A DNA stretch of 53,938 nt, from the NCBI GenBank assembly GCA_903885605.1, contig CAISJD010000200.1, positions 1 through 53,938 on the forward strand, written 5' to 3'. The DNA comes from an uncultured Chthonomonas sp. GTDB taxonomy: Bacteria > Armatimonadota > Chthonomonadetes > Chthonomonadales > CAJBBX01. Below, piece after piece: positions 1 through 53,938 of this stretch. The notes beneath the pieces were generated by a model. It had not been told where the DNA came from. It did not search any database and was given only the letters and a program-made list of their open reading frames with translations. The translations under genes and the position numbers were made by a program. Each line of letters starts with the position of its first letter. The stretch's first letter is position 1.

Positions 1-602
1 AGCAGCGCCGCCACATACTCCCTGTACCAGGCGGCACGGCGCGACGGCGATGCGCGCTTGATGGCAGGAGGGTAACCGCCCGCGACGATCCTCTCAACCA
101 GGCCGAGCCCGAGGCGCTCGCGCTTCTGATGGCCGAAGTCGCCCGCGAACAGCGCGTTGACGAATGTCGGACGGGCGCCGGCCAGCTCGCCCTGCGAGAG
201 CGGATGGAGCCGCATCACCTCCATCCGGCCCACGAGCGCATCGGCGATCTGCGGTACGAACAGCATGTCGGCGGACCCGGTCAGGATCAGGCGGCCGGGC
301 CGGCGGTCGCGGTCCACGGAGGCCTTGATCGGCATGAACAACGCCGGCGCACGCTGAACCTCGTCGAGGATGGCCCGGGCCGGTAGATCCAGAATGAAGC
401 CGGTCGGGTCCGCTCGAGCCGCCGATAGGGTCGCGGGATCGTCCAGCGTGATGTAAGCGTAGCCGGCCGCGTCTCCGAACGCCCGCGCGAGGGTGGTCTT
501 GCCGCACTGCCGCGGCCCGTGGATGACGACGACCGGCGTATCGCTCAGGGCGGCGCCCAGCCGGTCGGCCAGGTAACGTGGATAGAGCGTGTCTGGTGCC
601 AT
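1..602 (-). CDS. AAA_14/DUF4143-type ATPase, N-terminal part (cut by left edge)
   Basis: About 200 residues read without a stop from an ATG at 602 to the window edge, so the C-terminal part is missing. A Walker A motif, GPRQCGKTT, lies at residues 29-37. A Walker B-like ILDE lies at 78-81 and is followed by VQRAP, the usual signature of AAA_14 ATPases that carry a C-terminal DUF4143 domain. A GSADM stretch (sensor-like) follows near residue 112. Family members are stand-alone P-loop ATPases of unclear role, often in accessory regions beside toxin-antitoxin genes. The start is supported by GGAG about 8 nt upstream and a TATAAT box about 43 nt upstream. A different reading of the same strand (94-507) is a shadow. 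Family is fairly sure; function is unknown. Confidence 0.85.
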   Translation of the reverse strand, partial: MAPDTLYPRYLADRLGAALSDTPVVVIHGPRQCGKTTLARAFGDAAGYAYITLDDPATLSAARADPTGFILDLPARAILDEVQRAPALFMPIKASVDRDRRPGRLILTGSADMLFVPQIADALVGRMEVMRLHPLSQGELAGARPTFVNALFAGDFGHQKRERLGLGLVERIVAGGYPPAIKRASPSRRAAWYREYVAAL

Positions 603-644
603 GGCGATCACTCCAGCAGGTGGCCTACGTCGGCTATATGCAGG

Positions 645-650
645 ATTATA
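645..650 (-). promoter_or_regulatory. -10 box TATAAT for the minus-strand ATPase gene
   Basis: On the minus strand a perfect TATAAT lies 43 nt before the ATG at 602. No convincing -35 hexamer is seen at 16-18 nt spacing, so this is a -10 call only. The remainder of 603-801 holds no other gene I can support. Confidence 0.45.
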
Positions 651-801
651 CCTCGGCTAGATGCAACCTTGCGGCTCGCGGATTGCAGGGCGGCGCGCCG
701 ATGGTTGCCGATGATCCATCCGCGCGGCAGGTGCGCCGCGGCCCGGCGCCGAACTACGGTACGAGCCGCTCGTCCAGACGGCCACAACCGGAGGCATATG
801 A

Positions 802-2142
802 ATGAACAAGACACTCCTCAGCGTGGCGCTGCTGCCTGCACTGGCCGTGAGCGCACAGGCGATCGACCTGAGCGTCACCGCCTTCGGCGCGGTCGGCGAT
901 GGGAAGACGGACTGCACGTCCTCGATCCAGAAGGCGCTGGACGAGGCTTCGCAGGGCGGCGGCGGACGGGTGCAGGTGCCGGCGGGGATGTTCCTTGTCT
1001 CCGGCCACCTGCGCATCCCGCCCAACGCATCGCTGGTCGGCGAGTGGGAGGCGCCTCCGGTGGCCGCTCGGATCGAGCCGAGCACCCGCATCGCGGCTCC
1101 TCCGGTGAACGCCAAGGCGGCCATCCTCGCGGGTAGCGTCCTGCTGGCCGTGGAGGGCGAGGGCAGCGACAAGGGCGCCCCGTTCATCCAGATGGAGAGG
1201 AACGCCACGCTCAAGGGGCTCATCGTCTACTACCCGAACCAGGTGGCCGCGCCGGAGCCGAAGCCTTACCCTTGGACCATCGCGGGCATCGGCGACAACA
1301 TCAGCATCCTCGACTGCCTGCTGGTGAACCCCTACATGGCGGTGGACTTCGGCACGAACCCGTGCGGTCGGCACCTGATCCGCAACCTCTACGCCCATGC
1401 CATCTACAAGGGCCTCTTCGTCGACAAGTGCTACGACGTGGGACGGCTTGAGAACATCCACTTCTGGCCGTTCTGGCTGCACGCGGAGCCCGAGGGGCTG
1501 GACGTGCTGGGCAAGTGGATGATGAAGAACTCGACGGCGTTCATCCTCAGCCGGAGCGATTGGGAGTATGTCTCAAACTGCTTCTGCATCTCGTACCAGC
1601 AGGGCTTCCACTTCAAGACGTCGGCGCCGGACGGCCCCGGCAACTACCTGCTGAGCCAGAGCGGGGCCGACTGCTGCGACGTCGCGGTGAACGTGGAGGA
1701 GACGCAGGGGCACAGCGGCGTCAGCTTCTCCAACTCGCAGATCTTCGGGCGCATCCTGGTCGGCGAGAAGAACAACGGACCGGTCCGCTTCTCGTCATGC
1801 GGGCTGTTCGGAGCGGCGGAGGTGCACGAGCCGCCGAGCCCGGAGGTCGTGCGTATCGACGGGTACGCCAGGGTCTCCTTCGACAACTGCCACTTCTATG
1901 CCATCAACGGCAAGACGGCCACCCCGGTCTTCATCCGGCAGGTCGGCGGCAGGCTGAACGTGAACAACAGCCTCTACATCGTGAACTCGTTCCTGGACCC
2001 GACGCCGCTCGTCATCGAGAAGGGCGCCATCACGACGGTCTACTGCCAGAACGAGCACTACACGGCCAAGCGCGTGGTGAACCGCAAGGGCAAGAGCGGC
2101 AGGGTCATCATCAAGGACAACGTGTACGCCGACACGAAGTGA
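802..2142 (+). CDS. Secreted pectate-lyase-superfamily (right-handed beta-helix) protein
   Basis: 446 residues. A signal peptide (MNKTLLSVALLPALAVSAQA) is predicted to be cut near residue 20-21. The mature protein opens with the hallmark of Pectate_lyase_3/end-rhamnosidase-like beta-helix proteins: a V/FGAVGDGKTD motif at about residues 31-39, then a glycine-rich QGGGGRVQVPAG turn. The rest is a run of Asn/Gly-rich coils expected of a parallel beta-helix. The likely role is binding or cleaving a plant or microbial polysaccharide outside the cytoplasm; no specific catalytic residues can be named by eye. The start is fixed by GGAGG at 790-794, 7 nt before the ATG; a nearby ATG at 798 is out of frame. 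It is monocistronic and ends about 150 bp before the heme operon. The fold is fairly sure; substrate is unknown. Confidence 0.8.
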   Translation: MNKTLLSVALLPALAVSAQAIDLSVTAFGAVGDGKTDCTSSIQKALDEASQGGGGRVQVPAGMFLVSGHLRIPPNASLVGEWEAPPVAARIEPSTRIAAPPVNAKAAILAGSVLLAVEGEGSDKGAPFIQMERNATLKGLIVYYPNQVAAPEPKPYPWTIAGIGDNISILDCLLVNPYMAVDFGTNPCGRHLIRNLYAHAIYKGLFVDKCYDVGRLENIHFWPFWLHAEPEGLDVLGKWMMKNSTAFILSRSDWEYVSNCFCISYQQGFHFKTSAPDGPGNYLLSQSGADCCDVAVNVEETQGHSGVSFSNSQIFGRILVGEKNNGPVRFSSCGLFGAAEVHEPPSPEVVRIDGYARVSFDNCHFYAINGKTATPVFIRQVGGRLNVNNSLYIVNSFLDPTPLVIEKGAITTVYCQNEHYTAKRVVNRKGKSGRVIIKDNVYADTK

Positions 2143-2249
2143 TCGGGCGCCGCGCTCGTTCTCAACCGGGCAGAGGCGGCGTCCAGCATTTGGGCTACCG
2201 CGGGGTAGGTCTCCTACGTACTGGGTAGATGAATACCCCCGGCGGGCGG

Positions 2250-2255
2250 TACAAT
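2250..2255 (+). promoter_or_regulatory. Candidate -10 box TACAAT upstream of the heme operon
   Basis: TACAAT lies 40 nt before the preferred hemA start. A second candidate, GATAAT, is at 2264-2269. Neither has a good -35 at normal spacing. The position argues against the most upstream ATG at 2229, since a transcript from here would begin near 2262. Nothing in 2143-2279 resembles a known riboswitch to me. Confidence 0.35.
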
Positions 2256-2294
2256 GGCCTGACCGATAATACGACAAGGATGTCACGATATCCG

Positions 2295-3587
2295 ATGCCC
2301 CTGCGCCAGCTCCTCGTGACCGGACTGAACCACCGCACTGCGCCGCTTGCCGTTCGCGAGAGGTTCGCCTACGACGCCAACCAGGTCCCGAAAGCGCTGG
2401 CCGAGCTACGCGCCCTCGGCGCCGAGCACGCGGTGCTGGTCTCGACGTGCAACCGCACCGAAGTCATCTGCTGGGCGCCCCAGCCATGCCATGTGGAGCG
2501 CTTCTTCGTCCGCGACGGCGACGCCGAGCATGGCCGCCTGCCGGACTACGTCTACGTGCGCCGGGGACATGGGGCCGCGGAGCACCTCTTCCGCGTGGTG
2601 GCCGGGCTGGATTCACAGGTGCTGGGCGAGTCGGAGATCCTTGGGCAGGTGAAGAAGGCCTGGGCTGCCGCCCGGGGCGAGGGCGCCACAGGGGCGCACC
2701 TCGACGCCGCGTTCCAGCACGCCGTCATCGCCGGCAAGCGGGTCCGCACCGAGACGGACCTGGGCAAGCAGGTGGTCTCCATCGGATCGCTGGCCCTGCG
2801 CCAGGCCGTGGAGCTGAAGCCCGACTTCGCCGACGCCGTGGTGCTGGTGCTGGGCACCGGCGAGATGGCCACGCGCATCGTGAAGGAGCTGAAGGAGTAC
2901 CCCCACCGCTCACTGCTCATCGTCAGCCATACGCTGCAGTACGCCGAAGCGCTGGCCGGCGAGGGAGGGGGCACGCCGCTTGCCATCGGGCAGATGGGCG
3001 ACGCGCTGGCCGAGGCCGATGTCGTCTTCACGGTCACTGCGGCGCCGCACCCCATCGTGGAGAAGCAGGCGCTGGCGCCGCTGGGTGATCGGCGCGGCGA
3101 TCGGCCGCTCTACATCTTTGACCTGGGCGTCCCGCGCAACACCGAGGCCGAGGTTCGCGACCTCCCCTTCGTTCGCCTATGCGACCTGGACGACCTGAAG
3201 GCGCTCTCCGAGTCGCACCGCCAGTCGCGCGAGCTGGCCGTGCCCGCCGCCGAGCGGATCATCGCCGAGGAGCTGGGCAGCTTCCTCGACTGGTGCGCCC
3301 GGCGCGGAGTGGCCCCCTTGATCTCGCAGCTTCGCGGCCGGGCGGACCTGATCCGCAAGCATCAGCTCGACTGGGCCCGCCCGCGCCTGCAGGGCCTGAG
3401 CCCCGAGCAGGAGGCCGTGGTGGATGAGCTGACCCGGCGGCTGGTGAAGCACCTGATCCACTTCCCCATCTCCGAGCTACGCAGCGCCGCCGGCGAGGAA
3501 GACGCCGTGGCCGTGGTGGCCCGGATGCTGGGGCTCGACCGCGACGAGCCGCCGCTCCACAGCCTCGGCGAAGGCGACGGCCTGTGA
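2295..3587 (+). CDS. hemA: Glutamyl-tRNA reductase
   Basis: 430 residues from the ATG at 2295. It reduces glutamyl-tRNA(Glu) to glutamate-1-semialdehyde with NADPH, the first committed step of C5 tetrapyrrole synthesis. The N-terminus carries TGLNHRTAPLAVRE. The catalytic cysteine sits in LVSTCNRTEV, followed by the tRNA-binding region with LDSQVLGESEILGQVK. The NADPH-binding GTGEMA lies mid-protein, and a C-terminal helical dimerisation region follows. The start is uncertain: an ATG at 2280 adds five residues but has no Shine-Dalgarno site; AAGGA at 2276-2280 could serve 2295, though its 14-nt spacer is long. The gene heads a ten-gene operon and overlaps hemC by 4 bp. Identity is certain. 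Confidence 0.96.
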   Translation: MPLRQLLVTGLNHRTAPLAVRERFAYDANQVPKALAELRALGAEHAVLVSTCNRTEVICWAPQPCHVERFFVRDGDAEHGRLPDYVYVRRGHGAAEHLFRVVAGLDSQVLGESEILGQVKKAWAAARGEGATGAHLDAAFQHAVIAGKRVRTETDLGKQVVSIGSLALRQAVELKPDFADAVVLVLGTGEMATRIVKELKEYPHRSLLIVSHTLQYAEALAGEGGGTPLAIGQMGDALAEADVVFTVTAAPHPIVEKQALAPLGDRRGDRPLYIFDLGVPRNTEAEVRDLPFVRLCDLDDLKALSESHRQSRELAVPAAERIIAEELGSFLDWCARRGVAPLISQLRGRADLIRKHQLDWARPRLQGLSPEQEAVVDELTRRLVKHLIHFPISELRSAAGEEDAVAVVARMLGLDRDEPPLHSLGEGDGL

Positions 3588-4516
3588 ACGTACGCACGTT
3601 CCGCGTGGGAACCCGGGGCAGCCTGCTGGCGCGCACCCAGACCGGGCAGGCGCTGGCCGCCCTGGCCGATGCCGACCCCGGCGTGGCCTTCGACGAGCAG
3701 GTGATCCGCACGTCCGGCGACCAGGACCGGCGCGAGGTGCTGGGCGCCTTCGTCCGCGAGATTCAGCACGCGCTGCTGGAGGGCACGGTGGACTTCGGGG
3801 TCCACAGCCTGAAAGACCTGCCCACGGCGCCGGTGCCGGGCCTCGTCATCGCTGCCATGCCGAGGCGGCAGGACCCGCGCGACCTGCTCATCGCCGCCGG
3901 TCCGCTGGAGAGCCTGCCCGCCGGAGCCGTCATCGGCGCGGGCAGCCTGCGCCGGTGCCACCAGATGCGCCTCCTCCGCTCGGACCTCACGTTCAAGCCG
4001 CTGGTGGGCAATGTGGACACGCGGCTGGCCAAGCTGGCCGCAGGGCTGTACGACGGCATCATCCTCGCAGCCGCCGCCCTGGCGCGCCTGGGCCTGGCCG
4101 ACGCCGTCGCGCAGGGCTTCCTCGAGCGCGAAGGCCGCACGCTCGCGGTGCAGGCGCTAACGCCCGACGAACTGCTGCCCGCACCGGGACAGGGCGTGCT
4201 GGCGCTGGAGTGCCGCGAGGACCGGAACGACGTGCGCGAAATGGTGGGCCGGGTCGAAGACGCCCCGTCGCGCCTTGCCGCCGTCTGCGAGCGCGCGCTC
4301 CTCTCCGCGCTGGGCGGGGGATGCCGCACGCCGGTGGGCGCCTACGCCACCGTGGAGGGCGCGACGCTGACGCTCCGCGGCTTCTACGCCACGGAAGACG
4401 GCTTCCGCACCGCCCGAGCCACGGCGTCGGGTCCGGCCGACGAGCCCGAGGCCCTGGGCGCACGCGTGGCGCTGGAGCTGCAGCGCGGCCTGGACGCCTC
4501 GGCGACGCCTCGATGA
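3584..4516 (+). CDS. hemC: Hydroxymethylbilane synthase (porphobilinogen deaminase)
   Basis: 310 residues, the normal length. It joins four porphobilinogens into hydroxymethylbilane. The N-terminal RVGTRGSLLARTQ, the FGVHSLKDLPT loop, a GSLRR arginine motif (GAGSLRR here, commonly GTSSLRR), and LPAPGQGVLALECR are all present. The Cys in LGGGCRTPVGAYA is the attachment residue for the dipyrromethane cofactor. Translation starts at GTG 3584 and overlaps the hemA stop as GTGA. The end overlaps hemD as ATGA, so translation of the three genes is probably coupled. Confidence 0.96.
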   Translation: MNVRTFRVGTRGSLLARTQTGQALAALADADPGVAFDEQVIRTSGDQDRREVLGAFVREIQHALLEGTVDFGVHSLKDLPTAPVPGLVIAAMPRRQDPRDLLIAAGPLESLPAGAVIGAGSLRRCHQMRLLRSDLTFKPLVGNVDTRLAKLAAGLYDGIILAAAALARLGLADAVAQGFLEREGRTLAVQALTPDELLPAPGQGVLALECREDRNDVREMVGRVEDAPSRLAAVCERALLSALGGGCRTPVGAYATVEGATLTLRGFYATEDGFRTARATASGPADEPEALGARVALELQRGLDASATPR

Positions 4517-5298
4517 GACCTGCCGGGCCATTGGCGGGCGTCAGCGTGCTGGTCACCCGCCCGCAGGAGGGCGCCGGCGCCCTGGCGGCAGAGCTGGAAG
4601 GCCGAGGCGCCGAGGTCTGGCTCGCCCCGGCCATCGCCGTGGCGCCGCCCGACGACCCGGGGCCGCTGGACGCCCTCTTGGCCGGCCTTGCCGCGTACGA
4701 CTGGCTCCTCTTCACCAGCGCCAACGGTGTGCGGTCCGTGGCACGGCGCGTGGCCGAGACCGGCGCCGCGCTGCCCAACTGCGCCCCGCCGAAGCTCGCC
4801 GCCGTAGGTTCCGCCACCGCCGCCGCGCTGACGGAGGCGTGGCGCGCGCCGGACCTGCTGCCCGAGGTCGCGGTGGGAGCCGCACTGGCCGACGCGCTGG
4901 GCGACGTGAATGGGCTGCGGATCGCGCTGGCCCGAGGCGATATGGCGAGCGGCGACCTGCCCGAGGCGCTGCGAAACCGAGGCGCCGACGTGACCCATGT
5001 CACGGCCTATCGGGTGCGAACGGCCACCGCCGAGGCCGCCGGACTGGCCGCCCGTGCCTCCGGTCCGCCGCCCGGCTACATCGCCCTGGCCAGCCCATCC
5101 GCCGCACGGGGCCTCGACGCCATGCTGCACGGCGCGGCGCTGGACGCCTGGTGGAACCGGTCGCGGCTCGCCTGCATCGGCCCGGTCACCGCCGACGCCG
5201 TCCGGGCGATGGGCCTGGAGCCACACTGCATCGCCACAGAACAGACAGCGGCCGGACTGGCCGACGCCATCCATGAGGATCACCGCAACCATGCCTGA
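4513..5298 (+). CDS. hemD: Uroporphyrinogen-III synthase
   Basis: 261 residues. It closes and inverts ring D of hydroxymethylbilane to give uroporphyrinogen III. The family is weakly conserved, but several marks fit: VLVTRPQEGAGALAAELEGRGAEV at the start (first Rossmann-like half), YDWLLFTSANGVRSVARR, AAVGSATAAAL at the hinge, and LARGDMASGDLPEALRNRGA with VTAYRV in the second half. Position between hemC and hemB is decisive. ATG 4513 overlaps the hemC stop by 4 bp. A longer upstream reading in this frame (from 3955) is only the antisense-like shadow of hemC. The gene overlaps hemB by 8 bp. Confidence 0.92.
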   Translation: MRPAGPLAGVSVLVTRPQEGAGALAAELEGRGAEVWLAPAIAVAPPDDPGPLDALLAGLAAYDWLLFTSANGVRSVARRVAETGAALPNCAPPKLAAVGSATAAALTEAWRAPDLLPEVAVGAALADALGDVNGLRIALARGDMASGDLPEALRNRGADVTHVTAYRVRTATAEAAGLAARASGPPPGYIALASPSAARGLDAMLHGAALDAWWNRSRLACIGPVTADAVRAMGLEPHCIATEQTAAGLADAIHEDHRNHA

Positions 5299-6286
5299 CC
5301 AAGCGCCCCCGTTCGATCCGTCCCACCGCCTGCGCCGGATGCGCCGCAGCCCCGGCCTCCGCAACCTCCTCCGCGAGACCGAGGTCCGCGTCGAGGGCCT
5401 CATCTATCCGCTCTTCGTCCGCTCCGGGCAGGGGGTCAACGAGCCCATCGGAGCCATGCCGGGCCAGTCGCGCCTGAGCGTGGACCTGCTGGCCGATCAG
5501 GCGAAGGAGATCCGCGCCGCCGGGCTGCAGTCCGTGCTCCTCTTCGGCATCGCCGACGAGAAGGACGCCCTGGGCGGCGGCTCGGCCGATCCCGACGGCA
5601 TCGTGCAGCGAGCGATCCGCGAGATCAAGTCGGCCGCGCCCGAGCTGGTGGTGATGACCGACGTCTGCCTCTGCGCGTACATGGAGCATGGCCACTGCGG
5701 CATCCTGCGCGACGGCGCGGTGGATAACGACGCCACGCTGCCGCTGCTGGCAGCCATGGCCGTGAGCCACGCCCAGGCCGGCGCCGATGTGGTGGCCCCC
5801 AGCGCCATGATGGACGGCCAGATCGCGGCCCTGCGCCAGGGGCTGGACCAGGCAGGGCTCACCGACACCGGCATCATGGCCTACGCCGCCAAGTACGCCT
5901 CGGCCTTCTACGGCCCCTTCCGCGAGGCCGCCGGATCGGCGCCGCAGTTCGGCGATCGCCGCAGCTACCAGATGGACCCGGGCAACCTGCGCGAGGCCGT
6001 CCGCGAAATCCTGTCCGACGTGGAGCAGGGCGCCGACATCGTCATGGTGAAGCCCGCGCTGGCCTACATGGACGTGATCCGCGCTGCCCGGGAGGTCACC
6101 GACCTGCCCGTGGCCGCCTACAACGTCTCCGGCGAGTACTCCATGGTGAAGGCCGCCGCCGCCCAGGGCTGGATCGACGAGCGCGCCCTGGTGCTGGAGA
6201 CCCTCACCTCGTTCCGGCGCGCCGGCGCGGACCTGATCATCACTTACCACGCCAAGGAGGCCGCCCGTTGGCTGACCGGTTCCTGA
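5291..6286 (+). CDS. hemB: Delta-aminolevulinic acid dehydratase (porphobilinogen synthase)
   Basis: 331 residues. It condenses two 5-aminolevulinates to porphobilinogen. The N-terminal RLRRMRR and the LIYPLFVRSG strand are typical. The two Schiff-base lysines are visible in AAKYASAFYGPFR and IVMVKPALAYMD. The active-site metal loop reads DVCLCAYMEHGHCG, the cysteine-rich zinc-dependent version rather than the aspartate-rich magnesium one. ATG 5291 overlaps the end of hemD by 8 bp. The last 19 bp overlap the TTG start of chdC, and the ribosome site of chdC lies inside hemB. Confidence 0.96.
   Translation: MPDQAPPFDPSHRLRRMRRSPGLRNLLRETEVRVEGLIYPLFVRSGQGVNEPIGAMPGQSRLSVDLLADQAKEIRAAGLQSVLLFGIADEKDALGGGSADPDGIVQRAIREIKSAAPELVVMTDVCLCAYMEHGHCGILRDGAVDNDATLPLLAAMAVSHAQAGADVVAPSAMMDGQIAALRQGLDQAGLTDTGIMAYAAKYASAFYGPFREAAGSAPQFGDRRSYQMDPGNLREAVREILSDVEQGADIVMVKPALAYMDVIRAAREVTDLPVAAYNVSGEYSMVKAAAAQGWIDERALVLETLTSFRRAGADLIITYHAKEAARWLTGS
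6254..6260 (+). promoter_or_regulatory. Shine-Dalgarno site AAGGAGG that fixes the TTG start of chdC
   Basis: A full-strength AAGGAGG inside the end of hemB lies 7 nt before TTG 6268. No ATG or GTG sits in frame at a comparable distance, so this site decides a rare TTG start and couples chdC translation to hemB. Confidence 0.8.
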
Positions 6287-6948
6287 ACCACTTCGCCGTC
6301 CTCGCCTTTGAGCCCGACTTCCACCGCCTGAGCCCCGAAGGCCGGGCCCAGGCCCTGGACGCGCTGCAGGCGGCCACGGTCGGGCCGGCCGAGGCCGTCC
6401 ATATCCATGCGGTGGCCCCTGCCCGGGCCGACGCGGACCTGATCCTCTGGAGCGCCGTGCCGGTCCAGGACGAGGACGCCGCCGCCGACTTCTTCGCCCG
6501 CTTCAACAAGGCGCTGGCGCCGTTGCGCGCCTTCGTGCGTCCCGTGAACATGCTCTGGGGCTTCACCCGGCCGTCGCAGTACCACCCCGGCAAGTCGCCC
6601 CAGGTGCTCGACCCCATGGAGCCCGCCCGCAAGCGCTACCTGGTGGTCTACCCCTTCAGCAAGACCGCCGACTGGTACATGAAGGGCCAGGAAGCGCGCC
6701 AGGGGATGATGAACGAGCACATCCGCGTGGGCAAGGAGTTCCCCGACGTCACGCAGCTCCTGCTCTACTGCACCGGCCTGGCCGACCAGGAGTTCGTGGT
6801 CGTCTACGAGACCGACGACCTGCCGCGCTTCTCGGAGCTGGTGACCGCGCTGCGGTCGACCGACGGCAGGCCCTACACGCTCCGCGACACACCCATCTAT
6901 ACCGCCGTCTGGAGGCCGCTCCCGGACACTCTGGACCAGTGGAGGTAA
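6268..6948 (+). CDS. chdC: Coproheme decarboxylase (HemQ/ChdC, chlorite-dismutase superfamily)
   Basis: 226 residues from a TTG start. In the coproporphyrin-dependent pathway this enzyme uses peroxide to decarboxylate the propionates of rings A and B of coproheme, giving heme b. The family pattern is clear: RPVNMLWGFTRPSQY in the first ferredoxin-like half, then the catalytic-tyrosine motif YPFSKTADWYMKG, then the proximal histidine in MMNEHIRVGKEFPDV, and YCTGLADQEFVVVYETDD. The Tyr and the Y-P-x-S-K context mark the HemQ branch rather than true chlorite dismutases, which carry a distal Arg. It lies between hemB and a radical SAM gene in a complete heme operon. With cgoX and cpfC downstream and no hemN or hemF in the window, this makes the route coproporphyrin-dependent. 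Confidence 0.92.
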   Translation: MADRFLNHFAVLAFEPDFHRLSPEGRAQALDALQAATVGPAEAVHIHAVAPARADADLILWSAVPVQDEDAAADFFARFNKALAPLRAFVRPVNMLWGFTRPSQYHPGKSPQVLDPMEPARKRYLVVYPFSKTADWYMKGQEARQGMMNEHIRVGKEFPDVTQLLLYCTGLADQEFVVVYETDDLPRFSELVTALRSTDGRPYTLRDTPIYTAVWRPLPDTLDQWR

Positions 6949-6952
6949 CCCC

Positions 6953-7999
6953 ATGCATCTCGACGTGAACAACCGACCGCTACTGGTCTACTGGGAGACG
7001 ACGCGCGCCTGCGAACTCGCCTGCCGCCACTGCCGCGCCGAAGCCGACCCGAACCGGCATCCCGACGAGCTGACCCACGAGGAAGGCCTGAAGCTGCTGG
7101 ACGACCTGCAGGGCTTCGGCGACCCGCTGCCGCACCTGGTCCTCACCGGCGGCGACCCGCTGAAGCGGCCCGACCTCTGGGACCTCATCGCGGCGGCCAG
7201 GCAGCGCGGCTTCACCGTGGCCATCACGCCCAGCGGCACCTATGCCCTGACGCCGGAGATCGTCGCGCGCTTCAAGGAAGTCGGCATCTGGATGATGGGC
7301 CTGAGCATCGACGGCCCCGACGCCCCGCGCCACGACGGCGTGCGCATGGTGCCCGGCAGCTTCGAGCAGACTATCCGGGCAGCGGGCTGGGCGCGCGACG
7401 CGGGCATCCCGTTCCAGGTGAACACGCTCATCTGCGAGCAGACCGCCGACGACCTGGCCGAGGTGTATGAGCTGATCACCCGCATCGGCGCCGCCCGCTG
7501 GAGCCTCTTCTTCCTGATCCAGGTCGGACGCGGGAAGGGCCTGGTGGAGGTGACGCCCGAGCGGAGCGAACAGCTCATGGAGCAGCTTCTGGCCTACTCC
7601 GCCGAGGGAAAGGTCGACATCAAGACCACCGAGGCCCCGCACTACCGGCGCGTCGCCCTCGAGCTCAAGGCGCGCGGCGGCGAAGAGGTGGCGCAGGGCA
7701 CCCGGCGGGGCTTCGGCATCCGCGACGGCAGCGGCGTCATGTTCGTCTCGCATATCGGCGAGGTCTACCCCGCGGGCTTCCTGCCGCTCTGCGCGGGCTC
7801 CGTGCGGGAAACGAGCCCGGTCGAGATCTACCGAAACTCCGAGGTGTTCACCACCGTTCGCGACATGAGCCTCCTCAAGGGCAAGTGCGCGCTGTGCGAC
7901 TACAAGCAGGCCTGTGGCGGGTCCAGGGCGCGAGCCTACGCCTATACCGGAGACCCGCTGGAAAGCGATCCCCTTTGCCCCTATGAACCCACCAAGTAA
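6953..7999 (+). CDS. Radical SAM/SPASM protein related to AhbD/NirJ (TIGR04053-like)
   Basis: 348 residues. The radical SAM Fe-S motif CxxxCxxC reads CELACRHC in YWETTRACELACRHCRAEA at about residues 14-32. LTGGDPLKRPDLWDLI is the SAM-binding GGE-like region. A C-terminal SPASM-type cluster region has several cysteines: LPLCAG, CALCDYKQACGGSRARAYA, and DPLCPYEP. The CGGSRARAYA ending is shared with the heme-synthesis radical SAM enzymes AhbC, AhbD and NirJ. AhbD decarboxylates coproheme without oxygen. This protein sits directly after chdC, which does the same reaction with peroxide, so a heme-related role is likely but unproven. GGAGG about 8 nt upstream supports ATG 6953. It overlaps hemL by 17 bp. 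It may instead belong to TIGR04053, whose reaction is undefined. Confidence 0.85.
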   Translation: MHLDVNNRPLLVYWETTRACELACRHCRAEADPNRHPDELTHEEGLKLLDDLQGFGDPLPHLVLTGGDPLKRPDLWDLIAAARQRGFTVAITPSGTYALTPEIVARFKEVGIWMMGLSIDGPDAPRHDGVRMVPGSFEQTIRAAGWARDAGIPFQVNTLICEQTADDLAEVYELITRIGAARWSLFFLIQVGRGKGLVEVTPERSEQLMEQLLAYSAEGKVDIKTTEAPHYRRVALELKARGGEEVAQGTRRGFGIRDGSGVMFVSHIGEVYPAGFLPLCAGSVRETSPVEIYRNSEVFTTVRDMSLLKGKCALCDYKQACGGSRARAYAYTGDPLESDPLCPYEPTK

Positions 8000-9296
8000 G
8001 CCCATCGCCCGCTCCGAGGAGCTCTACCAGCGTGCGTGCCGCCTGCTCCCGGCGGGCGTCAACAGCCCCGTGCGCGCCTTCCGCGCCGTGGGCGGCACGC
8101 CCCGGTTCATCGCCGACGCCCACGGCCCGTACATCACCGACGCCGACGGCAACCGGTACATCGACTACGTCTGCTCCTGGGGCGCCTTGATCCTGGGCCA
8201 CAGCAACGACGCGGTCAGCGACGCCGTGGCGGCCGCCGCCCGCAGGGGAGCCAGCTACGGCGCCCCGCACGAAGGCGAAGTGCTCCTGGCCGAGGCCGTG
8301 AACGCGGCGATGCCCGGCATGGAGATGCTCCGCTTCGTCAACTCCGGCACCGAGGCCACCATGTCGGCCATCCGGCTGGCACGTGCGGCCACCGGCCGCG
8401 CCAAGATCATCAAGTTCGACGGATGCTACCACGGCCACGCCGACGCCCTGCTGGCCAAGGCGGGCTCGGGCCTGGCGACCTTCGGCCTGCCCGACAGCGC
8501 CGGCGTGCCGCCGGAGATGACCGCCCACACGCTGGTGGCGCCCTACAACGACCTGGCCGCCGTGGAGCGGATCATGGCCCACAGCGGCGCCGAGGTGGCT
8601 GCCGTCATCGTCGAGCCAGTGGCCGGCAACATGGGCGTCGTGCCGCCCGCCGAGGGCTTCCTGCAGGGCCTCAAGCGCATCGCCGAGCAGCACGGCGCGC
8701 TGCTGATCCTGGACGAGGTGATCACCGGCTTCCGCGTCGGCCGCTCCGGCGCGTCGGGGCGTTACGGCGTCACGCCGGACCTCACCTGCATCGGCAAGAT
8801 CATCGGCGGCGGACTGCCCGTGGGCGCCTACGGCGGCCGCAGGGAGCTGATGCAGCTCGTCGCGCCCCTGGGGCCGATGTACCAGGCAGGCACGCTCTCC
8901 GGCAACCCTGTGGCCATGGCGGCAGGGCTGGCGGCGCTGCGGCAGCTCGACGACGCGGCCTATGCGCGCATCGATGCCATGGCCGCACGGCTGGAGGCCG
9001 GCATCCTGCAGGCCACGGCCGCCGCAGGCGTGTCGGCGCACACCAACCGGGTCGGCTCCATGCTCAGCGTCTTCTTCACCGACCGGCCCGTCACCGACAC
9101 GACCATCGCCGCCGAAACCGACCGCAAGCTCTACGGCCGCCTCTTCCACGCCATGCTGGAGCGGGGCGTCTACACCACTCCCTCGGCGCTGGAGACCTGG
9201 TTCGTCAGCACCTCGCACACCGACGCCGAGATCGAGGCCACCGTGCAGGCGTTCGGCGAGGCGCTGCGCGAAGCCGCGGCTCCGGGCGCGGGCTAG
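7983..9296 (+). CDS. hemL: Glutamate-1-semialdehyde 2,1-aminomutase
   Basis: 437 residues. This PLP enzyme converts glutamate-1-semialdehyde to 5-aminolevulinate, taking the product of HemA. The N-terminus has ELYQRACRLLPAGVNSPVRAF. FVNSGTEATMSAIRLAR binds the PLP phosphate. The FDGCYHGHAD and LDEVITGFRVG motifs follow, and the PLP lysine lies in CIGKIIGGGLPVGAYGG. ATG 7983 begins 17 bp inside the upstream radical SAM gene. It is followed 3 bp later by hemE. Confidence 0.96.
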   Translation: MNPPSKPIARSEELYQRACRLLPAGVNSPVRAFRAVGGTPRFIADAHGPYITDADGNRYIDYVCSWGALILGHSNDAVSDAVAAAARRGASYGAPHEGEVLLAEAVNAAMPGMEMLRFVNSGTEATMSAIRLARAATGRAKIIKFDGCYHGHADALLAKAGSGLATFGLPDSAGVPPEMTAHTLVAPYNDLAAVERIMAHSGAEVAAVIVEPVAGNMGVVPPAEGFLQGLKRIAEQHGALLILDEVITGFRVGRSGASGRYGVTPDLTCIGKIIGGGLPVGAYGGRRELMQLVAPLGPMYQAGTLSGNPVAMAAGLAALRQLDDAAYARIDAMAARLEAGILQATAAAGVSAHTNRVGSMLSVFFTDRPVTDTTIAAETDRKLYGRLFHAMLERGVYTTPSALETWFVSTSHTDAEIEATVQAFGEALREAAAPGAG

Positions 9297-9299
9297 GCC

Positions 9300-10322
9300 A
9301 TGCCCGAACTACAAGATCGCTTCCTGCGCGCCTGCCGCCGGCAACCGGTGGACCGCACCCCCATCTGGATCATGCGGCAGGCCGGGCGCTACCAGCCCGA
9401 ATACCGCGAGTTGCGCCGGCGGCATACCATGATGGAGTGCTGCACCACGCCCGAACTGGCCGCCGAGGTGACGCTGATGCCCCTGCGCCGCTTCGAGTTG
9501 GACGCGGCCATCCTTTTTAGCGACCTCACCGTCCCCTTCACGCCCATGGGCGCGCCCTTCGTGCTGAAGGAGAGCGTGGGGCCGGTCATCGAGCAGCCCG
9601 TGCGCTCGGCGGCCGACGTGGAGCGCCTGCGCCTTATCGAGCCCGAGGAGGACCTGCCGTTCACGCTGGAGGCCATTCGCCTCCTCCGGCGCGAGCTGAC
9701 GGTGCCGCTGATCGGCTTTACCGGCGCCCCCTTCACCTGGGCGGCCTACCTGGTGGAGGGCGGCGGCTCCCGCGACTTCCGGCATACCCGCGCCTTCATC
9801 TACTCCCAGCCCGAAGCGTGGGACCGGCTCATGGCGCTGCTCGCCGAGAACGTGCTCCGCTACCTCACGGCGCAGGCCGCGGCCGGAGCGCAGGCGCTGC
9901 AGCTCTTCGACAGCTGGGTGGGCATCCTGCCGCCCTCGGTCTACCGCCGTCAGGTCCAGCCCCACATGAGCCGCCTTTTCGAGGGGCTCAAGGCGCTGGA
10001 CGTGCCCGTCATCCACTTCGGCACGGGCACCGGCTCGCTGCTGGAGGACATGCGCGACGCGGGCGGCGACGTCATCGGCGTCGATTGGCGCATGGACCTC
10101 TCCGAGGCGCGGCGGCGGCTGGGCGACGGCGTGGCCGTTCAGGGCAACCTGGATCCCACGGTCCTGCTGGCCCCGCCCGACGTTCTGGAGCGCGAGGCCC
10201 TCCGCGTGCTGGCCGAAGCGGGCAGCGCACCGGGCCACATCTTCAACCTGGGCCACGGCATCTTGCCCGAGACGCCGCTGGACAACGTCGCCCGGCTGGT
10301 GGATACGGTACACGGCGCATGA
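9300..10322 (+). CDS. hemE: Uroporphyrinogen decarboxylase
   Basis: 340 residues. It decarboxylates the four acetates of uroporphyrinogen III to give coproporphyrinogen III, the branch-point substrate of this pathway. Family marks are PIWIMRQAGRYQPEYRE near the N-terminus, AAILFSDLTVPFTPMG with the catalytic Asp region, GFTGAPFTWAAYLVEGGGSRDF, QLFDSWVGILPP, and the C-terminal NLGHGILPETPLDNV. The spacer after hemL is 3 bp. The stop overlaps cgoX as ATGA. Confidence 0.96.
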   Translation: MPELQDRFLRACRRQPVDRTPIWIMRQAGRYQPEYRELRRRHTMMECCTTPELAAEVTLMPLRRFELDAAILFSDLTVPFTPMGAPFVLKESVGPVIEQPVRSAADVERLRLIEPEEDLPFTLEAIRLLRRELTVPLIGFTGAPFTWAAYLVEGGGSRDFRHTRAFIYSQPEAWDRLMALLAENVLRYLTAQAAAGAQALQLFDSWVGILPPSVYRRQVQPHMSRLFEGLKALDVPVIHFGTGTGSLLEDMRDAGGDVIGVDWRMDLSEARRRLGDGVAVQGNLDPTVLLAPPDVLEREALRVLAEAGSAPGHIFNLGHGILPETPLDNVARLVDTVHGA

Positions 10323-11758
10323 GCCGTCCGCACGTGGTCGTGGTAGGCGGCGGCGTCGCCGGCATGGCGGCCGCCTACACCGCCCGCAAGCTGGCCCGCG
10401 AGGCCGGCGCCGGCCTCCGCATCACGCTCATCGAGCGCGACGCGCGGCTGGGCGGCAAGGTGGGCACCGAGGTCGTCGACGGTTGCCTCGTCGATACCGG
10501 CCCCGACGCCTTCCTGGGCCAGAAGCCCTGGGCGCTGCAGCTCGTCCGCGAACTGGGTATGGAGGACGAGGTCATACGGCCCCTCCAGCGCCGCTTCTAC
10601 ATGCTCATCGACGGCGGCCTCCACGAGGTGCCCCACGAGCTCGTCTCGCTGGTGCCCACCAGGCCCGAGGCGCTCTGGAAGGCCTCGTTCCTCTCCGTGG
10701 CCGCCAAGGCGCGCGCCAGCGCCGAGGGACTGCAGCCGCCCCTCCGCGGGCAGGATGACGAGAGCCTGGCCTCCTTCATGCGCCGCCGCTTCGGCTCGGA
10801 GTTCTCCCAGCGCTTCGCCGAGCCGCTCATGGGGGGCGTCCACGCCGGCAACCCGGACCGGATGAGCATGGCCGGCATCTACCCCATGTACTGGAAGATG
10901 GAGCAGGAGCTGGGCAGCGTCACCAAGGGCATCCTGGGCATGCGCGCCCGCTCCGTGCTGAAGCCCAACGCCCCGCCGCAGTCGCCCTTCGTGGCCCTGC
11001 GCGGCGGCATGCAGCGCCTCATCGACCGGCTGGAGCAGGCGCTGGAGGGTGTTGAGGTGCGCACGCGGCGGAGCGTCGACGCCCTGGAGCCCTGCGGCGG
11101 CGGCGTCCGCGTGCGGCTGGACGACGGCGACGAGCTGACAGCCGATGCGGCGGTGGTCACCCTCCCGGCCTTCGGGGCCGCCGAGCTGGTGGCGCCCTTC
11201 GCGCCGGGCGCGGCCGAGCTGCTGCGGGCCATCCCCTACGCCTCCACCGCCGTGGCTTCGCTGGCCTACCGCCGCTCCGATATCGGCGACCCGCTGGAGG
11301 GCACCGGCTTCCTAGCGCCCCGTCCCGACCCGGCGAGCAGGGAGCCCGAGGCCGCCATCACCGGCTGCACCTGGTCCTCCAACAAGTGGGAGGGCCGGGC
11401 GCCGGAGGGCATCGCCCTGATGCGCGCGTTCATGGGCTACGCCGACCACGACGCCGACGTGCGCGAGAAGAGCGAAGCGGAGCTGGCGCAGGCCGCGCAC
11501 GGAGCCCTGGCCGGCCTGCTGCGGATCGGCGCCGCGCCGGTCTCGACCCGCGTCTACCGCTGGCTACGCGCCATGCCGCAGTACGAGGTGGGGCACCTGG
11601 GCCGGATCGCGCGCATCGAGGAGGAGCTGTCAGCCACGCCGGGCATCGTGACCGCGGGCTCGGCCTACCGCGGCGTGGGCATCCCGGACTGCGTGCGGCA
11701 GGGGCAGGAGGCCGCCCGGACGGCACTGGCCGCGGCCGGCATCGGAACGAAGGAGTAG
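10319..11758 (+). CDS. cgoX: FAD-dependent coproporphyrinogen III oxidase (HemY/CgoX)
   Basis: 479 residues. A dinucleotide-binding Rossmann motif, VVVVGGGVAGMAAAYTA, starts at residue 6. It is followed by LIERDARLGGKVGTE and DTGPDAFL, typical of the HemY/PPO flavoproteins. The C-terminus has GIVTAGSAYRGVGIPDCVRQG, the second FAD-contacting region. In a cluster with chdC and a Gram-positive-type ferrochelatase, the substrate is expected to be coproporphyrinogen III (product coproporphyrin III) rather than protoporphyrinogen IX; that is inference from context. It overlaps hemE by 4 bp and precedes cpfC by 4 bp. Confidence 0.93.
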   Translation: MSRPHVVVVGGGVAGMAAAYTARKLAREAGAGLRITLIERDARLGGKVGTEVVDGCLVDTGPDAFLGQKPWALQLVRELGMEDEVIRPLQRRFYMLIDGGLHEVPHELVSLVPTRPEALWKASFLSVAAKARASAEGLQPPLRGQDDESLASFMRRRFGSEFSQRFAEPLMGGVHAGNPDRMSMAGIYPMYWKMEQELGSVTKGILGMRARSVLKPNAPPQSPFVALRGGMQRLIDRLEQALEGVEVRTRRSVDALEPCGGGVRVRLDDGDELTADAAVVTLPAFGAAELVAPFAPGAAELLRAIPYASTAVASLAYRRSDIGDPLEGTGFLAPRPDPASREPEAAITGCTWSSNKWEGRAPEGIALMRAFMGYADHDADVREKSEAELAQAAHGALAGLLRIGAAPVSTRVYRWLRAMPQYEVGHLGRIARIEEELSATPGIVTAGSAYRGVGIPDCVRQGQEAARTALAAAGIGTKE

Positions 11759-11762
11759 GGCG

Positions 11763-12695
11763 ATGGAGAACGGCAACCCGGAGCGCGTGGGCGTCCTCAT
11801 CATGGCGTACGGCACGCCCGACCGCGTGGAGGATGTGGAGGCCTACTACACCCACATCCGCCGGGGCCGAAAGCCGACGCCGGAGCAGCTCGCCACGCTG
11901 CTGGCCCGGTACGAGCGCGTGGGCGGCATCACGCCGCTGCGGGCCATCACCTTCGCGCAGGCCGAAGCCATCGGACAGGCGCTGGCGGCGCGGGGCATCG
12001 ACGCAGCGATCACCGTGGGCATGAAGCACTGGCATCCGTACGTGGCCGAGGCGGTGCGCGCCATGGCGGCCGACGGCATTGAGCGCGCCGTGGGCTTCGT
12101 GCTGGCGCCGCACTACTCGCGCATGAGCGTGGGGCAGTACATCGACTACGCCGAGGCGGAGCGCGCGGCCTCGGCGCCCGGCATGGCGATCCGGTATGTG
12201 GAGCGGTGGGGGATGAACGAGGCCCTGCTGGGCGCCCTGGCCGGCCGCGTGCGGGAAGCCATCGGCGGCTGGGACCCGGCGCGCACCCGCGTGATCTTCA
12301 CCGCCCACAGCCTGCCCGAGCGCATCCGCACTTGGGACGACCCCTACGAGCGCGAGGTAGCCGCCACCGCCGCAGCCGTGGCTCGGAGGCTGGAGCTGCC
12401 GCAGTGGGAGGTTGCGTGGCAGAGCGCGGGAGCAACGCCGGAGCCCTGGATCGGCCCGGACCTGCCTGCCGCCATCCGACAAGCCGCCCAGACCGGCGAG
12501 TGCGACCAGGTGCTGGTCTGCCCCGCCGGCTTCACCGCGGACCACCTTGAGATCCTTTACGACCTCGACATCGAAGCCTCGCAGGCCTCCGCCGACCTGG
12601 GCCTCGGCTTCCGGCGCACCCGCTCCCTGAACGCCGACACAGGCCTGGTTGAGGCCGCCTGCTCCGAGGTGATCGCGGCGCTGCGGGAGGGCTGA
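11763..12695 (+). CDS. cpfC: Coproporphyrin III ferrochelatase (HemH/CpfC)
   Basis: 310 residues, the size of the Bacillus enzyme. It inserts ferrous iron into coproporphyrin III, making the coproheme that ChdC uses. The N-terminal GVLIMAYGTP contains the tyrosine that ligates iron in Firmicute-type enzymes. The catalytic histidine lies in VLAPHYSRMSVGQY, FTAHSLPERI follows, and the conserved glutamate is in TADHLEILYDLDIEA. AAGGAG sits about 7 nt before ATG 11763. It is the last gene of the operon and ends 3 bp from the convergent M55 peptidase gene, with no visible terminator hairpin between them. Confidence 0.95.
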   Translation: MENGNPERVGVLIMAYGTPDRVEDVEAYYTHIRRGRKPTPEQLATLLARYERVGGITPLRAITFAQAEAIGQALAARGIDAAITVGMKHWHPYVAEAVRAMAADGIERAVGFVLAPHYSRMSVGQYIDYAEAERAASAPGMAIRYVERWGMNEALLGALAGRVREAIGGWDPARTRVIFTAHSLPERIRTWDDPYEREVAATAAAVARRLELPQWEVAWQSAGATPEPWIGPDLPAAIRQAAQTGECDQVLVCPAGFTADHLEILYDLDIEASQASADLGLGFRRTRSLNADTGLVEAACSEVIAALREG

Positions 12696-12698
12696 CGG

Positions 12699-13580
12699 CT
12701 ACACGGGGCGCCAGATCCTGCCCCAGGCCTCCAGGAAGGCGTCGCCGTGGGCGCGGACCGTGCGGGCGCCGCTCAGTTCCACGTTGGGCTGCGAGGCCAG
12801 GGCCTCGGCGCGGTCGGGCGACGCGAGCTCAACCTCGATGGTCACCGGGCCGTCGATGACAACCGGCTTCGGCCACGCGCCCGGGAAGCCGCCGATCGCC
12901 GTCGCCAGGCCTGTCTGGATGGCCGCGCAGGCGTCAGACGGGGCCATGTGGCGGGATGCGTAGCGGCCGAGGCCCCGCTTCACGGCGACCGTGGTCAGGC
13001 CCGGGCCGACGGCGGCGCGTAGCTCGTCGCAGGCCGCCTGGTCGCCGGAGATGAAGATCACCGGCACGCCGAACGCCCCCGCCGTGGCGGCCAGCAGTCC
13101 CACCTCGCCGATCACCTGCCCGTTCACCGTGACGCCGTGCCAGCCGTCGGCGTTGATGGTGTGGTTCAGCACCCCGTCCGGCGTGCCGGCCATGGAGTGG
13201 GCTCCGAGAAGCGCCACGGCGCGGGCCTCGTACCGATCCTCGCCGGCGCCGTCGGGGAAGGCGTTGGCGCGGTCCGTCAGGTCCTGCGCCATCGACTCCG
13301 TGTAGCATCCCCAGCGGTAGCCCCGGACATACTCGGCGCCGCCCTCGAGCTGGTCGGGGATCCAGTTCATGAACGCCCGGCCGCCGGGGTAGCCGCCGCC
13401 ATGGCCGTCCATGGCCACCACCTCGTGGGCTCGGGCCTCCAGGCATCCGCGGACGGCCGCGTTCACCTCGGCGGTGTAGAGGCGCCGCCCCTCCTCGTAG
13501 AGCGGGCCGCCTCCGCCGGTCTGCTCCCATGAGCTGATGCCGCAGACGCCCTCGATGTCGCCGAGGATGGTGATATGCAT
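12699..13580 (-). CDS. M55-family peptidase (DppA-like D-aminopeptidase)
   Basis: 293 residues from the ATG at 13580. The M55 family (Bacillus DppA) releases N-terminal D-amino acids using two zinc ions. The N-terminal HITILGDIEGVCGISSWEQ carries the D-x-E zinc pair. VAMDGHGGGYPGG and VALLGAHSMAGTPDGVLNHT hold the expected histidines, and GEVGLLAATAGAFGVPVIFISGD is typical. GGAGG is about 11 nt upstream. It lies 5 bp after the alpha-mannosidase stop on the same strand, so the two are probably co-transcribed. A joint role in glycopeptide or cell-wall scavenging is a guess. Family is confident. Confidence 0.88.
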   Translation of the reverse strand: MHITILGDIEGVCGISSWEQTGGGGPLYEEGRRLYTAEVNAAVRGCLEARAHEVVAMDGHGGGYPGGRAFMNWIPDQLEGGAEYVRGYRWGCYTESMAQDLTDRANAFPDGAGEDRYEARAVALLGAHSMAGTPDGVLNHTINADGWHGVTVNGQVIGEVGLLAATAGAFGVPVIFISGDQAACDELRAAVGPGLTTVAVKRGLGRYASRHMAPSDACAAIQTGLATAIGGFPGAWPKPVVIDGPVTIEVELASPDRAEALASQPNVELSGARTVRAHGDAFLEAWGRIWRPV

Positions 13581-13585
13581 GGCCG

Positions 13586-16162
13586 CTAGACCTCCGCCTC
13601 GATGGTGATGATCTTCTTGGCGCCCACGGGCAGGGCCAGCGTGTCGCCCGCGGTCCAATCGGTCTGCGGCTCCTCATCGAGGTTCACCACGCGGAGCCGC
13701 TTGGCGCCCGGCACGCGGCAGGTCGCCTCGGCCACGTCCTCGTCCGTGGTGTTGAAGAAGCGGATGATGAGCGTATCGCGGTCCTCGGCCCGCTTCAGGG
13801 CGCTGAGGATGAGCTGGTCGGGACCCACCTCCACGTAGCTGCGGCTTGCGGGGCGGTCGCCTGCCGGGCACTGCAGCGGCTGGAGGGGCGTGGCGAACTG
13901 GTGCGCCTGCTTCCAGACCTTGCCGGCCTTCCAGTCGCCGGCATGCGGGAAGAGGGCGATGCGGAAGGTGTACTTGCCGAGGCACTGGGCGCCGGGCGTC
14001 TGGATGCCGGGCCCGTCGCCGCGGCCGCTGAGCTGGCCCACGCAGCGCAACAGCGTGATGGCGAGGCTCCGGTAGCCGCCGTCGCCCTGGCCGTGCTCGT
14101 AGACCTCGTACTCGTAGAGGCCCGGAGCGATGAGGGTGCGGCCCTGCTCGCAACCGTCTGCGTCTCCGTCGGCGGCGGTATCGACCCAGAGCAGCATGGG
14201 GTGGAAGGGCGAAGCGCCCATGGCCTCATGCTCGGCTCGGTTGGGCCGCACCACGGCGTCGTAGGCGCTCGCCGCGGTGACGGTGTCGCCGTCGGAGGCC
14301 TCGAAGACGGCGCGGAGCCGGTGGTCGGTGGCGTGGTTGTCGATGGTCAGCGTGTACTCGGCGCGGGGTACGCCGGCCCAAACGGTGCGCTTGTGCTCCA
14401 CGGGGCAGGCCACCTGCTCGGCCGAACGACCCTCGGGGGTCGTGCTCCGCGGGATCAGGTAGTCGGCCAGCGTCGTGGCGGTGCTCCGGACGGGTGTCCG
14501 CTGAACCGCCCAGCTCTTGCGGCAGGCCAGGCAGTCCTCGAGCTTCTGGTCGTTGAGCGGCGCACGGTAGAGGTACTCGTCGCCGATATCGCCCACGTCC
14601 TCAAGGCCCGGGTCGTCATAGTAGAGGTCGGCCGGGCCGGGCTGCTCCACGGCCGGGTAGGCGGGCATGGAGGGGCGCCGCTCGATGCGGTACTCCTTGT
14701 AGCCGCAGGCCGGCACGTCGGTCGCCACGAACTCCACGGTGACCCGCTGCACCCACTGGTCCATGGGCAGGTCCAGCGGGTTGCTGACGGTGGTAATGAC
14801 GCTCTCTGTGGCAGTGATGCCGAAGGGGACCTCGGCTCCGTCGGCGTCGATCAGGGCGAAGCCGTGGACCACACGCGCCGCCTCCTTGGGCGGGTTGCCG
14901 CGGGTGAAGGCGCCGAGCGGGAACTCAAGCGTCACGGTCACCGGGTCGGTGCGCTCCCAGTTCAGGGTGTTGAAGATAAGCAGGCGATCGGCCTCGTCGG
15001 TGGCGCCTCTGGTCCGGTCGCGGCCGCCCAGCGTGTCCAGGGCGCGCTCGGTGAAGAAGTCGGCGACCTGCACGACCTGGTCGAACCGGGGCACCATCTC
15101 GTCATGCACCTGGTCGATGGAGCAGCCGCAGATGCTGTCGTGCGGGTGGTTCTGCATCAGCAGCTTCCAGGCGTAGCGGAGCTGGTCCTGCGGGTAGGCG
15201 GCGCCGTGGATGCGGGCGAAGGCCGAGAGCGGCTCGGCGTAACGCTCCAGCGACTGCTCTGCGGCGTGGTTGGCCTGCTTGAGGTAGACCCGCGTGGAGA
15301 GGACGCCGGCCAGGCAGGCGCCGCCCCGGTCCTCGCGCAGTTCGCCCGTCACAGTGGCCGGCGGCACGTCCGCCGCGCCCCGGCGCAGCGCATCGACATA
15401 GTCGGTCAGCGTGGAGTGGATGATCTCATCGCCGGTGCCGTCGGACTGCAGCCGGGCGTTCACGGCCTTCACCGTGCGCCCGATATGCGGGATCGCCTCG
15501 AGGTGGTCGACGCCGTTCATGAAGAGCAGGTCGCCGATGGCCGACTTCGCCGCCATGACATCGCGCAGCGAGCTGACGGCCTTGAGCGCGCCGTCGCCGT
15601 CCTCGGGGATGTACTGGGCGTTGTTGTACCAATAGGCCATGAGCGAGGCCACCACGCTGGAGCCGTCCGGCGCCACCCACTTGAACTCCATCTTGCGGTC
15701 ATCGGCGAGCTGGTAGCCGCGGCCCATGATGGCGTTGTCGATGCCGAAGCCTTGGAAGATCTGGGGCATCTGGCCCAGGTTGCCGAACTGGTCGGGCAGG
15801 TAGCCGATCTTCAGCAGCGCGCCGAAGGAGCGGGCCACGCGGTGGCCGATGAGGAGGCTACGCACGGTGGACTCGCCGCTGGTGAGGAACTCATCGTTCA
15901 GCTGGTACCAGGGGCCGATGCCGATCTGGCCGCTGCGGATGTGCTTCTCCAGCCGCTCGCGGGCGTCGGGCCGGACCTGGAGGTAGTCCTCCAGCACGAT
16001 GGTCTGCGCGTCCAGGCTGAAGTGCCGGAAGTCGGGGTCGCTCTCCAGGATATCCAGCAGGTGGTCGATCAGGTCGACCAGCCGCAGGCGGAACTGCTGG
16101 AACGTCTGGTACCACTCGCGGTCCCAGTGAGTATGCGAGATCACATGCATTCGGGAGGGCAT
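13586..16162 (-). CDS. GH38 alpha-mannosidase
   Basis: 858 residues with no signal peptide, so probably cytoplasmic. The first zinc motif, VISHTHWDREWY, is at residues 7-18 (His12 and Asp14 as ligands). The nucleophile Asp124 is in GYLPDQFGNLGQMP. NDEFLTSGES and HDSICGCSIDQVH are further GH38 N-domain marks. A central helical domain and a long beta-sandwich C-domain follow. The enzyme should cleave terminal alpha-mannosides, perhaps also 2-O-glycerate forms as in the MngB branch. ATG 16162 has GGAG about 8 nt upstream and a good promoter just before it. The first gene of a two-gene unit with the M55 peptidase. A long opposite-strand reading over it is a shadow. Confidence 0.93.
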   Translation of the reverse strand: MPSRMHVISHTHWDREWYQTFQQFRLRLVDLIDHLLDILESDPDFRHFSLDAQTIVLEDYLQVRPDARERLEKHIRSGQIGIGPWYQLNDEFLTSGESTVRSLLIGHRVARSFGALLKIGYLPDQFGNLGQMPQIFQGFGIDNAIMGRGYQLADDRKMEFKWVAPDGSSVVASLMAYWYNNAQYIPEDGDGALKAVSSLRDVMAAKSAIGDLLFMNGVDHLEAIPHIGRTVKAVNARLQSDGTGDEIIHSTLTDYVDALRRGAADVPPATVTGELREDRGGACLAGVLSTRVYLKQANHAAEQSLERYAEPLSAFARIHGAAYPQDQLRYAWKLLMQNHPHDSICGCSIDQVHDEMVPRFDQVVQVADFFTERALDTLGGRDRTRGATDEADRLLIFNTLNWERTDPVTVTLEFPLGAFTRGNPPKEAARVVHGFALIDADGAEVPFGITATESVITTVSNPLDLPMDQWVQRVTVEFVATDVPACGYKEYRIERRPSMPAYPAVEQPGPADLYYDDPGLEDVGDIGDEYLYRAPLNDQKLEDCLACRKSWAVQRTPVRSTATTLADYLIPRSTTPEGRSAEQVACPVEHKRTVWAGVPRAEYTLTIDNHATDHRLRAVFEASDGDTVTAASAYDAVVRPNRAEHEAMGASPFHPMLLWVDTAADGDADGCEQGRTLIAPGLYEYEVYEHGQGDGGYRSLAITLLRCVGQLSGRGDGPGIQTPGAQCLGKYTFRIALFPHAGDWKAGKVWKQAHQFATPLQPLQCPAGDRPASRSYVEVGPDQLILSALKRAEDRDTLIIRFFNTTDEDVAEATCRVPGAKRLRVVNLDEEPQTDWTAGDTLALPVGAKKIITIEAEV

Positions 16163-16191
16163 TACCGGTCTCCGGGCGTCAGGATGTCCGC

Positions 16192-16221
16192 ATTATGGTG
16201 CGGGCGGGCGGTGCGTGTAAA
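16192..16221 (-). promoter_or_regulatory. Sigma70-type promoter TTTACA-N18-CATAAT for the mannosidase unit
   Basis: On the minus strand TTTACA (16221-16216) and CATAAT (16197-16192) are separated by exactly 18 nt. The expected transcript start is about 22 nt before the mannosidase ATG, leaving just enough leader for its Shine-Dalgarno site. Confidence 0.65.
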
Positions 16222-16236
16222 GGAACAGGCGGGCCG

Positions 16237-17091
16237 TCAGCGGCCCAGGATGGCGTCCATGGCCCGAGACGTGTTCTGGATGAGTACCTCGGGGTAGTGC
16301 TTGTATCCGGGGATCATCTCGGCGGTGACGGGGCCGTCGTAGCCCACCTCGTGCAGGGCGGCCACAACCTCGGGCCAGTCGACGTCGCCGGCGAGGAGGT
16401 CCACGAAGCCCGCGGCGCCGGCGGCATCGCGGCGGTAGTCCTTGAAGTGGACGCGCTTCAGGCGATGGTCCAGCATGCGGATCCAGTGCTCGGCGTACCC
16501 GAACGCGGTGCAGTTGCCGGTATCAAGGTAGGCGCCGACCCAGGGCGAGTCGAAGAGGTCGATGAACGAGCACATGGATGACGGCTCCATGAGGAACCGG
16601 TTCCAGACGTTCTCCAGCCCGATGGCCACAGAGCGCTCCTGGGCGTAGGGCTCCAGTTCGCCGATGGCGTCGATGGCGCGCTCGTACACGTCGGCATAGG
16701 GCGTAACGGGCGCGCCGGGCATGAAGAAGACGTCCACCGCTCCGGGGATGACCAGCACGGCGCCTGCGTCGAGCCAAGCGGCCACGTCGATGAGCTTGCG
16801 GCAGATGGCCAGGCCCCGCGCGCGGACAGCCGCGTCGTCGGACGTGAGCGGCGAAGCCCATAGCAGGCCCGTAGCCACGGACTGGATCCGAACACCCTCG
16901 GCGTCGGCCATGCGGGCGATGGCCCGGACCGATGCCTCGTCCGTCTCCATCCCCAGTTCGCCGCCCTCGGACAGCGCGGGTTCCAGCGCCTCGTAGCCGG
17001 CGGCGCGAGCCTCGCGCAGGGCATCGAGGATCGGCTTCGCGCCTTCCAGCCCGCCGGGAAACGACCAGTAGTTGATGGCCTTGGTTAGCAT
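16237..17091 (-). CDS. Sugar phosphate isomerase/epimerase family protein (AP-endonuclease-2 TIM barrel)
   Basis: 284 residues, a single xylose-isomerase-like TIM barrel. Likely metal ligands of the ketose 3-epimerase/isomerase family are visible: Glu in IGLENVWNRF, Asp in GAYLDTGNCTAFG, His in RVHFKDYRRD, and the last Glu in PVTAEMIPGY. NVWNRF is characteristic of the L-xylulose-5-phosphate/D-tagatose 3-epimerase side of the family. The substrate cannot be told by eye. GGAGG is 6 nt before ATG 17091. It lies 75 bp upstream of the mannosidase gene on the same strand, but the mannosidase has its own promoter. Confidence 0.85.
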   Translation of the reverse strand: MLTKAINYWSFPGGLEGAKPILDALREARAAGYEALEPALSEGGELGMETDEASVRAIARMADAEGVRIQSVATGLLWASPLTSDDAAVRARGLAICRKLIDVAAWLDAGAVLVIPGAVDVFFMPGAPVTPYADVYERAIDAIGELEPYAQERSVAIGLENVWNRFLMEPSSMCSFIDLFDSPWVGAYLDTGNCTAFGYAEHWIRMLDHRLKRVHFKDYRRDAAGAAGFVDLLAGDVDWPEVVAALHEVGYDGPVTAEMIPGYKHYPEVLIQNTSRAMDAILGR

Positions 17092-17160
17092 ATCGCCCTC
17101 CGTAGCCCGGCATTTCGCCGCCGCACCGGCCGTTTCCTGCGCAACCGGGCGGCGACCTGC

Positions 17161-18192
17161 CTACAGGCCGAGGTCGGCGAGCGAGCGGGCGTCCAGGAGC
17201 TCCACGCCCATGGTCGCTGCCTCATCGCTGCCCAGCGCATCGACCTTGGCGATCTGGTCCGGTGTGAGAGCCCCGAACCGTCGCTCAAGCTGCAGCAGCA
17301 GTAGGTCCTTGAAAGCCTCCGCGCGGCCCTCCTCGCGGCCTTCGAGGCGGCCGAGCTTGCGGCCCTGGGCCACGAGTACCTGTGCATCCGTCATTGCCAT
17401 CTCGTCAAACTCCTCTCTTTGCTCCGACTCTGCGGCCTCCGTTAACGCACTATAGAGGTCCGGCCGCTCGTCCGACTTGCGCAGGTGGCGAACCAGCAGG
17501 AGCAGGTAGTGCGCGGCTCGGCGCCATTCTGCCCTCTGCTCGGCAGGCAGCTTCCCAAGCTCGCTCATGGCCGCCACTAACGCCTCGCGCAACTCCTCGG
17601 GAGGCGCCTTGGCCACTTGCAGTGTGCGCAGGACGGCGCCGAGCGCCGATCCCTGCAGCTGGTCAGGGCCGAGGCCCGCCAGGCTCACAAACAGCGTGTC
17701 GAACTGAGGCACAAACCTCCGAAGCGGCTGCGGAACCTCCATGATGGAGGCCAAGTCCGGTACTCTCGGCCAGCGCCGTTTGCCCGTATAGAACACGATG
17801 GGCACAATCGCGGCCGGCTTCCGTTGCGTCGCAGCGATGCGGGCCGTATCCCAGGCCTCCCGCTGCGTGTCCCACACCTGAATCATATACGACAGCAGCC
17901 GCAGACCCATCTGCCGGTCAGGTCGCGATTGGTGCTCCACCAGCACATAGACCCAGACCTCCGATCCACCGGACCGGAACGGCACGCGGTAGAGCAGGTC
18001 AGCCTCCTGCTTGTGCAGGTTGGCCGGCACGAACGATCGGTTCACACGCTGGGCCCGGTCGAACTCCAGGCAGTCCGCCACGTCTCGCGCCGCCATGGCC
18101 ACCAGCGAGCGCAGGTTGGCAGGCGAACCCAGAAGCCAGATCGTACCCCGGTCGGCAAACTCGCGGATCGGCGCGTCGTCCTGCTGTGTCAT
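17161..18192 (-). CDS. Rpn/YhgA-type PD-(D/E)XK nuclease (putative transposase family) with C-terminal DUF4351-like tail
   Basis: 343 residues. The N-terminal half has the Rpn/Transposase_31 nuclease core: EADLLYRV with Asp65, then VYVLVEHQSRPD with Glu86 and Gln88 in the D...ExQ arrangement. Rpn proteins cleave DNA and raise recA-independent recombination. A helical region is followed by a charged linker, GRKLGRLEGREEGRAEAF, and a C-terminal domain ending SDEAATMGVELLDARSLADLGL. The gene at the right edge of the window is a clear paralogue that shares this tail. AGGAG precedes ATG 18192, and a GATAAT box lies at 18217-18222. It is divergent from the permease gene. A stand-alone defence or recombination role is possible but not shown. 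Confidence 0.85.
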   Translation of the reverse strand: MTQQDDAPIREFADRGTIWLLGSPANLRSLVAMAARDVADCLEFDRAQRVNRSFVPANLHKQEADLLYRVPFRSGGSEVWVYVLVEHQSRPDRQMGLRLLSYMIQVWDTQREAWDTARIAATQRKPAAIVPIVFYTGKRRWPRVPDLASIMEVPQPLRRFVPQFDTLFVSLAGLGPDQLQGSALGAVLRTLQVAKAPPEELREALVAAMSELGKLPAEQRAEWRRAAHYLLLLVRHLRKSDERPDLYSALTEAAESEQREEFDEMAMTDAQVLVAQGRKLGRLEGREEGRAEAFKDLLLLQLERRFGALTPDQIAKVDALGSDEAATMGVELLDARSLADLGL

Positions 18193-18216
18193 AGCCGCTC
18201 ATCTCCTACCAGCATA

Positions 18217-18278
18217 TTATCCGGTATGCCGCCGGCTTGGTACACGCCGACCCCGCCTCGGCGCAAGCGTGGCATAAT
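18217..18278. promoter_or_regulatory. Divergent promoter region between the Rpn nuclease and the permease
   Basis: A minus-strand GATAAT box (18222-18217) faces the nuclease. A plus-strand CATAAT box (18273-18278) faces the permease. Neither has an obvious -35 at 16-18 nt, so both are -10 calls. Confidence 0.4.
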
Positions 18279-18341
18279 GTGCGCGTCGACCGGCCCGATG
18301 GGGCCTGCGAACACCAAACGAAACCAGGCCAGGCTCACACC

Positions 18342-19214
18342 GTGGATATAGCCCTAGAATCACTCATTGATACGCTCAAGGCACTGCCCCTGCTCTTGCC
18401 GGCTTTCGTGCTGCTGGAGTGGCTGGAGCATCGGCGCCGCACAGGCGCTCCGGGCTGGCTCGACCGCATGCAGGCCAGTGGCCCTGTGGCCGGAGCACTG
18501 CTCGGCGCTGTGCCCCAGTGCGGCATCTCCGCCGTGGCCGCCGCCGCCTATGCCCGGCGCACCGTCACCGCAGGGACGTTGCTGGCCGTCTTCATCTCCA
18601 CGAGCGACGAGGCGGTGCCGGTACTGATGGCCCATCCGCACCTCTATGCAGCCATGCTCGCCTTGGTCGGAGCCAAGGCGCTCCTGGCCGTGGCGGCGGG
18701 TTACGGCCACGATGCCGTGACGCGCGCGCGGCGGGCCGTGACGCCGGACGCGGACAAGGAGGCCTGCGAGGAGGGCCACCACCACCACGCGTGCGGCCAT
18801 GAGGGACTTTGCCTGACGCCTGGCTGGCCCATGCTGCTCTGCGCCCTGAACCGCACGGCCCAGGTGGCGCTCTTCCTATGGGTCAGCAGCTTTGCCATTG
18901 GGACGGCCATGGACTCGGCGGGCCCGGCCGCGGTCGACCGCTTCCTGCTCCATGGCTCGATCCTGCAGCCCGCGCTGGCAGGACTGGTGGGGCTGATCCC
19001 CCACTGCGCATCATCCGTGGCCATCACGGACCAGTTCATCCGCGGGCATCTCACGTTCGGCGCCGCGCTGGCAGGACTCGGCACGGCAGCCGGCATCGGC
19101 GGGCTGATCCTCTTTCGCGACAACCGACCCCTGCGCGACAGCCTCCGCATCACCCTCCTGCTCTACCTCATCAGCGTCGCGGCGGGCACCATCACGCAGC
19201 TAGCCATGCGGTAG
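18342..19214 (+). CDS. ArsP_2-family putative metal/metalloid permease
   Basis: 290 residues from GTG 18342. The protein has about eight to ten hydrophobic segments. The first repeat begins ESLIDTLKALPLLLPAFVLLEWLEH and then GALLGAVPQCGISAVAAAAYARR with FISTSDEAVPVL. The second repeat has LVGLIPHCASSVAITDQFI. The duplicated P-(Q/H)-C motifs and STSDE are the signature of the 'putative, 10TM heavy-metal exporter' family (ArsP_2). A cytoplasmic loop between the halves is His/Cys-rich (EEGHHHHACGHEGLC, about residues 145-160) and probably binds metal. The start is not strong: no good Shine-Dalgarno site, and 18237 in the same frame is possible but lies before the -10 box. Substrate is inference. 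Confidence 0.82.
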   Translation: MDIALESLIDTLKALPLLLPAFVLLEWLEHRRRTGAPGWLDRMQASGPVAGALLGAVPQCGISAVAAAAYARRTVTAGTLLAVFISTSDEAVPVLMAHPHLYAAMLALVGAKALLAVAAGYGHDAVTRARRAVTPDADKEACEEGHHHHACGHEGLCLTPGWPMLLCALNRTAQVALFLWVSSFAIGTAMDSAGPAAVDRFLLHGSILQPALAGLVGLIPHCASSVAITDQFIRGHLTFGAALAGLGTAAGIGGLILFRDNRPLRDSLRITLLLYLISVAAGTITQLAMR

Positions 19215-19217
19215 CGG

Positions 19218-19249
19218 TTCCGCACATACGACGGCGAGGCTGTGCGGAA
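19218..19249. repeat. 9-bp inverted repeat TTCCGCACA / TGTGCGGAA
   Basis: Perfect 9-bp arms at 19218-19226 and 19241-19249 surround a 14-nt loop just after the permease stop. A third copy of TTCCGCACA is at 19321-19329. No T-run follows the hairpin, so it is not a classical terminator. I see no gene in the convergent gap 19215-19503. Confidence 0.4.
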
Positions 19250-19503
19250 ATCGGTCTCGGCGTCGCGTAACTGCCCCTCAGGGCATGGGATCGCCGGAGC
19301 GGCTTGCATAGCGAGGATTGTTCCGCACACGCCTTCGCCGCACGAGCCACGCTCAGAACGCACAAACGCAACCCCCTCACCGTCTTCACCACAAGGCTAT
19401 AGAGTCTCTTAACGTCAACGGCCTACGGCAAGGCCCTGCACACGGAGTGGGTCGGGAAGAGACAAACGTCTGATCCCGGCCCGGTTGCTCATACGGTCGA
19501 CGC

Positions 19504-21969
19504 CTACTCGACGAGGAAGCGATGCGGCTTGCCGTCGGTCTGGTAGAGGAAGACCGAGCCGAAGGTGCCGTCAGGCAACACGGTGGTCTGGTATCCGTCC
19601 GTTTGACCCGGCTGCGAGTGCGGGACAAGCTGCTTGCCGCTATCGATGCAGTACAGGCGCAGGCCGGAGTAGCTCCTGGCTCCCTCCACGATGATGGGGA
19701 TGCGATCGAAGCCCCCGGTCACGGTGAACTGCGCCTTGCCCGACGCGTCGAGGCGTACGCGGGTCGGGAAGTCCGCCACCTTCTTACCGTGCACCACGGA
19801 CGTGAGGCGCGGGGCGTTGGCTCCGAAGTCGAACGTGGCCTTGCGGGCGGGTAGCGGGTCCTGCGGCGCAGGGCCGCCGTAGGGCATCAGGAAGAGGTCT
19901 GCCTCAATCCAATCGCCTGCCCGTATCCTCTTGGCTTCAGTAGCGGGCGCCAGCGAGAGCACCGTGTCGCCGGGCTTCCGCATGGGACCGCGCGCGCCGT
20001 AGCCCACCACCGTCATGCCGGGCCGCACGGGCTTGCCGGAGAGCTTGCCGCTGAAGTTGCGCACGACGAACGCATTGGCTCCCTGCCTGTGCGGGTAGAC
20101 CACCATGTAGCCGTTGGGCGACGGGATCGGTTCAGCCGCCGTGGTCGGCGTGCCGTCGAAGCGGATGTCGAAGACCTTCGGTTCGCCCTCAGACCCGCCG
20201 CCGGCCGCCTTGTCGTAGCGCATGCCCTGCACCCAGCTGGCAGCGTTCAGGAGCAGCACGTTGCGGGCCGGGTCGTCTTCGTAGACGCCCACATCCTTCA
20301 GGAAGTCCACGCGCAGGCGGATGAAGTTCCGTAGCTCGTCCGATGCCGGTAGCTCGAAGACATCGGCGGTGACGCGGGCCGAGCCGTCGTCCATCAGGTA
20401 GTGCATGCTCATATCGGCCCAGTTGGGGCCTGTGCTGCGGAACGCGGTGCCGGTGTACTCGGCGTAGTGCCACTTGCCCGCGGCGTCCCGGTACCGCAGG
20501 AAGCTGTGCCCGGCCACGTTGTCGTGCTGCGGCTGGCTGGACCAGTAGGGCTGGCTCATGCCCCGGAAGTCGGCGATGCTCACGCCCGGCAGGCCCGCGA
20601 AGTTGAACGGCACGTAGCAGGTGGTCTCCGTGACGCCGGTGGACATGTGATAGTAGTCCATCCAGGCGCCCAGCGACGAGAACTGCTTCAGCGGCTTGCT
20701 GCCCCAGTTCTGGTAGAGGTGGAGGCTCGTCATACGGCGCGTCTCGCGTGGCTTCAGGTGGATCGGGAAGAAGGTCTCCGAGAACGGGATATCGGTGGGG
20801 TTGTAGAACGGCTCCTCGATCTCACCTGCGAAGTTCTTGGATATCTGCACCGTGATCGGTAGGGGATCGCCACGTTGGTCGAGCAGGATGCCGCACTCCA
20901 CGGCTCCGGGGCTCACGTTCGTGTCGTGCATGACGTAGACCTTGCGCGGCAGGCCGTCGTTGGTGATGGAGAAGGTGGCGACCTCGTAGTCGTTCGGGTT
21001 GGCGAAGTGGTGGTTGAAGCCGCCCGGCGTGGAGGTCCGCACGGTGTAGCAGCCACGCACCGGGTCGTAGCCCAGCGCGCGGCCCGATGAGGCCTTCAAC
21101 GCCGATGCCGGTAGCGGCCGGAGCTCCGCCTGCAGCCGCCGTGCGGCCGACGGGCCCTGAACCGGGATGAACGCGCAATGGAGCGTGTGCTGCGAGCCCT
21201 TGGCCCACGAGCCCGATGCCCCGAGCGCCATGTGGACCGCGACCCGGTTGCCCGCGCCGCCCTCCACCGATGCCGCGGAGCCCGGCGCGGGGAAGAAGAG
21301 CGCGCCCAGCGTGCGGTTCGGGGCGTCCCCGATGACGACGGCGCTCTCCGGCCCAGGCGCGCCCGCCGGCCCGAAGCGCTGGAGCGCCGCGCCGTGCGCC
21401 AGGTTGAAGACCAGGGCCGTGTCGCGCACCTCGACGTCGCCAGTGACGTGCAGGATGACGCTGATGTGCACCTTCTCCGGGTAGCTGGTGAAGACCACCT
21501 CGCCCTTGATGGGGAGCGCCTTGCCTCCGGCATCGGCCAACAGAACGTCGAGCCAGTGCGTTTCGATGGTGTAGGGCCCGCGCCGGTAGATGTTCACGCG
21601 GGACGGTTGACGCGCGTTGAGGCTGGTGCAGGCGGCTCCGTCGGCGGTGGTCAGGCTCAGGTAGGCCCCGTCGCCGGTGAGCATATCCCCGACGCCGGGC
21701 GCCGAGAGCGATCGGATGCGGCTGCCGCGAGCGCCCTTGAAGTCCAGCGCGAGCCGGTACTCCTGGGTCACGACCTCCAGCGCCGAGCGGCCGGCGTCGA
21801 CGTAGCGCGCCTCGATCTTCGGCCGCCGGCTCAGGGGCTGGGCGCGGAAGTCCTCGGCCCATGCCGCCGCCACCGGGTCCGTCGCCGGCTCGGCGAGCGT
21901 TCGGCCGGCCGCGCAGAGCCCCGCGCACACCGCCGCCGCGAGTACCATCGACTGCTTCCAGTGCCTCAT
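19504..21969 (-). CDS. Large secreted protein of unknown family
   Basis: 821 residues. A signal peptide (MRHWKQSMVLAAAVCAGLCAAGRTLA) ends near residue 26. I do not recognise a family. The composition and spacing of strands suggest beta-sandwich modules, and no transmembrane segment follows the signal. The middle has His/Tyr/Trp-rich stretches such as NWADMSMHYLMDDGSARV and HYAEYTGTAFRSTGPNW that could line a carbohydrate site. The C-terminal fifth looks like a small beta domain. Its company (beta-helix, DUF4838 and glycoside hydrolase genes) suggests extracellular polysaccharide work. AGGGGGAG precedes ATG 21969 at about 7 nt. It is divergent from serS. Coding status is firm; function is unknown. 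Confidence 0.85.
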   Translation of the reverse strand: MRHWKQSMVLAAAVCAGLCAAGRTLAEPATDPVAAAWAEDFRAQPLSRRPKIEARYVDAGRSALEVVTQEYRLALDFKGARGSRIRSLSAPGVGDMLTGDGAYLSLTTADGAACTSLNARQPSRVNIYRRGPYTIETHWLDVLLADAGGKALPIKGEVVFTSYPEKVHISVILHVTGDVEVRDTALVFNLAHGAALQRFGPAGAPGPESAVVIGDAPNRTLGALFFPAPGSAASVEGGAGNRVAVHMALGASGSWAKGSQHTLHCAFIPVQGPSAARRLQAELRPLPASALKASSGRALGYDPVRGCYTVRTSTPGGFNHHFANPNDYEVATFSITNDGLPRKVYVMHDTNVSPGAVECGILLDQRGDPLPITVQISKNFAGEIEEPFYNPTDIPFSETFFPIHLKPRETRRMTSLHLYQNWGSKPLKQFSSLGAWMDYYHMSTGVTETTCYVPFNFAGLPGVSIADFRGMSQPYWSSQPQHDNVAGHSFLRYRDAAGKWHYAEYTGTAFRSTGPNWADMSMHYLMDDGSARVTADVFELPASDELRNFIRLRVDFLKDVGVYEDDPARNVLLLNAASWVQGMRYDKAAGGGSEGEPKVFDIRFDGTPTTAAEPIPSPNGYMVVYPHRQGANAFVVRNFSGKLSGKPVRPGMTVVGYGARGPMRKPGDTVLSLAPATEAKRIRAGDWIEADLFLMPYGGPAPQDPLPARKATFDFGANAPRLTSVVHGKKVADFPTRVRLDASGKAQFTVTGGFDRIPIIVEGARSYSGLRLYCIDSGKQLVPHSQPGQTDGYQTTVLPDGTFGSVFLYQTDGKPHRFLVE

Positions 21970-22040
21970 GTTTGGCTCCCCCTTGTAGCGTCAGTCTACC
22001 GAACCGGCCGCAAGCCGGGCATGGCGCCGCGCCGGTGGGC

Positions 22041-22046
22041 CATAAT
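22041..22046 (+). promoter_or_regulatory. -10 box CATAAT for serS
   Basis: CATAAT 33 nt before the serS ATG. The leader then carries AGGAGG at 22067-22072. No clear -35 is visible. The same CATAAT box appears before other genes in this window. Confidence 0.45.
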
Positions 22047-22079
22047 AGGGCAACGCGACTGCGCTGAGGAGGTTCCGCC

Positions 22080-23363
22080 ATGCTCGATATCCGACTGATC
22101 CGTGAGCAACCCGACCAGGTGAAGGCCGGTCTGGCATCGCTGGGCGCCGACCCGGCCCTGGTGGATCAAGTCCTCTCGCTGGACGAGGATCGGCGGCGCA
22201 CCGAGGGTGAGGTCAGCGAGATGCGCGCCCGGCGCAACAGCGGCTCGAAGGAGATCGGCAAAGCCAGGGACAACGAGCAGCGCGAGGCCATGAAGGCCGA
22301 AATGCGCGCCCTTGGCGACGAGATCTCCGCCGGTGAAGCGCGCCTGAAGCAGGCCGAGGCCGACCAGCAGACGCTCCTGCTCAACATCCCCAACCTGCCC
22401 CTGGCCAACGTGCCCGTGGGCGCCGACGACCGCGAGAACATCGTGGTGCGCAACGTGGGCGAGCCCCGCGCCTTCGACTTCACGCCGAAGCCCCACTGGG
22501 AGCTGGGCGCGGCCCTGGGCATCCTGGACATCGAGCGGGGCACCAAGATCAGCGGCTCGCGCTTCTACGTGCTCAAGGGGGCCGGCGCCGCCCTGCAGCG
22601 CGCCCTCATCGCCTTCATGTTGGACCTGCACGTCCGCAAGCACGGCTACACCGAGATCTACCCGCCGGCCGTGGTCAAGGAGCAGTGCCTCGTCGGCACC
22701 GGCAACCTGCCCAAGTTCGGCGACAACCTCTACCGTGACATCGAGGAGGACCTCTGGCTCATCCCCACCGCCGAGGTGCCCATCACCAACCTCCACCGCG
22801 AGGAGATCCTCGACGGCGCGCAGCTGCCCATCAAGTACGTGGCCTACTCGCCCTGCTTCCGCCGCGAGCAGATGTCCGCCGGCCGCGACGTCCGGGGCAT
22901 CAAGCGCGGCCACCAGTTCGACAAGGTGGAGATGGTAAAGTTCGTCACGCCGGAGACCTCCGAGGCTGAGCTGGCCGCCCTGGTTGACAACGCCGAGGAC
23001 GTGTGCCGCGAGCTGGGCCTGGCGCACCGCGTCATCCAGATGTGCACCGGCGACCTCTCCTTCGTGGCGGCCGTGAAGTACGACGTGGAGCTCTGGGCGC
23101 CCGCTTGCGGCGACAACGGCGGCGAGTGGCTGGAGGTCTCGAGCTGCTCCTGCTTCACCGACTACCAGGCCCGCCGTGCCGGCATCCGCTACCGCCCGGC
23201 GCCCGGCGCCAAGCCCGAGTTCGTCCACACGCTCAACGGTTCCGGCCTGGCCCTGCCCCGCACGCTCATCGCCGTCATGGAGAACTACCAGAACGAGGAC
23301 GGCAGCATCACGATCCCCGAGCCGCTGCGGCCCTACATGGGCGGTATGGAGAAGATCGGGTAG
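22080..23363 (+). CDS. serS: Seryl-tRNA synthetase
   Basis: 427 residues, full length. It charges tRNA-Ser (and tRNA-Sec). The first ~100 residues form the long coiled-coil arm ([18 protein letters not shown] then a charged helix pair). The class II catalytic core follows, with the [14 protein letters not shown] region, motif 2 in [26 protein letters not shown], and motif 3 in [20 protein letters not shown]. An AGGAGG 7 nt upstream fixes ATG 22080. It is a housekeeping gene wedged between a secreted-protein gene and a toxin-antitoxin pair, convergent with the latter at 13 bp. Confidence 0.97.
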
Positions 23364-23376
23364 GGGCGACGAACCC

Positions 23377-23754
23377 TCAGCATCGGGGCTTCTCGAAGTA
23401 GCGTACTCCGGGCGGCCCCTCCATATGGTCGTCCTGGGTCAGGAGTGTTGCGCCGTGCCTCCGGGCCGTGGCATAGATCAGGCTGTCGGCCGGCGGAAGT
23501 GGGTACCGTGCGGCCTCCAGCGCCAACGGGATGTCCAGCTCCACGACGGTCCCGGCGTGCATAGCGGCCGCCGCTCCCAGGGCGGCATCCTCGCCCGCCT
23601 CGCGCAGCGCCTTCTTGAACACCTCGTAGACGCTGGTCTCCGGCACCAGGAGATTGTCCGTTTCCTCGATGGCGGATGCGTATAGGTCAGCCTTGGAACT
23701 GCCTGCCGGGTACTCCAGCCAGCCCGACGAGCCCACGACTACCGCGGCGCTCAC
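23377..23754 (-). CDS. PIN-domain toxin homologue lacking its first catalytic Asp
   Basis: 125 residues from GTG 23754. The PIN/VapC framework is plain: SSGWLEY at 9-15, SVYEVFKKAL with the conserved Glu44, PPADSLIYATARRHGATLLTQDD with Asp90 and Asp108/109, and a GVRYF end. The first metal-binding Asp, expected at residue 8 in the usual VVDSSGWLEY, is Gly (codon GGC where GAC would restore it). The helix before Asp90 also looks about four to five residues shorter than in relatives. Both suggest a weakened or dead RNase. The GTG start overlaps the antitoxin stop as GTGA, the normal operon order. Confidence 0.85.
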   Translation of the reverse strand: MSAAVVVGSSGWLEYPAGSSKADLYASAIEETDNLLVPETSVYEVFKKALREAGEDAALGAAAAMHAGTVVELDIPLALEAARYPLPPADSLIYATARRHGATLLTQDDHMEGPPGVRYFEKPRC

Positions 23755-23957
23755 GACCGATCTTCATCGCGCGAGAAGTCGGTATCCAGCGCCGGCAGCG
23801 AGCCGCGCAGGGCCGTCATGGGGCGCACGGGCGCCGGCTCAACTCGGTCACCGTGTCGGAAGACGCGAAACTGCTCGCCGGGCGTCAGGGACATCTCCTC
23901 CCGGACCGCCTGAGGGATCACTACCTGGTACTTTGCCGAGAGGGTGACGGTAGTCAT
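23751..23957 (-). CDS. AbrB/SpoVT-type antitoxin (VapB-like)
   Basis: 68 residues. The sequence begins MTTVTLSAKYQVVIPQAVRE, the swapped-hairpin AbrB DNA-binding domain of VapB/MazE-type antitoxins. The tail (PVRPMTALRGSLPALDTDF) resembles the toxin-binding tail of PIN partners. It precedes and overlaps the PIN gene by 4 bp. A longer reading to 24068 adds a non-conserved N-terminus and is not supported. A short inverted repeat immediately upstream is a candidate self-regulation site. Confidence 0.88.
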   Translation of the reverse strand: MTTVTLSAKYQVVIPQAVREEMSLTPGEQFRVFRHGDRVEPAPVRPMTALRGSLPALDTDFSRDEDRS

Positions 23958-23959
23958 AT

Positions 23960-23973
23960 CGATACCCCTATCG
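23960..23973 (-). promoter_or_regulatory. Candidate AbrB antitoxin operator CGATA-CCCC-TATCG
   Basis: A perfect 5-bp inverted repeat with a 4-bp centre lies just 3 nt upstream of the antitoxin ATG. AbrB-type antitoxins usually repress their own operon by binding such a palindrome. Position supports the call; binding is inference. Confidence 0.45.
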
Positions 23974-24074
23974 TTGAACGGACTGCCGATGCATGAGCTA
24001 ATCGTACTCCATGCCATCAGGATGGGCCGTTGTGAATGGTCCCGGCCTGTCTCGTTCCCTACTCCCACGTCGCT

Positions 24075-24190
24075 GCCGCGCTACGCGCAGGGAACCGGCA
24101 GGGCGCTGTCCGCTCCCTCGCAGGACTCCGAGCTTGCCGCGCCGAACTTGGCCGCATGAACGTCCTTCCCGTATGCGCCATGCTTGCGGC
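24075..24190. repeat. 116-bp direct repeat, copy A (orphan 5' end of the DUF4838 gene)
   Basis: Matches 24997-25112 over 116 bp with four mismatches (offset 922 bp, no gaps). In copy B this sequence holds the leader, start codon and first signal-peptide codons of the DUF4838 gene. Copy A has the same start codon but then runs into unrelated sequence. It ends 1 bp from the end of hepT. Confidence 0.9.
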
Positions 24191-24191
24191 T

Positions 24192-24578
24192 TCAGGCTTC
24201 GAGTTCGGCGGCGATACGCACTACAACCTCGGCGACAGCAGCCGCAATGGTCGGACGATCAAGGTCGGCGTCTGTGGCATCATACGCCTCATATCGGTAC
24301 TGGACAGCGAATGAGCTGAGATGAACGAGCGGCTAGGCGCTGCCGACGTCGGCCCCCAGATCATCGAGAGTGCTGAGCAGGAGGACGAGGTTGTGGCTCA
24401 TCGGCGCGGAGCCGCCGAGATGCTCGATCCAAGCCTTCAGCGCCTTCTCGACGGCCTGCTGGGCATGAAACCCGAACACCTCGACGGCGAAGACATGACG
24501 GTCTGCCATGGCCTGTGTCGCGGCTAAGTCCCTCCGCGCCATCTCGAGGAAGGCGACCGCGCGGTCAGATGCTGCCAT
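24192..24578 (-). pseudogene. HEPN-domain toxin gene (HepT-like) interrupted by an in-frame TAG
   Basis: Codons 1-81 encode a HEPN domain with FHAQQAVEKALKAWIEHLGG and PMSHNLVLLLSTL. Codon 82 is TAG (24335-24333). The same frame then continues for 46 codons as a good HEPN C-terminus, including FAVQYRYEAYD, to a TGA at 24194-24192. The full product would be about 128 residues, the normal size. One base change (for example CAG to TAG) explains the break. HepT is the RNase toxin and MntA its antidote. ATG 24578 overlaps mntA by 14 bp. Possibilities are a disabled toxin, suppressor read-through, or a sequencing error. Confidence 0.8.
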
Positions 24579-24897
24579 ACAGATGCCGCCCCTCGGTGAG
24601 CGCCCGTGAGATGAGGTGCCCACGGACATTGCGCCAGCGGTCTATCTCGCTATGGCTGTACAGCACCAGGTCAGCAGGCATCCGCAGCCTGCCTGCTATG
24701 GCCCAAAGCCGCGCCAACTCATCCCAGCGGCTATCGCCCGGGCCGAACGCCGCGCTCCGTACGACCAGCAAATCCGTGTCCGAATCCTCACGCCCATCGC
24801 CGCGAGCACGCGATCCGAAAAGCACGATGGCCTCCGGCGCGGTCTCTCGAACCACGGCAGACACGAATGCATCTATCAGGACATCCCATTGAGCCAT
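24565..24897 (-). CDS. MNT-type nucleotidyltransferase antitoxin (MntA-like)
   Basis: 110 residues. The minimal nucleotidyltransferase motif is intact: IVLFGSRARGDGREDSDTDLLVV, the GSxARGD...SDxD pattern that binds two metals. In known pairs MntA AMPylates a tyrosine of the HEPN toxin and silences it. It is the first gene of the pair, overlaps hepT by 14 bp, and has its own strong minus-strand promoter. The whole module lies between the two copies of a 116-bp direct repeat. Confidence 0.9.
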   Translation of the reverse strand: MAQWDVLIDAFVSAVVRETAPEAIVLFGSRARGDGREDSDTDLLVVRSAAFGPGDSRWDELARLWAIAGRLRMPADLVLYSHSEIDRWRNVRGHLISRALTEGRHLYGSI

Positions 24898-24940
24898 GGA
24901 CTTGGCGCCTCAGGTTGGTTTGGTAGCGGCTGTCGCCGTG

Positions 24941-24969
24941 AGTATACAGTCGCGTGGCCTGATGGTCAA
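24941..24969 (-). promoter_or_regulatory. Promoter TTGACC-N17-TATACT for mntA-hepT
   Basis: On the minus strand TTGACC (24969-24964) and TATACT (24946-24941) are spaced by 17 nt, close to consensus. The leader to the mntA ATG at 24897 is about 37 nt. Confidence 0.7.
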
Positions 24970-24996
24970 TGGCCCTGCGCCCGGCCTCTGAGTGCG

Positions 24997-25112
24997 GCCG
25001 CGCTACGCGCAGGGAACCGGCAGGGCGCCGTCCGCTCCCTCGCAGGACTCCGACCTTACCGCGCCGAACTTGGCCGCATGAACGCCCTTCCCGTATGCGC
25101 CATGCTTGCGGC
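24997..25112. repeat. 116-bp direct repeat, copy B (functional 5' end of the DUF4838 gene)
   Basis: The partner of 24075-24190, 112 of 116 bases identical. It contains the leader, the ATG at 25078 and the first 11-12 codons of the downstream gene. The 806 bp between the copies hold only the HEPN/MNT module and its promoter. Confidence 0.9.
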
Positions 25113-26901
25113 CACTCTCTCCGCCGCGCCGTTGCTTGCCATGCCCAAGGAGCCACGCGCCATGCCCGATGCCGCTCCCGCCATCACGTTGGTCCGCGCG
25201 GGGCGGGCCGCCTGCCGCATCGTGGTTCCCGCCAACGCCGCGCCGGTGGTGCGCCATGCCGCCGAGGAGTTGCGGCGGCTGGTGGCGGGGATGTCCGGGG
25301 CGACGCTGCCCATCGCCGAGGAGGGCAAGGGTGGGCGCGGCGCGGCCGTCTATCTGGGGCCGACGCGCAAGGCCGCGGCGCTCTTCGCCTCTGGCGGCAA
25401 GCCCTCGGCGGAGGACGGCGTGGCAATCCGCACCGCCGGGCGCGACCTGGTGCTGCTGGGCGGCAACGGGCGCGGGCACCTCTACGCCGTCTACGTGCTG
25501 CTGGAAAAGTGGCTCGGCGTGCGACACCTGGCGCACGACTGCACGGTGGTCCCCAGGCGGGCCACGGTGACGCTGCCGAAGATCGACTTCACCTACGCTC
25601 CGCCCTTCATGTACCGCGAGGCGCTCTACTGGGACGCCTACCCCAAGGAGACCGCCGCGCCTCAGCGGCTCAATGGTCCGGCCACCAAGTGCGATGAGGG
25701 CACCGGGGGCAAGGTCGCCTTCTTCCCCTACGTCCACAGCTTCTGCAAGCTGGTGCCGCCGGAGAAGTACTTCGCCGAGCACCCCGAGTACTTCAGCCTC
25801 GTCGCGGGCAAGCGCACCAACCTGACGATCCACGGCCAGCTCTGCCTGACGAACCCCGACGTGCTGCGGATCGCCACGGCCCAGGCTCTGGCTTGGATCC
25901 GCGAGAACCCGGACATCCCCATCATCGACATCTCGCAGAACGACGGCGAGGGCGCTTGCGAGTGCGAGGCCTGCGTGGCCGTGGAGCGCGAGGAGGAGAG
26001 CAAGCACGGGCCCATCCTGCGGTTCGTCAACGCCATCGCCGACGTGGTGAAGCGCGAGTACCCGGACAAGTGGGTGGAGACGCTGGCTTACGCCTACTCC
26101 ACCAAGCCGCCTGTCAAGGCGCGCCCACGCGACAACGTCATCATCCGCCTCTGCCATGCCGGGTGCTACCATCACGGCTTCGAGGCCTGCGGCCTGGGCG
26201 CCAACCTGACGACCTACCTGGAGGGGTGGCGCAAGCTCACGCGGCGCATCTTCATCTGGCACTACGCGGCCAACTTCGCCCACTACATCGCGCCCAACTT
26301 CAACCTCCAGGGGCTGGCCGCCGACCTGAAGGCCTACCCGCGCTACGGCGTCAACGGCGTCATGGTCCAGGCCGACCACCAGGGGCCCGGCGGCGAGCTG
26401 GCCGAGCTTCGGCAGTACCTGATCTCGCAACTGCTCTGGGACCCCACCCGCGATCCCATGGAGGTCCGCGCCGAGTTCTGCGCGGGCTACTACGGACCCG
26501 CTGCGACCGACGTGGAGGCCTACCTGGCGCTGGTCGATGCCGAAGGCGCCCGGAAGGATGTCCACGCTTTCGGCGCATGGGACCCGACGGGCGCCGTGCG
26601 GCCCGAGTTCGTGGCCCGCGGGCTGGAGGTTCTGGCCGGCGCCCGGGCGAAGTGTTCCGACGAAGCGGTGCGCAACCGCGTGGACAAGCTGTTGCTGCCG
26701 CACTGGTACGCCCAGCTCCAGTGGCCCGACAAGTACGCGCTGCCCGCCGCCGAAGCGCCCGCCCTGGTGGCGAAGTTCCGCCGCGTGGTGGAGCGCAACC
26801 AGATCACCTACGTCCGCGAGGACTTCAACAGCCCAAGCATGCCCGGCTGGCTTGCCGAGATGCAGAGGCGCTACCCAACCCAAGGAACAGAGACCCCATG
26901 A
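25078..26901 (+). CDS. Secreted DUF4838 protein (putative glycoside hydrolase)
   Basis: 607 residues. A signal peptide, MNALPVCAMLAATLSAAPLLA, is followed by a GH67/GH20-like N-terminal alpha/beta domain at about 35-140 (HAAEELRRLVAGMSGA, DLVLLGGNGRGHLYAVYVLLEKWLG). The DUF4838 domain follows, with HPEYFSLVAGKR, ISQNDGEGACECEAC (the family's C-x-C-x-x-C signature), DNVIIRLCHAGCYHH and IFIWHYAANF. It probably acts on an uronic-acid or hexosamine-containing glycan; the activity of DUF4838 proteins is not defined. The start shares the 116-bp repeat and lacks a good Shine-Dalgarno site. The stop overlaps the next gene as ATGA. Confidence 0.87.
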   Translation: MNALPVCAMLAATLSAAPLLAMPKEPRAMPDAAPAITLVRAGRAACRIVVPANAAPVVRHAAEELRRLVAGMSGATLPIAEEGKGGRGAAVYLGPTRKAAALFASGGKPSAEDGVAIRTAGRDLVLLGGNGRGHLYAVYVLLEKWLGVRHLAHDCTVVPRRATVTLPKIDFTYAPPFMYREALYWDAYPKETAAPQRLNGPATKCDEGTGGKVAFFPYVHSFCKLVPPEKYFAEHPEYFSLVAGKRTNLTIHGQLCLTNPDVLRIATAQALAWIRENPDIPIIDISQNDGEGACECEACVAVEREEESKHGPILRFVNAIADVVKREYPDKWVETLAYAYSTKPPVKARPRDNVIIRLCHAGCYHHGFEACGLGANLTTYLEGWRKLTRRIFIWHYAANFAHYIAPNFNLQGLAADLKAYPRYGVNGVMVQADHQGPGGELAELRQYLISQLLWDPTRDPMEVRAEFCAGYYGPAATDVEAYLALVDAEGARKDVHAFGAWDPTGAVRPEFVARGLEVLAGARAKCSDEAVRNRVDKLLLPHWYAQLQWPDKYALPAAEAPALVAKFRRVVERNQITYVREDFNSPSMPGWLAEMQRRYPTQGTETP

Positions 26902-28655
26902 CGATCCGCACCGTCGCCTCGGCCGCCGCGCTACTGGCCTTTGCCGCACAGGCATTGGCCGCCGAGTTCTGGGTGGCGCCCAACGGCAAGGACGCCAACC
27001 CCGGCACCAAGGCCAGGCCAGTCGCTACCCTCCGCCGTGCCCGCGACCTGGCCCGCGCCGCCATCGCAGCCAAGCGCTCCCCGGTGACGGTCACGCTCAG
27101 GGCCGGGACCTACTTCCTGGCCTCGCCGCTGGAGCTCACCTCCGCCGACAGCGGCTCCGCCGGTGCGCCCGTTATCTACACCAGCCTGCCGGGCGAGGCC
27201 GTCACGATCAGCGGCGGCTCGCCCGTGGCGGGCTGGAAGCAGCAGCCTGACGGGCTGCTTGCCGCGCCCATCCCCGCCGGAGGCTCCCTCAAGGCCATGC
27301 GCCGGCTCTTCGTGGGTACGAGCCGGGCGACGCGCGCGCGGTGGCCCAATGAGGACGGCGCCCTGACGCTGGCGACGGTGTCGGGCGACGTGAAGTCCTT
27401 CACGCTCTCACAGCCCATCCCCGGCGGCGACCTGGCCGGAACGGGCGCGGAGCTGGTGGTCTACGAGAACTGGTCGGTCACCCGCGGCGCCGTCACCCGA
27501 TCCGGCGGCGACAAGCTGGATACGGCCACTCCCATGGGCTGGATCGGCCACGGTCCCATGACCACCGCCAGCCCCGGCAAGCCCGCGTTCGTGGAGGGCG
27601 GCAAGGCCTTCCTCGACCAGCCCGGCGAGTGGTGCGTCGACGGCGGCCGCATCCTCTACAAGCCCCGTTCCGGCGAGACCGCCGCGAACCTGAAGGCCGT
27701 GGCGCCCCGGTTGGAGCGGCTGGTGGTCTTCCGAGGCGAGGCGGGAAGGCCTGTGCGGCATATCGTCTTCCGCGGCGTGACCTTCGCTCATACCGAGTTC
27801 GCGCTGCCGGTGGTGGGCTACTGCGAGATCCAGGCGGGCCACTACGGCCCTGCCACGGGACAGCCCTGCTGGGTTCAGCCGGTGGCCGTCGAGGCCGCCT
27901 GCGCCGAGGATTGCCGGCTGGAGCGCTGCACCCTGCGGAACCTGGGCGGCTCGGCCGTCGGCATTGGGCGTGGCTGCAAGCGCGTGGCCGTGAGCCGCTG
28001 CACGTTGGAGGACATCGGCGGCAACGGCGTCATGGTCGGGTGGCGCGGCAACAAGGGCGCCATCCACTGCCAGGCCGGCGATCTCGATGCCGACTGGGTC
28101 GATCCCGCCGATGCGCCGGCAGGCTGCACCGTCACCGACAACGTGATCACCCGATGCGGAGCGTTCAGTCCCGGCTGCGTGGGGGTCTACGCGGCCTTCA
28201 GCGCCGACACGGTGGTGGCCCACAACCTCGTGCACGACATGCCCTATACCGGCATGTCCATCGGGTTCCGCTGGAGCCAGGAGCCGAGCACGCAGACCCG
28301 GTGCATCGTCGAGAACAACCACATCCACGACGTGATGAAGCTCCTGGCCGACGGCGGCGGCATCTACACGCTGGGTGTGCAGCCGGGCACGGTACTCCGC
28401 GGTAACCGCATCTACGACGTCCACCGCAGCGGCTTCGCCCAGGGCGGGGCGCCGAACAACGGCTTCTTCGTGGACGAGAGCAGCACGGGCTTCCTCTTTG
28501 AGCGGAACCTCGTCTACCGCACCTCCGGTGAGCCCGTGCGGTTCAACCGTTGCGCGCAGGACTGGCACACGTGGAAGGACAACCTGCTGGGCTGGGACGA
28601 GAAGGAGAGCCCCGAGGCGGCGGCCATCATCAAGGCGGCCGGCCCGAGGAAGTAG
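26898..28655 (+). CDS. Secreted right-handed beta-helix protein
   Basis: 585 residues. The signal peptide MTIRTVASAAALLAFAAQALA is followed by EFWVAPNGKDANPGTKARP, the standard opening of 'right-handed parallel beta-helix repeat-containing' proteins. TLRAGTYFLASPLEL follows. Many PbH1-like coils come after, for example CRLERCTLRNLGGSAVGIGR, CTLEDIGGNGVMVGW and CIVENNHIHDVMKLLADGGGIYT. These proteins are commonly lyases or hydrolases of acidic polysaccharides. It overlaps the upstream DUF4838 stop by 4 bp. Its last codons and stop form the first copy of a 35-bp direct repeat around vapBC. Confidence 0.87.
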   Translation: MTIRTVASAAALLAFAAQALAAEFWVAPNGKDANPGTKARPVATLRRARDLARAAIAAKRSPVTVTLRAGTYFLASPLELTSADSGSAGAPVIYTSLPGEAVTISGGSPVAGWKQQPDGLLAAPIPAGGSLKAMRRLFVGTSRATRARWPNEDGALTLATVSGDVKSFTLSQPIPGGDLAGTGAELVVYENWSVTRGAVTRSGGDKLDTATPMGWIGHGPMTTASPGKPAFVEGGKAFLDQPGEWCVDGGRILYKPRSGETAANLKAVAPRLERLVVFRGEAGRPVRHIVFRGVTFAHTEFALPVVGYCEIQAGHYGPATGQPCWVQPVAVEAACAEDCRLERCTLRNLGGSAVGIGRGCKRVAVSRCTLEDIGGNGVMVGWRGNKGAIHCQAGDLDADWVDPADAPAGCTVTDNVITRCGAFSPGCVGVYAAFSADTVVAHNLVHDMPYTGMSIGFRWSQEPSTQTRCIVENNHIHDVMKLLADGGGIYTLGVQPGTVLRGNRIYDVHRSGFAQGGAPNNGFFVDESSTGFLFERNLVYRTSGEPVRFNRCAQDWHTWKDNLLGWDEKESPEAAAIIKAAGPRK

Positions 28656-28667
28656 GCGGAGCCGCTT
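28633..28667. repeat. 35-bp direct repeat, copy 1 (3' end of the beta-helix gene)
   Basis: Matches 29416-29450 with a single mismatch (offset 783 bp). Copy 1 carries the last seven sense codons and TAG stop of the beta-helix gene plus 12 bp. The vapBC module fills the space between the copies. Confidence 0.88.
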
Positions 28668-28695
28668 GACATCAGGGCATCACGGACCGTATGCT
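28666..28695 (+). promoter_or_regulatory. Promoter TTGACA-N18-TATGCT for vapBC; likely leaderless start
   Basis: A consensus -35 TTGACA (28666-28671) and TATGCT (28690-28695) with an 18-nt spacer. The expected start point, 7-8 nt past the -10, coincides with the A of the vapB ATG at 28703, and no Shine-Dalgarno site fits in between. Confidence 0.7.
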
Positions 28696-28702
28696 CTGGT
28701 GC

Positions 28703-28951
28703 ATGAGAACAACGCTTACGCTCGACGACGATGTTGCCGCCATGGTGGCGCGGTACCAGAAGCGAACGGGTGCACGGGCCAAGCGGATCGTGAACGACGC
28801 GCTGAGGCGAGGCCTCAGCGCGTTGGAGGCGCCGGACGCGCCGACGCTCCAGTACCGTACGCAGGCGGTCTCGTTGGGCCGATGCCTGCTGCCCGGTCTC
28901 GATGACGTGGCCGACGCCCTGGCATCAGCCGAAGGCGACGACTTCCGGTGA
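28703..28951 (+). CDS. vapB: VapB-type antitoxin (DUF2191-like)
   Basis: 82 residues beginning MRTTLTLDDDVAAMVARYQ, with RIVNDALRRGL, the standard ribbon-helix-helix opening of VapB antitoxins of the DUF2191 type. The C-terminal tail (YRTQAVSLGRCLLPGLDDVADALA) would wrap the toxin. ATG 28691, in frame, lies inside the -10 box and is unlikely to be used. It overlaps vapC by 4 bp (GTGA). Confidence 0.9.
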   Translation: MRTTLTLDDDVAAMVARYQKRTGARAKRIVNDALRRGLSALEAPDAPTLQYRTQAVSLGRCLLPGLDDVADALASAEGDDFR

Positions 28952-29376
28952 TCCTGGTAGACGCCAACCTCCTGATCTATGCTCACGTCTCCGGCCTGCC
29001 GGCTCACGAGCGTGCCAGGGAATGGTTGGATAGTGTCCTGAACGACCACGCCAAGGTGGGCCTGTCGTGGCCCAGCATCCTGGCATTCGTGCGCCTTACC
29101 ACTAACCCGCGCGTGTTTGAGCGTCCCATGGCCATCGCTGATGCATGGGCGATCATGCGCGGACTACTGGCGTGTGCACAGGTCTGGGTCCCCGTCCCAA
29201 CCGAGCGCCATGCGGACATTCTTGACCAATTGCTTCCGGCGGCGGGTGGCCGCGCCAACCTTGTGCCCGACGCGCATCTGGCTGCGCTGGCGCTCGAGCA
29301 TGGTCTCTTGCTGTGCTCCGCCGACGGTGACTTCGCCCGGTTCCCCGGCCTGAGGTGGCAGAACCCGCTGGCATGA
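28948..29376 (+). CDS. vapC: VapC-type PIN-domain ribonuclease toxin
   Basis: 142 residues from GTG 28948. Catalytic acids are intact: Asp5 in MILVDANLLIYAH, Asp108 in LVPDAHLAALALEHG, and Asp126/Asp128 in CSADGDFARFPGL. The WPSILAFVRLTTNPRVF region is typical of the VapC branch found with DUF2191 antitoxins. Such toxins cleave tRNA or rRNA. Unlike the other two toxins in the window, no lesion is visible. The pair is bracketed by 35-bp direct repeats taken from the 3' end of the upstream gene. Confidence 0.93.
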   Translation: MILVDANLLIYAHVSGLPAHERAREWLDSVLNDHAKVGLSWPSILAFVRLTTNPRVFERPMAIADAWAIMRGLLACAQVWVPVPTERHADILDQLLPAAGGRANLVPDAHLAALALEHGLLLCSADGDFARFPGLRWQNPLA

Positions 29377-29415
29377 CGGCCAGTGCTTTGGCGGCGTAGT
29401 TCCAACGAACACCTG

Positions 29416-29450
29416 AGGCGGCCGGGCCGAGGAAGTAGGCGGAGCCGCTT
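29416..29450. repeat. 35-bp direct repeat, copy 2
   Basis: 34 of 35 bases equal to 28633-28667. Immediately after it comes AAGGAGG, the Shine-Dalgarno site of the next DUF4838 gene. Removing one repeat plus vapBC would place the beta-helix stop about 28 bp before that gene's start, a normal operon junction. Confidence 0.88.
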
Positions 29451-29466
29451 AAGGAGGGTCTGCGGC

Positions 29467-31809
29467 ATGCGTCTATCGACGTTGGGCTGGATGGTCGCTG
29501 TCGCGGCGTTCGGCGCGCAGGCGTCGGCTGCTGCGTTCGAGCACTCGCCGAGCCGGCCGGCCGTCATCATCACAAGCGCCGGCGCCTCTGCCGCTGAGGC
29601 TACGGCCGCGCAGGAGGCCGCCCACTACCTGGGTCTGGTCACCGGTGCGAAGCCGGAGGTCAGGCCCGAGGGCGGCGCGCCTGCGGGGTCCGGTCGCATC
29701 TACATCGGGCCCACGGGGGCGGCGGCGCGGCTGGGCATTGACGCCTCCAAGCTGGGCCCCGAGGAGTGGATCGTCCGCACCTTGGGCCGCGACCTCTACC
29801 TGGTCGGCGGAAGGCCGCGCGGGACGCTCTATGCCGCGTACCACTTCCTTGAGGATGTCGTCGGCGTCCACTGGTGGAGCCCCTGGGCCGAGAGCGTTCC
29901 CCGCAGGCCCCGGCTCCGGCTGAGCGCGACCGCCCTGCGCGGCGCTCCGGCGTTCCGGTACCGCGACATCTACATGCTCTATGGCCGCGATGAGGGCCGG
30001 TTCGCCGCCCGCAACCGCCTCAACCGCGACGGCGACGTTGCCATCCACGCCCGCTACGGCGGGTCGCTCTCCTACGGCCCGCCCTACCACGTCCACACGG
30101 CCTACTCCTACTTCCCGCCGTCCGACTGCTTCGGCCGCCATCCCGAGTGGTACTCGCTGATCGACGGCCGTCGCACCACGGAGAACGCTCAGCTCTGCTG
30201 GACAAACCCGGAGCTTCGGGCCGCCTTCCGGGAGAAGCTCCTGTCGACGATTCGCTCCTCGTGGGCCGCCGCACGCGCTAAGGGAGAGCCGCCGCCGCTG
30301 GTCTTCAGCATCTCGCAGAACGACTGCTACGGCGCCTGCCAGTGCCCTGCGTGCAAGGCGGTGACCGAGGCTGAGGGTTCCGAAGCCGGCCCGCTTCTGG
30401 AGTTCGTGAACCTGATGGCCGATGCGGTGAAGGGCGAGTTCCCCGAGGTCTTCATCGACACGCTGGCCTACCAGTACACCCAGAAGGCCCCGAAGACCCT
30501 CCGTTGCCGCGACAACGTCATCATCCGCCTCTGCGACACCGAGGCCGATATGCTCAAGCCGATCACCGCGCCGGAGAACCGGGCGTTCCGCGAGCATATC
30601 CTCTCCTGGGCGCGCATCGCCCGGAACCTGCGCATCTGGGACTACGCCGTGACCTACGGCACCCTCGGCATGCCCCTGCCCACGGCGCACACGTTCGGCC
30701 CGGACTACCGGTTCTACCTGGCGCACAACGTGGAGGGCGTCTTCACCGAGCTGGAGTACGAGCTGCTGGCCGATATGCGCGACTGCAAGGTCTGGATCAT
30801 GATGAAGACGCTGGAGGACCCGTCGGCCGACTACGAAGCGCTGACCGACACCTTCATGCGAGGCTTCTACGGCCCGGCCGGCCGGTGGGTGGGGCAGTAC
30901 GTGCGGGAGCTGGCGTCCGAAGCCGCGCGGCGGAAGAGCCGGAGCACCTGCTGGCAGGGCTCGCCCACGCAGCTCTCCTACCTGACGCCGGAGTTCATCG
31001 CCAGGGGGCAAGCGCTGTTTGACCGCGCCGCCCGGGCCGTTGCGTCGGACCCGGCGCTCCGAGCACGCGTGGGGCACGCCCGGCTCCCGCTGGACCGCGC
31101 CACGCTGGCGCTCTATCCCAAGCTGGCGGCCGCATGGCAGGCGGCAGGCAAGCCCGAATTGGACCGGGATGCGGTGGGCCGCCGCGCCCTGGCGGCATGG
31201 TGCGACGAGATCGGCCGCCGCATCGAGCCCGCCAGGCAGGCCTCCGAGCGCCTGGCAGCCGAGGGCGAGATCCAGCGCCTGACGCTGGCCCCCGCGAAGA
31301 CCGGGTTGCCCGCGCCGTTCCGTGACCGGCCCAAGGGATGGGTGATCGACTACACGGCTGTCATGACGCGGAACTGGAACAACGTAGTCAGAGTCGTGCG
31401 TGACCCGGAGGCCGAGACGGGCATCACCAACCGCCTCGACCTGACCGCACAGGATGTGGAGCGCCCCGAGCGGTACCAGATGCCCATGCCGTGGGGCCTC
31501 TACGTCGCCGCCGACCAGAAGACCCTACCAGCCGCCCCGATCCGCGCCGAGGACGTTCCCGGTCCCGGCTACCACTGGTACAAGCTGGGGGCCTATCCGG
31601 TGGCTTCGAGCGCCTATGTCTGGTTCTTCTGGAGTTGGGTCATACAGCTAGACATCGGCAACGCCCAGGACCTCTCCGCGCCGGACCGGCAGTACGAGGT
31701 CTGGGCCCGCGTCAAGTTCGAAGGCCCCCGCTTCCCGCACGGCAAGCCCGGCGACAAGGAGGCCATCTGCGTGGAGAGGGTCGTGCTGGTGAGGCAGAAG
31801 CAGGCATAG
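29467..31809 (+). CDS. Secreted DUF4838 protein, second copy
   Basis: 780 residues. The signal peptide is MRLSTLGWMVAVAAFGAQASA. The N-terminal alpha/beta domain has DLYLVGGRPRGTLYAAYHFLED and VGVHWWSPWAESVP. The DUF4838 domain has HPEWYSLIDGRRT, FSISQNDCYGACQCPACKA (same cysteine signature), DNVIIRLCDTEADML and RIWDYAVTYGTL. About 190 extra C-terminal residues relative to the first copy probably form a beta-sandwich. AAGGAGG at 29451-29457 with a 9-nt spacer fixes the ATG. It was probably once in one operon with the two upstream genes. Sequence similarity to the first copy is moderate, so this is an old duplication. Confidence 0.88.
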   Translation: MRLSTLGWMVAVAAFGAQASAAAFEHSPSRPAVIITSAGASAAEATAAQEAAHYLGLVTGAKPEVRPEGGAPAGSGRIYIGPTGAAARLGIDASKLGPEEWIVRTLGRDLYLVGGRPRGTLYAAYHFLEDVVGVHWWSPWAESVPRRPRLRLSATALRGAPAFRYRDIYMLYGRDEGRFAARNRLNRDGDVAIHARYGGSLSYGPPYHVHTAYSYFPPSDCFGRHPEWYSLIDGRRTTENAQLCWTNPELRAAFREKLLSTIRSSWAAARAKGEPPPLVFSISQNDCYGACQCPACKAVTEAEGSEAGPLLEFVNLMADAVKGEFPEVFIDTLAYQYTQKAPKTLRCRDNVIIRLCDTEADMLKPITAPENRAFREHILSWARIARNLRIWDYAVTYGTLGMPLPTAHTFGPDYRFYLAHNVEGVFTELEYELLADMRDCKVWIMMKTLEDPSADYEALTDTFMRGFYGPAGRWVGQYVRELASEAARRKSRSTCWQGSPTQLSYLTPEFIARGQALFDRAARAVASDPALRARVGHARLPLDRATLALYPKLAAAWQAAGKPELDRDAVGRRALAAWCDEIGRRIEPARQASERLAAEGEIQRLTLAPAKTGLPAPFRDRPKGWVIDYTAVMTRNWNNVVRVVRDPEAETGITNRLDLTAQDVERPERYQMPMPWGLYVAADQKTLPAAPIRAEDVPGPGYHWYKLGAYPVASSAYVWFFWSWVIQLDIGNAQDLSAPDRQYEVWARVKFEGPRFPHGKPGDKEAICVERVVLVRQKQA

Positions 31810-31851
31810 GCGGTTCGTAGCTGAGGGCGCCGTCCGCCCGGCGCCACCCCC

Positions 31852-31881
31852 TTGACCGCCCTGCCCCGCATCGCCCATAAT
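31852..31881 (+). promoter_or_regulatory. Promoter TTGACC-N18-CATAAT for the SorC operon
   Basis: TTGACC at 31852-31857 and CATAAT at 31876-31881, 18 nt apart. The predicted start falls at about 31888, at the edge of the first operator. Confidence 0.7.
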
Positions 31882-31887
31882 GGCTCG

Positions 31888-31920
31888 TGAGCAAATGTGC
31901 AGGGCCTGATCATTTGCACA
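31888..31920 (+). promoter_or_regulatory. Paired SorC-type operator sites
   Basis: Two 14-bp sites in opposite orientation: TGAGCAAATGTGCA (31888-31901) and, read on the minus strand, TGTGCAAATGATCA (31920-31907). They agree at 11 of 14 positions as TG-n-GCAAATG-n-n-CA and their centres are 19 bp apart, about two helical turns. They lie between the promoter and the regulator's own start codon, so binding would block transcription. Confidence 0.6.
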
Positions 31921-31928
31921 GGCGGGGC

Positions 31929-32903
31929 ATGGAGACCGATACTCAGCTCGAACTCATGGCGCGGGCGGCCGCGCTCTACTACCTCGAGGATGTGACGCAG
32001 GCCGACGTGGCCGAGCGCCTCGGGCTCTCGCGCGTGAAGGTCGGCCGGCTACTCAAGCGCGCTCGCGAGACCGGGATCGTGGAGATCACCGTCCACGCGC
32101 CGGCGGTCCTCACGGAGCGGCTGGAGGCCGACATTTGCGCGCGTTTCGGCGTGAAGCATGTGCTGCTCGGCGCGGACCACTCCGACGAGGCGCTCCAGCG
32201 CGAGTTGGTGGTGCAGCGCGTGGGCGAGTACCTCCTGCGCCACCTCCACGCGGGCATGACGGTGGCCGTGGGCATGGGGCGCAACGTGGCAGGCGTGGCG
32301 GCCTCGATCCGCCAGGCGCCGGCCCGGGGATGCACCTTCGTGCCGGCCATCGGCGGTTCGCCGGCCGTCTCGCGCGGGGTGGACGCCGGCGACATCAGCC
32401 GAGACATGGCCGAGCGCTTCGGCGGGGCCGCCCTGGGCCTCTTCGCACCGGCCTACGCCGAGACGCCCGCCGTGCGCCGGGCCTTCCTGGGCCACGACGA
32501 CGTGCGGGGCGCCCTGGCCCGCGCCGCCGCCGCGCAGGTCGCCGTGGTGGGCATCGGCGACGCCGAGAACGATAGCGCCGTGGTCCGCATGGGCTGCTTC
32601 TCGCAACTCGATATGATCCGGATGCGCCAGGCCGGGGCCGTGGGCGACATCCTGGGCTCGTTCTTCGACCAGCAAGGGCGGCCGGTGGCGGCGGGGATGG
32701 GCGACCGCGTGGTGGCCATCGGCGCCGAAGACCTGCACCGCATCCCCTGTGTCATCGGGGTGGCCGCCGACCCCAACAAGGCTCCAGCCATCCTGGGCGC
32801 CCTGCGCAGCGGCATGTTGAACGTACTGGCAACCAGCGTGGCCAACGCGCGCGAAGCGCTGAGGCTCGACGACGACGAACACGAAGGAGTGAACCGTGGC
32901 TGA
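31929..32903 (+). CDS. SorC-family sugar-responsive transcriptional regulator
   Basis: 324 residues. The N-terminal HTH (ELMARAAALYYLEDVTQADVAERLGLSRVKVGRLL, residues 7-41) is the SorC/CggR type. The remainder is the ISOCOT-fold sugar-phosphate-binding domain with VAVGMGRNVAGVAAS, FVPAIGG, AVVGIGDAEND and GAVGDILGSFFD. It should bind a phosphorylated intermediate of the downstream pathway and release its operator. The ATG at 31929 fits the family N-terminus. A GTG at 31887 in the same frame lies at the predicted transcript start and would put the operators inside the gene. It overlaps the kinase gene by 8 bp and is the first gene of a seven-gene operon. Confidence 0.9.
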   Translation: METDTQLELMARAAALYYLEDVTQADVAERLGLSRVKVGRLLKRARETGIVEITVHAPAVLTERLEADICARFGVKHVLLGADHSDEALQRELVVQRVGEYLLRHLHAGMTVAVGMGRNVAGVAASIRQAPARGCTFVPAIGGSPAVSRGVDAGDISRDMAERFGGAALGLFAPAYAETPAVRRAFLGHDDVRGALARAAAAQVAVVGIGDAENDSAVVRMGCFSQLDMIRMRQAGAVGDILGSFFDQQGRPVAAGMGDRVVAIGAEDLHRIPCVIGVAADPNKAPAILGALRSGMLNVLATSVANAREALRLDDDEHEGVNRG

Positions 32904-33879
32904 AACGACTGGCGCGACCGGCAAGGTCGCCTGCGCGGGGATTCTGGTGGCCGACATCTTCGTGCCGCCGCTGCCGGAGCTGCCGGCCGCCGGGGCGCTG
33001 CTGGCCACGGAGGACTTCCTGCTGGAGACCGGCGGGTGCGCCGCCAACACCGGCACGGACCTGGCCCGGCTGGGCGCCGACGTGACGGTCTGCGGCGTGG
33101 TGGGCGAGGATGTCTTCGCCGAGTTCCTCATGAACAAGCTCACCGAGCGCGGCCTCAGCACCTCGGCGATCCGGAGCGACGAGGGCGGCACCTCCAAGAC
33201 CGTGGTGCTCACCGTGGCCGGCGAGGACCGGCGCTTCCTCCACACCTTCGGCGCCAACACGCGCTTTGTGGCCGATGACCTGCGCCACCCGGCCCTGTCC
33301 GGCGCCGCCGTGCTCTACGTGGGCGGCTACGTGGTCCTGCCGGCGCTGGACCCAGAGGCGACGGCCGAGGTCTTCGCCGAGGCCCGCGCACGCGGCACGC
33401 AGGTGATGCTCGACGTGGTGGTTCCCGCCGGCGGCGCCCCCGACCTGACCCTGCTGGCGCCGGTGCTGCCGCACATCGATGTCTTCACGCCCAACGACGA
33501 GGAGGCCGAGGCGCTCACCGGCCTCACCGACCCCGTGGCGCAGGCGGAGAAGTTCCTCAGCCTCGGCTGCAAGTCGGTGGTCATCACGCAGGGGAGCCGC
33601 GGCACGCTCATCGCCGAGGGCGGCAAGCACTGGACCGCGGGCGTCTACCCCATCACCTTCGTGGACGGCTCCGGCTCCGGCGACGCCTTCTGCGCCGGAT
33701 ACATCTATGGAATGCTGCAGGGCTGGGACACCGCCCAGCGCCTCCGCTACGCCAGCGCCGTGGGCGCACTGGCCTGCACCAAGCTGGGATGCACCGCCGG
33801 CGTCACCGGCACTGCCGCCGTGGAGGCGCTCATGGCCTCGCACGACCTGGCCGTGACCTGCACGGAAGGGGCCGCCTGA
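32896..33879 (+). CDS. PfkB-family carbohydrate kinase
   Basis: 327 residues from GTG 32896, with GAAGGAG 6 nt upstream. PfkB marks are GGCAANTGTDLARLGADV near residue 46 (signature 1 region), DVFTPNDEEAEALTG, and DGSGSGDAFCAGYIYG (signature 2) with Asp263 as the catalytic base. It phosphorylates a sugar or sugar phosphate; ribokinase-, fructokinase- and tagatose-6-phosphate-kinase-like substrates are all possible. In this operon the product probably feeds one of the two aldolases and may be the SorC ligand. The stop overlaps the next start (TGATG). Confidence 0.9.
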   Translation: MAETTGATGKVACAGILVADIFVPPLPELPAAGALLATEDFLLETGGCAANTGTDLARLGADVTVCGVVGEDVFAEFLMNKLTERGLSTSAIRSDEGGTSKTVVLTVAGEDRRFLHTFGANTRFVADDLRHPALSGAAVLYVGGYVVLPALDPEATAEVFAEARARGTQVMLDVVVPAGGAPDLTLLAPVLPHIDVFTPNDEEAEALTGLTDPVAQAEKFLSLGCKSVVITQGSRGTLIAEGGKHWTAGVYPITFVDGSGSGDAFCAGYIYGMLQGWDTAQRLRYASAVGALACTKLGCTAGVTGTAAVEALMASHDLAVTCTEGAA

Positions 33880-34769
33880 TGCCGCTCGCCACCATGCCCG
33901 ACCTGCTGCAGGGCGCCCTGGCGGGCGGCTACGGCGTCGGCTACTTCGAGTCCTGGGACCTTGATTCGCTGGAGGCCGTGCTGGACGCGGCCGAGGCCGA
34001 GCGGTCGCCGGTCATCGTCGGCTTCGGTGGCATGATGGTCGATGCCGCATGGCTGGAGCGGCGGGGCGTGGCCATGCTGGGCCCGGCCGCCCGCGCCGCC
34101 GCCGAGCGCGCTTCCGTGCCTGTGGCCGTCATGTTCAACGAGGCCCAGACACTGGCCCAGGCGCACATCGCGCTGGAGGGCGGCTACAACTGCCTCCTCC
34201 TCTCCACCGACGACCTGGCGCCCGCCGAGGCCCTGGCCGTGACGGCCGACCTCACCGCGCGGGCCCATGCCGCCGGCGTGGCCGTGGAGGCCGAACTGGG
34301 GCGCCTCCCCGACGCCGCCGCGGGCGCCGAAGAGGGCGGCGAGATGACCGACCCCGCCGAGGCCGCCGCCTTCGTGGCCGCCACGGGCATCGACTGCCTG
34401 GCCGTCTCCATCGGCAATGTGCATGTAAAGACCGACGGCTGGGCCGCCATTGACCGGAGCCGCCTGGAGGCCCTCCGCGCCGCCGTGGGCATCCCATTTG
34501 CAGTCCATGGCGGCACCAGCTTCCCGCCCGACGGCGTGCCCCACGCGGTGGCCAACGGAGTGGCGAAGTTCAACGTGGGCACCCTCCTCAAGCGGGTCTA
34601 CGCGCAGGCGCTGAAGGCCTCGGCCGCCTCGGTCGATGCCGCCGCCGACGTGCACGAGTTGCTCGGCTCGCGCAAGGCCGGCGACCTCACCGCCGCCGCA
34701 CGGGCCGCGCTGCAGGCCAAGGTGCGCGAGCTGATGCGGCTCTACGGCAGCTCGGGAAAGGCGGCCTGA
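33879..34769 (+). CDS. Class II fructose-bisphosphate-aldolase family protein with altered active site
   Basis: 296 residues. The class II aldolase (FbaA/GatY/KbaY) barrel is recognisable from LLQGALAGGYGVGYF, VAVEAELGRL with its Glu pair, IGNVH (His182) and AVHGGTSFP (His210), then GVAKFNVGT for phosphate binding. The usual zinc and proton-transfer pair of LHLDHG is replaced by VMFNEAQ: Asn87 stands where the catalytic Asp is expected and Glu88 where the first zinc His is expected. The other two zinc His are kept. It may still bind metal through Glu88, or do a different C-C reaction. It overlaps both neighbours as TGATG. Confidence 0.85.
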   Translation: MPLATMPDLLQGALAGGYGVGYFESWDLDSLEAVLDAAEAERSPVIVGFGGMMVDAAWLERRGVAMLGPAARAAAERASVPVAVMFNEAQTLAQAHIALEGGYNCLLLSTDDLAPAEALAVTADLTARAHAAGVAVEAELGRLPDAAAGAEEGGEMTDPAEAAAFVAATGIDCLAVSIGNVHVKTDGWAAIDRSRLEALRAAVGIPFAVHGGTSFPPDGVPHAVANGVAKFNVGTLLKRVYAQALKASAASVDAAADVHELLGSRKAGDLTAAARAALQAKVRELMRLYGSSGKAA

Positions 34770-35746
34770 TGGCAGAACCCCTCGGCGCCGACCGGCTTCT
34801 GGCGCTCTACCGCAAGATGCTCCTCATCCGCCGGTTCGAGGAGCGGTGCAACGCGCTCTTCCTGCAGGGGCGCATCCCCTCCACGCTCCACCTCTACATC
34901 GGGCAGGAGGCCTCGGCCACCGGCGTCTGCTCGGCTCTGCGGCAGGACGACTACGTGCTGGGTACCCACCGCCCCCACGGCCACGCGCTGGCCAAGGACG
35001 TGAGCCCACGCATCATCATGGCCGAGCTCATGGCCAAGGCCACCGGATGCTGCCGCGGCAAGGGCGGCTCCATGCACGTGGGCGACGTGCGGCAGGGCGT
35101 CTTCCCGGCCGTGGCGATCGTTGGGGCGGGCTGCCCCATCGCCGCCGGCGTAGGCCTCTCCGCGAAGATGCGCGGCACCGACCAGGTGGCCGTGGCCTTC
35201 CACGGCGAGGGCGCCGCCAACGAGGGCGACTGGCACGAGGCCCTCAACATGGCCGCCATCTGGAAGCTGCCCGTCATCTACGTCTGCGAGAACAACCTCT
35301 ACGGCGCCTCCACGCACTTCGACAAGGTCTTCCGCGTGGCCCACGTCTCCGACCGCGCCTCGGCCTACGGCATGCCCGGCGTCACGGTGGACGGCAACGA
35401 TGTGGAGGCCGTGCGCGACGCCGCCCTTGAGGCCGTGGCCCGCGCCCGAGCCGGCGAGGGCCCCACGCTCCTCGAAACGCTCACCTACCGCCAGTGCGGC
35501 CACTCCCGCAGCGATGCCTGCGACTACCGCCCGGACGACGAAGAGGCCGAGTGGAAGTCCCGCGACCCGCTCACCCTCACCGGTGCGCGCCTGCTGGCCG
35601 AGCCCCACTCGCTGCCGCAGTCGGCGCTGGACGAGGCCGAGGCCTCCGTGGCCGCCGAGATCGACGACGCCATCGCCTTTGCCGATGCGAGCCCGGCGCC
35701 TTCGCCGGACGAACTGGAGCGCTACGTCTACTGGGAGGGCGACTGA
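34769..35746 (+). CDS. 2-oxoacid/acetoin dehydrogenase E1 component, alpha subunit
   Basis: 325 residues, the size of AcoA/PdhA. The thiamine-diphosphate site is plain: AFHGEGAANEGDWHEALNMAA followed by LPVIYVCENN. TLHLYIGQEASATG, GTHRPHGHALAK and GKGGSMHVGD are the other conserved stretches. CGHSRSDACDYR near the C-terminus matches the phosphorylation-loop region. It decarboxylates a 2-oxoacid or cleaves acetoin-like substrates together with E1 beta. It is translationally coupled to the aldolase upstream. The close similarity to acetoin dehydrogenase versus pyruvate dehydrogenase cannot be settled by eye. Confidence 0.9.
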   Translation: MAEPLGADRLLALYRKMLLIRRFEERCNALFLQGRIPSTLHLYIGQEASATGVCSALRQDDYVLGTHRPHGHALAKDVSPRIIMAELMAKATGCCRGKGGSMHVGDVRQGVFPAVAIVGAGCPIAAGVGLSAKMRGTDQVAVAFHGEGAANEGDWHEALNMAAIWKLPVIYVCENNLYGASTHFDKVFRVAHVSDRASAYGMPGVTVDGNDVEAVRDAALEAVARARAGEGPTLLETLTYRQCGHSRSDACDYRPDDEEAEWKSRDPLTLTGARLLAEPHSLPQSALDEAEASVAAEIDDAIAFADASPAPSPDELERYVYWEGD

Positions 35747-35747
35747 C

Positions 35748-36761
35748 ATGGCTGTCATGGGCATTGCGGAGGCCCTCCGCGAGGGCATTCGCGAAGAGAT
35801 GCGGCGGGACCCCACCGTCTTCTGCATCGGCGAGGATATCGGCGTCCCCGGCGGCTGGGGCGGCGCCTTCACCGTGACGCTGGGCCTCTCGGAGGAGTTC
35901 GGTCCGGAGCGGATCATCGATACGCCCATCTCCGAGTCGGGCTTTGCCGGCATCGCGGTCGGCGCGGCCATGACCGGCATGCGGCCCATCGCCGACGTGC
36001 AGTACGGCGACTTCCTCTTCTGCATGATGGACCAGCTCGTGAACCAGGCCGCCAAGATGACCTACATGGCCGGCGGCGCCGTGAAGGTCCCGCTCGTCAT
36101 GCGCGCTCCGGTGGGCTCTACGCGGCGCGGCGCCCAGCACGCCCAGACGCTGGAGGTCTTCTTCACCCACGTGCCGGGCCTCAAGGTCGTGGCGCCCAGC
36201 ACCGCGTACGACGCCAAGGGGCTGCTGAAGGCCGCCGTGCGCGACGACAACCCGGTCCTCATGTTCGAGCACAAGCTGCTCTACGGGAGCAAGGGCAACC
36301 GCGCCGAGAAGGGCGCCGTGAGCCCCATCGGCGAGGTGCCGGAGGAGGACTACATCGTCCCCATCGGCAAGGGCGCCATCCGCCGCCCCGGCAAGGATGT
36401 CACCATCGTCGGCAAGCTCCTCACGGTCTACCGCGCCCTGGGGGCCGCCGACCAGCTGGCCGAGCAGGGCATCGACGCCGAGGTGATCGACCCCCGCACG
36501 CTCGTGCCGCTGGACAAGGAGCTGATCCTTGAGTCGGTCCGCAAGACGCACCGCTTCGTGGTGGTGGAGGAGGACAACCGCACCCACGGCTGGGGCGCCG
36601 AGATCGCCGCCATGGTGGCCGAGGAGGCCTTCTGGTACCTCGACGCGCCGCCCGTGCGGGTCTCCGCGCCGGATATCCCGCCCCCCTTCGCGCCGGGGCT
36701 GGAGGAGCTCTACGTGCCGAGCGTCGATCGCGTCGTCGCAGCGGTCAAAGGCCTCTTCTAG
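35748..36761 (+). CDS. 2-oxoacid/acetoin dehydrogenase E1 component, beta subunit
   Basis: 337 residues. Family marks are IAEALREGIREEM, FCIGEDIGVPGGWGG, RIIDTPISESGFAGIAVGAA, FMMDQLVNQ-like CMMDQLVNQAAKM, and APVGSTRRGAQHAQTLE. LKVVAPSTAYDAKGLL, EVIDPRTLVPLD and VVVEEDNRTHGWGAEIAA follow. It forms the alpha2beta2 E1 with the preceding gene. ATG 35748 is 1 bp after the E1 alpha stop; GGGAGGG lies about 6-12 nt upstream. Confidence 0.92.
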   Translation: MAVMGIAEALREGIREEMRRDPTVFCIGEDIGVPGGWGGAFTVTLGLSEEFGPERIIDTPISESGFAGIAVGAAMTGMRPIADVQYGDFLFCMMDQLVNQAAKMTYMAGGAVKVPLVMRAPVGSTRRGAQHAQTLEVFFTHVPGLKVVAPSTAYDAKGLLKAAVRDDNPVLMFEHKLLYGSKGNRAEKGAVSPIGEVPEEDYIVPIGKGAIRRPGKDVTIVGKLLTVYRALGAADQLAEQGIDAEVIDPRTLVPLDKELILESVRKTHRFVVVEEDNRTHGWGAEIAAMVAEEAFWYLDAPPVRVSAPDIPPPFAPGLEELYVPSVDRVVAAVKGLF

Positions 36762-36763
36762 GC

Positions 36764-38068
36764 ATGGCAACCCAGGTACTCGTTCCGCCGCTGGGCACCA
36801 ACGTCGACACCGTGACCCTGGTCACCTGGTACAAGGCCGAGGGCGACGCCGTGGCCGCCGGCGAGCCGCTCTTCGCCGTGGAGACCGACAAGGCCACGCT
36901 CGACGTCGAGGCCCCCGCCGCGGGCACGCTGCGCGGCGTGTCGGCCGCCGAGGGCGACGACGTACCCTCGCTCTCCTGCATCGCCTGGATCGCCGCCGAG
37001 GGCGAGGCCCTGCCCGACGGCGCACCGACGGACACGGACGAACACCTACCGGCACGGACCGGAGCAAGCCCTTCACCCCCTCACCCCCTCACCCCCTCAC
37101 CCCTTCACCCCCTCACGCCCAAGGCCTCCCCCTGGGCCCGCACCCTGGCCGCCGAGAGGGGCATCGACTGGACCCTCCTGCAGGGCACCGGTCCGCAGGG
37201 CGCCGTGGTTGGCCGCGACGTGGAAGCTGCGGCGCAGGCCGGTCGCCGGCCCGCGCCCACGCCGCTGGCCGCCCGCGTGGCGCAGGAGCGGGGCATCGAC
37301 TTGGCCGGCGTCGGGGGAACCGGGGCCTCCGGCCGCGTCACCCGCGACGACGTCCTCCGCGCCGTGGCCGGCTCCGAGCCCGCGTCCGACATCGTTGAGA
37401 CCTTTGCGCTCACGGGCGTGCGGGGCAAGATCGCCGAGAGGATGATGCGGGGCTCGCACGAGACCGCGCCCGTCACGCTCACCGCCGAGGTCGACGCCAC
37501 CGCCCTCGTGGCGCGCCGCAAGGCGCTGCAGGCGGCCGGGCTCAAGGTGAGCTTCAACGACCTTCTCGTCTGCATCCTCGCCCGGGCGCTGGGCGAGCAG
37601 CCGCGCCTGAACGCCGTCTACCAGGGCGACCGCGCCGTGGTGCGCCGGAGCGTGGACATCGCTCTGGCGGTCGACACGGACCGGGGCCTCCTGGCGCCGG
37701 TGCTGCGCGGAGCCGAGCGGCTCACGCTGGCGCAGGTGGCCGAGGGCTCGGCGGCGCTCATCGCCCGGGCGCGCTCAGGCCAGGCCGGGCCCGACGAACT
37801 GAAGGGCGGCACCTTCACGCTCACCAACCTGGGCATGTTCGGCATCGACGCCTTCACGCCCATCATCAACCATCCCGAGTGCGCCATCCTGGGCGTGGGG
37901 CGCATCAAGCCGACGCCCTGGGTCGTAGGCGACTGCATCGGGATACGCCAGGCGCTCTGGCTCAGCCTCACCTTCGACCACCGGCTGGTGGACGGCGGCC
38001 CCGCGGCCCGCTTCCTCCAGAGCGTGGTACGGGGGATTGAGGCGCCCGGCGCGGAAGACGAGGAGTAG
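36764..38068 (+). CDS. Dihydrolipoamide acyltransferase (E2) with two tandem E3/E1-binding domains
   Basis: 434 residues. A lipoyl domain occupies 1-80, with lipoyl Lys43 in ETDKATLDVEAP. A low-complexity His/Pro linker (about 100-118) encoded by a 9-bp repeat follows. Two peripheral-subunit-binding domains come next: SPWARTLAAERGIDWTLLQ with GAVVGRDV at about 121-155, and TPLAARVAQERGIDLAGV with GRVTRDDVLRA at about 165-200. The catalytic 2-oxoacid acyltransferase core ends with TFDHRLVDGGPAARFL (catalytic His406 and Asp410). Most E2 proteins have one binding domain. No lipoamide dehydrogenase (E3) gene is in the window, so E3 must come from elsewhere. It starts 2 bp after E1 beta. Confidence 0.92.
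   Translation: MATQVLVPPLGTNVDTVTLVTWYKAEGDAVAAGEPLFAVETDKATLDVEAPAAGTLRGVSAAEGDDVPSLSCIAWIAAEGEALPDGAPTDTDEHLPARTGASPSPPHPLTPSPLHPLTPKASPWARTLAAERGIDWTLLQGTGPQGAVVGRDVEAAAQAGRRPAPTPLAARVAQERGIDLAGVGGTGASGRVTRDDVLRAVAGSEPASDIVETFALTGVRGKIAERMMRGSHETAPVTLTAEVDATALVARRKALQAAGLKVSFNDLLVCILARALGEQPRLNAVYQGDRAVVRRSVDIALAVDTDRGLLAPVLRGAERLTLAQVAEGSAALIARARSGQAGPDELKGGTFTLTNLGMFGIDAFTPIINHPECAILGVGRIKPTPWVVGDCIGIRQALWLSLTFDHRLVDGGPAARFLQSVVRGIEAPGAEDEE
37068..37119 (+). repeat. 9-bp-periodic C-rich microsatellite inside the E2 gene
   Basis: About five units of a cctcacccc-like 9-mer encode alternating SPxP/HPLTP residues in the flexible linker after the lipoyl domain. In-frame period 9 keeps the reading frame on expansion or loss. 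Confidence 0.8.
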
Positions 38069-38070
38069 CG

Positions 38071-38688
38071 ATGTTCGATCCCAAGCAGGCCCTGTGCGAC
38101 ACGGCGTTCCATGTCTACGAGCGCCGGATGACCGACGCGGCCGGCGGCAACTTCAGCGTGCGGCATCAGGGGCGCATCTACTGCACCCCCAAGTACGCCG
38201 GCTCGCGCCACTGGTGGCGCCTGCAGCCCGACCAGATCATGGTCACCGACGAGCAGGGCGCGCTGCTGGGCGGCAACGGCGAGATGAGCCGCGAGTGGGC
38301 CATGCACCTGGCGGTCTACCAGGCCTTCCCGCAGGTGTCGGCGGTCGTCCACGCCCATGCCGAGAACATCATGACCTTCGCGCACATGCGGCGGCCCATC
38401 CCGCCCACCAGCGAGCAGACCGACCGTTGGGGCACGGTGGAGCTCTGCGCCGAGTACGCGTCGCACACGCCGGAGCTGGCGATCGCGGTGGTGGAGGGCC
38501 TGCGCCCGGGCATCGGCGGCCTGCCGGACCTCGTGTCGGCCACCCTCATCCCGCGCCACGGCGTCGTCATCGCCTGCGCCGACCTCTTCCAGGGCGTCGA
38601 AGCGCTGGAGGGCATGGACCAGTCATGCCACATCCTGGCCCAGAAGGCCGCCATCGAGGCCGCCCAGGCGTTTTCCCTGCAAGCCTAG
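38071..38688 (+). CDS. Class II aldolase/adducin-family protein (FucA-like)
   Basis: 205 residues. The FucA/RhaD/AraD family zinc-aldolase pattern is present: DAAGGNFSVR (phosphate-binding loop), GEMSREWAMHLAVYQ with the catalytic Glu, VVHAHAENIMTFA giving two zinc His, and IPRHGVVIACADLF giving the third. Such enzymes split 2-ketose-1-phosphates to DHAP and an aldehyde, or epimerise ribulose-5-phosphate. It is the last gene of the SorC operon, 2 bp after the E2 gene. Working after the PfkB kinase, it could deliver DHAP plus an aldehyde. Substrate is unknown. Confidence 0.88.
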   Translation: MFDPKQALCDTAFHVYERRMTDAAGGNFSVRHQGRIYCTPKYAGSRHWWRLQPDQIMVTDEQGALLGGNGEMSREWAMHLAVYQAFPQVSAVVHAHAENIMTFAHMRRPIPPTSEQTDRWGTVELCAEYASHTPELAIAVVEGLRPGIGGLPDLVSATLIPRHGVVIACADLFQGVEALEGMDQSCHILAQKAAIEAAQAFSLQA

Positions 38689-39018
38689 ATTCGGCAAGAA
38701 GATACGCCGCCGGCTCTTGACGACCAGCATACGATGCCTTGATGGTTGCGCCGCACGGCGCGTCGGCCCAGTACTACGGACCATACGTCCACATCTGGGC
38801 CTCAATGTACGACAGCCCTGATGCCGCGGCTCTACGCCCACCATCCGGAGCATTGAGCCGAGCGCGCAACGTGCTGTACCGGGGCTTCAGCTTTGGGTAC
38901 TGCACCTGCGTGCGCCTTACAGAGGTACCCTTACTCGGCGTCATTGAAGACGACTATTACCGGATCTACATCCGTTGACCGGCCCGCCGTCCGCGCGACA
39001 TGCCGCCGGGAGGTCCCG
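38689..39018. other. 330-bp intergenic stretch with one doubtful small ORF
   Basis: Lies between the end of the SorC operon and the nucleoside-hydrolase-like gene. It is less GC-rich than its surroundings. TTGACG at 38717-38722 resembles a -35 but has no matching -10. It holds a small ORF (38742-38978) that I cannot assign. I see no hairpin terminator after the operon. Confidence 0.5.
38742..38978 (+). CDS. Small hypothetical ORF
   Basis: 78 residues from ATG 38742 (a TTG lies one codon before it). Not recognised. The product is Tyr-rich, ending GVIEDDYYRIYIR, and has no clear hydrophobic segment. Codon third positions are less G/C-biased than in neighbouring genes, so it may be a young gene, a remnant, or not coding. 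No convincing Shine-Dalgarno site is seen. Confidence 0.25.
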   Translation: MVAPHGASAQYYGPYVHIWASMYDSPDAAALRPPSGALSRARNVLYRGFSFGYCTCVRLTEVPLLGVIEDDYYRIYIR

Positions 39019-40200
39019 TTGAGGCATCTGTCAGCCTTCGCTCTCGTTGTTTTGGCTCTGCTCATGCCCTTGGTAGCCGCGCGGGTCGGCGCCGCGTTGC
39101 CGCCCGCGCCGCAGCGTGTGCCGGTCATCGATGTCACGGACCTCTACCATCCGCACCAGGACGTGGGAGACAACCTCGACCTCATCGCCGCCTATGCGCT
39201 GCCGACCGTGGAACTGCGCGCCGTCATCCTGGACGCCCATGCGCGCTTCCGCAAGCCCTTCCGCAATGCCGACGGCGTGGGCTACGATGACGCCACCGGC
39301 CCGCGCGACGCCGGGTTCATCCCGGTTCTGCAGCTGAACGACCTGTTCGACCGCCGCGTGCCCTGCGCCCCGGCCCCCTACGCCGAGATGCGGAGCCTCA
39401 ACGACCGCATGGAGGACGCTCCGAGGTTCCAGCAGGCGGGCGTCGAACTCCTGCTCCGGGCCCTGCGCGAGAGCCGCTCCAAGGTGCACATCCTCTCGTT
39501 CGGCTCTGCCCGGCCCGTGGCGCTGGCGTTCAACCGCGACCCGGGCCTCATGCGGCGCAAGGTGGCCCGCATCCACCTCTGCGCCGGCGCCTCGCCTGCC
39601 GGGTACCTCGAGTGGAACGTGATGCTGGATAGGCGAGCCTTTGTGCAGGTACTCCGGAGTGGCCTGCCCACGGCCGTCTACCCCTGCGCCAACGAACGGA
39701 GCCCGTTCGAGCTGGGCCCCAACAACACCTACTGGAAGCTGCCCAACCTGGAGTGCGTGCGGAGGATGGATCCCCGGCTCCAGAGCTACCTGGCCTACGC
39801 CTTCGAGCGGAGCGCCCGGTCCGACTTCCTCAACGCCGTGGAGGAGCGGCCCGATCCGGCGGCCATCGCGCGCATCGCGGTGCGCGAGCACCATGTCTGG
39901 GAGACCTCGGTCTGGGCGCAGGTGGCGGGGCTCCGGCTGGTGCAGCGCCCCGGCGTGGGCGGGCGGCTGGTTCCAGCGGCTGAGGTGCGCCCCGGCGACG
40001 TGGCCGTGCCCGAGCGGCTGGTCCCGTGCCGCCTACGCGTGACTGACGACGGCCAGTTCACCTGGGAACGGACCTCGAAGCCCACGCCCCACGCCATCTT
40101 CCAGCGCGACGACCCGGCCCGGAGCCAGGCCGCCCTGCGCGAGGCGCTGCCCGCCCTCTACGAGAGCTTCCGCACGCCGGGCGCCCCAACGTCCGGCTGA
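39019..40200 (+). CDS. Secreted inosine-uridine nucleoside hydrolase-like protein
   Basis: 393 residues from TTG 39019, supported by GGGAGG at 39008-39013. A signal peptide (MRHLSAFALVVLALLMPLVA...) ends near residue 25. The mature start PVIDVTDLYHPHQDVGDNLDLIAAYAL recalls the calcium-binding D-x-D...DD loop of IUNH-family ribohydrolases, though with an insertion and D-N instead of D-D. VHILSFGSARPVALAFNRDP and RRKVARIHLCAG match the family's LGPLTNLA and GG strands. The altered loop means catalysis on nucleosides is not certain; DUF-type relatives in these phyla are uncharacterised. Two charged Pro/Arg-rich C-terminal stretches have no assignment. Confidence 0.7.
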   Translation: MRHLSAFALVVLALLMPLVAARVGAALPPAPQRVPVIDVTDLYHPHQDVGDNLDLIAAYALPTVELRAVILDAHARFRKPFRNADGVGYDDATGPRDAGFIPVLQLNDLFDRRVPCAPAPYAEMRSLNDRMEDAPRFQQAGVELLLRALRESRSKVHILSFGSARPVALAFNRDPGLMRRKVARIHLCAGASPAGYLEWNVMLDRRAFVQVLRSGLPTAVYPCANERSPFELGPNNTYWKLPNLECVRRMDPRLQSYLAYAFERSARSDFLNAVEERPDPAAIARIAVREHHVWETSVWAQVAGLRLVQRPGVGGRLVPAAEVRPGDVAVPERLVPCRLRVTDDGQFTWERTSKPTPHAIFQRDDPARSQAALREALPALYESFRTPGAPTSG

Positions 40201-40315
40201 GCAGGCGCCGCGCGGGCTTGTCCGCGCTGCAGGCCCTGAGCGCCGCGAGCTCGGCCTCGTTCCGGACCACACGCTGGTATCGCCCGCGCTACCAGATGGG
40301 GCCGGTGGCGCCTGC
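40201..40315. repeat. 9-bp inverted repeat bounding a convergent gap
   Basis: GCAGGCGCC at 40201-40209 and its complement GGCGCCTGC at 40307-40315 enclose about 97 bp between two convergent genes. No T-run follows either arm. I see no gene in 40201-40322. Confidence 0.3.
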
Positions 40316-40322
40316 CTGCCCC

Positions 40323-43058
40323 TCACTTCGTGATCGCAATCCTCGATATCTGGATCCTCACCTCCGGCCGGTTGCAGGGGTCGATGCGCAGGCTGGTGAT
40401 GACGCCGCGCCAGCGCTGGTTCTTCCCCACGGGCAGGACGTAGGTGTGCCACTTGCCGTCGACTAGCGCTGGGACGCGGACACTGGCCTCTTCGCTGGTG
40501 CCTGCCGAGCGGGTGGACCAGAAGACCTGCAGCGTCTCCTCGGCTCCGGCGCCGGCCTTGCCCGTGAGCTTCATTCGGAGGGTCACCGACCGCCGCGTGG
40601 AGGCTCGAACCTGCACCGGCGGGCCGAAGAAGGCGGGGTCGCGGCCCGTCGAGCGGACCGTCAGCGCGCCGCCTGTCAGTTCGGCCTTCGTGATGTCCAT
40701 GCCGCTCTCCCAGCCGCCGATGTCCTTGGAGAGGTCCCAGACGCCGCCCGTGCCGGCCAGCACGTCGACCTCGGGGGTCACGGCGCCCACGTCGGCCGGG
40801 GTCAGGTCGATGTGCTTCTCAGGCGCATCGGTGAAGACGCGGCGGATGGCGTCCAGGTAGCCGAAGCCGAACTCCTGCTGCGGCTCGACGTAGGAGCCCT
40901 CGCCCAGCTCGTTCCATGCCTCGATCAGCGTCACGGGGAGCGCCTTCCTCGGGTTGGCCTCGATGAACGCCTTGGCGTCGCGCAGGTGCCGCTCGAAGTT
41001 GGCCGGGTTCCGGCCGTAGCGCACCAGGGCCGCGTCGCCGTGCCACGGTCGCGAGTCCCAGCCGCCGGAGACGGGCGTCATGATCGGGATGGAGCATTGC
41101 GACACGGCTACATCCCACTGCTTGCGGTAGGGCTCCAGCAGGTCGTCGAACGAGGCCCACTTCTCCGAGCCGCGCAGGCCGAGCCCCGGCCAGTTGTACG
41201 CCGTGACCGCGTCGTAGCCCTCCTCCTCCGCCACCTTCGCCTCGCCGGGGCTACCGCCCACGCAGGCGATCATGTAGAGGCCCTTGAGGCCCGCCGCAAC
41301 GCACATGCGCCGCATCTCCGTGAAGGCGCGCTTCACCTCGGGGCTGCCCATGTCGGCGCGGAAGCGGTGCGGGGTGAAGATGATCATCACCGGCTTGCCG
41401 TCGATGGTGTAGTGCTCGGGCCGCTTGAAGTAGTTGTCGATCCAGTAGCGGGTCACCTTCTGCATGTCGGCATAGGACGAGGTGCCGTCGGCGTTGTGGT
41501 TGGCCCAGAGCAGGCAGAACTTGAGCTGCTTGCCGTACTTCGACTTGAACAGCCCGTCGTGCAGGCCATGCTCCAGCGACCGGGAGCCCTGGCTCCAGTA
41601 CCAGTCATAGGCGAAGAAGGTGACGCCGTGCTCCACGGCCCACTTCACCTGCCAGTCCGCCACGCTCGGGTCGCCTTCGCGGTACCAGCCCAACACGGGC
41701 CGCCGCTCGGGGTAGCGCATGATGGGCGCCCACTGCCCGGCCGACCGCCAGCCGGGGAAGTAGTAGATGCCCACGTCGATCTTCTTCGCCCGGACGGGTG
41801 TCGGCGCGGGCATGACGCCGGTGCGTGCCACGGCCGGCGCCGCGGTGACCTTCACTTCAGTGGTGGAGGTGACCGCAGGCGCTCCCGAGCCGCCCACCGC
41901 GAGGCCCACGCGGTAGAGGCCCGGCCTCGGGAAGCGGAGGCTCCATCGCCATGTGGCGTCCTCATCGAAGCCGATGGCCTGCCTCGGCGCGGAGCCTGCC
42001 TTCGCCACGGTCACTCCGGCAGGCAACGTGAGCCGCGCGGCGACGCCCTTCGCCTCGGCGCCGCCGGCGTTGCCCACTCGGGCGGTCAAAGGCACATCGC
42101 GCCCGGTGCGCGGCAGCGCCTGCTCGGCGCCGAACCAGGCGACGCGCAGGTCGGCAGCACCGGCAGGGAGCGCCGCCGGAGCGATGGAGTGGACCGTCAC
42201 CGTGTCGCCGGTAACCGTGCCGGGACGCAGGCCGAGGCCGACGATGCGTCCCGCCCAGCCCGGCTGCGACATCACATCGACGTTGTAGACGTGCGGCTTG
42301 CCGTCAGGCGTCAGCTTGACCGATACCTCGCGGAGGCCGTTCACCTTGTCGGACGCGTAGACGAGCGCCGCCCGTGCGGTCTTGGTCGATGTCAGGCGGA
42401 GGCAGACGTAGGGCAGGGACTCGGAGTCGGCGGGTGCGATCGGCGCCAGAGCGAAGGCCTCGGGCTCCGTCACCCGCAAGGTTGCGCCGCCCGTGCCCGG
42501 TTGTGCGTCCACCCCCTGCCGAAGCGTCCATGCGGCGCCGGCTCCGACGGCCGGTCCGGCGGACGCGCCCATGGGCAGCTGGACGATGCGCACGGCGCCC
42601 ATCTCGAACCGGGTGGCGTCGTACGGGTCCAGCCGCATCTGGATGATCTGCCCCTCGGCCTGCCAGAAGGGGTAGATCCTGTAGGTGCGCCACTTGCCGT
42701 CGCCGATGACGCCCAGCGAGCTCGACTTCGCGCCGGAGAAGCCGCCGTAGGCGCCCTCCTTGGTGCCGGACCAGAAGATCTCCATCAGGCCGTCGCGGTC
42801 GGCCTTCATCGGTATCTCGATCACCTGCCAGGCATTGGCCTTGACCCGGAATGCCGGCTTGTAGACGAGGATCGGATCGCCGCCGACGGTGCGGAAGCGA
42901 ACCCGCTCCCCGTCGGCCGTCAGGTCGGCCATGTCCTGGTTGGCTGTCCACTGAGCAGCCGCGCGGCTGACACCCAGTTCGACCAGTGTGGTGGGCTCGG
43001 GAGGCTGCGCCTGCAGCCCGGCGGCGAGCCAGACGAGTGCGGCGGCGAGTGCGAGCAT
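40323..43058 (-). CDS. Secreted GH99/WbsX-like glycan-active protein with flanking beta-sandwich modules
   Basis: 911 residues from ATG 43058. The signal peptide MLALAAALVWLAAGLQA is followed by an N-terminal beta-sandwich (to about 200) containing LMEIFWSGTKEGAYGGFSG and GDGKWRTYRIYPFW. The catalytic TIM barrel at about 430-800 has DVGIYYFPGWRSAGQW, GVTFFAYDWYW, LKFCLLWANHN, HYTIDGKPVMIIF, YDAVTAYNWPG and the family signature IEAWNELGEGSYVEP, as in WbsX/GH99-like proteins. The C-terminus repeats the sandwich motif (LQVFWSTRSAGTSEE, VDGKWHTYVLPVGK), so the same module brackets the barrel. Likely an endo-acting enzyme on mannan-like glycans, by family only. A weak GAGGGA precedes the ATG. Confidence 0.82.
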   Translation of the reverse strand: MLALAAALVWLAAGLQAQPPEPTTLVELGVSRAAAQWTANQDMADLTADGERVRFRTVGGDPILVYKPAFRVKANAWQVIEIPMKADRDGLMEIFWSGTKEGAYGGFSGAKSSSLGVIGDGKWRTYRIYPFWQAEGQIIQMRLDPYDATRFEMGAVRIVQLPMGASAGPAVGAGAAWTLRQGVDAQPGTGGATLRVTEPEAFALAPIAPADSESLPYVCLRLTSTKTARAALVYASDKVNGLREVSVKLTPDGKPHVYNVDVMSQPGWAGRIVGLGLRPGTVTGDTVTVHSIAPAALPAGAADLRVAWFGAEQALPRTGRDVPLTARVGNAGGAEAKGVAARLTLPAGVTVAKAGSAPRQAIGFDEDATWRWSLRFPRPGLYRVGLAVGGSGAPAVTSTTEVKVTAAPAVARTGVMPAPTPVRAKKIDVGIYYFPGWRSAGQWAPIMRYPERRPVLGWYREGDPSVADWQVKWAVEHGVTFFAYDWYWSQGSRSLEHGLHDGLFKSKYGKQLKFCLLWANHNADGTSSYADMQKVTRYWIDNYFKRPEHYTIDGKPVMIIFTPHRFRADMGSPEVKRAFTEMRRMCVAAGLKGLYMIACVGGSPGEAKVAEEEGYDAVTAYNWPGLGLRGSEKWASFDDLLEPYRKQWDVAVSQCSIPIMTPVSGGWDSRPWHGDAALVRYGRNPANFERHLRDAKAFIEANPRKALPVTLIEAWNELGEGSYVEPQQEFGFGYLDAIRRVFTDAPEKHIDLTPADVGAVTPEVDVLAGTGGVWDLSKDIGGWESGMDITKAELTGGALTVRSTGRDPAFFGPPVQVRASTRRSVTLRMKLTGKAGAGAEETLQVFWSTRSAGTSEEASVRVPALVDGKWHTYVLPVGKNQRWRGVITSLRIDPCNRPEVRIQISRIAITK

Positions 43059-43142
43059 GGTGGTTCCCTCTTGCGGTGGCGGTTCGTGCGGTATCACGTT
43101 ACCCGAGAGGCGGCCCAAGAGGGGCGTTAGTGGTGACGTAGC

Positions 43143-43578
43143 CTATTGGGACTGATGCGGTTTCGTGATCGTCACTGACCATACGCCGACATCGAGCCCG
43201 GTATCCGCAGCATGGGCCGTGCGCTGCCGGCAACGAACTACCGCCGAGCCGTCGTCTTGCAGGAAGTACTCGTACGCGGCGCCGTCAATCGGACAGGCGG
43301 GCATCTCGGTGAACCCCTCCGGGAAGCCGACCAGCTGCGGCGGCAAACTCGAGCCCGCACCCCAGCGGGGGCATGTCCGCGAGGCGCAAGATGACGACCG
43401 CGAGCACCTTCACGGTACCGGTGAGATTGGATCGGCAGACCCGGGCCATTGATGTTCGGCTGGTGCTGACATAGAGTGGGACGGCCATAGCCACCAGAAT
43501 GCTGATCACCATGATGACGGCCAGTAGTTCCACCAAGCTGAAGCCGTCGGTTCGCCGGTACCCTTTCATGGCTCTCAT
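43143..43578 (-). pseudogene. Type IV pseudopilin-like gene, frameshifted
   Basis: From ATG 43578 the N-terminus has a prepilin peptidase site and helix, YRRTDGFSLVELLAVIMVIS with cleavage G^F, and continues to about SNLTGTVKVL. The frame then runs out of likeness near a run of five G (plus strand 43367-43371). The +1 frame picks up a convincing C-terminus (WGAGSSLPPQLVGFPEGF, MPACPIDGAAYEYF, and a VVRC end) to the stop at 43143. Removing one base of the homopolymer joins the two into a protein of about 144 residues, normal for major-pseudopilin relatives. Either a true pseudogene, phase variation at the homopolymer, or a sequencing error. Confidence 0.72.
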
Positions 43579-43740
43579 GATCGATAGACTATCTCGCGTC
43601 TGGTCCCGACTGTGCACGACCTGCGCTGTCCTCCGCAGATGAGCCTTCAGGCTGTATGTATTATCGGGTGCAGTCGAGTGTTTATTAAGGTAGAGCATCC
43701 TGACGGCTCAGGCAACGGCCGCGGCGGCCGCGTGTGACCC

Positions 43741-43813
43741 CGCCATGCATCGCTCGCCGCATCGGGAGTACACTTGCTCTATCGCCGATTGCCGGAGGGA
43801 CGCCATGCATCGC
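43741..43813. repeat. Duplicated start-codon segment CGCCATGCATCGC
   Basis: The 13-mer occurs twice 60 bp apart, in the same frame: ending in ATG-CAT-CGC at 43745 and again at the lipoprotein start 43805. Only the second has a Shine-Dalgarno site (GGAGGG) and leads directly into the signal peptide. The duplication is small but exact. The rest of 43579-43804 has no gene. Confidence 0.55.
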
Positions 43814-44896
43814 AAGGGGATCGTCTGCCTGTTGTCCATCGCCGCGCTCTTTGTGGGCGGCTGCGCCGTGCGGTGCGACTTCTCGCCGGACGGACGCCGC
43901 CTGCTGGTTCCCACCGACGCGGGCCTCCGCATGGTGGCCACGGCCGGGGGTAGCTCCACGCTTATCCCGGGGAGCAAGGGCTCCTTCGGCGGCGTCTGGT
44001 CGCCCAACGGTCGCCGCGTGGCCTACGGCGTCCACGAAGGTCTGAACCTGGGTGTCTGGGTCTACGATGTGGACCAGGGCCGGGCCCGGCGCATCATGCC
44101 CACCAAGGCGTTCCCTGCGGCGTGGCGCGACGACGGAGCGCTGGTGGCGGTATTGAACCTCGACGGGCCCGGAACGCTGGAGGCCTACGACGCGCTGGAC
44201 GGCAGCCAGGCCTTCGCCTACGAGCTGCCCGGCAAGCCCGAAGGCGTGATGGATGTGACCTGGGTTCCCGGGGCCAACAACCTGCTGGCGCTGGTCTCCG
44301 TGGACGGCAAGTCAGACCTAACCCTCTTCGAGGCAGGCGAGGTCGTGCGGCTCACCTCGACAGGCGACGTGCTGGGCTACCGGCTCATGCCCGACGGCCA
44401 TGTGCGCTGGGTGCGCCGCGCCAAGGACCCGCGCTTCGTGCTCATCTCCACCTACCAGCAGACGCTGGCCCAGCGCTTCGCGGGGAAGCTGACCCAGGTG
44501 GAGCGCGCGGCCGCCATCAATCCCGGCCAGAGCCGCGCGCCGCGCAAGGTGGACTACGCCGCACTCTCGCCGGATGGCTCCAAGATCGCCCTGCTGGCTA
44601 CCGTGGACCGGCCGGACGCCAAGGGCGCCCCGACCGAAGTGGGCGTGGTCTACTGCCTGACGGCCGACGGCAAGGCGAGCGCCCTGCTCACCACGCCCGA
44701 CGAGAAAGTGCCCGACTGGTGGGCGCCGACCTGGTCGCCCGACGGCCGCTGGGTCTGCGTCACCGTCGAGTCGGCGCTGGGCCAGCGGGCGCTCCTCATC
44801 TCGCCGGACGGCAAGACGCGGAGGCTCGCCGCGCAGGTCGCCCCGCCCAAGCCCGCCGCCCCGCCCGCGCCGTCGCCGCGCAAGAAGAGGAGCTGA
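43805..44896 (+). CDS. Lipoprotein with PD40/TolB-like beta-propeller repeats
   Basis: 363 residues. A lipoprotein signal with lipobox LFVGGC puts the lipidated Cys at residue 20. The mature protein has WD40-like PD40 repeats: CDFSPDGRRLLVPTD, GVWSPNGRRVAYGV, AALSPDGSKIALLAT, TWSPDGRWVCVTVES and a Pro/Ala/Lys-rich tail. Such lipoproteins often sense or bind ligands at the cell surface or in the periplasm. GGAGGG lies about 6 nt before ATG 43805. It is 3 bp upstream of the cupin gene and probably in one operon with the lyxose-type isomerase and kinase. Confidence 0.85.
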   Translation: MHRKGIVCLLSIAALFVGGCAVRCDFSPDGRRLLVPTDAGLRMVATAGGSSTLIPGSKGSFGGVWSPNGRRVAYGVHEGLNLGVWVYDVDQGRARRIMPTKAFPAAWRDDGALVAVLNLDGPGTLEAYDALDGSQAFAYELPGKPEGVMDVTWVPGANNLLALVSVDGKSDLTLFEAGEVVRLTSTGDVLGYRLMPDGHVRWVRRAKDPRFVLISTYQQTLAQRFAGKLTQVERAAAINPGQSRAPRKVDYAALSPDGSKIALLATVDRPDAKGAPTEVGVVYCLTADGKASALLTTPDEKVPDWWAPTWSPDGRWVCVTVESALGQRALLISPDGKTRRLAAQVAPPKPAAPPAPSPRKKRS

Positions 44897-44899
44897 GCC

Positions 44900-45382
44900 A
44901 TGGCCAATGACTGGACCGACCGCTACGAGGTGCAGGGCGAGGAGCGAGCCGCCGCGCTGGCCGAGGCCGCTGCGATCATCGCCGGCTGGGGCCTCACCAT
45001 GCCGCCCTGCGAGCCCATGCCGCTCCACTTCGGGCTGGGCGACTTCCGGCGCATCGGCGAGACCGAGTACTGGATCGTCAACGACACCGTCAACCACTAC
45101 TGCGGCAAGTTCCTCTTCCTCTTCGAGGACCAGCGCTGCCCCTGCCACCGGCACGCCATGAAGGATGAGACCTTCTTCGTGGTGCGCGGCGCGTTCGAGT
45201 TCGAGATCGACGGCGTGCGGAGCCGGCTGGAGCAGGGCCAGACGCTGAAGCTGCCGCCGGGCCACGCGCACACCTTCGCGGCGGTGGATGGACCGGCGCT
45301 GGTGCTGGAGGTATCGCTCCCCTCCATCCCCGGCGACAACGTCTTCGAGGATCGCAGCATCGGCTCGGACGGGGTGCTGTAG
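44900..45382 (+). CDS. D-lyxose ketol-isomerase family cupin (YdaE-like)
   Basis: 160 residues, near the size of Bacillus YdaE. The family opening WGLTMPPCEPMPLHFGLGDF and GETEYWIVND are seen. The metal site is CPCHRHAMKDETFFVVRG (two His, Glu) and PPGHAHTFAA (last His). EVSLPSIPGDNVFEDRSIG closes the domain. Known members interconvert D-lyxose/D-xylulose or D-mannose/D-fructose. The directly following FGGY kinase favours lyxose to xylulose, by inference. The coupling spacer to the lipoprotein is 3 bp and to the kinase 5 bp. Confidence 0.85.
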   Translation: MANDWTDRYEVQGEERAAALAEAAAIIAGWGLTMPPCEPMPLHFGLGDFRRIGETEYWIVNDTVNHYCGKFLFLFEDQRCPCHRHAMKDETFFVVRGAFEFEIDGVRSRLEQGQTLKLPPGHAHTFAAVDGPALVLEVSLPSIPGDNVFEDRSIGSDGVL

Positions 45383-45387
45383 CCCCC

Positions 45388-46680
45388 ATGCGGCCCTGCA
45401 TCCTGGCGCTGGACCTCGGCACCACGGCGTTCAAGGCCGGGCTCGTCGCCGCCGGGAGGCTCGCCGCGACGCCCGTGGTGGCGCCCTACAGGCTGGACCA
45501 CCGCCCCGACGGCGCCGTGCTCTGCGACCCGGCCCTCTACGCCGAGACGGCCCTCCAGGCGCTGGCGGGAGCGGCCCGTTCGGCGCGCGAGGCCGGGCTG
45601 GAGCCCCGGGCAGTGGCCCTCACCTCGCAGGCCCAGACCTACATCCCTGTGGACGAGCGCGGCCGGCCGGTGGGCCCGGCCGTGGTCTGGACCGACGACC
45701 GAGCCGTGCGCGAGGCAGCCGAAGCCGCCGACGCCCTGCCCGATTTCGCAGCCTCGGCGGGCTTCACCGAGCCCAGCCCGCTGCAGTTCCTCTGCAAGGC
45801 GGCGATGCGAGGCCGACGGGAGGGGCACCCGGCGCGCTACCTGCTGCTGAACGAGTGGGTTGCGCTGGCCCTGACCGGCGCGGCCTACGGCGACGACGTG
45901 AACCAGGGCATGGGCGGCTTCATGGACATCCGCACCCGGGCATGGAACCCCGCCGCGCTGGCCTTCGCGGGCATCCACGAGGGCATGCCGGCTCCCTGCG
46001 GACCCGCCGCAACCCTCTCAGAGCCCCTTACGGCGGATGCGGCCGAGCGGCTGGGCGTCGGGCGCATCCCCGTCCACTCCTGCGGCAACGACCAGAGCTG
46101 CGGGGCCATCGGCGCCGGGGCGGTCGATGAAGGCGCGGGCTTCCTCAACTTCGGCACGGCCATGGTGGCCTACCGCACGCTGGCGGCGCCCGCGGCGCCG
46201 GCCGAGCCGTGGCAGATCGCGGGCATCAGCCCCCTGCCGGAGCGCTGGTTCCTGCTGGGCGTGGAGTCGGAGTTCGGCAACATGGTGGAGTGGCTGGCCG
46301 AGTTGCTCTGGCCCGCCGAGGGCGTGGGGACCATGCTGGAGGCCTGCGCCGAGGGAGCGCCGTGGCCGGGCGTGCCGGACTTCACGCCCACGGGCGGCGG
46401 CCGATGCTCGCTGCTGGGGGTGGGTCCGGGCGTGGAGCGCCTGGGCCTTGGCCGCGCCGCGCTGGCCTACTACCTGGGCCGCGTGCGGACCATGGCCGGG
46501 GCTCTCTGGCCGCAGGGGCTTCCGGCGCGGCTCATGGCGGCGGGCGGCATGTCACGCAGCGACGCGTGGCTGGGCCTGGTGGAGGCCGAGCTGGGTCTCC
46601 GCCCCCACCGCGCCGACGCCGAGCATGCCGGCCTCATCGGCGCCGCCCGCGTGGTGGAGGCGGTCCGCCCCGTAGTGTGA
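45388..46680 (+). CDS. FGGY-family carbohydrate kinase (xylulokinase-like)
   Basis: 430 residues, slightly short for FGGY kinases (about 480-500). The N-terminal ILALDLGTTAFKAGLV binds phosphate. TSQAQTYIPVDERGRPVGPAVVWTDDRA is the xylulokinase-like substrate region. Catalytic Asp lies in SCGNDQSCGAIGAGAV. The C-terminal ATP part has GRAALAYYLGRVRTMAG and LMAAGGMSRSDAWL. It should phosphorylate the ketose made by the preceding isomerase-like cupin, plausibly D-xylulose. It is convergent with the propeller gene, only 9 bp away. Confidence 0.87.
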   Translation: MRPCILALDLGTTAFKAGLVAAGRLAATPVVAPYRLDHRPDGAVLCDPALYAETALQALAGAARSAREAGLEPRAVALTSQAQTYIPVDERGRPVGPAVVWTDDRAVREAAEAADALPDFAASAGFTEPSPLQFLCKAAMRGRREGHPARYLLLNEWVALALTGAAYGDDVNQGMGGFMDIRTRAWNPAALAFAGIHEGMPAPCGPAATLSEPLTADAAERLGVGRIPVHSCGNDQSCGAIGAGAVDEGAGFLNFGTAMVAYRTLAAPAAPAEPWQIAGISPLPERWFLLGVESEFGNMVEWLAELLWPAEGVGTMLEACAEGAPWPGVPDFTPTGGGRCSLLGVGPGVERLGLGRAALAYYLGRVRTMAGALWPQGLPARLMAAGGMSRSDAWLGLVEAELGLRPHRADAEHAGLIGAARVVEAVRPVV

Positions 46681-46689
46681 CCCCGGTAG

Positions 46690-49600
46690 CTACTCCAGCA
46701 CGGGCTTGGTGAGGCGGCCTCCCGCCTGCTGCAGCGCCTGTTGCTCGCGGTCGAAGGTGCCGTAGAAGATCGCGCCGGCGTCCATCCAGGTTGCCAGCCG
46801 CTCGATATCGGCCGGGCTCGCCTTCACGCCGCCGTGGCCCGCCAGGACCAGCTTCATCACGCTGCTGCCGGTGGAGCCGTAGCGGCCGGGCTTGCTCACG
46901 GGCTCCGAGTTATTCATGTCGGAGTAGGGCACACGGGCCGACATGGCGTTGTACGAGGCGGTGTAGTGGCCGTCGATCCTCCCCGTCAGATCCACGCCGC
47001 CGCCCGGCTTGGGGCCGGAGTGGCACGAGACGCAGAGCTTGTCGAGCACCGGCTGCACGAGGATGGGATAGCTCATGGGCTTGGAGCCGTCGGGACCGGG
47101 CAGTATCCTCGACGGGGCGCGGCGCGACGCCAAGGGCGCCGTGGCGGGCGGGCCGGAGGTCCGGCGCTCGTGGCAACCCGAGCAGGAGGCCCGCTCACCG
47201 GGCTGCACGTAGATACCGCTCCGCATGGTCTGCACCGCCATGCCCCGATGGTCCAGCGCCTGCAGGGCCACCTCGCGGCGGGCGGGCAGGCGGAAGTAGG
47301 CCGAGCCGTCGGCCTCCACGGGCACGGTGCCCAGCACCTGCTTGCCCGGCGACCCGCTGGGAACGCCCACGGCCGGCAGGTCCTTGCCCGGCGTCGACTT
47401 CGGCAGGATTTGCACGATCCGCAGCGACTTCACGCTGCCCTTGGGCAACTCCGGGGTGGCGTGGTAGACGTTCTGCAAGAGCATGAGGCCCTCGTCTCCC
47501 ATGGACTTGGCCAGGGGCGACGAGATGCGCCGGGGCATGGGCCGGGGCCGCAGCGGCATGGCCCAGACCGACGAGATGTTGGGGTCGCGGTAGAGCATTT
47601 CGCGGTTGCCGGCGGCGTCGCAGAGGTAGAGGCCGAACATCCCCGGCGCGTTGCAGCGGGGCTCGCCCAGCAGCTCGATGTAGCTGAACGAGGCCAGGAA
47701 GAGGTCCTCGGCGAGCGGGAAGGGGCTCCGGTAGCTGTGGCCGGGCCAACGTCGGCTCTCCACGGTCTCCAGCGGGGTGGTGCCGGGCATGGTGGCTCGC
47801 CAGTTGGGTGTCACCGTCGCCTCGCTCTCGGGGAAGGGCGTCTCGGGCGTCAGGCGGATGAGGGCGGACTTGCTGTCCGGTCCCTTGGTCGGGTCAACGA
47901 GGATAATCGAGCCGGCGGTCATGGCGTGGTGGGCCGCGGCGGTGGCCATGATGAGGTTCGACCCCGGCACGGCCTGCGGCTCCCAGATGCCCACCGGGTT
48001 GAAGGTGGCGTTGCCCGAGAGGATGGCCGCACGCGTGCCGTCGGGGTTGGTGGTCCAGAGGTGCTCGTAGAAGACCGGGTGGCGATCCACGTAGTCCCAG
48101 CGGGTGTAGACGATGCGGCCGTCATGCAGCACGGCGGGGTCCCACTCCTGGGTCTCGTGGTAGGAGATGGGCACGGGCACGGCGCCCTCTCCGGCGGCCA
48201 CGGCCAGCGTGTAGTTCTCGCAGCCCGGCGTGCCGCAACGGTGCCATCCACCGCGGCGGGTGGAGACGCAGACGTACTTGCCGTCGGGCAGCCAGCGGGG
48301 CGCGAAGTCGTCATTCGGGCCGCTGGTGAGGCGGCGCAGGCCGGAGCCGTCGGAATTCACCGCATAGAGGCTGTAGTAGCGGCCGTACTGGCCCCGAACG
48401 GTGTCGGTCGGGTCCGAATCTGTGGCGCAGAAGGTGAAGAGGACGCGCTTGCCGTCCCAGGAGACGTCGGGCTGCATGAAGCTGCCCTTGCCGACGGCGC
48501 CGGTGAGCGAGCGCACGGCCATGGCCTTGCCGGGGTTCGCCAGCGTGACGATGCCGCCGCCGGGCCGGGCGTACCGGCCGTAGTACTGCGTGAGCTGGTG
48601 GCTGAAGACGCCGGGCGCCTGCTTGGCGAAGACCAGCGGCCGGATGCGGTCGCCGGCGCGGGCCAGCAGGAGACCTCGGGCCGCCCATCGGATGCGGAGG
48701 TAGGCGGCTTCGTAGGCTTCGTCGGAACCGGTGCGCTTGGCGGCGGCCAGGGCGGCGCTGCACGCCTGATACGTGGCGCGGGCGTCCGGGCCGGAGTTCG
48801 CGCGCCTCACCAGACCCTCCAGCCGGGCCAGCGCCTTCGCCGCTGCCACAGCGGGCTTCACCGGCTCGTTGGGCGTGCCGAGGCCGTCCTGCTGGCGCCA
48901 ATCCCACTCGATGAGCGCGCGCTCAACGGCGGCGCGGTAGGCCGGCGTCCGCGCCAGGTAGTTCGAGCCGGGCGGCGGCGCCAGCGGCAGCGCCACCGTG
49001 AGGGCGCCCATGGAGGCCGACCAGCCCGAAAGCCTCGCCGAGACCGGCCCGCCCGCCGCCCGCAGCACCATGCGCAGGGCGCCCGCTCCGGGCTCGCACC
49101 GGGCTGTCACGCGGGCCGCGCCCTCGGCTCCCCTGGCCTCCCAGAGCAACTTGCCGCCCTGGTAGAGCGCCACATTGACGCGGCCGCCGCCGGCTTCGAG
49201 CCTGCCCGAAAGGGTGAAGGGTTGCTCGGCTGCGGCCACCGGGATACCCAGTTCCGCCGCGCCGCCTGCGGGCAGGTCGGCCAGGAAGGAGCCTGTCGCG
49301 GCGGCAGCCTGAGTGCCGCGGTCGGTTCCAGCCAGCGTCAGGCCACAGAAGGGGAGCGACCAGGCGGCATCGACGCCGTCCAGCCGGGCGGCGGGAGTAC
49401 CGAATGCCAGCGGACGCCGGGCCATGAACTCCACCTCGGCCAGGCCGCAGGTCTGGAAGTCGTTGTAGGAGGAGAGCACGACGATGCGGGCCCAGGGCGC
49501 CTTGAAGCTGACGGGCAGCTCGGCGCGGGCCTCGTTGTCGTCGGCCAGCGAGCCGGCGGCGACGCGCGACCATGCCTTGCCGTCCTGCGAGGTCTCCAGC

Positions 49601-49941
49601 GCGAAGTCACGGGTGTGGTACATGCTGCCCGTCCAGCGGGCCTGCCAGACCACCACGCGGCGGACCTCCTCGGCCTGGGCGAAGCGGAAGGTGAGGGCCA
49701 CGGGGAGCTTGCTCTGGTCGCGCGAGTACCAGCAACCGTTGCCCGACTCCATGCGCCCGTCGGCGGCGTTGCTTCCGGCGTGGGCCGGGCTGAACTGGCT
49801 TTCGGCCTCCACGCGCGCGCCCGCCGACGCCAGACCCACGTTCATGAGCCCCTCATCCGGCCCCGCACCGGCCCATACCGCCAGCCCCAAGGCGGCGGCG
49901 GCCACCAACGCCGCGCCGGCAATTCCCGCAGATCGCTTCAT
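46690..49941 (-). CDS. Secreted multidomain protein: discoidin-like, TolB-type propeller, HzsA-like C-terminus with two CxxCH heme motifs
   Basis: 1083 residues from ATG 49941 (a GTG at 49950 adds three). GAGG 8 nt upstream supports 49941. After a signal peptide, a discoidin/F5-8C-like domain (about 45-185, GNGCWYSRDQSKLPVALTF) is followed by a beta and helical linker. A PD40/TolB propeller begins near 460 (LYAVNSDGSGLRRLTSG, APRWLPDGKYVCVSTRR). The C-terminus has CSGCHERR (about 920-924) and CVSCHSGP (about 970-974), two c-type heme sites, and resembles the hydrazine-synthase alpha-subunit-related (HZS_alpha) domain. In these phyla such proteins are not tied to hydrazine; electron transfer or carbohydrate oxidation outside the cytoplasm is possible. 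The heme it needs could come from the operon in this window. Confidence 0.82.
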   Translation of the reverse strand: MKRSAGIAGAALVAAAALGLAVWAGAGPDEGLMNVGLASAGARVEAESQFSPAHAGSNAADGRMESGNGCWYSRDQSKLPVALTFRFAQAEEVRRVVVWQARWTGSMYHTRDFALETSQDGKAWSRVAAGSLADDNEARAELPVSFKAPWARIVVLSSYNDFQTCGLAEVEFMARRPLAFGTPAARLDGVDAAWSLPFCGLTLAGTDRGTQAAAATGSFLADLPAGGAAELGIPVAAAEQPFTLSGRLEAGGGRVNVALYQGGKLLWEARGAEGAARVTARCEPGAGALRMVLRAAGGPVSARLSGWSASMGALTVALPLAPPPGSNYLARTPAYRAAVERALIEWDWRQQDGLGTPNEPVKPAVAAAKALARLEGLVRRANSGPDARATYQACSAALAAAKRTGSDEAYEAAYLRIRWAARGLLLARAGDRIRPLVFAKQAPGVFSHQLTQYYGRYARPGGGIVTLANPGKAMAVRSLTGAVGKGSFMQPDVSWDGKRVLFTFCATDSDPTDTVRGQYGRYYSLYAVNSDGSGLRRLTSGPNDDFAPRWLPDGKYVCVSTRRGGWHRCGTPGCENYTLAVAAGEGAVPVPISYHETQEWDPAVLHDGRIVYTRWDYVDRHPVFYEHLWTTNPDGTRAAILSGNATFNPVGIWEPQAVPGSNLIMATAAAHHAMTAGSIILVDPTKGPDSKSALIRLTPETPFPESEATVTPNWRATMPGTTPLETVESRRWPGHSYRSPFPLAEDLFLASFSYIELLGEPRCNAPGMFGLYLCDAAGNREMLYRDPNISSVWAMPLRPRPMPRRISSPLAKSMGDEGLMLLQNVYHATPELPKGSVKSLRIVQILPKSTPGKDLPAVGVPSGSPGKQVLGTVPVEADGSAYFRLPARREVALQALDHRGMAVQTMRSGIYVQPGERASCSGCHERRTSGPPATAPLASRRAPSRILPGPDGSKPMSYPILVQPVLDKLCVSCHSGPKPGGGVDLTGRIDGHYTASYNAMSARVPYSDMNNSEPVSKPGRYGSTGSSVMKLVLAGHGGVKASPADIERLATWMDAGAIFYGTFDREQQALQQAGGRLTKPVLE

Positions 49942-50127
49942 GTCGCACACCTCGCCGCCGGCCGGTCGTCTCGACCGATCCAGTTCTCACGCATACTGTG
50001 TACCCTCCATTCCCGCATCGCTAGCCCGTTAGCCGGTTATCGGGAAGGAAGAGGGGCGGCTCCCGGCTAAATAGAGGGCCAGACACGCGCCGCGCGGAAC
50101 TCTGGCGGCGCATCGTGAGGGACACCC

Positions 50128-52524
50128 ATGATAGGACATTGCGTTCCCGCCGCACTGGCGACCTGCCTGGCGGCCCACCTGGCAGCCCTCTCGGTGCCGG
50201 CTGCCGCGCAGACAAGGAAAGGCATGAAGCTCTCGGAAGTACCGTTCACCCAGGTCACTATCGCCGATCGGTTCTGGAAGCCGCGGCGGGACACCAACCG
50301 CAAGGTCTCGCTCAAGCACAGCCTGGACCAGCTCGAGAAGACCAACAACCTGCGCAACTTCGACCTGGCGGCGCAGGGCAAGCGGGAGGGCTACTCCGGC
50401 CCCGTCTTCATGGATTCGGACCTCTACAAGACGCTGGAGGCCGTGGCCTACTCGCTGGCCACCGATCCCGACCCGGCGCTGGAGGCCCGCATCGACGGCA
50501 TGATCGCCCGGATCGCCGCCGCCCAGAGGCCGAACGGGTACCTGAACACATGGTACGAGGTGAACGCGCCCGACCAGACCTTCACCAACCTGCGCGACAA
50601 CCATGAGCTCTACTGCGCCGGACACCTCTTCGAGGCCGCCGTGGCCCACGTTCAGGCCACCGGCAAGCGGACGCTGCTGACCATCGCCACGAAGTACGCC
50701 GACCACCTCGTCGCCACCTTCGGCGACGGGCCCGGCAAGCGCCCCGGCTACTGCGGCCACCCCGAGATCGAGCTGGCCCTGGTGAAGCTGTGGCGCGCCA
50801 CGGGCAACAAGGCCTACTTCGACCTCGCCGCCTACTTCGTCAATGCGCGAGGCTCGCACTTCTTCGCCGTGGAGCATCGCACCCCGGACGCCGAGTATGA
50901 CGGCGCCTATTTCCAGGACGACGTGCCGATCCGCGAGCACAAGAACATCAAGGGCCACGCCGTGCGGGCCGCCTACCTCATGTCCGGCGTGGTGGACGTG
51001 GCGGCGGAAACCGGCGACCAGGGCCTGCTCGATATGGTGAACCGCGTGTGGCGCAACACCAGCCGCAAGAACACCTACATTACCGGCGGCATCGGGCCGT
51101 CGGCGCATAACGAGGGCTTCACGGCCGACTACGACCTGCCCAACCTCACGGCGTACCAGGAGACCTGCGCCTCCGTGGCCCTGGCCCTCTGGAACCACCG
51201 CATGAACCTCCTCACCGGCGATGCCAAGTATGCCGACATCGTGGAGACATCGCTCTACAACGGCGTACTGGACGGCGTCTCGGTGGACGGCAAGCGCTTC
51301 TTCTATGTGAACCCGCTGGAGAGCATGGGCACGCACCACCGCTCGGACTGGTTCGGTTGCGCCTGCTGCCCGCCCAACGTGGCACGGACGCTCTCATCGC
51401 TGGGCGGCTACGCCTACGCCACCGACGCGGACGGCCTGACCGTGAACCTCTACGTGCAGGGCGGGGTAAACACGAAGATCGGCTCCGGCGCCGTGAAGGT
51501 GGATGTGAAGACGGACTACCCCTGGGACGGCAAGGTGACCCTCACCCTGAAGCCCGAGGCGCCCCGCACCTTCTCCCTGCGCCTGCGCATCCCGGCCTGG
51601 TGCGAGAAGTGGTCCATCTCGGCCGGCGCCCCCACCCGGTGGCCCATGGAGAACGGCTACGTGGTGGTCCGGAAGCAGTGGAAGCCCGGCGACGTGGTGA
51701 CCCTGACGCTGGACATGCCCGCCCGCCGTGTGGAAGCCAACCCCAACGTGACGGCCAACCGTGGCCTGGCGGCCGTGCAGCGCGGCCCGCTGGTCTACTG
51801 CCTGGAGGCCGTGGACCAGAAGGCGCCGGTGGCGGACCTCTACTTGCCCATGGAGGCGCTGTTGCAGCCCAAGGAGCGGCCGGACCTCTTCGGCGGCATC
51901 ACGACACTGGAAGGCACCGCCTACACCGCAGGCCAGTCCGAGTGGGGCCCCAGGCTCTACCAGTCCGCCCGCAAGCCCCGTCCGACCCACGTGACCGCCA
52001 TTCCCTACGCCTTCTGGGACAACCGCGAGGCCGGCGCCATGCGCGTCTGGGTGCCGCTGGCGCCCGGTGCGCCCACGGCCGGCGGACCGGAGACGGCGGC
52101 GAAGGTCACCCTCTCCTATGTGAGCGGCAACGCCCAGCCGCGGGGCATCAACGACGGCATCGAGCCCAAGTCGTCCGGCGAGCAGCCTGCCGCGCTCTGC
52201 CACTGGTGGCCGCATAAGGGCGGCTCCGAGTGGGCGCAGTACACCTGGTCGAACCCCGTCCGCGTGAACGGCGTGCGCGTCTACTGGTTCGATGACACCG
52301 GCCGCGGCGAGTGCCGCCTCCCGGCCGGCTGGCTGGTCGAGGCCCTGCAAGCGGACGGAACGTGGACCGTGGTGAAGGCGGCCGAGTTCCCGGTGGCCAA
52401 GGACCGATGGACCGAGGTGCGCTTCCCGACAGTCGCCACCAAGTCGCTCCGCCTGACCGTGAGGCTGCAGGAGGGGTGGGCCGGCGGCGTGCACGAATGG
52501 AAGATCCTGGAAGACGAGGACTGA
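50128..52524 (+). CDS. Secreted GH127-family glycoside hydrolase (beta-L-arabinofuranosidase type, DUF1680)
   Basis: 798 residues. The signal peptide ends near AAAQ (residue 28). The alpha/alpha barrel begins with FWKPRRDTNR. The zinc/catalytic cluster is complete: Glu345 and Cys347 in AYQETCASVALALWNHR, and Cys413/Cys414 in WFGCACCPPNVAR. These match the Glu-x-Cys and Cys-Cys cluster of HypBA1, where a Cys is the nucleophile. C-terminal beta-sandwich domains follow, with a discoidin-like tail after about residue 640. It should remove beta-L-arabinofuranose or a related sugar. GAGGG is about 5-6 nt before ATG 50128. The esterase gene follows 20 bp later, probably co-transcribed. Confidence 0.92.
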   Translation: MIGHCVPAALATCLAAHLAALSVPAAAQTRKGMKLSEVPFTQVTIADRFWKPRRDTNRKVSLKHSLDQLEKTNNLRNFDLAAQGKREGYSGPVFMDSDLYKTLEAVAYSLATDPDPALEARIDGMIARIAAAQRPNGYLNTWYEVNAPDQTFTNLRDNHELYCAGHLFEAAVAHVQATGKRTLLTIATKYADHLVATFGDGPGKRPGYCGHPEIELALVKLWRATGNKAYFDLAAYFVNARGSHFFAVEHRTPDAEYDGAYFQDDVPIREHKNIKGHAVRAAYLMSGVVDVAAETGDQGLLDMVNRVWRNTSRKNTYITGGIGPSAHNEGFTADYDLPNLTAYQETCASVALALWNHRMNLLTGDAKYADIVETSLYNGVLDGVSVDGKRFFYVNPLESMGTHHRSDWFGCACCPPNVARTLSSLGGYAYATDADGLTVNLYVQGGVNTKIGSGAVKVDVKTDYPWDGKVTLTLKPEAPRTFSLRLRIPAWCEKWSISAGAPTRWPMENGYVVVRKQWKPGDVVTLTLDMPARRVEANPNVTANRGLAAVQRGPLVYCLEAVDQKAPVADLYLPMEALLQPKERPDLFGGITTLEGTAYTAGQSEWGPRLYQSARKPRPTHVTAIPYAFWDNREAGAMRVWVPLAPGAPTAGGPETAAKVTLSYVSGNAQPRGINDGIEPKSSGEQPAALCHWWPHKGGSEWAQYTWSNPVRVNGVRVYWFDDTGRGECRLPAGWLVEALQADGTWTVVKAAEFPVAKDRWTEVRFPTVATKSLRLTVRLQEGWAGGVHEWKILEDED

Positions 52525-52544
52525 GACACGAAGGAGGCGCCGCA

Positions 52545-53276
52545 ATGCTACTGCCGCTGGTCGGCCTGACCATGACCGCCCTTGCCGCGCCGCCCCCGGC
52601 GCAGGACGGGGCCGGTGAGCCATGCACCCTGAAGAAGCGCATCGTGCGGACCCTCACGGCCCGCTACCTGCTCTTCTTGCCGAAGGGCTACAACGACGAC
52701 AAGGCGAAGAAGTGGCCGCTCATGCTCTTCCTGCACGGCGCAGGCGAGCGCGGGAGCGACCTGGAGAAGCTGAAGGTCCACGGCCCGCCCAAGCTGGCGG
52801 CCGCGGGCAAGGATCTGCCGTTCATCCTCGTGGCGCCGCAGTGCCCCGACAACGGCTGGTGGGAGACGGAGACACTGGGCGCCCTGCTGGACGAAGTGCA
52901 GGCCAAGCACCGCGTGGACGCGGATCGGGTCTACTGCACAGGCCTGAGCATGGGCGGCTATGGGACGTGGGCCATGGCGCTGGCGTACCCGAAGCGCTTC
53001 GCGGCGGTCGCGCCCATCTGCGGCGGAGGTCAGGCACGGCTCGCCGGGTGGATGATGCGTTCGCCGGCGTGGGTGTTCCACGGCGCCAAGGACAACGTGG
53101 TGCCGCTCGCCGAGAGCGAGGCCATGGTGGCAGCGCTCAAATCCGGCGGGATCGAGCACCGCTTCACCGTCTACCCCGAGGCGGGACACGACAGCTGGAC
53201 CGAGGTCTACAACACGCCAGAGCTGTTCGAATGGCTCCTGAGCCACAAGTTGCCCCTGGCCGAACCGAAGCGGTAG
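52545..53276 (+). CDS. Secreted alpha/beta-hydrolase esterase (CE1/prolyl-oligopeptidase-like)
   Basis: 243 residues. A short signal peptide (MLLPLVGLTMTALAAPPPA) is predicted. The catalytic triad is Ser135 in CTGLSMGGYGTW, Asp in FHGAKDNVVP and His in YPEAGHDSWTE. LMLFLHGAGERG forms the oxyanion hole. The architecture matches the carbohydrate-esterase/PHB-depolymerase-like group found with glycoside hydrolases, so deacylation of a polysaccharide side chain is likely. AAGGAGG 7 nt upstream fixes ATG 52545. It follows the GH127 gene and is followed by a strong terminator. Confidence 0.88.
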   Translation: MLLPLVGLTMTALAAPPPAQDGAGEPCTLKKRIVRTLTARYLLFLPKGYNDDKAKKWPLMLFLHGAGERGSDLEKLKVHGPPKLAAAGKDLPFILVAPQCPDNGWWETETLGALLDEVQAKHRVDADRVYCTGLSMGGYGTWAMALAYPKRFAAVAPICGGGQARLAGWMMRSPAWVFHGAKDNVVPLAESEAMVAALKSGGIEHRFTVYPEAGHDSWTEVYNTPELFEWLLSHKLPLAEPKR

Positions 53277-53304
53277 CCTGAGGGGCCACAAGCCCGATCA
53301 CCAA

Positions 53305-53347
53305 GCGGGGCCTCCGAACCCACCCGGGTTCCGGGGCCCCGCCTTTT
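53305..53347 (+). terminator. Rho-independent terminator after the GH127-esterase unit
   Basis: Two 17-nt arms (53305-53321 and 53326-53342) form a GC-rich stem with one mismatch and one G-U, around a 4-nt loop ACCC. It is followed by C-TTTT. It begins 29 bp after the esterase stop, and its T-run overlaps the stop codon of the convergent gene. Confidence 0.85.
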
Positions 53348-53938
53348 ACAGCCCCAGGTCCTCCAGCGACCGTGCGTCGAGCAACTGGACCCCCATGGTG
53401 GCGGCTTCCGAGTCGCTGAGGGAGGTGATCTTGCCGCGCTGGCACTCGGTGAGAGGTCCGAACCGGCGCTCCAGCTGCAGCGTCAGCAGCGTGTGGAATG
53501 CCTCCTGCCGCCCCGTGCCCCGGCCTTCGTCTACGCCTAGCCGCCGCCCCTCGTCCACGCCTAGCCTGCGGCCCTCGTCCACGCCTAGCCGCCGCCCCTC
53601 GTCTACGCCTAGCCTGCGCCCCTCGTCTACGCCCAGCCTGTGCCCCTCGCGCAAGAGCGCCTGAGCCCCTGTCATGGTCATCTCGTTCACCTCCTCATGC
53701 CGTTCGCCGCCGATGGCGTCGGCAATGGCCTGGTTCAGCGCGTCCTGCTCGTCCACCGTGCGCTTGTGGCGCACCAGGAGGACCAGGAACTGGGCCGCCC
53801 GACGCCAATCGTCCTGCGCCTCCGGCGGTAGCGCCTCCAGTTCGCGCATGGCCGTCGCAAGGGCCGCCTTCATCGCCTCGGTGTCACCGTCCGCCGTCCG
53901 CAGGACCCGCAGCACCGAGGCCAGGGGCGAGACGCCCT
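53346..53938 (-). CDS. Rpn/YhgA-type nuclease paralogue, C-terminal part (cut by right edge), with octapeptide repeats
   Basis: About 196 residues remain; the reading frame stays open to the window edge, so the N-terminal nuclease core is outside. The preserved part aligns with residues of the nuclease at 17161-18192: a helical DWRRAAQFLVLLVRHKR matches EWRRAAHYLLLLVRHLR, MTMTGAQALLREG matches MAMTDAQVLVAQG, and the tail SDSEAATMGVQLLDARSLEDLGL is nearly the same. Between helix and tail are five copies of RLGVDEGR instead of the paralogue's RLEGREEGR linker. Because the ends are so alike, this is a within-genome family. Confidence 0.85.
   Translation of the reverse strand, partial: GVSPLASVLRVLRTADGDTEAMKAALATAMRELEALPPEAQDDWRRAAQFLVLLVRHKRTVDEQDALNQAIADAIGGERHEEVNEMTMTGAQALLREGHRLGVDEGRRLGVDEGRRLGVDEGRRLGVDEGRRLGVDEGRGTGRQEAFHTLLTLQLERRFGPLTECQRGKITSLSDSEAATMGVQLLDARSLEDLGL
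53525..53644. repeat. Five tandem 24-bp repeats encoding RLGVDEGR octapeptides
   Basis: Units at 53525, 53549, 53573, 53597 and 53621, each 24 bp and differing at a few positions. The period is a multiple of three, so copy number can change without shifting the frame. The charged repeat forms a linker, possibly helical, before the C-terminal domain of the nuclease. Confidence 0.92.

Follow-up and report, generated by a model that had tools for sequence, protein, structure and literature searches.

Small toxin–antitoxin and defence operons between direct repeats of local sequence in a freshwater Armatimonadota genome

Small toxin–antitoxin (TA) and defence operons in a freshwater Armatimonadota genome lie between direct repeats of 35–216 bp, each of unrelated, locally derived sequence. 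At three sites—those of a MNT/HepT pair, a PD-T4-4-like pair and a vapBC pair—the direct repeat is the mark of insertion, as clean comparisons of filled and empty sites in relatives attest. We consider it very probable that insertion with long target duplication (ILTD) has taken place in this genome, and on balance we favour the reading that the vapBC pair from which the analysis started was acquired horizontally, as a minimal addiction unit, and inserted by the same route. Together, these loci suggest that TA and defence units need no recombinase of their own to enter chromosomes, and that part of the landing site is copied as they do so.

The window is the whole stretch of DNA that was analysed, 53,938 nt in length, and belongs to a draft genome (G000) of 5.6 Mb in 211 contigs. 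Two congeners, G001 and G002, served as the relatives for filled/empty-site comparison; the identity between G000 and G002 is about 88%, an interspecies value. The features of the window discussed below are collected in Table 1.

Table 1. Repeats, genes and signals at the focal vapBC unit and at the HEPN/MNT unit of the same window.
Feature	Position	Strand	Remarks
Beta-helix (GH141-like) gene	26898..28655	+	3' end duplicated
Direct repeat copy 1, 35 bp	28633..28667	+	end of the beta-helix coding sequence (final codons, stop) and the 12 bp that follow
Insert between copies, 748 bp	28668..29415	+	G+C 0.65 vs 0.70 in flanks
vapBC promoter-like site TTGACA-18-TATGCT	28666..28695	+	consensus match only
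vapB, putative antitoxin	28691..28951	+	start at 28703 equally possible
vapC, predicted PIN-domain toxin	28948..29376	+	TIGR00028 Mtu_PIN_fam, E 1e-37
Direct repeat copy 2, 34/35 identical	29416..29450	+	immediately 5' of the Shine–Dalgarno site of the DUF4838 gene
DUF4838 gene #2	29467..31809	+	through base 29521, the 5' end (together with preceding 29397–29466) lacks homology to relatives
119-bp direct repeat copy 1	24072..24190	+	
HEPN toxin gene	24192..24629	-	in-frame TAG at 24333–24335
MNT nucleotidyltransferase (MntA-like) antitoxin	24565..24897	-	
119-bp direct repeat copy 2	24994..25112	+	spans the DNA upstream of DUF4838 gene #1 (start 25078) and its first codons

The original prediction held that two segments bracketing the vapBC pair match at 34 of 35 bases, and this is confirmed: self-BLAST of the window gives the pair an E-value of 5e-9, and none of 100 Markov (dinucleotide-transition) simulations of the window contained a 34/35 direct repeat at a spacing of 100–6000 bp. 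The single mismatch (C/G) falls at the 11th base, and the match extends no further on either side. The coding sequence bears out that the beta-helix gene ends within copy 1, which holds its last codons and its TAG stop, and copy 2 does directly precede the Shine–Dalgarno site of the next DUF4838 gene; AAGGAGG follows its final base. The description of a 783-bp unit also stands, in that it holds little except a TA pair; vapB and vapC are the sole genes called between the copies. The 35-mer has two copies in the 5.6-Mb genome, with the next matches scoring at most 35 bits, so it is not the common genome-wide repeat that the original prediction had named as grounds for doubt, and a dispersed repeat can be rejected.

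The predicted toxin matches TIGR00028 over its whole length (129 bits against a curated cut-off of 73.6) and, as is usual in type II VapBC modules of this family, the putative antitoxin gene precedes and overlaps it. The vapB product is less typical in being weakly recognisable, with 19.3 bits against the Pfam model VapB_antitoxin (PF09957; cut-off 23.4, E 0.001); otherwise the bracketing repeats are the sole unusual feature. The -35 box of the promoter-like site straddles the junction of copy 1 and insert, using the final two bases of copy 1. The leader of the focal vapBC is GCGGAGCCGCTT, and the vapBC of G002 is preceded by a similar GCGGGAGGCGCTT leader; given this leader and the position of the -35 box, the last 12 bp of the 35-bp repeat may belong to the vapBC unit.

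An empty focal site—beta-helix gene, one 35-bp copy, DUF4838 gene—was expected in relatives, and neither G001 nor G002 has one. The two genes are separated in G001, lying on different contigs among other neighbours. G002 carries an orthologous, decayed vapBC with two internal deletions at the same junction, with no recognisable repeat around it; the focal vapBC therefore predates the G000/G002 split, and a vertically inherited flanking repeat is rejected. To the right of the unit, the segment G000 29397–29521, which takes in copy 2 and the signal peptide of DUF4838, has no counterpart in G001 or G002, which agree with each other at 93.7% at the corresponding place, and so the right junction has been rebuilt in G000. 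Copies as old as the split would be expected to differ at about 4–5 of 35 positions; one difference is observed. In view of the lack of a clean empty site, the repeat-free vapBC of G002, the lack of adjacency in G001 and the 12-bp overlap, the focal duplication could be secondary.

The window holds a second direct repeat, overlooked in the original prediction: 119 bp at 95.8% identity, around a HEPN/MNT pair. The final stop codon of the HEPN gene starts 1 bp past copy 1, and the unit may be decaying, as the internal TAG in the HEPN frame indicates. G001 and G002 have a single repeat copy and no HEPN/MNT at this site; their left flank differs. Among the 11 PIN loci of the G000 genome, most have no bracketing repeat, nor does the AbrB/PIN (vapBC-like) pair adjoining serS in the window (vapBC #1, 23377–23958). 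At the PIN locus C117 (L004/L035), the 3' end of the adjacent gene is duplicated around the unit, in stretches of 104 bp and 27 bp.

A scan for repeat-bracketed inserts covered 1.84 Mb of contig stretches, about a third of the G000 genome; the stretches were picked regardless of TA genes, and some share a contig with a PIN locus examined earlier. Direct repeats of at least 44 bits and at least 85% identity, 150–6000 bp apart, were collected, and 16 pairs were left once tandem and terminal repeats had been removed. TA or defence units are bracketed by seven of these 16: a DUF4926/DUF6883 pair (109-bp repeat), TacA/GNAT (TacAT; L096, 216 bp), PsyrTA (L083, 185 bp), a PD-T4-4/PDC-M47-like pair (L091, 38 bp), a kinase/vWA/PP2C triad (L132, 118 bp), MNT/HepT (MntA/HepT; L140, 41 bp) and a HEC-01-like ATPase with its partner (71 bp); the DUF4926/DUF6883 pair and the kinase/vWA/PP2C triad are the least certain as TA or defence. 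In a control of random genes, from which two repeat-bracketed TA genes drawn at random were omitted, PADLOC matches at 1e-10 occurred in at most 4 of 108, three of them to generic ATPase models. The resulting Fisher p of about 4e-5 is only rough because inserts are compared with genes. The remaining pairs in the scan enclose paralogous or repetitive genes, or unnamed inserts (L116, two in L135, L145 and L186).

Repeat copies across loci are almost all 89–98% identical rather than 100%, the G+C of the inserts is below that of the flanks in nearly all cases, and the smaller units contain little DNA beyond the operon. No terminal inverted repeats were found at the insert ends, where 2–8 of 20 terminal bases are complementary (about chance level), and no end motif is shared. 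The original prediction had also called for a search for other 3'-end duplications flanking TA pairs in the genome, and these do exist (e.g. L091 and C117). Set aside as not of the same kind were Rpn paralogues (L037, L208), NHL paralogues (L058), RCC1 repeats (L140, 4669) and tandem or terminal repeats (L138, L183, L192, the start of L208, L080, L087 and L117); in two of the last, L080 (C21, 4383 bp) and L087 (C30, 3542 bp), the terminal repeats are exact, at 100 and 141 bp, and the contigs are possibly small circular molecules.

Two of the unnamed inserts deserve a brief description. At L145:15873–18360, two identical 57-bp repeats enclose a 771-aa gene with no Pfam, PADLOC or NCBIfam match; the locus coincides with a rearrangement breakpoint relative to G001. 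At L135:17385–18433, a 252-aa protein with no database match is encoded between 48-bp repeats, in DNA of low G+C (0.55).

Clean single-copy empty sites were found in relatives at three loci, with repeats of 41, 38 and 55 bp. The MNT/HepT pair (L140) lies between two 41-bp copies in G000, and G001 and G002 have one copy with contiguous flanks. At L091, the 38-bp repeat around the PD-T4-4-like pair consists of the upstream gene's last codons and stop, a geometry identical to that of the focal vapBC, and a single copy is present in G001 and G002. At the C117 locus it is G002 (L075) that has the vapBC unit between 55-bp copies (53/55 identical), and G001 that has one copy. That a unit plus one repeat copy constitutes the insertion is thus shown at these three loci; the corresponding empty site at the focal locus is absent from G001 and G002. 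Elsewhere, the comparison with relatives is uninformative for TacAT (L096), where the repeat belongs to a dispersed intergenic sequence family. PsyrTA (L083) and L145 have flanks that are far apart in G001 (breakpoints) and so offer no clean empty site, and the left flank of the kinase/vWA/PP2C triad (L132) is missing in the relatives.

Several of these places have a history of their own. L140:8862–9659 and L172:1592–2271 are one intergenic site with TA turnover: G000 has MNT/HepT, and some 20 bp upstream G001 and G002 have an AbrB/Doc-like pair, which in G000 is reduced to the 3' end of its doc-like gene. This turnover supports a selfish reading of the units. Beside the vapBC insertion site of G002 lies the MNT gene of a MNT/HEPN pair (L075:2669–3060), which has been lost in G001 (L076:2501) via a deletion between short similar sequences of about 17 bp. 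G002 also has a DUF559-like gene between 59–68-bp repeats, apparently of a dispersed type, right after DUF4838 #2 (L033:12540–13065).

ILTD fits these observations because the duplications vary in length and are of unrelated sequence, the units contain no recombinase and there is no tRNA gene nearby. In such an event, a staggered or template-switching DNA-repair process would join a foreign fragment to the chromosome with no element-encoded recombinase, and repair would copy the target to both sides of the insert; at the focal site the target would be the 35 bp at the end of the beta-helix gene. We infer that the origin of the focal repeat was that of the repeats at the other loci, and that the joining was host repair, through template switching or the fill-in of a staggered break. 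Recombination should readily remove an insert that lies between direct repeats, unless the cell dies without it; TA units may prevail among the inserts because their loss is lethal and addiction selects what persists.

Nobusato et al. (2000, Gene 259:99) and Furuta et al. (2010) reportedly described ILTD of restriction–modification (RM) systems, a subject reviewed in PMC3874152. Three papers state that RM systems insert with long, variable target duplications on the order of 100 bp (PMC3874152, PMC3031569, PMC1643837), and the ILTD literature is cited in PMC1643837, PMC3031569 and PMC2654758. Mruk and Kobayashi (PMC3874152), who describe such duplications for RM systems, remark that the mobility of TA pairs is mostly attributed to carrier elements. 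The cases described here share with ILTD of RM systems foreign addiction-type genes, long and variable direct duplications of the target with no fixed site, no transposase, a single-copy empty site in a relative (L140, L091 and L075 of G002) and an association with rearrangements. They differ in that the cargo is minimal type II/VII TA pairs and small defence operons rather than RM systems, in the Armatimonadota host, in the several cases per genome and in some duplications of only 35–41 bp. ILTD is hence already known, if poorly understood, from RM systems; here its cargo is minimal TA and defence units, in an Armatimonadota lineage. No description of ILTD of TA pairs was found in the literature searched, most subscription papers lying outside that search.

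At the focal locus, the main competitor is a later duplication: vapBC would already have stood beside the beta-helix gene, and a rearrangement in G000 would have copied the beta-helix/vapBC junction rightward and replaced the 5' end of DUF4838 #2, so that ILTD would be true elsewhere and not the cause here. The orthologous G002 vapBC without a repeat, the lineage-specific segment 29397–29521, copies that look younger than the G000/G002 split, a -35 box that crosses the copy 1 boundary, and a GCGGGAGGCGCTT leader shared by G002 all speak for it; however, gene conversion between the copies would give the same picture, as would loss of the right copy during the decay of the G002 vapBC, and the focal geometry equals that of the clean ILTD case at L091. 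We regard this later duplication as somewhat unlikely, and weigh it and ILTD as we do at this locus because of the age of vapBC relative to the split, the one-base difference, the rebuilt right junction and the -35 overlap. Another way to direct repeats is a Campbell-type single crossover of a circle carrying the TA pair and a homologous host segment, which would explain why almost all copies are imperfectly identical, one having come from a related donor; yet age also explains that divergence, no vector sequence is left, and each unit would need a pre-existing plasmid or circle with local host sequence, which makes this route improbable.

The original prediction likened the repeats to attL/attR, and site-specific integration at gene 3' ends by a lost or trans-acting integrase would account for direct repeats of which one holds a gene's last codons, as well as for the duplicated segments of L091, L132 and the focal site, all of which include the upstream gene's 3' end. 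In contrast to integrative elements, these loci have no constant att core—the duplication differs in length and sequence at every locus, each being unique local sequence—and at 24072–25112, L140 and L096 it is a gene 5' end or intergenic DNA that is duplicated. The units lack an integrase, none appears among the ORFs listed around the focal unit, and no tRNA or Rfam attachment site lies near the focal locus; this reading is largely refuted and very improbable. A transposon or miniature transposable element is rejected given the absence of terminal inverted repeats and duplications that are long and variable rather than short and fixed. TA cassettes of super-integrons are likewise small mobile TA pairs with their own promoter, but no attC-like recombination sites, arrays or integron integrase were seen here, and this origin fails. 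Finally, a draft assembly of 211 contigs invites suspicion of an artefact or a chance repeat; this is hardly credible for non-identical copies inside a 54-kb contig that the simulations did not reproduce, in a pattern backed by filled/empty comparisons with independent genomes.

The entry of solitary chromosomal TA pairs into genomes is usually explained by plasmid, phage or integron carriage. We propose tentatively, as an idea that may well not hold, that minimal TA pairs and small defence operons are a main class of recent chromosomal inserts in this Armatimonadota lineage, joined by a recombinase-free, repair-type process with duplications of 35–216 bp and persisting between readily recombining repeats because their loss would be lethal. 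Where the insert is hardly more than a TA or small defence operon flanked by long target duplications, a filled/empty pair records the joining directly, and makes it possible to test whether addiction keeps inserts in place that would otherwise be unstable. The signature, a small operon enclosed by a direct repeat of local sequence, may also serve as a search key for unknown addiction and defence units, with the uncharacterised repeat-bracketed genes of this genome as candidates. If the proposal on minimal TA and defence units holds, the repeats would record the addiction-selected capture of random DNA.
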